Shown here: positions 1 through 23,530 of the stretch, piece by piece | Position numbering within the stretch: position 1 is the first letter of the stretch | How the letters are laid out: every line of letters starts with the position of its first letter | From: Nanohaloarchaea archaeon PL-Br10_U2g5 | Lineage (GTDB): Archaea; Halobacteriota; Halobacteria; Halobacteriales; Haloferacaceae | Direction of reading: 5' to 3' | Assembly: GCA_001564205.1 (NCBI GenBank) | Contig: LKMY01000005.1 | Coordinates: 1-23,530, forward strand | Length of the DNA: 23,530 bases | Made by a program: the position numbers and the translations under genes | The notes under the pieces: generated by a model | What the model saw: the letters and a program-made list of their open reading frames with translations, nothing else | Told to the model about the DNA's origin: nothing | The model's database searches: none

Positions 1-321
1 AGTATGCTTTCGAACATTGTGTGATTGCCTGGGCCCCCGGCCTTCCCGGCGGGCGTTATCGTTAGGAGCGGGAATTCCCTATTAAAGACTCTGCGCCGAT
101 TATTCATATTGATAAGAGTGTGCTGTCATGCGTTTTTTCGGTTATTTTTTGTTGTTTAGTTTCTGGAATTATTAACGAAGTTGGACTCCGATTATCGATA
201 TCGAATACTACACGCCACCACGGTAGCGACGCGATCGGGCCGGAGCTTCGAGACGAACTCACTCGCCAGTCCGTGGAGCTCGACACGCTCGACGCCATGG
301 GCCTCGCCGACACCGGGCCGA
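1..321. other. Intergenic region, AT-rich core
   Basis: No intact gene is supported here. Bases 31-54 can form a GC-rich hairpin (GCCC-CCGG against CCGG-c-GGGC, loop of about five). Bases 70-205 are much richer in A/T than the rest of the window, with T-runs near 132-150. Bases 223-310 resume haloarchaeal-looking codon use in one plus-strand frame, but no convincing start or domain goes with it, and the frame later runs antisense into the next gene. The region could be an old gene remnant or an insertion scar. Confidence 0.5.
31..54. terminator. Possible GC-rich hairpin
   Basis: The arms GCCCCCGG and CCGGCGGGC pair with one bulged C around a short CCTTC-type loop. It could end transcription of a gene to the left of the window. 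No T-tract follows directly, so this rests on the base-pairing alone. Confidence 0.2.
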
Positions 322-657
322 CTACTCTCGGAGCCGCGACAGCTCCGCGTCGGGAATCACGAACTCTCGGGTTCCGGGTTCGTAGACGACGAGGCTCCCG
401 GCGACGAGCGCCATCGACGCCGCCAGCAACCCGCTGTTAATGAGGAGCAACACCGCCGGGTTCGCGAACCCCGTCTGAAACGCGGCGACCGGCGTCGCCA
501 CCGCGGCGACGATCATCAGTCCAAACCCGACCGCGAGATACGCCATCGCCGCCCGGCCTGACGACCGATACGCCGACAGCGCGAACGCCAGTAGCGTCGC
601 GCTCGCGCCGGCCAACACAGTGGTCGTCACGAGATACAACCCCTCGATCAGTTCCAT
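322..657 (-). CDS. Small three-helix membrane protein (haloarchaeal DUF7521-like)
   Basis: This 111-residue protein has three clear hydrophobic segments at about residues 7-28, 38-60 and 67-91, a short basic loop RSSGR at 31-35 between the first two, and a charged C-terminal tail of about 18 residues. It has no signal peptide and no catalytic motif. Size and topology match a haloarchaeal family of unknown function (I believe DUF7521; not verified) that is commonly found next to winged-helix regulators. Here it diverges from exactly such a gene at 839. The start is ATG at 657, about 26 bp from a strong TATA box, so the mRNA is probably leaderless. I infer a membrane partner or target of the neighbouring regulator, but no biochemical role can be read from the sequence. 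Confidence 0.8.
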   Translation of the reverse strand: MELIEGLYLVTTTVLAGASATLLAFALSAYRSSGRAAMAYLAVGFGLMIVAAVATPVAAFQTGFANPAVLLLINSGLLAASMALVAGSLVVYEPGTREFVIPDAELSRLRE

Positions 658-678
658 ACGCTCCGTGTCGAGAGGCGG

Positions 679-686
679 TTTATAAA
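679..686 (-). promoter_or_regulatory. TATA box of the 322-657 membrane protein
   Basis: TTTATAAA is centred about 26 bp before the ATG at 657, which predicts transcription starting at or next to the start codon. Confidence 0.65.
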
Positions 687-711
687 CCCACGGCGTCGAC
701 TATCACCGCCG

Positions 712-774
712 ATAACACAGTGGGTTATGCCGACGTCGAAGAGCCGTAAGCAGCCCGCAAACGCGTTGCATAAC
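712..774. repeat. ATAAC/GTTAT repeats in the divergent promoter region
   Basis: ATAAC at 712-716 and GTTAT at 724-728 form a short inverted repeat. GTTATGC at 724-730 is repeated in inverse as GCATAAC at 768-774. A further GATAACG lies at 829-835, just before the winged-helix start codon. They lie between two divergent genes, where an autoregulator would bind. The arms are short, so chance is possible. Confidence 0.3.
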
Positions 775-804
775 GGCGTTTCGAACGTTTCTCCCACCGG
801 TACC

Positions 805-811
805 CTTTTAA
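805..811 (+). promoter_or_regulatory. TATA box of the winged-helix regulator
   Basis: CTTTTAA lies about 30 bp before the ATG at 839, preceded by a C/G-rich stretch as expected around a BRE. A leaderless or very short leader is predicted. Confidence 0.5.
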
Positions 812-838
812 TCCCAAGAATCAACAGCGATAACGTGA

Positions 839-1177
839 ATGGTAGAAGACGACCTGATCACGGTGCTCGGTAATAAGTACAACACGGATATCCTGACAGC
901 GACGGGCGACGCGAAGTCCGCACAGGACCTCAGCGACGAGCTCGAAGTCCCCATCGCGACGTGTTACCGCCGGATCAACGAGCTGGAGGAGGCTGACCTC
1001 CTGGAGCTCCACGACCGCCCGCTCTCCGATGAACACCGTCGCGTGAAGGTGTACCGCCGGAAAGTCGACGGCGTCGGCGTCGATTTCCGCAACGGACTCA
1101 CCGTCGGAATCGAGGAGCGCTCCGCGGTGAAAAACCGTCTCGACGACGTGTGGCGTGATCTCTCGTCCAGACAGTGA
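839..1177 (+). CDS. Winged helix-turn-helix transcriptional regulator
   Basis: This 112-residue soluble protein is built as a single winged-helix domain. Residues 7-22 (ITVLGNKYNTDIL region) form the usual first helix, residues 26-52 give the helix-turn-helix (AQDLSDELEVPIATCYRRI and following), and the basic hairpin at about 66-75 (HRRVKVYRRK) is the wing. The pattern fits ArsR-like haloarchaeal regulators. No ligand-binding domain is present, and the single cysteine C42 lies within the recognition helix. It diverges from the three-helix membrane protein and converges on the KaiC-like gene with 22 bp between the stops. Paired ATAAC-type repeats in the shared upstream region could be its operator. 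The DNA-binding fold is secure; the regulated genes are inferred only from position. Confidence 0.85.
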   Translation: MVEDDLITVLGNKYNTDILTATGDAKSAQDLSDELEVPIATCYRRINELEEADLLELHDRPLSDEHRRVKVYRRKVDGVGVDFRNGLTVGIEERSAVKNRLDDVWRDLSSRQ

Positions 1178-1199
1178 CGGTCCCTCCGCGCTTCGCGAG

Positions 1200-1928
1200 C
1201 TAGAACGAGGGTCCGTCCGACCCGCCCATCATCGAAAATCCGCCGGCCCGCTCGTGGACGGTGATTCCCCCCTCACCGATCTCCATCGGGAAGATGTCGG
1301 TGTCGATATCCTGCTTTCGCATCTTCGCTACCCAGACGTATCGGTTGACACCGGAGTCCGTCGGCGTCTGGATGAAGTAGATGTTCCCGTCCGTCAGGAA
1401 GTTCTCCAACCCCACTTCCGTGTCCGGGAACACCGCTCCCTGTTCGTTGATAAGCAGCGACGTCAACCCGTTCGCCTTGAGGATATCCGAGAACTTCAGC
1501 AGGTACGTCCGTTTCTCCTGTTCAGCGTCGAAAAAGAGCTGAAACATCGATAATGAGTCGAGGACGAGTCGGTCGAACCCGCCGTCCTCGATCGTGTCGA
1601 GCAGTCGGTCGACCGCTGTCGAGAAGTCGGTCTCGCGGAGCATCTCGCGTTTGTCTAAGATGACGATGTCACCGTCGTCGACCGCGTCGCCGAAGCCGTC
1701 GAGCCCGATCGAGTCGGCGGCGCCGCGGATGTCTGCGCTGTCCTCCTCGAAGGAGACGTACACGCCACGTTCGTCGTGTTCGCTGACGCCGTGGTGGAGG
1801 TATTGGATTCCGAAGATGCTCTTGCCGGTGCCGGGGTTCCCGGAGACGAGAACCGTCGATCGCTCCGTGATGCCGCCGGAAAGGATCGAGTCGAGCCCCT
1901 CGACCCCTGTAGAGACGAGTTCTGACAT
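1200..1928 (-). CDS. KaiC/RAD55-like single-domain ATPase
   Basis: This 242-residue RecA-fold ATPase has a Walker A motif GNPGTGKS at residues 30-37, the KaiC-type catalytic glutamates at E61-E62 (SFEED) and a Walker B strand LVLDS at 121-125. It opens with the family signature STGVEGLDSILSGG. Only one KaiC domain is present, whereas circadian KaiC has two, so this is one of the many archaeal KaiC-like proteins of uncertain signalling role. The start is ATG at 1928: a TATA-like element lies about 30 bp upstream. The frame stays open much further upstream, to 2549, but that part is antisense to the HalX gene. The gene diverges from the HalX response regulator, and such ATPases are frequently found beside signal-transduction genes in haloarchaea. 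The substrate or partner is unknown. Confidence 0.9.
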   Translation of the reverse strand: MSELVSTGVEGLDSILSGGITERSTVLVSGNPGTGKSIFGIQYLHHGVSEHDERGVYVSFEEDSADIRGAADSIGLDGFGDAVDDGDIVILDKREMLRETDFSTAVDRLLDTIEDGGFDRLVLDSLSMFQLFFDAEQEKRTYLLKFSDILKANGLTSLLINEQGAVFPDTEVGLENFLTDGNIYFIQTPTDSGVNRYVWVAKMRKQDIDTDIFPMEIGEGGITVHERAGGFSMMGGSDGPSF

Positions 1929-1953
1929 TCGTCTCGTTGTTAGCGGTGCGAGT

Positions 1954-1962
1954 ACATAAAAG
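1954..1962 (-). promoter_or_regulatory. TATA-like element of the KaiC-like gene
   Basis: CTTTTATGT on the minus strand is centred about 30 bp before the ATG at 1928. It supports that start over the longer open frame. Confidence 0.5.
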
Positions 1963-1965
1963 ACG

Positions 1966-2106
1966 ATCCGACGGAGCCGGACGGATCGCCGACCGAAACA
2001 TATCCGACGGTCGGCGAGGCCGACGGCGATAGCTTTATTTCTCGACACAACACCCATTGTATATCGTTGGTGACGCGCCCCCCGTCGACTCCGAGGGTGA
2101 TCGGCG
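1966..2106. promoter_or_regulatory. kaiC-like/halX divergent control region
   Basis: A direct repeat ATCCGACGG occurs at 1966-1974 and 2002-2010. CTTTATTT at 2033-2040 and TTGTATAT near 2056-2063 are two TATA candidates for the HalX gene. GAGGGTGATC at 2093-2102 resembles a Shine-Dalgarno sequence in front of the GTG start at 2107. An in-frame TGA at 2098 rules out any longer version of that gene. Confidence 0.45.
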
Positions 2107-2670
2107 GTGAGCGGCTCATCTGTCCTCGTCGTCGAGGACGAGCCTGACATTGCCGCGCTGTACGCGGGATTTCTCGAAGAGCGGTACGCCGTCACCGTCG
2201 CGGAGACTGCCGCCGAAGCGATCGACCGGGTCGATCGCACCATCGACGTCGTGTTACTCGATCGACGACTTCCTGACGAGAGCGGCGATACGGTGCTCGA
2301 ACACATCCGCGAGTCAGGGTACGACTGCCGCGTTGCGATGGTCACCGCTGTCGAGCCCGACTTCGACATCATCGACATGGGATTCGACCTATACCTCACT
2401 AAGCCGGTCAGCCGCGCGAAGCTACTCGCAGCGATCAACACCCTACTCACCCGGAGCGAGTACGACGAACTCGTCCAGCAGGCTGCGGCGCTCGCGAGCA
2501 AGCGCGCGCTTCTCAACTCGGAGAAACCGGCCGCCCAGCGCGAGGACAACGAGTCGTACGCCGAACTGGTCGACCAACTGGAGAGCCTCGACGGCGATAT
2601 CGACGACCTCAGCGAGTCGCTCTCCTCGGACGATTACCGGGCGATGTTCCGGGACCTCGGCGAGGCCTGA
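2107..2670 (+). CDS. HalX-domain response regulator
   Basis: This 187-residue protein has an N-terminal receiver domain (about 4-115) followed by a coiled, acidic C-terminal HalX domain (about 115-185). Receiver landmarks are all visible: acidic pocket E10-D11, phosphoacceptor D52 (VVLLDRRLPD), T80 and K99 (TKP). HalX is a haloarchaeal output domain of unknown mechanism, with no recognised DNA-binding motif. The start is GTG at 2107: an in-frame stop lies 9 bases upstream, and a Shine-Dalgarno-like GAGGGTGATC precedes it, unlike the mostly leaderless genes around it. No histidine kinase is encoded nearby, so it is an orphan regulator. It diverges from the KaiC-like ATPase, and a functional link between the two is plausible but only positional. 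It converges on the RecJ-like gene. Confidence 0.92.
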   Translation: MSGSSVLVVEDEPDIAALYAGFLEERYAVTVAETAAEAIDRVDRTIDVVLLDRRLPDESGDTVLEHIRESGYDCRVAMVTAVEPDFDIIDMGFDLYLTKPVSRAKLLAAINTLLTRSEYDELVQQAAALASKRALLNSEKPAAQREDNESYAELVDQLESLDGDIDDLSESLSSDDYRAMFRDLGEA

Positions 2671-2746
2671 GCCGGCAGCATCGAGGGAAGCTGGCAGCGC
2701 CGATAGCAGAACCGTGGCGTCGATGTCTCGGAATCGGGTTCTCCTC

Positions 2747-4168
2747 TCACGATAGCTGCTGGCCGACGAGCTTGTCGGCCGACTGGATGAACGCGTCTCG
2801 CCCGTCGACGGGAATCGTCGCGCCCGCAGCGACGTCGTGGCCACCGCCGTCGCCGCCGACTGACTGACTCGCTTCTCGCATCACCACCGAGAGATCGAGC
2901 CCTCGTCGAACGAGCGCGTGTGACCCTCTCGAAGACACCTTCAGCTCCGTCGCGCTCTCCTCCGCAAACGCGATCACGGGTTTCGATCGGTCGACAGCCG
3001 GCGAGCCGACCGCCATCCCCGCGATGATACCGACGATCGTCTCGCGGATCCGCGAGCCCGCGTCGAACCACTGGATCTCGTCTTCGTGGGTGACTCCCTC
3101 CGTCTTCACCCACTGAAGCCCCTCCGAGAGGTTTCGGCGGTGGGTCCGGAGGAGCCGCCGCGCCTCGGCGAGCGCGTCACCGCGGTCGCCCAGACACACC
3201 GCTAACCCGACGTCGCCCCGGTCGTAGCGGGCGGTGGCGTTGAGCAGCGTCGAGAACTCGCTAACGTCTCGTAGCTCGGTGCCGGGCTCCTCGTGGGCGA
3301 GCGTGTAGGAGGTGCCGACGAGCGATTCGATCCGCGCCGCGGGGACCCCGGAGGCGACGGCTCGGCGCATCAGCGCGGACGCGAGCGTCTGGCGCTCCTC
3401 GCCGTCGAGGTCGACCCAGCGGCGCCATTCGCCGTCGTGTTTCACGTCGATGTCGAGATCGGTCAGAAACGAGATCGCGCCCGCTTCGTCGTTCGAGACA
3501 CCCGGTATCTGCACGTCCGAGGCGTACTCCAGCAGCTTCGGGAGCGGTCGCGTCTGTCTGCCGTACAGGTCTAGGTCGGTCCGCGTCTCGATCACGCCGA
3601 CGTCGACGCCGTCAGCGACGATCGCCTCGTTGGCACCGACGAGCCCACCGTCGGAGTCCTGCATGTCACCGACCGCGCCGACGACCGCCAACCCAGCGAG
3701 ATCGCGGTTGTCACCGTCGGGGCCTTCGAGCGCGCGAGCGAGAACGTAGCTCGCCCCTGCTCCCGACAGCTCGCTCGCACCGTTGATCCCCTCAAGCAGG
3801 GGATTGAGGTGGAACTCTGTGTCGGGGTCGGCCGGCTGGTGGTGGTCAGCGATGATCGGGGTGAACTCACCGGCGGATTCGTGCGGGGCGATGACGTCGA
3901 GCTGTCCGGAGCCGAAGTCGGTGAACAACACCGTCTCGAACTCCCGGGCGGCAATCTCGGCGACGGCCGCCTCGTCCAACTGCTTCTCGAAGACTATCTC
4001 GTGGTCTATCCCGGCCCGGGCGAGCGCCGACGAGGCGATCGCGGCGCTGGTGATCCCATCGGCATCGATGTGGGAGGCGAGCAGGACGCGATCCGCTGCG
4101 CGGAGGCGCTCGGCGCAGGCGTCAGCGCGCTCAGCGAGGTCGGGTACGGGTATGCCGGCGGCTGCCAT
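2747..4168 (-). CDS. recJ: DHH/DHHA1 single-strand exonuclease, RecJ/GAN-like
   Basis: This 473-residue phosphoesterase belongs to the DHH superfamily. Visible metal-binding motifs are H33-D35-D37 (SHIDADG), D84 (FTDFGSG), D108-H109-H110 (IADHHQP) and D168 (VGAVGD). The C-terminal DHHA1 domain carries the GGGH signature at 441-444. Archaeal members include the GINS-associated nuclease GAN and RecJ-like exonucleases acting at replication forks and in repair, and haloarchaea usually carry several paralogues. The most familiar archaeal arrangement next to ribosomal protein S15 is absent here, so which paralogue this is cannot be settled from the window. The start is ATG at 4168 with a TATA-like element about 28 bp upstream. 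An epimerase gene lies 84 bp upstream on the same strand with no obvious functional tie. Confidence 0.9.
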   Translation of the reverse strand: MAAAGIPVPDLAERADACAERLRAADRVLLASHIDADGITSAAIASSALARAGIDHEIVFEKQLDEAAVAEIAAREFETVLFTDFGSGQLDVIAPHESAGEFTPIIADHHQPADPDTEFHLNPLLEGINGASELSGAGASYVLARALEGPDGDNRDLAGLAVVGAVGDMQDSDGGLVGANEAIVADGVDVGVIETRTDLDLYGRQTRPLPKLLEYASDVQIPGVSNDEAGAISFLTDLDIDVKHDGEWRRWVDLDGEERQTLASALMRRAVASGVPAARIESLVGTSYTLAHEEPGTELRDVSEFSTLLNATARYDRGDVGLAVCLGDRGDALAEARRLLRTHRRNLSEGLQWVKTEGVTHEDEIQWFDAGSRIRETIVGIIAGMAVGSPAVDRSKPVIAFAEESATELKVSSRGSHALVRRGLDLSVVMREASQSVGGDGGGHDVAAGATIPVDGRDAFIQSADKLVGQQLS

Positions 4169-4193
4169 TACCCCGAGTTGGCGCGTCGTGACG

Positions 4194-4201
4194 GATAAAC
4201 T
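4194..4201 (-). promoter_or_regulatory. TATA-like element of the RecJ-like gene
   Basis: AGTTTATC on the minus strand is centred about 28 bp before the ATG at 4168. It suggests that the nuclease is transcribed from its own leaderless promoter and not only by read-through from the epimerase gene. Confidence 0.45.
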
Positions 4202-4252
4202 GTCGCTTCGGGGGTGGGGGTCCGTCTTACCGATGTGGAGGGGCCGAAACGG

Positions 4253-5266
4253 TCAGCGTTCGGCGTCGAACCCGTCAGCCGCCTCGCGCCACTCTTGGAT
4301 CACCGCGTCGTCATTCTCTGAGTGCCACGGGTCGATCCCGACCGTCGACTCGATGGCGTCGGCCGCTCGGCGGACGCCGGCCTCGAAGTCGACCGTGTAC
4401 TCGAATCTGAGGTCGCGACGCGCCTTCGCGTTGTCGAACACGGTGGTGTACCGGAGATGATCGGCGAGGAGATCGGTCCGCTCCGGCAGCCGACGCTTGA
4501 GGAGGTCGGTCGGAATGTGGACGAGTTCCGGCTCGGGAGCGTCGAGAGCGCGCGCGACCCGGTGATGGTACTGGTTCCAAGTCATCGGCTCCTCGCTGGT
4601 GACGTGGTACGCCTCGCCATACGCGGCCTCGTTGCCGACGGCGGCGACGAACGCGCCCGCAACGTCGTCGCGGTGGCAGGCGCCCCACAGCGAGGTCCCG
4701 TCACCGTGGACGATCACGGGTTTCCCCTTTCGGATGCGGTCGAGGTAGTAGCTCCCGGACCCGAGCGTGTGGAGGACCGGCCCCCGATCGCCGTAGGTGC
4801 TCCACGGTCGGATCACGGTCGTCGCGAACGCATCGCCGTGAGCGTCGAAAAAGACGTCCTCGGCGGCGGCCTTGTCGGCGGCGTACACGCTGACGGGCTC
4901 CGCACCCGTTTCCGACTCGCGGGGCGCGGACTCCGTGATCGGCTGATCCGCTGGCGGCCGGCGGTAGACGTCGACGGTCGAGCAGAACACGTACTGGTCG
5001 ACGGCCCCGGCGAACGTCTCGACAGCGACGCGGGCGGTTTCGGGGCCGAAACAGACCGTGTCGATCACGCAGTCCGGGTCGACCTCGGCGGCCCGTTCAA
5101 GCTCCTCGCGGGAGTTCCGATCGCCGCGGCGGAACGAGACGGCGGCTGGCACGTCCGCCTCGGTGGTCCCCCGGGTGAATGCGACGACCTCGTGGCCCGC
5201 TGCGACGAGCCCTCGAGTGATCCCGGTGCCGATGAGCCCGGTGCCGCCGATAATGAGCACGCGCAT
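4253..5266 (-). CDS. NAD-dependent epimerase/dehydratase (extended SDR)
   Basis: This 337-residue protein opens with a Rossmann nucleotide-binding motif GGTGLIG at residues 7-13. Catalytic residues expected in extended SDR enzymes are visible: S96 (FCSTVDVY) and Y128-x3-K132 (YAADK). The middle segment resembles sugar-nucleotide epimerases and related reductases (VIRPWSTYGD, then HRDDVAGAF), and the C-terminal 100 residues form the variable substrate domain. The substrate cannot be identified; a nucleotide sugar is one possibility, and a thioester or small aldehyde is another. The start is ATG at 5266, only about 20 bp from a weak TTAAGTAG-type element, and the first residues give a perfect SDR N-terminus. 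The gene diverges from metY and lies upstream of the RecJ-like nuclease. Neither neighbour clarifies the pathway. Confidence 0.88.
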   Translation of the reverse strand: MRVLIIGGTGLIGTGITRGLVAAGHEVVAFTRGTTEADVPAAVSFRRGDRNSREELERAAEVDPDCVIDTVCFGPETARVAVETFAGAVDQYVFCSTVDVYRRPPADQPITESAPRESETGAEPVSVYAADKAAAEDVFFDAHGDAFATTVIRPWSTYGDRGPVLHTLGSGSYYLDRIRKGKPVIVHGDGTSLWGACHRDDVAGAFVAAVGNEAAYGEAYHVTSEEPMTWNQYHHRVARALDAPEPELVHIPTDLLKRRLPERTDLLADHLRYTTVFDNAKARRDLRFEYTVDFEAGVRRAADAIESTVGIDPWHSENDDAVIQEWREAADGFDAER

Positions 5267-5397
5267 ACCGCATCGTCCGCGCCGGCCTACTTAACTACAA
5301 ACCGGCGGGCGGCGTCCGTTCTCTCGTCGACGACGCTATTTCACAGGTACCGCCGATTCGACCGTCTCGATCAGAGGCACCATTTGCCGTAACTGAC

Positions 5398-5405
5398 GGT
5401 TATAG
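5398..5405 (+). promoter_or_regulatory. TATA box of metY
   Basis: GGTTATAG is centred about 31 bp before the ATG at 5433 but only 4 bp before the alternative ATG at 5406. It therefore argues for the downstream start. Confidence 0.5.
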
Positions 5406-5434
5406 ATGTGTGAAGATATATGCACTACACACAT
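5406..5434. promoter_or_regulatory. Long inverted repeat covering the metY start, putative operator
   Basis: ATGTGTG at 5406-5412 is exactly mirrored by CACACAT at 5428-5434. The match continues inward as AG against CT after one unmatched base, so 9 of 10 positions per arm agree. The repeat begins directly after the TATA box, spans the predicted transcription start and overlaps the ATG. A repressor bound there would block polymerase. The binding protein is unknown; control by methionine or sulfur status is an inference. Confidence 0.5.
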
Positions 5435-6725
5435 GACACGTGGGTTCAACACCCGGAGTCTCCACGCCGGCGCGGAGCCCGACCCGGTGACCGGGTCACG
5501 CGCGACCCCGATCCACCAGACGACGTCGTTCGTCTTCGACGACGCGGACACGGCGGCGGAGCTGTACGCGCTCCGGGCGGAGGGCCACATCTACTCCCGG
5601 CTCTCGAACCCGACCGTGAGCGTCCTCGAAGACCGAATTGCCGACCTCTCCGGCGGCTCTGACGCCGTCGCGACCGGCTCGGGGATGGCCGCGTTCGACG
5701 CGATCACGACCGTGCTCGCGAGCGCGGGCGACAACATCGTCGCCAGCTCCGAGATGTACGGCGGGACGGCCGCCTACCTCACCAGCATCGCGAACCGACG
5801 CGGGGTCGAGGCGCGGCTCGTCGACACGCTCGATTACGAGGCTTATGAGACGGTCATCGACGAGGACACCGCGTTCGTCCACGTGGAGACGGTCGCGAAC
5901 CCCTCGCTGGTCACGCCCGACTTCGAGCGGCTCGCCGAGATCGCCCACGATCGCGCGGTCCCGCTCGTCGTCGACAACACCTTCGCGACCCCGTACCTTT
6001 GTCGGCCGTTTGAGCACGGTGCCGATATCGTCTGGGAGTCGACAACGAAGTGGATCACAGGCAACGGGACGACCGTCGGCGGCGTCGTCGTCGACGGCGG
6101 CCAGTTCCCGTGGGACCACCCGGATGCCGATTACGACGAGCTCGACGGCAAATCGCCCGGCTTCCCGATCGACTTCGTCGAGCGGTTCGGCGACGCCGCC
6201 TTCGCCAACGTCGCCCGCCAGCGCGGCGTGCGCCCGACCGGCGGCCAGCAGTCGCCGTTCGACGCGTGGCAGACGATTCAGGGGCTCAACACCCTTCCGC
6301 TGCGGATGGAACGGCACTGCGAGAACGCCCGGGCGGTCGCCGAGTACCTCCGCGACGACGACCGCGTCGGCTGGGTGACGTACCCCGGCTTCGAAGATCA
6401 CCCGAGCCACGAGAACGCGGGGACGTATCTGAAGGATTACGGCGGGATGGTCACTTTCGGCGTCGACGGCGGCTTCGAGGCCGCGAAAACGCTGTGTGAG
6501 TCCGTCGATCTGACGAGCTTCCTCGCGAACATCGGCGACGCGAAGACCCTCGTCATCCATCCCGCCTCCACGACACACGCGCAGATGGATCCCGAACAGC
6601 AGCGGCTCGCCGGCGTCTTCCCGGATATGCTCCGGCTCTCGGTCGGCATCGAAGACGTCTCGGACGTGATCGCCGACCTCGACGAGGGGTTGGCCGCGGG
6701 CGAGCGCGCCGCCTCGGAGGCCTGA
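5433..6725 (+). CDS. metY: O-acetylhomoserine sulfhydrylase
   Basis: This 430-residue PLP enzyme belongs to the Cys/Met metabolism family. It converts O-acetylhomoserine plus sulfide into homocysteine and acetate. The PLP lysine is K206 in [11 protein letters not shown], preceded by the cofactor-contacting D181 (VVDNTF). [12 protein letters not shown] (55-66) and GSGMAAFDA (82-90) are family signatures, and the C-terminal [14 protein letters not shown] completes the fold. Length matches typical MetY. I chose ATG at 5433 because the TATA box at 5398-5405 would place transcription start near 5427 and because the family N-terminus begins at [10 protein letters not shown]. The frame also contains an ATG nine codons upstream at 5406. 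The next gene, metX, starts 5 bp after the stop and supplies the substrate, so the two form an operon. Cystathionine-forming relatives are less likely given that partner. Confidence 0.94.
6716..6720 (+). promoter_or_regulatory. Shine-Dalgarno of metX inside the metY end
   Basis: GGAGG lies within the last codons of metY, 10 bases before the metX ATG at 6731. It suggests that the second cistron uses ribosome re-entry or coupling. Confidence 0.5.
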
Positions 6726-6730
6726 TCGAT

Positions 6731-8014
6731 ATGAGCACAACGCCATCCGACGACGGTGTCGTCGCGCTCGGCGAGTTCGAGTTCGAGTGCGGCCAGTCCG
6801 TCCCGAACCTGGAGATCGCCTACGAGACCCACGGCGAGTTCGACGGCGACAACGTCGTGTTGGTCTGTCACGCGCTCACCGGGAGTCAGAACGTCGCGCG
6901 GTCGCCGTCGCCCGAGCGAGACGCTGGACAGGCCGGCCAGGCCCGCGCGTGGTGGGACGACATCGTTGGCCCCGGGAAGGCGATCGACACGACGGAGTAC
7001 TACGTCGTCTGTGCGAACGTTCCGGGCTCCTGTTACGGCACCACGGGGCCGACGAGCGAGCGTCCGGCGGACCTCGACCTCCCGGACGAACCCGACCACG
7101 ACCGGTGGGGGACGCTCTTCCCGCCGGTACAGGTCGAAGACTGGACGCGCGCACAACGGCGCCTGCTCGATCACCTCGGCGTGGGGCGGCTTCGGGCGGT
7201 CGTCGGCGGGAGCGTCGGTGGGATGAACGTCTTAGAGTGGGCGAAGCGGTACCCCGACGACGTCGATCGGATCGCCGCCATCGCCACCGCCGGCCGCCTC
7301 GACGCGCAGTGTCTCGCGCTCGACGCGGTCGCTCGTCGAGCGATCCGCGCAGACTCGAGCTGGAACGGAGGCGACTACTACGGCGAGGACCGCCCGTCAC
7401 CGGACGAGGGGCTCGCGCTGGCCAGACAGATCGGTCACATCATGTATCTCTCGAAGGCGTCGATGGAGCGCAAGTTCGGCCGGCGCTCGGCCGGCCGCGA
7501 CTCGCTGACCCGCGAAGAGGGCGACCTCGGGTTACCGCCGGAGCCGACCGCGGCGTTCTTCCCGTACCGCGAGGTGGAGTCGTACCTCGATTATCAGGCG
7601 GAGGGGTTCAGCGAGCGGTTCGACGCCAACAGCTACCTCTACCTCACGCGCGCGATGGACGAGTACGACCTCTCGGCGGGTCACGGGACGGACGCCGACG
7701 CGATCGCGGCCTTCGAGGGAGAGGCGCTGTTGTTAAGCTTCACGGCCGACTGGCATTTCACCGTCGAGCAGTCGTCGTCGCTGGCGACCGCCTTCCGTAC
7801 TCGCGAGGTGCCGGTCGCCCACCACGTGATCGACTCCGACCACGGCCACGACGCGTTCCTCGTGGAGCCCGAACACGTGGGTCCGCCGCTCCGTGACTTC
7901 CTCGCCGATGGGATCGCTGGTCGGGCAGTCTCCGATGACGGCAGTGACGAGACGAAGTCCGCACGGCCCGAGTCAGAGCACGCTCCCGTCCACGCGAGCC
8001 TATTTAAGGGATAG
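6731..8014 (+). CDS. metX: Homoserine O-acetyltransferase
   Basis: This 427-residue alpha/beta-hydrolase transfers an acetyl group from acetyl-CoA to homoserine, the step before MetY. The nucleophile is S161 in [12 protein letters not shown]. The acid is probably D340 (SFTADWHF), and the base is H373 in DHGHDAFL. Other family blocks are CHALTGS (46-52), [14 protein letters not shown] (74-87) and GSCYGTTGP (99-107). Active-site sequence and size fit the MetX acetyltransferase group, although some members accept succinyl-CoA and that cannot be excluded. The last 35 or so residues after the family core are acidic and look like a halophilic tail. The gap to metY is 5 bp, with an SD-like GGAGG inside the metY end. 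It converges with the small protein at 8060 across 45 bp. Confidence 0.95.
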
Positions 8015-8059
8015 CTTCGGCCGAGCCGTACCGGCTACTCGTTCGCTCGTTCTGGCCGC

Positions 8060-8533
8060 TCACTCGTCGCGCTCACCGATGATCCACTTGTGGGAGTAGC
8101 TCTCGCCGCAGGTACAGTGAGCGTACGCGTGGACCACGTCGCCCTCGGCGTAGAGCCCGCCGACCTCCTCGTTTTGCGCCTCTGCGAACGCGAAAATGAA
8201 CCGGATGTCGTGGTCGTCACCGTCGCTCTCTCCGCTGCTGTCGCCGTCTTCCGTTGCCTCACCGTCCGCGAACGGACACTCCCCGTCGTCGAGCGAGCGG
8301 GCGATCGTTCCCTCGGCGCCCATCGCGGTTTTCGCGAACTCCATCGCCCCCATCCCCGTCCCCGCCTCGAACGCGGAGCGACCGGTCTCGCCGTCGAGGA
8401 TCAGTCTGACGCCGTCGTCAGTCTCCGTACCGACGTTTCGGAGTCGAGAGTCGTCGTCGAGGTAGGCGTCGCTCACGTAAAAGACGACGTCGTCGAGCCG
8501 CTCGCCCGCGAGGAATTCGTCGAGTTTGCTCAT
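8060..8533 (-). CDS. Haloarchaeal protein of unknown function (possibly DUF5807)
   Basis: This 157-residue acidic soluble protein starts MSKLDEFLAGERLDDVVFYVSD. A mixed alpha/beta core occupies residues 1-90 or so. A low-complexity acidic linker follows at about 92-110 (rich in D, E, S and G). The conserved-looking C-terminal part is YAEGDVVHAYAHCTCGESYS followed by HKWIIGE. Three cysteines (CPF near residue 86, and the CTC pair near the end) together with histidines suggest a metal site, though no standard zinc-ribbon spacing is seen. I associate it, without certainty, with the haloarchaea-specific family DUF5807, for which no function is known to me. The start is ATG at 8533, with a TATA-like element about 26 bp upstream. 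It is a single-gene unit. Confidence 0.8.
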   Translation of the reverse strand: MSKLDEFLAGERLDDVVFYVSDAYLDDDSRLRNVGTETDDGVRLILDGETGRSAFEAGTGMGAMEFAKTAMGAEGTIARSLDDGECPFADGEATEDGDSSGESDGDDHDIRFIFAFAEAQNEEVGGLYAEGDVVHAYAHCTCGESYSHKWIIGERDE

Positions 8534-8555
8534 GCCGTGCCGGAGACGCGTGAGC

Positions 8556-8563
8556 GGTAAAAG
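8556..8563 (-). promoter_or_regulatory. TATA-like element of the 8060-8533 gene
   Basis: CTTTTACC on the minus strand is centred about 26 bp before the ATG at 8533, which predicts a leaderless mRNA. Confidence 0.5.
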
Positions 8564-8622
8564 GGGAGCGAGTTGCGTCGATCGCGATCGAACGCGATGC
8601 CGACACAGTTAGAATCGGGGTA

Positions 8623-8632
8623 ACAATTATTA
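8623..8632 (+). promoter_or_regulatory. TATA-like element of the 34-residue gene
   Basis: ACAATTATTA, centred about 28 bp before the ATG at 8657, is the only AT-rich patch in this stretch. It is correctly placed for leaderless transcription of the small gene. Confidence 0.5.
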
Positions 8633-8656
8633 GGAACCGCGGAGATCAATCGTGTG

Positions 8657-8761
8657 ATGAGTGCGCGTACCCCATCCGGAGACCGGCTCGTAGAGTGGGC
8701 ACAGCTGGTCGACGAGGACGTTCCGGAGGAGTTCCGGGAAGAGCGATCCGGCGATCGATAA
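8657..8761 (+). CDS. Candidate small protein of 34 residues
   Basis: ATG at 8657 opens a 35-codon frame ending at TAA 8759-8761. The product reads MSARTPSGDRLVEWAQLVDE and continues DVPEEFREERSGDR. It is amphipathic and acidic, consistent with a short helix flanked by charged ends. Codon use is typical of haloarchaea, with mostly G/C third positions. A well-placed TATA-like element supports leaderless expression. It lies 52 bp upstream of hef on the same strand, and hef has its own TATA-like element, so the two may be independent or co-expressed. I do not recognise a family. It could be a regulatory microprotein or a protein partner of Hef, but both ideas come from position alone. A chance open frame remains possible. 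Confidence 0.5.
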   Translation: MSARTPSGDRLVEWAQLVDEDVPEEFREERSGDR

Positions 8762-8780
8762 CTTTCACCCCGCTTCGCGA

Positions 8781-8787
8781 AGCCTTT
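8781..8787 (+). promoter_or_regulatory. TATA-like element of hef
   Basis: GCCTTTA lies about 30 bp before the ATG at 8814. It is a weak match but correctly placed for a near-leaderless transcript. Confidence 0.35.
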
Positions 8788-8813
8788 AGGCCGAAGACGG
8801 TGTAGACCCGCCG

Positions 8814-11282
8814 ATGGCGACCGAGGCCGCCGGCATCGACCGTCCCCTGCTCGTCGACGACTTCCTCCAGCGACGCCGCTATCAGCTCCAGCTCGCTGAC
8901 GCCGCGGTCGAGGATCACACCCTGGTCTGTCTCCCGACCGGGCTCGGAAAAACGACCGTGAGCCTGCTGGTCACCGCCCAGCGCCTCCACGAAGTTGGCG
9001 GGAAAGCGCTCTTTTTGGCCCCCACCAAGCCGCTCGTCCAGCAGCACGCCGACTTCTACCGCGAGGCGCTCTCGATCCCTGACGACGAGATCGTCGTCTT
9101 TACCGGGGAGGTGAAACCCGACGACCGCGCCGCGGTCTGGAACGAGGCCCGGATCGTGATCGCGACGCCACAGGTCGTCGAAAACGATCTCGTCGGCAAC
9201 CGGATCTCGCTTCGAGACGTTACGCATCTCACGTTCGACGAGTGCCACCGCGCGACCGGCGACTACGCGTACGTGTACATCGCCGAGCGCTACCACGCCG
9301 ACGCGGCGAATCCGCTCGTCACCGGGATGTCGGCCTCGCCCGGCGGTGACACCGAGGAGATCGAGACGGTGTGTGAGAACCTCGGGCTACGGAACGTCGA
9401 GGTGATGACCGAGGCAGACGCCGACGTCGACGAGTACACCCACGACACCGACGTCCGGTGGGAGCAGGTCACCCTGCCGGACGAGGTGCTCGCGATCCGC
9501 GACGCACTCAACGAGGTGATCACCGACAGGTTAGAGAAACTGAAACAGTTGGGAGTCACGAACAAGACGAGCCCCGACCTCTCCCAACGCGACCTCAACG
9601 AGATGCGCGGAAAACTAAAGAAGATGATGGACAACGACCAGTCGGACGGATATAAGGGGATGTCCACCCACGCGGAGGTGATGAAGCTCCGTCGGGCGAC
9701 CGAGCTCGTCGAGACCCAGTCGGTCGAATCGGTTCGGCGCTACTTCGAGCGCCAGCGCAACGCCGCGCGCTCGTCCGGCGCGTCGAAGGCCAGCCAGCGG
9801 ATGATCGCGGACCCGAAGGTGCGCGAGGCGATGCGAAAAGCGGAGTCGTTCGATGGGCTCCACCCGAAGTTCTCGAAGGCCCGAATCCTGCTCGCGGAGA
9901 CGCTCGGAATCAACGGCGGCCAGCGAGCGATCCTCTTTACGGAGTCCAGAGACACCGCCGAGGCGCTCGTGGAGTTCCTCTCGACCAGCTTCGACGTCCG
10001 GAAGTTCGTCGGGCAGGGCGACAAGGAAGGCTCTGATGGGATGAGCCAGAAACAGCAGCAGGAGACACTCCAGGAGTTCAAAGACGGGGCGTTCGAGGTG
10101 CTCGTCTCGACGTCAGTCGCCGAGGAGGGGCTCGACGTGCCCGAGGTCGACCTCGTCTGTTTCTATGAACCCGTCCCCACCGCGATCCGCTCGATCCAGC
10201 GCAAAGGGCGGACCGGCCGGCAGGCGGCGGGACAGGTCGTCGTGTTGATGGCCGAAGACACCCGCGACGAGGCGTTCTTCTGGATCTCTCGGCGGCGCGA
10301 AAAAAAGATGACCAACCACCTCGCCGAGCTGAAAGCCGCCACTGATGACATCGAGAAGACGGTCGACGACGGCCAGGCCGGACTGGACGCGTTCACCGGT
10401 GGGGCCGGAAGCGATTCGGGAGGAGACGACGCCGAAGAAGACGACGAGGCGGGCGGTGGTCAGGCTGATAAAAGCGATGTCGCCGAGTCGGCCTCCGCGT
10501 CTGAAACGAGTGAGGACGCGACTGACACCGACACCGGGCTCACCGACTTCGCCGCAGAGGCGCGCAACAGAAACGCTGATGAGGGCGAAAAAGTGGACGA
10601 CGACGCGGTGGTCGCCACTGCCGGCGTCGACGACGGCGTCGAGATCGTGGTCGACCAGCGCGAGCTCGACTCCTCGATCGCGAAGAGTCTCTCGACGCGC
10701 GACGGGCTCGTCACTCGACTCGAAACGCTTGCAGTCGGCGACTACGTGCTCTCCGACCGAGTCGCCGTCGAGCGGAAGTCGGCGGCGGACTTCGTCGGCT
10801 CGATGCTCGACGCGGACCGGTCGCTGTTCGAGCAGGTCGGCGAGCTCTCCCGGGCGTACGCCCGACCAGTGATGATCGTCGAGGGGACGAACCTCTACGG
10901 ACAACGTGATATCGAGCCGAACGCGATTCGCGGCGCGCTCGCGTCGCTCGCGGTCGACTTCGACGTGAGCGTGCTCCGGACCGAAAGCGAGACCGACACG
11001 ACGGAGCTGCTCGCGACGATCGCCAAGCGCGAACAGGAGACGCGGGACCGCGAGGTGAGCGTCCACGGCGAGAAGACGACGAAGACCCGCGGAGAACAGC
11101 AGGAGTACGTCGTCTCCTCGATCGCCGACATCGGTCCCGTCACCGCCCGATCGCTGCTCGAACACTTCGGCACCGTCGAGGCGGTGATGACCGCGACGGA
11201 GGACGACCTCTTGGAGGTCGACGGGGTTGGATCGGTGACGGCCGATCGGATCCGTGAGGTCGTCGGCAGCGAGTACGAATGA
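8814..11282 (+). CDS. hef: Hef helicase-nuclease for stalled forks
   Basis: This 822-residue two-part protein is the archaeal relative of FANCM/XPF. The N-terminal SF2 helicase shows RRYQLQL (21-27), Walker A PTGLGKT (41-47), DECH (142-145), the GMSASPGG motif (171-178) and the motif VI QRKGRTGR (462-469). A low-complexity acidic linker spans about 525-605. The C-terminal XPF nuclease has D614-E617 (VVDQRE), D643 (VGDYVLSD) and ERK-x3-D (653-659), all active-site positions kept. A tandem helix-hairpin-helix follows at about 768-818 (IADIGPVTARSLL, then VDGVGSVTADRI). Hef processes branched and stalled replication forks and matters in haloarchaeal crosslink repair. All motors and nuclease residues appear intact, so the protein should be active. 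The start is ATG at 8814 after a TATA-like element; the 34-residue candidate gene precedes it. Confidence 0.97.
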   Translation: MATEAAGIDRPLLVDDFLQRRRYQLQLADAAVEDHTLVCLPTGLGKTTVSLLVTAQRLHEVGGKALFLAPTKPLVQQHADFYREALSIPDDEIVVFTGEVKPDDRAAVWNEARIVIATPQVVENDLVGNRISLRDVTHLTFDECHRATGDYAYVYIAERYHADAANPLVTGMSASPGGDTEEIETVCENLGLRNVEVMTEADADVDEYTHDTDVRWEQVTLPDEVLAIRDALNEVITDRLEKLKQLGVTNKTSPDLSQRDLNEMRGKLKKMMDNDQSDGYKGMSTHAEVMKLRRATELVETQSVESVRRYFERQRNAARSSGASKASQRMIADPKVREAMRKAESFDGLHPKFSKARILLAETLGINGGQRAILFTESRDTAEALVEFLSTSFDVRKFVGQGDKEGSDGMSQKQQQETLQEFKDGAFEVLVSTSVAEEGLDVPEVDLVCFYEPVPTAIRSIQRKGRTGRQAAGQVVVLMAEDTRDEAFFWISRRREKKMTNHLAELKAATDDIEKTVDDGQAGLDAFTGGAGSDSGGDDAEEDDEAGGGQADKSDVAESASASETSEDATDTDTGLTDFAAEARNRNADEGEKVDDDAVVATAGVDDGVEIVVDQRELDSSIAKSLSTRDGLVTRLETLAVGDYVLSDRVAVERKSAADFVGSMLDADRSLFEQVGELSRAYARPVMIVEGTNLYGQRDIEPNAIRGALASLAVDFDVSVLRTESETDTTELLATIAKREQETRDREVSVHGEKTTKTRGEQQEYVVSSIADIGPVTARSLLEHFGTVEAVMTATEDDLLEVDGVGSVTADRIREVVGSEYE

Positions 11283-11313
11283 GATTTTGTTGAGAGAGAT
11301 TCTGTTGAGAGAG
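11283..11313 (+). repeat. Short tandem repeat after hef
   Basis: Two adjacent copies of about 15 bp, GATTTTGTTGAGAGA and GATTCTGTTGAGAGA, differ at one base and follow the hef stop directly. They may be a recent slippage duplication. The rest of the gap to 11394 shows nothing recognisable. Confidence 0.6.
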
Positions 11314-11394
11314 GAGGCCGCAGAGTCTCAGCCAGTCCACTGGTTCAGGCGTTCTGTCAGCCTTGTGACTGTGCGCACGTAGAGCTGCCGGGCC

Positions 11395-12228
11395 TCACAG
11401 CTCGTACACTTCGCCGTCGACCGCCAGCGGCTCTTCGAACGCCTCATCGGGCGGGTAGAAATGGGCCAGGTGAACGAGTCGCGTTCGGTCGGCGTTCAAC
11501 TCGTCCGCGAGCGCGAGCGCACCCTCTCGGGTCATGTGTTTCGAGCCGAACGTGCGCGGGACGCCGTCGGATCCCTCGTGTCGTCCGCCGATTGGGTGGT
11601 GTTTACACAGCGACGCGGGGACGATCGCGTCGGCGAGCAGGAGGTCGGGGTCGGCGAGCGCCTCGCGAGAGCGCTCCGGAACGTCGTAGCTCGTGTCACC
11701 GGTCAGTGAGAGCTTCACACCCGTCTCGGGGTCTTCGATCACGACGCCGAAACAGAGCAGTGGTGGGTGGTCGACGGGGACGAACCGAACCTCGAAGCCG
11801 CACGTCTCGAAGGGCTCGAACGGCTCGCGGGCGTGAACGCCGATCCGGTCTTCGAGGTAGTCGTACTTGTCGCGGATCGTCTCGGCGACGCTCTCGTCGG
11901 TGGCTGGGTCAGTCTGACTCGGCGCGTGGACCGGGAGCCCGTCGACGAGCCGGTAGACGTTGCCGAGCCCGTCGAGGTGATCGAAGTGAATATGGGTCAC
12001 GATTCCGGCGTCGGGAAGCGGGACGTCGCACGCGAGAAACTGGCTCCGGAAGTCGGGGCTGAAATCGACGAGCAGGGAGTCGCCCGTTCGTTCGTTGGTG
12101 ACGTGGACGGAGAACCGCGACCGCGACACACCCCGCTCGCGGGCCGCCTCGCAGGTGTCACAGCCGCAGCCGACGGTGGGGGTCCCCGTCGTGTCTCCGG
12201 TTCCGAGGAGGGTGACTCGCATACTCAT
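11395..12228 (-). CDS. PhnP-like metallo-beta-lactamase-fold hydrolase
   Basis: This 277-residue hydrolase has the metallo-beta-lactamase metal motif T-H79-I-H81-F-D83-H84, further metal-binding candidates such as GDTSYD and a C-terminal HLAHF. The N-terminus LLGTGDTTGTPTVGCGCDTC carries C21, C23 and C26, which in E. coli PhnP form a structural zinc site. The family cleaves cyclic phosphodiesters. PhnP acts on cyclic ribose phosphates, but no other phosphonate genes are nearby, so the substrate here is open. Two in-frame ATGs, 12228 and 12222, are both compatible with a weak TATA-like element near 12253, and I keep the longer. It lies 23 bp after the CDF transporter stop on the same strand, so co-transcription is likely. 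tRNase Z and other MBL nucleases are less similar because of the GCxC zinc motif. Confidence 0.85.
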   Translation of the reverse strand: MSMRVTLLGTGDTTGTPTVGCGCDTCEAARERGVSRSRFSVHVTNERTGDSLLVDFSPDFRSQFLACDVPLPDAGIVTHIHFDHLDGLGNVYRLVDGLPVHAPSQTDPATDESVAETIRDKYDYLEDRIGVHAREPFEPFETCGFEVRFVPVDHPPLLCFGVVIEDPETGVKLSLTGDTSYDVPERSREALADPDLLLADAIVPASLCKHHPIGGRHEGSDGVPRTFGSKHMTREGALALADELNADRTRLVHLAHFYPPDEAFEEPLAVDGEVYEL

Positions 12229-12251
12229 CTTCTCGTCGGGCGCGCACCGAC

Positions 12252-13217
12252 TTATCGTCCGTGATCGTCTTCGTCGACGTCTCCGAACGGGTATTCGTGC
12301 CCCGATCGCTGTGACTCCGCCTCGACGTAGATTCGGTCCGCCTCGGGGACCACCTCGCGGACGGCGGCCTCAACGGCGTCGACCGCCGTCTCGACGCCGG
12401 CCGTGTCGAGGGCCGGGTCGAAGGCGATCTCACAGGCGACGAGCACGGAGTCGGGGCCGAGATGCATCGTTCGGAGATCAAGGACTCCCTCCGCCCCGTC
12501 GACGTCGCCGATCGCCTCCAGCAAAGCGTGTCGTTCGGTGCGCGTGACGCCCTCACCGACCATGAGCCCGCGGTTCTCCCAGGCGAGCGCTAGCGCGAAT
12601 CCCATCAGTAGGAGGCCGATGACCGCGCTCGCGGCCGCGTCGTAGATCGTGTTGCCCGTCACGTCCGTGAGGTAAACGCCGAGGATCGCTGCGACGACTC
12701 CGACGATGGCGACGAGGTTCTCCGTCGCCGCCGTGAGTAACGGCCCGTCTTTCGTCTGGCGAAACGTGCCGTAGAGGTCCGCGAACCCCTCCTTGTCCGC
12801 TTCCTCGCGGACGGCCTGGTACGATTTATAAAACGCGTACAGCTCGAAGACGAGCGCGACGCCGAGGACGACGTAGTTGATCCGGACATCGACCGCACGG
12901 AACGGCGTCCCGAGGGCTGCGTACCCCTCGCGAACCGATGCGTATCCGGCGACTCCAAATAGGAGGACGGTGACGACGAACGCGAAGACGTACTGCTCTT
13001 TCCCGCGGCCGAACGGGTACTGTCGGCTGGGGTCGGCTTCGCTCAGCCGAAATCCGACGAGCAGCAACACCTGATTACCGACGTCGGACAGCGAGTAGTA
13101 CGTCTGGCTCAGCATGCTCGCGTTCCCCGTCGAGAGGTACGCGATGAACTTCGCGGCCGCGATGGCCGCGCTGGCGACGAGCGAGACGTACACGACGAGC
13201 CGCGTCGACGTGGCCAT
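12252..13217 (-). CDS. CDF-family cation transporter, SLC30A9-like
   Basis: This 321-residue membrane protein has about six transmembrane segments (about 6-27, 35-57, 77-95, 112-132, 165-183 and 192-213) and a soluble C-terminal domain with the CDF-like ferredoxin fold (about 226-310). The QYPFGRGKEQYVFAF block at 67-81 points to the ZnT9-like branch. In the second helix the metal-site pattern reads Y41-S-L-S-D45 with N48, so the usual first histidine is tyrosine. In the fifth helix E166-N167 replaces the ED pair typical of that branch. Altered ion choice or reduced zinc transport is possible. I use ATG at 13217, which gives the normal N-terminus. The frame is open to 13310, but that extension looks uncharacteristic. 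The gene precedes the PhnP-like hydrolase by 23 bp on the same strand. Confidence 0.82.
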   Translation of the reverse strand: MATSTRLVVYVSLVASAAIAAAKFIAYLSTGNASMLSQTYYSLSDVGNQVLLLVGFRLSEADPSRQYPFGRGKEQYVFAFVVTVLLFGVAGYASVREGYAALGTPFRAVDVRINYVVLGVALVFELYAFYKSYQAVREEADKEGFADLYGTFRQTKDGPLLTAATENLVAIVGVVAAILGVYLTDVTGNTIYDAAASAVIGLLLMGFALALAWENRGLMVGEGVTRTERHALLEAIGDVDGAEGVLDLRTMHLGPDSVLVACEIAFDPALDTAGVETAVDAVEAAVREVVPEADRIYVEAESQRSGHEYPFGDVDEDDHGR

Positions 13218-13321
13218 TCGTACACGGGATCGGATGGGGTCGTGGAGTGCCTTGCGGTCCCACGATCCGTGGCGATCGCCTGCGAACGCGACCGACGGGA
13301 TGGGCGACAACCGAAATGGAC

Positions 13322-13336
13322 GAGCGAAAATCGCTC
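13322..13336 (-). terminator. Possible hairpin after the dppC-like gene
   Basis: GAGCGA-AAA-TCGCTC is a perfect 6-bp inverted repeat beginning 4 bases beyond the dppC stop on the minus strand. It could end the transporter transcript, or mark the region upstream of the CDF gene. No T-run follows. Confidence 0.3.
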
Positions 13337-13340
13337 CCGG

Positions 13341-14288
13341 TTAGTTATCGATCTTCGGATCGATCGCGTCTTGCAGGCCGTCCCCGAAGAGGTTGAATCC
13401 CATCACAGTCACGAGGATAGCGAGCCCGGGCCAGATGCTGAACCACGGCTGCGGGAGCATGTACCCCCGTGACTCCGAGAGCATCTGGCCCCAGTCGGGG
13501 GTCGGCGGCTGCGCGCCGTACCCGAGAAACGAGAGCCCAGCGATGATGAGGATGCTGATCCCGATCTGGAGCGTCCCCTGTACCAGCACCGGTGCAAAGC
13601 TGTTAGGAATCACGTGTCTGAGGATGATTTGACTGTCCCGGACCCCGGCAGCCCGTGCGGCCTCAACGTAATCCGTCTCACGGACACTCAACACTCGCGA
13701 TCGAATCAGGCGGGCGAACACCGGGATCACGGCGATCCCGACGCCGACCATCGCGTAGGTGATGCTCCGTCCGAAGGCAGCCATAAACGCGATGACCAAC
13801 ACCAGAAACGGGATCGAGTAGATAGTCTCGACGAACCGCATGAAGACGTCATCGACCCAGCCGCCGTAGTAGCCGGCGACAGAGCCGATTGCGGTCCCGC
13901 CGACCATCCCGATAGCCGTCGAGAGGAACCCGACGGTGATCGAGATTCGCGTCCCGTAGATCACCCGCACGAGAATGTCGCGCCCCCGGTGGTCGGTCCC
14001 GAGCGGGTGTGCCCACGTCCCGCCGTCGATGAACGCCGGCGGGAGAATCGTCTCGACTACTTCCGGGTCTCGCTCCGGGTGGTACCACACCGCTTCCGCG
14101 ATCGCATAATCGAAGACGAGGTAGTCGATCCATGTGAACGTCGCCACCAGGGTCAACAGACCGATGAGGTAGAGTCCGAACCGAGCGGTCGGGTCGCGTT
14201 TGATGACGGTGACAGTGTGTCGCCAGCCGACCTGCTCGACCGCCGGATCCTCGGAGGACGTTCCGTTCTCGTGTTCACCGATGGCCAT
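13341..14288 (-). CDS. dppC: Oligopeptide ABC permease, DppC/OppC type
   Basis: This 315-residue inner-membrane permease has an N-terminal transmembrane helix (about 40-62), a long external loop with GTDHRGRDILVRVIYGTR, and then a five-helix core. The cytoplasmic EAA loop YVEAARAAGVRDSQIILRHV contacts the ATPase. It ends with SFLGYGAQPPTPDWGQML and GFNLFGDGLQDAIDP, both DppC signatures. The start is ATG at 14288, three codons inside a GTG at 14297, because a Shine-Dalgarno GGAGGTG sits 6 bases before it. The gene lies 37 bp downstream of the DppB-type permease, and together with the binding protein forms an operon on the minus strand. No ATPase genes follow: the next gene is the CDF transporter. 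The solute may be peptides, nickel or a sugar, since the family is broad. Confidence 0.93.
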   Translation of the reverse strand: MAIGEHENGTSSEDPAVEQVGWRHTVTVIKRDPTARFGLYLIGLLTLVATFTWIDYLVFDYAIAEAVWYHPERDPEVVETILPPAFIDGGTWAHPLGTDHRGRDILVRVIYGTRISITVGFLSTAIGMVGGTAIGSVAGYYGGWVDDVFMRFVETIYSIPFLVLVIAFMAAFGRSITYAMVGVGIAVIPVFARLIRSRVLSVRETDYVEAARAAGVRDSQIILRHVIPNSFAPVLVQGTLQIGISILIIAGLSFLGYGAQPPTPDWGQMLSESRGYMLPQPWFSIWPGLAILVTVMGFNLFGDGLQDAIDPKIDN

Positions 14289-14294
14289 TAACGA

Positions 14295-14301
14295 CACCTC
14301 C
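14295..14301 (-). promoter_or_regulatory. Shine-Dalgarno of dppC
   Basis: GGAGGTG on the minus strand, six bases ahead of the ATG at 14288, decides this start over the upstream GTG at 14297. Confidence 0.75.
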
Positions 14302-14325
14302 GTCCCGCGTGAGTTCGTGTTTCAG

Positions 14326-15324
14326 TCATTCGCGATCACCGTACGAGATCCGCGGATCGATGTACGCGTACGAGATATCCGTGACGATGACTCCGACGAG
14401 AAATATGAGTCCGAAAAAGAGCGTCGTGCCCATGATGAGCGGATAGTCAAGCGTCTGGATCCCGGTGATTATCAGCCGCCCCATGCCGTTGATGTTGAAT
14501 ACGGTCTCGATGAGTACGGAGCCGCCCAGCGCCGTCGAAACGTTCAGTCCGACGATCGTGATCACGGGAAGCTGTGCCGGCCGAAACGCGTGCCTCCTGA
14601 GAATCGTTTGCTCGGAAACGCCGTATCCTCGCGCGAGTTTCACGTAGTCCGTCTGTAAGGTCTCAATCATCGAGGAGCGCTCGATCCGGGTCGCGGCCGC
14701 CATCTGTAGTGTCCCGAGGGCGATGGTCGGAAGTACCAAGCTCCTGGCAGAGAGATACCACACCTCGATCCACGTCTCCGCGCCGGACACCGCCGCTGGT
14801 CCGCGCCACGGGCGGACCAGATCCGACGACGGGAACCAGCCGAGGTGAAACGAGAAGACGATGATCAGGAGGAGACCGATCCAGAACGAGGGCGTCGACA
14901 CGCCAAACAGCGCGACGACGCGCGAGAGGTGGTCGATCCAGTCGTTTCGGCGCGCGGCCGACAGGACCCCAAGGGGGATCGCCAGTCCGAGTCCGAAGGT
15001 GTATGCGGACCCGACGAGCAGCATCGTTACCGGCAGGCGCTCGATGATCTTGTCTATCACGGGCGCACCGTAATGAATACTCAGCCCGAAATCGCCCTGT
15101 GCGGCATTAATCAGGTAAATGACGTACCGCTCGTGAACGGGCCGGTCGAGACCGTACCGCTCTCTGAGCGCTGCCTCGAGGGCCTCGTCGACGTCGGCGC
15201 CGATCATGATGTCGACGGGATCTCCCGGCATCGCGTTCGTTAAAAAGAACGTTATCGTGGCGATACCGATCAGTACCGGCACCGTCTGCAGTATTCGCCA
15301 GAGTGTGTATTTGAGAAGCGTCAC
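14326..15324 (-). CDS. dppB: Oligopeptide ABC permease, DppB/OppB type
   Basis: This 332-residue inner-membrane permease starts with the DppB-specific helix (about 9-30, TVPVLIGIATITFFLTNAMP), followed by GDPVDIMIG and RYGLDRPVHERYVIYL. Five further helices follow, with the EAA-like loop YVKLARGYGVSEQTILRRHA. It ends FNINGMGRLIITGIQTLDYP and DISYAYIDPRI, both family hallmarks. The start is GTG at 15324. GAGG overlapping the preceding stop is 13 bases away, so translation probably depends on coupling with the binding-protein gene, whose stop lies 15 bp upstream. It pairs with the DppC-type permease to form the channel. No ATP-hydrolysing partner is encoded in the window. Confidence 0.93.
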   Translation of the reverse strand: MTLLKYTLWRILQTVPVLIGIATITFFLTNAMPGDPVDIMIGADVDEALEAALRERYGLDRPVHERYVIYLINAAQGDFGLSIHYGAPVIDKIIERLPVTMLLVGSAYTFGLGLAIPLGVLSAARRNDWIDHLSRVVALFGVSTPSFWIGLLLIIVFSFHLGWFPSSDLVRPWRGPAAVSGAETWIEVWYLSARSLVLPTIALGTLQMAAATRIERSSMIETLQTDYVKLARGYGVSEQTILRRHAFRPAQLPVITIVGLNVSTALGGSVLIETVFNINGMGRLIITGIQTLDYPLIMGTTLFFGLIFLVGVIVTDISYAYIDPRISYGDRE

Positions 15325-15339
15325 AGGAGAGAGACGGCC

Positions 15340-16977
15340 TCAGTTGTCGATCGAGACGTTATTTGTCGGTCCGACCATCCGCGGGTTGAGTCGCTGACGT
15401 GGGTGCGCGACGAAATCGTGCACGTGGTGACCGACTCCAAGGGTCGTCTTGGGACTGTACGCGGGCAGGTGTACCCGATCCTCGAGGATCTGTGTCGCAA
15501 CGTCGATGTAGAGCTCGCGCCGCTCCTCGAAATCGGCCGATTGACGCGCCGTCGTGATCTTCTCCATCACGTCATCGTTCTCGTAGAAGACACCGTTCGG
15601 GGCGTTCCCGGCGTTGCTCTCGTGGAACAGTGGCGTAAAGTAGACATCCGGATCCGGCGGATTGAGGTAGCCGAGGAGGTAGATGTTGTAGTCGTCGTCA
15701 TCGCCGGTGTCGATATTATCGAGGAACGCACCCCACTCGAGTCGCTGAACCTGTGTGTCGTAGCCGATGTCTTGGAGGCCGTTTCCGATGCTCACAGCGA
15801 TCTGTTCGCGGATATCGTCTGGGGGAGAGAGGATCGTGAACTCGTAATCGTCGGGAACGCCAGCCTCGTCCATCAGTTCGGCTGCACGGTCTTGATCCCG
15901 GTCGTGCGGGATCTCCCGCCACTCCTCGATTGGCATGTCCCACTCCTCGACGACTGGGAGCGGAAGCGGGGCATGGTTCCGGGTTCCCGCCGGCTCCACG
16001 AAGTTTGACACCGCCTGATCCATCGAAAACGCGTAATCGACCGCCTCGCGAACGAGCGGATCCGCTGTCGGGCCTTGGTTGCAGTTGAACGCCGCAAAAA
16101 AGTAGTTGATGCCGGGCTCTTCCATGAGATCGGCATTCTCCATTCCCTCGACGGTGTCCCATATTTGCGGGGGAATTCCGTCGATTACGTCGCTTTCACC
16201 CGTCTGTAGCCTCGTTGCACGCGTCGTGTCCTCTTCGACCGGTACCATCCGAAGCGTCTCAACGTTCGGGAGCGGGTCGTCCCAGTAGTCTTCGAATCGC
16301 GTGAGTTCGGCATACTCGCCCTGTTGCCAGTCGGTGAGTTCGTACGGACCCGATCCGATCGGCGGTTCGGTGTTGTACGCCTCTCGATCGGCCGTCCGTG
16401 CTTCCTTCGAGACGATATTATTAGTCAATACCTCGATTTGGAAGGGGACGAATCCGAACTCGAGATCGATCTGCACCGTGTGGTCATCGATGAGGTCGAT
16501 CGAGTCGATGGTTTCGAGTGCGTCATCGCCGAGTTCTGCTTCCTCGACCGGCGCCGTGTACGTGTGTTCGACGTCCTCCGCTGTGAGCGGCTCCCCATCG
16601 TGGAAGCGCACGTCGTCGCGCAGCTCGATAATGTACCGCTGACCGTCTCGCTCGATCGTCGGCTCGTCGACAGCGACCTTCGGCACGATTTCGGTTCCCT
16701 CTCCGAACTCGTAGAGGGGATCAAACACGCGGTTGATAATCTGATACGAGTAGATATCCCCGACAACGAGGGGATCGAGCTGTATCGGGTCGACCTGCTG
16801 GCTGTAGATCAGTCGACTCCCATCGGAGCCGCTCGTGTCGTCTGCACCATCAGCGTCCTCAGCGAGGTCATCAAGCTCATCGTCGCCGCCCAAACATCCA
16901 GCCAATCCGATACCAGCGGTGCCGACCCCGACGGACCGCAAGACGTTGCGTCGGGTCGACAGATTTCGGTGTGCCAT
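15340..16977 (-). CDS. dppA: Oligopeptide/dipeptide-binding lipoprotein, Tat-exported
   Basis: This 545-residue family 5 extracellular solute-binding protein captures substrate outside the cell. A twin-arginine signal is present at R9-R10 (TRRNVLR), and a lipobox LAGC puts the lipid-anchored cysteine at C28. An acidic linker follows (about 32-50), then the large two-lobe domain, recognisable by the segments QVDPIQLDPLVVGDIYSYQI, VRFHDGEPLTAEDV and VREAVDYAFSMDQAV. The start is ATG at 16977. The TATA box at 17001-17008 places transcription start at about 16978, and an alternative GTG at 16992 would fall before it. It leads the operon with the two permeases. The family binds peptides, nickel and some glycans, and specificity cannot be read here. 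Its distance to sufSU is 233 bp, and the two are not co-transcribed by position. Confidence 0.94.
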   Translation of the reverse strand: MAHRNLSTRRNVLRSVGVGTAGIGLAGCLGGDDELDDLAEDADGADDTSGSDGSRLIYSQQVDPIQLDPLVVGDIYSYQIINRVFDPLYEFGEGTEIVPKVAVDEPTIERDGQRYIIELRDDVRFHDGEPLTAEDVEHTYTAPVEEAELGDDALETIDSIDLIDDHTVQIDLEFGFVPFQIEVLTNNIVSKEARTADREAYNTEPPIGSGPYELTDWQQGEYAELTRFEDYWDDPLPNVETLRMVPVEEDTTRATRLQTGESDVIDGIPPQIWDTVEGMENADLMEEPGINYFFAAFNCNQGPTADPLVREAVDYAFSMDQAVSNFVEPAGTRNHAPLPLPVVEEWDMPIEEWREIPHDRDQDRAAELMDEAGVPDDYEFTILSPPDDIREQIAVSIGNGLQDIGYDTQVQRLEWGAFLDNIDTGDDDDYNIYLLGYLNPPDPDVYFTPLFHESNAGNAPNGVFYENDDVMEKITTARQSADFEERRELYIDVATQILEDRVHLPAYSPKTTLGVGHHVHDFVAHPRQRLNPRMVGPTNNVSIDN

Positions 16978-17000
16978 ACGGCAATGAACCACTCTGTTGG

Positions 17001-17008
17001 AATATATG
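17001..17008 (-). promoter_or_regulatory. TATA box of the dppABC-like operon
   Basis: GCATATATT on the minus strand is centred about 27 bp before the ATG at 16977. It predicts a leaderless operon transcript and favours ATG 16977 over the upstream GTG. Confidence 0.65.
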
Positions 17009-17210
17009 CCGGTTTACAGGCAAGTGTCAGTCACTCCCCGCCATAGAGTACAAGAACGTCCGGTAGCAATAGATGTATAAACTATTATTTTAGTCTTTGT
17101 CGAGGATCGCCCCGCAGAATTTGAAGAATATCACAGCGGAGCCGCTGCCCTTCGACGCCGCTTCCCCGACGTGGTCAGTACCGCTCTGTTCGCACCGGGT
17201 CGACGGGGCC

Positions 17211-18800
17211 TCACCGATTCTCGAGGTATTCCGTCGCGGCTTCCCGGATCACCGCTTCGGGACCGATCACGCAATCGCGGCGCAGTTCCGGGAACTGGCC
17301 GCCGAGCAGCTCTTCGATGGTCCCGTCGATATCAGCGGCCGCCGTCACTGACATACCGGTAAGGTGGTTCGCAAGAATGTTCGCGACCGCTTGGCTGACC
17401 GCACAGCTCCGGCTCTCGAATCCGACGTCGACGATGGTTCCGTCCTCGATGCGGAGCTGAAACTCTCCTTCGTCGCCGCAGGTCGTCTCCTCCGAATGCT
17501 TTCGAATGGTCGGATTTTGGATCGCGTTTTTCGCGTCTCCCTCACGGTAGTGGTCGTATATCGCGTCGTCGTATCGATCAGATGCAAGGTACGGCTCGAG
17601 CGCCTCGGGAGCCTCCTTGAGTGCAGCAATCACTTCGTCGATCTCGCGTTTGGAGTTGTATATGTAAAACGAGATCCGAACGGACCCCGGAATATCGAGA
17701 ACGTCGTGGAGCGGCTGCGTGCAGTGATCTCCCGCCCGAACCGCGATGCCCCGGTCGTTTAGCAGCGAAGAGATATCGTGTCCGTGTATCCCGTCGACAT
17801 TGAACGAAACGAGCCCGGAGCGGGGCTCCCCGATTCCGGGACCGTACGTTTCGATCCGATCAAGCTCATCGAGGCGTTCTAACGCGTACTGGGCGAGCTC
17901 GTTCTCGTGTTCTCGAACCCGGTCCATTCCGATCGCATCGAGATAATCGGCTGCGGCGGCGAGTGCGATCGCTTCGGCGATCGGTGGGGTTCCCGCCTCG
18001 AACTTCCACGGAAGCTCGTTCCAAGACGACTCGTCGAAGGTGACGTGACGAATCATTTCGCCGCCGAACAAGGACGGTTCGAGTTCGTCCAGCAGGTGTT
18101 CTTTGCCGTACAAGCCCCCAATTCCCGTCGGTCCGGCCATTTTGTGACCGGAGAACGCGAAGAAGTCCACATCCATTGCCGTTACATCGACCGGGCGATT
18201 CGGGACTGATTGTGCCCCGTCAACCAGTATTTTTGCGTCGTTGTCGTGAGCGATCTCAGCGAGCTCACCAACGGGGTTGACCGTCCCCAACACGTTCGAG
18301 ACGTGTACTACAGAGACGAGTGCTGTATCGGTTGTTATCGCTTCGTTGGCGTGGTCCATATCGAGGCTGCCGTCGTCGGTCACCCGTATGTATCGGATGT
18401 CGGCTCCCGTCCGTTCGGCGAGCTGCTGCCACGTTACGAGTGACGCGTGATGCTCCATTTCGGTCGTGACGATCTCGTCATCAGGACCCAGCTCGTCTCT
18501 CAGACCGTTCGCGACCAGATTGATGCTCTCGGTCGTATTCTTTGTGAACACCATCTCCGCTCGGCCACCGGTCGCGCCAACGAACTCAGCGAGACGGTCA
18601 TGGGCGTCTTCATACGCGACTGACGCCTCGTGGCTCAGTTCGTGAATTCCCCGATGAACGTTCGCGTTATATCGCTCGTAGAACTCCTTATAGACGCGAT
18701 ACACCTCCGTCGGCGTCTGTGTCGTCGCCGCGTTATCGAAGTATATCAGCGGGTGCCCGTTGACCGTTCGATCCAAAATTGGAAAATCATCTCGAAACAT
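17211..18800 (-). CDS. sufS: Cysteine desulfurase fused to a SufU-like scaffold/acceptor domain
   Basis: This 529-residue single chain has two domains. Residues 1 to about 400 are a group II cysteine desulfurase (SufS), which takes sulfur from cysteine as an enzyme persulfide. The PLP lysine is K220 (SGHKMAGPTGIG), the cofactor-stacking histidine is near H117-H118 and the persulfide cysteine is C360 (RAGDHCTQPL). Residues about 415-529 resemble SufU/IscU: DHYREG at 416-421, C441-G-D443, C466 (SCAVSQA) and C510 (RRDC). All three SufU cysteines and the aspartate are kept. These proteins accept persulfide sulfur or carry a zinc or Fe-S site. No internal ATG suits a separate second gene, so the fusion looks real. 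The start is ATG at 18800, with a strong TATA box 25-30 bp upstream; the longer open frame to 19823 is antisense to the neighbouring deacylase. GC at third positions is lower than in metY. Confidence 0.93.
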   Translation of the reverse strand: MFRDDFPILDRTVNGHPLIYFDNAATTQTPTEVYRVYKEFYERYNANVHRGIHELSHEASVAYEDAHDRLAEFVGATGGRAEMVFTKNTTESINLVANGLRDELGPDDEIVTTEMEHHASLVTWQQLAERTGADIRYIRVTDDGSLDMDHANEAITTDTALVSVVHVSNVLGTVNPVGELAEIAHDNDAKILVDGAQSVPNRPVDVTAMDVDFFAFSGHKMAGPTGIGGLYGKEHLLDELEPSLFGGEMIRHVTFDESSWNELPWKFEAGTPPIAEAIALAAAADYLDAIGMDRVREHENELAQYALERLDELDRIETYGPGIGEPRSGLVSFNVDGIHGHDISSLLNDRGIAVRAGDHCTQPLHDVLDIPGSVRISFYIYNSKREIDEVIAALKEAPEALEPYLASDRYDDAIYDHYREGDAKNAIQNPTIRKHSEETTCGDEGEFQLRIEDGTIVDVGFESRSCAVSQAVANILANHLTGMSVTAAADIDGTIEELLGGQFPELRRDCVIGPEAVIREAATEYLENR

Positions 18801-18827
18801 GCGTGGTATCTGTTTCAATAGACCAAT

Positions 18828-18838
18828 GTATATAAAAT
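18828..18838 (-). promoter_or_regulatory. TATA box of the SufS-SufU fusion
   Basis: The AT-rich stretch ATTTTATATAC on the minus strand, centred about 32 bp before the ATG at 18800, is the strongest TATA element in the window. It faces the deacylase promoter across about 50 bp. No TTAGG/CCTAA iron-type box is seen here. Confidence 0.6.
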
Positions 18839-18883
18839 AGTGGCGCGTTAGACGAGCAGAAAGCGGCGTCTCCCGTGCACGCA

Positions 18884-18890
18884 CTATAAA
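18884..18890 (+). promoter_or_regulatory. TATA box of the AstE/AspA-type deacylase
   Basis: CTATAAA is centred about 28 bp before the ATG at 18915 and predicts a leaderless mRNA. Confidence 0.65.
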
Positions 18891-18914
18891 TCCGATACGT
18901 CCCAGAGTCTCATC

Positions 18915-19928
18915 ATGCACGACGCACGCGAACTCACGCTGGCACGCCTTCCGTCGGGAGTCCCGATCCGCACGACTGTCCACGTCTACGGCGACGGAGC
19001 GCTCGTCGACGGCGACGACGGACCGACCCTCGACATCCCCGACGACGGCGGTCCCGTCGTCTACGCGCAAGCAGCCCAACACGGTCGAGAGGTGAACGGC
19101 GCGGCGGTTCTCCGGCGACTCCACGAGCGACTGACCGATGGTGGGGAGAACCCACTCGCTGGCACCCTCGTGACGGTCCCCGTCGCCGACCCGCTCACGT
19201 TCGATCGCGTCTCGTACACGACGCCAGAGGCGCTCGACTCGGTTCACTCGAACATGAACCGGTGTTGGCCGGGTGACCCGGACGGGACGCTTCACGAGCG
19301 GATGGCCGCGAGACTCTGGTCGTTCGCGAGCGCGGCCGACGCTGTCGTCGACCTCCACACCGGGTCGCCGTCGATGCTCACCCACACCGTCTACATGCGC
19401 GGCGATCCGGAGTGTCGAGCGCTCGCCGAGGCGTTCGGAACGGACTTGCTGCTTGCCGAGTCCGCCGGCGACGACGCGGACACGGAGTGGTCCGAGCGCG
19501 GCTTCGCCGGGAAGTTCCGCGTCGCGGCGACCCGTGAGGGGATCCCGACGATCACGCCGGAGCTCGCACACAGCCGGGAGATCGTCGAGACGGCGGTCGA
19601 AATCGGGGTCGACGGGATGCTCGGCGTCCTCCGGGATAAGGGACTTCTTCCGAGGGATCCCGCCCCGTGGGACGGGACCGTCGTACGGAACCACCTCGGC
19701 CGGGTGACCGCGGCCGATTCGGGGCTGTTCCGGCCGGAGCCCGACCTCGAGATCGGCGACGAGGTGAGCGACGGCGACCGGCTCGGCGAGGTGTACGATC
19801 CGACGACGTTCGAGACGCTCCAAGTCGCCGCAGCCGACCGCGACGGGGTCGTCTACTCGGTCGCTCGCGAATCGACGGTCACGGCGGGGTCGACGCTCGT
19901 GGGGGTCGCGGAGCGTCTCGAGGGCTAG
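18915..19928 (+). CDS. AstE/AspA-family zinc deacylase
   Basis: This 337-residue protein belongs to the succinylglutamate desuccinylase/aspartoacylase branch of zinc carboxypeptidase-like hydrolases. The zinc ligands H56-x2-E59 (QHGREVNG) and H148 (DLHTG) are in place. E216 (TPELAH) is positioned as the general base, and the substrate-binding NMNR lies near residues 113-116. The C-terminal 80 or so residues form a small beta domain (ADSGLFRPEPDLEIGDEVSD), as in AstE relatives. Family members remove acyl groups from N-acylated amino acids. The acyl group and amino acid here are unknown, and a role in degradation of an acetylated compatible solute is one possibility. The start is ATG at 18915 with a TATA box 28 bp upstream. 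It diverges from the SufS-SufU fusion and ends 124 bp before the iron-binding protein gene. Confidence 0.9.
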   Translation: MHDARELTLARLPSGVPIRTTVHVYGDGALVDGDDGPTLDIPDDGGPVVYAQAAQHGREVNGAAVLRRLHERLTDGGENPLAGTLVTVPVADPLTFDRVSYTTPEALDSVHSNMNRCWPGDPDGTLHERMAARLWSFASAADAVVDLHTGSPSMLTHTVYMRGDPECRALAEAFGTDLLLAESAGDDADTEWSERGFAGKFRVAATREGIPTITPELAHSREIVETAVEIGVDGMLGVLRDKGLLPRDPAPWDGTVVRNHLGRVTAADSGLFRPEPDLEIGDEVSDGDRLGEVYDPTTFETLQVAAADRDGVVYSVARESTVTAGSTLVGVAERLEG

Positions 19929-19995
19929 TAGCCGTCAGACGCGATCGAATCGACCCGAAAGGTATTTTATCTGGTCTTCGTAAGTCGGAGACGCA

Positions 19996-20016
19996 GGTTT
20001 TTGGCTGGCCTAAACC
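19996..20016 (+). promoter_or_regulatory. Upstream DtxR/IdeR-like box of fbpA
   Basis: TTTTTGGCTGGCCTAAAC at 19998-20015 matches 15 of 18 positions of the second box at 20031-20048. It is flanked by GGTTT and AAACC. It is a weaker copy of the same element, centred 33 bp upstream of the second box, close to three helical turns, and lies upstream of the TATA box. Confidence 0.5.
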
Positions 20017-20022
20017 GGAACG

Positions 20023-20030
20023 TTTATCTA
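20023..20030 (+). promoter_or_regulatory. TATA box of fbpA
   Basis: TTTATCTA is centred about 26 bp before the ATG at 20053. It lies between the two iron-type boxes and predicts a leaderless transcript. Confidence 0.6.
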
Positions 20031-20048
20031 TTTTAGGTTGGCCTAAAA
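20031..20048 (+). promoter_or_regulatory. DtxR/IdeR-like operator of fbpA
   Basis: TTTTAGG-TTGG-CCTAAAA is a perfect 7-bp inverted repeat. Its core TTAGGTTGGCCTAA differs at one base from the first 14 positions of the bacterial DtxR/IdeR consensus, TTAGGTTAGSCTAA. It sits between TATA box and start codon, the ideal place for metal-dependent repression. Haloarchaea carry DtxR-type iron regulators (Idr, SirR), but none is encoded in this window. Confidence 0.7.
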
Positions 20049-20052
20049 AAGT

Positions 20053-21198
20053 ATGAGAGACAACAGCCGTCGTCCGCTCGCCTCGTTCACGAATCGCCGG
20101 TCGTTTCTCGGTGCAGTTGGCGCGTCCGGAACCATTGCGCTCGCCGGATGCGCGGGATTTGGCGGCGGGGGCGGCGAGGATCCGTTCGACGATTACGGCC
20201 CACAGGAGGCCGCCGTGGAGCCGTCTGCGGTCTCGTGGGACGATCTCGGAGAGCTGACCGGTGAACTCACGATCTACTCGGGGCGCACTCGCGACCAGAT
20301 CGACCCGCTGTTCGACGCGATCGAAGACCGATACGACGACTTCACCATCGATAGCGACTTCGACGATAACTCGACGCAGCTCAACAAGATCAACGAAGAG
20401 ACGGCGGACACTCGCCCCGACATCTTTTATACGCAGTCGTCCGGCGCTCTCGCCGCGCTCAAACAGGACGACCTCGTCCGGACGCTTCCGGAGGATATCA
20501 TCGATGCCGTCGACGACAACTACAGCGATCCCGACGGAACGTGGACCGGTGCTTCGGGCCGCGTTCGGGCAATCCAGTACAACACAGAGCTGTGGGAGGG
20601 AACTGCAGACGACCTTCCGGACGACATCTTCGCGTACGCGGACGACGAGCGCTTTGAGGGGATCATCTCGACGCGTCCGAACTCCGGGACGTTCCGGTCG
20701 TTCATCGTCGCGATGATCGAGATGGAAGGAGAACAAGCCACCCGAGAGTGGATCCGCGGGATGGTTGAAAACCAGGACGTGACGCTGTACTCCAGTGGTT
20801 CTCAGCAGGCGGAAGAAGTGAACGCCGGCAACCAGACCGTCGGACTCGGGAATCAGTACTACGCGGGCCGGATACTGGAGAACGACCCCGACGCACCGAT
20901 CGACGTGGCGTTCACGGAGAACGATCCGGGCTGTCTGTTCAACGTCTCCGGAGTCGGGATCCTCGCCGACGCCGACAAGCCGAATCTCGCCGCGGAGTTC
21001 ACTCGACACGTCCTCGCCGCGGAGGGACAGGCGTTCTTCGTCGAGACGAACGGCGAGTACCCGGTGCTCGACGGCGTCGACTACGTCGGCGACCTTCCGA
21101 CTCTCTCGGAGATCAACCCGCCCGAGTTCGACCTCAACACGCTCGCGAACGTCGAGCAGGCGGTGGATCTGCTCCGCGACGAGGGAATGACGGTGTAA
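20053..21198 (+). CDS. fbpA: Fe(III)-binding lipoprotein, FbpA/IdiA-like, Tat-exported
   Basis: This 381-residue solute-binding protein is of the bacterial ferric-ion transferrin-like class. A twin-arginine signal NRRSFLG has R15-R16, and a lipobox LAGC places the anchored cysteine at C33. A glycine-rich and acidic linker is followed by a binding domain starting near LTIYSGRTRDQIDPLF. The tandem tyrosines Y269-Y270 (GNQYYAGR) match the Fe(III)-coordinating pair of FbpA. Transport would bring in ferric iron delivered at the outer face of the membrane. Two DtxR/IdeR-like boxes flank and follow the TATA box, and the predicted start of transcription coincides with the ATG, so expression is probably repressed under iron sufficiency. 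The permease gene follows after 87 bp. A thiosulfate- or other anion-binding relative is less likely given the tyrosine pair and the operators. Confidence 0.92.
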   Translation: MRDNSRRPLASFTNRRSFLGAVGASGTIALAGCAGFGGGGGEDPFDDYGPQEAAVEPSAVSWDDLGELTGELTIYSGRTRDQIDPLFDAIEDRYDDFTIDSDFDDNSTQLNKINEETADTRPDIFYTQSSGALAALKQDDLVRTLPEDIIDAVDDNYSDPDGTWTGASGRVRAIQYNTELWEGTADDLPDDIFAYADDERFEGIISTRPNSGTFRSFIVAMIEMEGEQATREWIRGMVENQDVTLYSSGSQQAEEVNAGNQTVGLGNQYYAGRILENDPDAPIDVAFTENDPGCLFNVSGVGILADADKPNLAAEFTRHVLAAEGQAFFVETNGEYPVLDGVDYVGDLPTLSEINPPEFDLNTLANVEQAVDLLRDEGMTV

Positions 21199-21248
21199 CG
21201 ATTTCGGTCACCCCCCGGATGTCGGACCACGACAGCGTTTTCAGAAGC

Positions 21249-21257
21249 CGTATATCA
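21249..21257 (+). promoter_or_regulatory. Possible TATA box of fbpB
   Basis: CGTATATCA is centred about 33 bp before the GTG at 21286. It could supplement read-through from fbpA. Confidence 0.35.
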
Positions 21258-21285
21258 CCCGAGACGAACCATCACGCACGAAGCC

Positions 21286-22869
21286 GTGTTTGAGACACTT
21301 CGCGGCACACCCACAGACGGCGACGATGGACGGTCGTCGCTCGGCCTCCTCCTGTTGAGCGGCGTCATCGCCGCGATCGTTACGTCCCCGCTGCTGTGGC
21401 TCTTTTTACGCGCCTCCGAGGTCGCCTCGCCCGAACGAGCGATCTCGCTGCTGTTCTCGGCACGAACCGCAGAGATACTTATCAACAGCATCGGGCTGAT
21501 GGCGGCAGTCACGATACTTTCGGTCGCGCTCGGGGTCCCGCTTGCCGTCGTCACGACCGGCACGGATCTCCCGTACGACCGGTTCTGGACGGTCGTCGCC
21601 GCACTCCCGCTCGTTATTCCGAGCTACATCGGCGCGTTCGCATTCGTCCGGACGTTCGGAAGCGGCGGTGAGGTGAGCGCCGCGCTCGGCGTTCCGCTTC
21701 CCGCGGTGGAGGGGTTCTGGGGGGCCGTCGTCGTTATCACGCTGTACACGTACCCGTACGTGTTTCTCTCGACGCGGGCCGCGCTCCTCTCGCTTGATAT
21801 GGAGCTCGTCGAGGCCGCCCGAAGCCTCAACGTCACGCGTATCGCCGCGTATCGACGAGTCGTCTTCCCGCAGATCCGTCCCGCTATCGCTGCGGGCGCA
21901 CTGCTCGTCGCGCTGTACGCCGTCTCCGACTTCGGAACGCCAGCGTTCATGCGCGTGAGCGTGTTCACCTACGAAATATACGTCGAGTCAGGCTCGTTCA
22001 ACGTCGAATACGCGGCGCTCCTCTCGATGCAGTTGCTCGCGGTCACCGCCGTCATCCTCCTGATCGAGGCGCGGGTCGGCCGTGACACGGGGTCGTCTGG
22101 CGGCGGACGAACCGCGCGGCTTCGACTCGGCCGCTGGAAGTGGGTCGCAATGGCAGCGATCGGATCCATCGGCGTCGTCACACTGGTCGTTCCAGTCGCG
22201 ATTTTCGGTGTCTGGGCGCTCCGCGGTCCCGAAGGGGGCGTCCCCTCGCTCGCGTTTGAGTGGAGCTTCGCACTGAACTCCGTCTTCCTCGCGACGATGG
22301 CCGCCGCGGTCGCCTGCCTCCTCGCGATTCCGGTCGCGTACCACTCCGCGAGATCCGACTCGCGACTCTCGCGGCTGTTCGAACGCGCGACGTACGTCGG
22401 ATTCGCGGTCCCCGGCGTCGTCATCGGACTCGCGTTGGTGTTTTTCGGATCGAACTACGCGCCGTGGGCGTACCGCACGGTCCCGCTTCTGGTGTTCGCG
22501 TACTTGGTCCGATTCCTCCCACAGGTCGTCGGGACCACGCGCTCTGCGGTGTTACAGGTCGACGACCGGCTCGTCGAGGCCGCCCGCACGCTGAACGCTG
22601 GCCGGACGGAGACGTTTCGGAAAGTAACGCTACCGCTGATCCTTCCGGGTATTGTCGCCGGGGGTGTCCTCGTCTTTCTCACGACGATGAAGGAGCTTCC
22701 GGCGACGCTCATGCTCCAGCCCAGCGGAGTCGACACGCTCGTGACGATCGTGTGGGCTGCTCACGAAACGCTGTACTACCAGTACGCCGCGGTGCCGGCG
22801 CTCATTCTCGTCGTGGTCTCCGCGCTCTCGATGGTGGTGTTGCTCAGACAGGAGTCCGGATTGGGGTGA
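21286..22869 (+). CDS. fbpB: Fe(III) ABC permease, double-length
   Basis: This 527-residue inner-membrane permease contains two binding-protein-dependent transport domains in one chain, as is usual for FbpB/AfuB-type iron permeases. About 12 transmembrane segments are visible. The EAA loops that contact the ATPase are E176 in EAARSLNVTRIAAYRRVVFP and E431 in EAARTLNAGRTETFRKVTLP. A basic linker with SGGGRTARLRLGRWKW lies between the halves, near residues 267-285. The start is GTG at 21286; no upstream Shine-Dalgarno is evident and a weak TATA-like element is 33 bp away. It follows the iron-binding lipoprotein by 87 bp, so both may share the iron-regulated promoter. The gene for the FbpC ATPase is missing: the next gene is a Tfx regulator on the opposite strand, 23 bp beyond the stop. 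Confidence 0.92.
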   Translation: MFETLRGTPTDGDDGRSSLGLLLLSGVIAAIVTSPLLWLFLRASEVASPERAISLLFSARTAEILINSIGLMAAVTILSVALGVPLAVVTTGTDLPYDRFWTVVAALPLVIPSYIGAFAFVRTFGSGGEVSAALGVPLPAVEGFWGAVVVITLYTYPYVFLSTRAALLSLDMELVEAARSLNVTRIAAYRRVVFPQIRPAIAAGALLVALYAVSDFGTPAFMRVSVFTYEIYVESGSFNVEYAALLSMQLLAVTAVILLIEARVGRDTGSSGGGRTARLRLGRWKWVAMAAIGSIGVVTLVVPVAIFGVWALRGPEGGVPSLAFEWSFALNSVFLATMAAAVACLLAIPVAYHSARSDSRLSRLFERATYVGFAVPGVVIGLALVFFGSNYAPWAYRTVPLLVFAYLVRFLPQVVGTTRSAVLQVDDRLVEAARTLNAGRTETFRKVTLPLILPGIVAGGVLVFLTTMKELPATLMLQPSGVDTLVTIVWAAHETLYYQYAAVPALILVVVSALSMVVLLRQESGLG

Positions 22870-22892
22870 GACACCGTATCGTCTGCCGATTC

Positions 22893-23399
22893 TCAGGGCT
22901 GCCGAACCCGAATCTGTCCGTTGGCGTCGACCGTGACGAACAGCCGGCTCCGGACCTCGCGGCCCCGAACCGCGTCGCCAGCGCGGTCGCCGATCGTTTT
23001 CATCAGGTCCGGCGCGGTTTGGTTCACTTTCACGCCCGCCTCGTCACAGGCGTCGTAGACGCGCTTCGGAGCGTCATAGAGGTCCGTTCCGACCCCGATC
23101 TCGACGCGGACCGGCGCAGCGAGCGCCTCCGCGAACGCGACGGTTTCTCGGGCGCGCTTGACGTTGTCGCGGGCGCTCGCCTCGACGCTTGAGACGTTCG
23201 CGCGCGACGTACCGAGTCGATCGGCGATATCCGACTGGCGGAGCCCGCGCTCGCGTAACGCCAGCACCTCCGCCTGTCGATCAGTGAGGACGCTCTCGTC
23301 GGCGTCGAAACCCGCCCGCTCCAACAGATCCGCGGCCTCGACGCTATCGGCGCCGTCACTGACCTCGTCCACACCGGACGGATCGTCGTCTGCGACCAT
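22893..23399 (-). CDS. tfx: Tfx-family DNA-binding regulator
   Basis: This 168-residue protein has an acidic N-terminal stretch (1-35), then a helix-turn-helix LTDRQAEVLALRERGLRQSD, continuing IADRLGTSRANVSSVEASAR (about 38-77). A C-terminal domain follows that carries PVRVEIGVGTDLYDAPKRVY. These match the archaeal Tfx family, first described as a regulator of the formylmethanofuran dehydrogenase operon in Methanothermobacter, where it acts as an activator-type protein. Halophiles lack that operon, so the targets here are different and unknown. I choose ATG at 23399; the frame extends to a TTG at 23426, but the TATA-like element at 23424-23431 overlaps it and predicts transcription from about 23401. 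The gene lies 23 bp beyond the stop of the iron permease, convergent with it, and could take part in the same metal regulation or be unrelated. Confidence 0.85.
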   Translation of the reverse strand: MVADDDPSGVDEVSDGADSVEAADLLERAGFDADESVLTDRQAEVLALRERGLRQSDIADRLGTSRANVSSVEASARDNVKRARETVAFAEALAAPVRVEIGVGTDLYDAPKRVYDACDEAGVKVNQTAPDLMKTIGDRAGDAVRGREVRSRLFVTVDANGQIRVRQP

Positions 23400-23423
23400 A
23401 TTCGACGTGACGAGACGCTCGGT

Positions 23424-23431
23424 CAAAAAAC
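23424..23431 (-). promoter_or_regulatory. TATA-like element of tfx
   Basis: GTTTTTTG on the minus strand is centred about 28 bp before the ATG at 23399. It overlaps the alternative TTG at 23426 and argues against it. Confidence 0.4.
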
Positions 23432-23515
23432 GGCGGTTTCGGCCACCGGCTCCTGCTCACTCAACAGATCGGCGGCGTCCGGACTGTCCGTGGGGTGGGC
23501 CACCCCGGGACGCGC

Positions 23516-23530
23516 TCACTTGCCCCAGAA
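23516..23530 (-). CDS. Possible last codons of a gene beyond the right edge
   Basis: On the minus strand the last bases read F-W-G-K then TGA. A haloarchaeal gene running in from the right could end here, but only four codons are inside the window and no family can be named. Confidence 0.2.
   Translation of the reverse strand, partial: FWGK

Follow-up and report, generated by a model that had tools for sequence, protein, structure and literature searches.

Does the minus-strand gene at 17211..18800 of the 23,530-nucleotide stretch of DNA analysed here (the window) encode a genuine fusion of a cysteine desulfurase with a sulfur acceptor, and if so, what kind of acceptor is it, how did the two parts come together, and what would the protein do? 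The preliminary description of this locus had claimed that a SufS and a SufU/IscU-like domain are joined in one polypeptide.

Two domains in one reading frame

The reading frame runs without internal stop from an ATG at 18800 to the stop codon at 17211-17213 (529 codons plus stop). Pfam Aminotran_5 matches residues 19-389 of the 529-residue product (E 1e-146) and Pfam NifU_N matches residues 410-527 (E 6.5e-13; 49.4 bits for a cut-off of 22), which bears out the claim of a single two-domain chain. The protein consists of a SufS-type (group II) cysteine desulfurase domain (residues 1-400; 17601..18800, minus strand, as for all features below), a short linker (residues 401-409; 17574..17600) and a domain of the SufU/IscU fold (residues 410-529; 17214..17573), the last defined by the NifU_N match together with a structural match. 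The linker is the gap between the end of the NCBIfam TIGR01979 match at residue 400 and the beginning of the NifU_N match at residue 410, and the segment from residue 396 up to 410 spans 13-14 residues in 78/78 aligned copies. A structure comparison recovered both the SufS fold and the IscU/SufU fold. Some 30 bases before the start codon, an AT-rich, TATA-like stretch (18830..18839) is a candidate promoter of the gene's own, as read from the sequence. The lower third-position GC content (GC3) that had been remarked upon is real, the fusion having the lowest value of the 18 window ORFs measured (0.689). It is nevertheless regional, since the two adjoining peptide-transporter genes are also poor in GC3 (0.728 and 0.781). 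Together the three genes make up a low-GC3 tract (0.69-0.78; 14326-18800), the other 15 ORFs ranging from 0.80 to 0.89.

The same domain order was sought in other genomes, as had been proposed, and it proved widespread in Halobacteria. Among the best 120 of 8000 scored candidates, 104 homologues (P0001-P0103 and P0106) harbour both domains according to precomputed Pfam matches. A stricter motif script classed 96 of these 120 as fusions, and each of the eight discrepant proteins fails one regular expression, that for the RAG[HD]HC motif in seven cases and that for the SufU motif in P0093. We aligned 78 of the fusions P0001-P0103 after 25 near-duplicates had been removed by hand, and rescanning them with Pfam identified both domains in 78/78. 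Similarly, a search with residues 405-529, using length limits that admit fusions, yielded 30 matches, all with both domains. The fusions with named organisms among the matches listed all belong to the class Halobacteria and represent 15 genera (Halorussus, Natrononativus, Halosimplex, Halomontanus, Halogeometricum, Halovenus, Halolamina, Natronosalvus, Halobaculum, Halostella, Halobacterium, Halorubrum, Salarchaeum, Halorientalis and Halorarius). Several copies sit on contigs of 2.6-4.0 Mb and four on megaplasmids; thus, the gene is not only plasmid-borne. Most named entries among the matches listed are titled ‘SufS family cysteine desulfurase’ or ‘cysteine desulfurase’, and as these titles mention the desulfurase alone, the acceptor domain is easily overlooked.

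A frameshift, a missed stop or a chimeric assembly could mimic such a gene, and broken copies do exist. In Halosimplex halobium (P0105/P0145, on contigs of equal length), a frame change close to where the SufU part begins seems to divide the fusion in two, and a Halobaculum marinum plasmid carries a second fusion region with a broken frame (L040:4451-6756). However, the presence of both domains in one chain in 104 of the best 120 homologues, from many assemblies, and in all 78 rescanned copies rules out a stop, a frameshift or a sequencing error at the junction, and we give an artefact a negligible probability. Several accessions flanking the second H. marinum region are the same as those flanking the intact Halobaculum locus L019, and this copy may be a genuine duplication or arise from the assembly. 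The tail of the copy bears the annotation ‘iron-sulfur cluster assembly scaffold protein’, which illustrates one origin of such pieces. We also looked for close stand-alone haloarchaeal SufU proteins with a domain-only search (48 matches), but the candidates P0123-P0147 look like C-terminal pieces of fusion genes: P0128, P0129, P0133, P0139, P0140 and P0143 are exact substrings of fusions (first residue ignored), P0136 and P0142 carry a PF00266 piece, and the others were classed by similarity and by starts within the end of the SufS part.

A SufS-type desulfurase and an aberrant acceptor domain

The first half scores 544.6 bits against the NCBIfam sufS model TIGR01979, above the cut-off of 475.1. 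Eleven residues are invariant in the 78 aligned fusions, namely K220, H341, R355, G357, C360, C441, G442, D443, C466, R507 and C510. They include every residue that the preliminary description had singled out: the pyridoxal phosphate (PLP)-binding lysine K220 in an SGHK motif (18141..18143), the persulfide-forming cysteine C360 (17721..17723), C441 (17478..17480) and D443 (17472..17474) of the CGD motif, C466 (17403..17405) and C510, the third cysteine (17271..17273). C441, which the CGD motif aligns with C40 of Mycobacterium tuberculosis SufU, is the expected sulfur acceptor; D443, C466 and C510 are expected metal ligands. H341 (17778..17780), 19 residues before the catalytic cysteine, is the equivalent of H354 of M. 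tuberculosis SufS. A His at this position, as required for a zinc ligand swap, marks a desulfurase with a SufU-type rather than a SufE-type partner, and it is found in 78/78 fusions. The corresponding H-x-H-D motif was visible by eye in 14/14 haloarchaeal stand-alone SufS proteins. Going by these features, the N-terminal part is a SufS-type cysteine desulfurase of predicted activity. With catalytic and metal-site residues kept in a real fusion, the earlier notion of a sulfur donor tethered to its acceptor is the natural reading.

The identity of the second domain is less simple. Its NifU_N match, three cysteines and CGD motif agree with the SufU-like assignment made previously, but it falls short of the SufU model TIGR01994 (cut-off 92.5), with 58.9 bits for the whole chain and 63.1 for the domain alone. 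Other copies score lower still (49.1 bits for the fragment P0123 and 43.0 for P0097). Two SufU hallmarks are also missing. The excerpt of PMC10216065 gives a 21-23-residue insertion and a Lys as SufU features. That insertion, between the second and third Cys, is absent from the 78 aligned fusions, in which the C466-C510 spacing is 44 (77/78) or 43 (one copy), and Lys before the third Cys occurs in 0/78. Position 509 (D509 in the window; 17274..17276), occupied by His in IscU and Lys in SufU, is Asp in 54 fusions, Glu in 23 and Gly in one, so that the IscU His is not present in the aligned fusions either. The stand-alone SufUs compared fall into a long (60-64) and a short (45-47) spacing class, nearly all with the Lys; the exceptions are Arg in P0157, Thr in L023 and Pro in the haloarchaeal L038 and L039 (the motif script gave no reading for L002, L004 and the fusion P0103). 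Because the SufU insertion, the SufU Lys and the IscU His are all missing, we would label the domain neither a canonical SufU nor a canonical IscU; it belongs to the NifU_N family and probably functions in the manner of SufU. Given the sub-threshold score and the two missing hallmarks, its chemistry may differ.

These same features could instead denote a true IscU-like Fe-S scaffold, in which sulfur would be passed to a domain binding iron or a [2Fe-2S] cluster and D/E509 would stand in for the IscU His ligand. The absence of the insertion, the 44-residue spacing in 77/78 copies and the presence, again in 77/78, of Asp or Glu in place of the IscU His fit such a scaffold, as does the structural ranking, in which IscU chains come out best (7c8m_A, TMq 0.80) and the first Bacillus subtilis SufU appears at rank 13 (6jzv, TMq 0.71-0.75). 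Nevertheless, the desulfurase half is SufS-type with the zinc-swap His, and the window domain prefers the SufU profile (63.1 bits) over NifU_clost (41.5) and IscU (32.2; TIGR01999 cut-off 192.4), an order slightly reversed in the related fragment P0123 (NifU_clost 51.4, SufU 49.1). Moreover, since a spacing close to this is also seen in short stand-alone SufUs that keep the usual Lys, the missing insertion does not by itself imply a scaffold. We therefore consider a scaffold unlikely and retain the SufU-like reading.

Origin, divergence and genomic neighbourhoods

Separate trees of the two domains, another check that had been suggested, each recovered a single fusion clade. The SufS tree comprised 73 rows, i.e. 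29 of the 78 fusions, 14 haloarchaeal stand-alone SufS proteins (those among the best 120 matches listed) and 30 others, the truncated L014 being left out. The fusions form one clade in it (support 99/93) and the stand-alone haloarchaeal SufS proteins another (94/80), and the two group together at 100/100. In the SufU tree (62 rows, 29 of them fusions), the fusion clade (100/100) sits on a stem of 1.87; L038 and L039 are nearest (91/89), and the deeper forks are weak. As the fusions make up a single clade in the rows sampled, sister to stand-alone haloarchaeal SufS, we think it reasonably probable that the fusion arose once in Halobacteria, as part of the whole proposal. The L038 and L039 proteins, of ~129 residues, are stand-alone and SufU-like, with that of L038 above the SufU cut-off, and belong to a haloarchaeal cluster common to two genera (L038:1351-10075 and L039:1359-10095). 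It also encodes two GTP-binding proteins, a molybdenum-cofactor-domain protein, a cobalt-factor methyltransferase and a metal ABC transporter, with a CopG regulator on the opposite strand, and its role is possibly in zinc homeostasis.

The genetic organization in bacteria suggests how the genes may have merged. In the phylum of locus L003 (Anaerolineaceae, presumably Chloroflexota), 40 of 77 matches run over both domains (to at least residue 488) with one stop (35) or two (5) in between, 35 end at residues 391-401 without a stop, and two end at residues 406 and 421 with a stop. At the same-frame loci compared (L032, from the phylum of L006, and L034-L037), sufU begins ~0-12 bases past the sufS stop, the script taking the first codon where no ATG was seen. 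In 12 of 14 further bacterial loci that have the pair, sufS and sufU lie within ~64 bases of each other in different frames. Same-frame neighbours separated by one or two stops make stop loss a simple route to fusion. Plausibly, neighbouring sufS and sufU genes merged when the stop codon that separated them was lost, and the acceptor domain would then have diverged strongly. No fusion was found among 400 genomes of the phylum of L003 (77 matches past 1e-130) or 398 genomes of that of L006 (three matches past 1e-138), cut-offs strict enough to hide divergent fusions. Among the matches listed for 199 relatives of a Methanomassiliicoccales genome (176 with a match at 1e-30), none was a stop-free two-domain match, and the one in G007 reaches residue 466 with two stops inside. 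A scan of viral contigs for the fusion gave no match. Phage records contained no clear fusion, and at the sole place covering at least 80% of the query, the annotation gives sufS and iscU as two distinct genes.

The two halves have not evolved at the same pace. Mean pairwise identity is 0.577 for the SufU domain and 0.725 for the SufS domain (3003 pairs, with the reverse order in 13). Both domains have dN/dS values under 1 in 10/10 pairwise comparisons of five genes (SufS 0.10-0.28, SufU 0.19-0.65), although these ratios are rough because synonymous sites are partly saturated. Thus, both domains are under purifying selection, and the SufU half evolves faster. Fast divergence and the long stem would suit a regulatory or structural relic that has lost sulfur acceptance, but the invariance of the three Cys and D443 in 78/78 copies and the dN/dS values below 1 argue against loss of function, and we regard a relic as very unlikely.

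In the window, the fusion lies between a peptide-type ABC transporter (13341-16992) and an AstE/AspA-like deacylase (18915-19928), with another ABC transporter beyond (20053-22869). The peptide-transporter binding protein is nearest to the glutathione-binding GsiB, far under the cut-off (144 of 594 bits). Some 9 kb away, a metY-like O-acetylhomoserine sulfhydrylase and a metX-like acyltransferase are encoded side by side (5406-8014). The earlier observation that sufB, sufC and sufD are absent nearby was correct: no SufB/D or ABC-ATPase (SufC) domain was detected in 18 window ORFs, fusion included, with Pfam, nor in a 19th with NCBIfam. SufB/D was likewise not found in the plasmid sequences of four fusion-bearing haloarchaeal megaplasmids, whereas the same scan detected it in the control genome of Haloferax volcanii, and none of the four plasmids carries a second SufS above the cut-off. 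However, the absence of sufBCD nearby indicates that the fusion is not in a suf operon, and nothing further; the suggestion that it might bypass other SUF partners is unsupported.

Neighbours differ between genera in the five loci compared, and none is a SUF or Fe-S gene. On two Halobaculum plasmids, the fusion faces a divergent gene for a type 1 glutamine amidotransferase (GATase) with a Peptidase_C26 match (L019:9295-9939 and L020:9301-9939), and an ABC transporter comes after the fusion. Two Natrialbaceae plasmids have genes for an oxidoreductase, a peptidase and an amidohydrolase closest to it. An amidotransferase matching Peptidase_C26 is also encoded by the fourth gene downstream of the Halomontanus fusion (L018:14608-15330). 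Peptidase_C26 covers gamma-glutamyl hydrolases, and gamma-glutamylcysteine is the main haloarchaeal thiol. The five neighbourhoods are compatible with an accessory role, and the enzyme might serve cysteine breakdown or sulfur scavenging, e.g. from peptides or gamma-glutamylcysteine, rather than Fe-S cluster formation. The transport and hydrolase genes, including the GsiB-nearest transporter and the deacylase of the window and the divergent Peptidase_C26 protein on two Halobaculum megaplasmids, point in this direction, together with the four fusions on megaplasmids without SufB/D. Yet the neighbours vary by genus and several copies sit on contigs of 2.6-4.0 Mb; a plain degradative enzyme would need no conserved sulfur-acceptor domain. 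A scavenging function thus appears doubtful to us.

Proposed sulfur transfer and known systems

Our best reading overall, based on sequence features and fairly probable in our judgement, is that the fusion is a self-contained, self-activating sulfur-transfer enzyme of Halobacteria. Sulfur hand-off is probably built into one protein in many of these salt-loving archaea. The SufS domain, with PLP on K220, would remove sulfur from L-cysteine, releasing alanine and forming a persulfide on C360. A metal, probably zinc, would be held in the tethered SufU-like domain by C441, D443, C466 and C510, and this domain would dock at a SufS active site, either that of its own chain or that of the partner protomer in a dimer. 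H341 may then take over one zinc position and free C441 to accept the persulfide, and C441 would pass the sulfur on; its most likely recipient is SufBCD, encoded at another place in the genome. According to the excerpt of PMC10216065, His354 of M. tuberculosis SufS replaces a SufU cysteine as zinc ligand, freeing this cysteine for the persulfide, and the same zinc coordination is reported for B. subtilis. As the fusion keeps the zinc-swap His and the full SufU ligand set, the same chemistry, intrachain or across the dimer, is our best guess. The sub-threshold SufU score, the faster evolution of the SufU half and the five loci without Fe-S neighbours speak against the proposal. A bolder version, which we put forward tentatively and with low confidence, is that a single fusion event gave rise to an acceptor of a third type, alongside SufU and IscU, with a new Cys-Asp-Cys-Asp/Glu-Cys metal site, such that one self-activating dimer would both mobilise sulfur and assemble or carry an Fe-S or zinc-persulfide intermediate.

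A desulfurase-SufU fusion as such is already known, since a SufS-U protein has been reported in the oxymonad Monocercomonoides, a mitochondrion-lacking protist (excerpt of PMC6006210), and the name SufDSU is used in later Preaxostyla work (excerpt of PMC10703272). Among the papers listed in searches of openly licensed PMC literature, none reported an archaeal SufS-SufU fusion, its single origin or its altered acceptor site. Like Monocercomonoides SufS-U, the haloarchaeal protein unites SufS and SufU-like domains in one chain, with the above caveats about the latter. We take Preaxostyla SufDSU to be the same protein as SufS-U; it differs in being eukaryotic and, going by the name SufDSU, in including SufD, the comparison being one of descriptions rather than sequences.

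The COG1104 group, the source of CD-rhodanese, is presumably different from the SufS group. CD-rhodanese of Pseudorhodoferax, found through COG1104, is likewise a natural desulfurase-acceptor fusion, with a rhodanese instead of SufU as acceptor; at 7600 nmol/min/mg, it is the most active of the characterised desulfurases tabulated in the excerpt of PMC8931425. We count this high activity in favour of a self-contained sulfur-transfer enzyme. Another archaeal SufS fusion, CysH-SufS of Methanomicrobiales, has a PAPS reductase as partner (excerpt of PMC11237513). The IscU proteins, including archaeal ones (7c8m; Archaeoglobus fulgidus 4eb5), share the fold of the C-terminal domain; in contrast with them, the fusion lacks the His before the third Cys, and its partner domain is SufS rather than IscS. 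A Haloferax SufS was reportedly the subject of a 2010 paper by Zafrilla et al.

In the SufS-SufU pairs of B. subtilis (5xt5) and M. tuberculosis (8odq), the folds, the catalytic Lys and Cys, the zinc-swap His and the Cys/Asp set are the same as in the fusion. It differs from them in being one polypeptide with a ~9-residue linker, in lacking the 21-23-residue insertion and in having Asp or Glu instead of Lys before the third Cys. Where the two-protein system needs a SufS-SufU complex for the hand-off, one chain is present here, a natural example of the fusion of genes that are neighbours elsewhere. One purified halophilic protein would allow tests of whether transfer occurs in cis or in trans, whether zinc is required and how tethering affects rate and oxygen resistance, and the variant metal site could help separate the roles of the conserved SufU Lys and IscU His.
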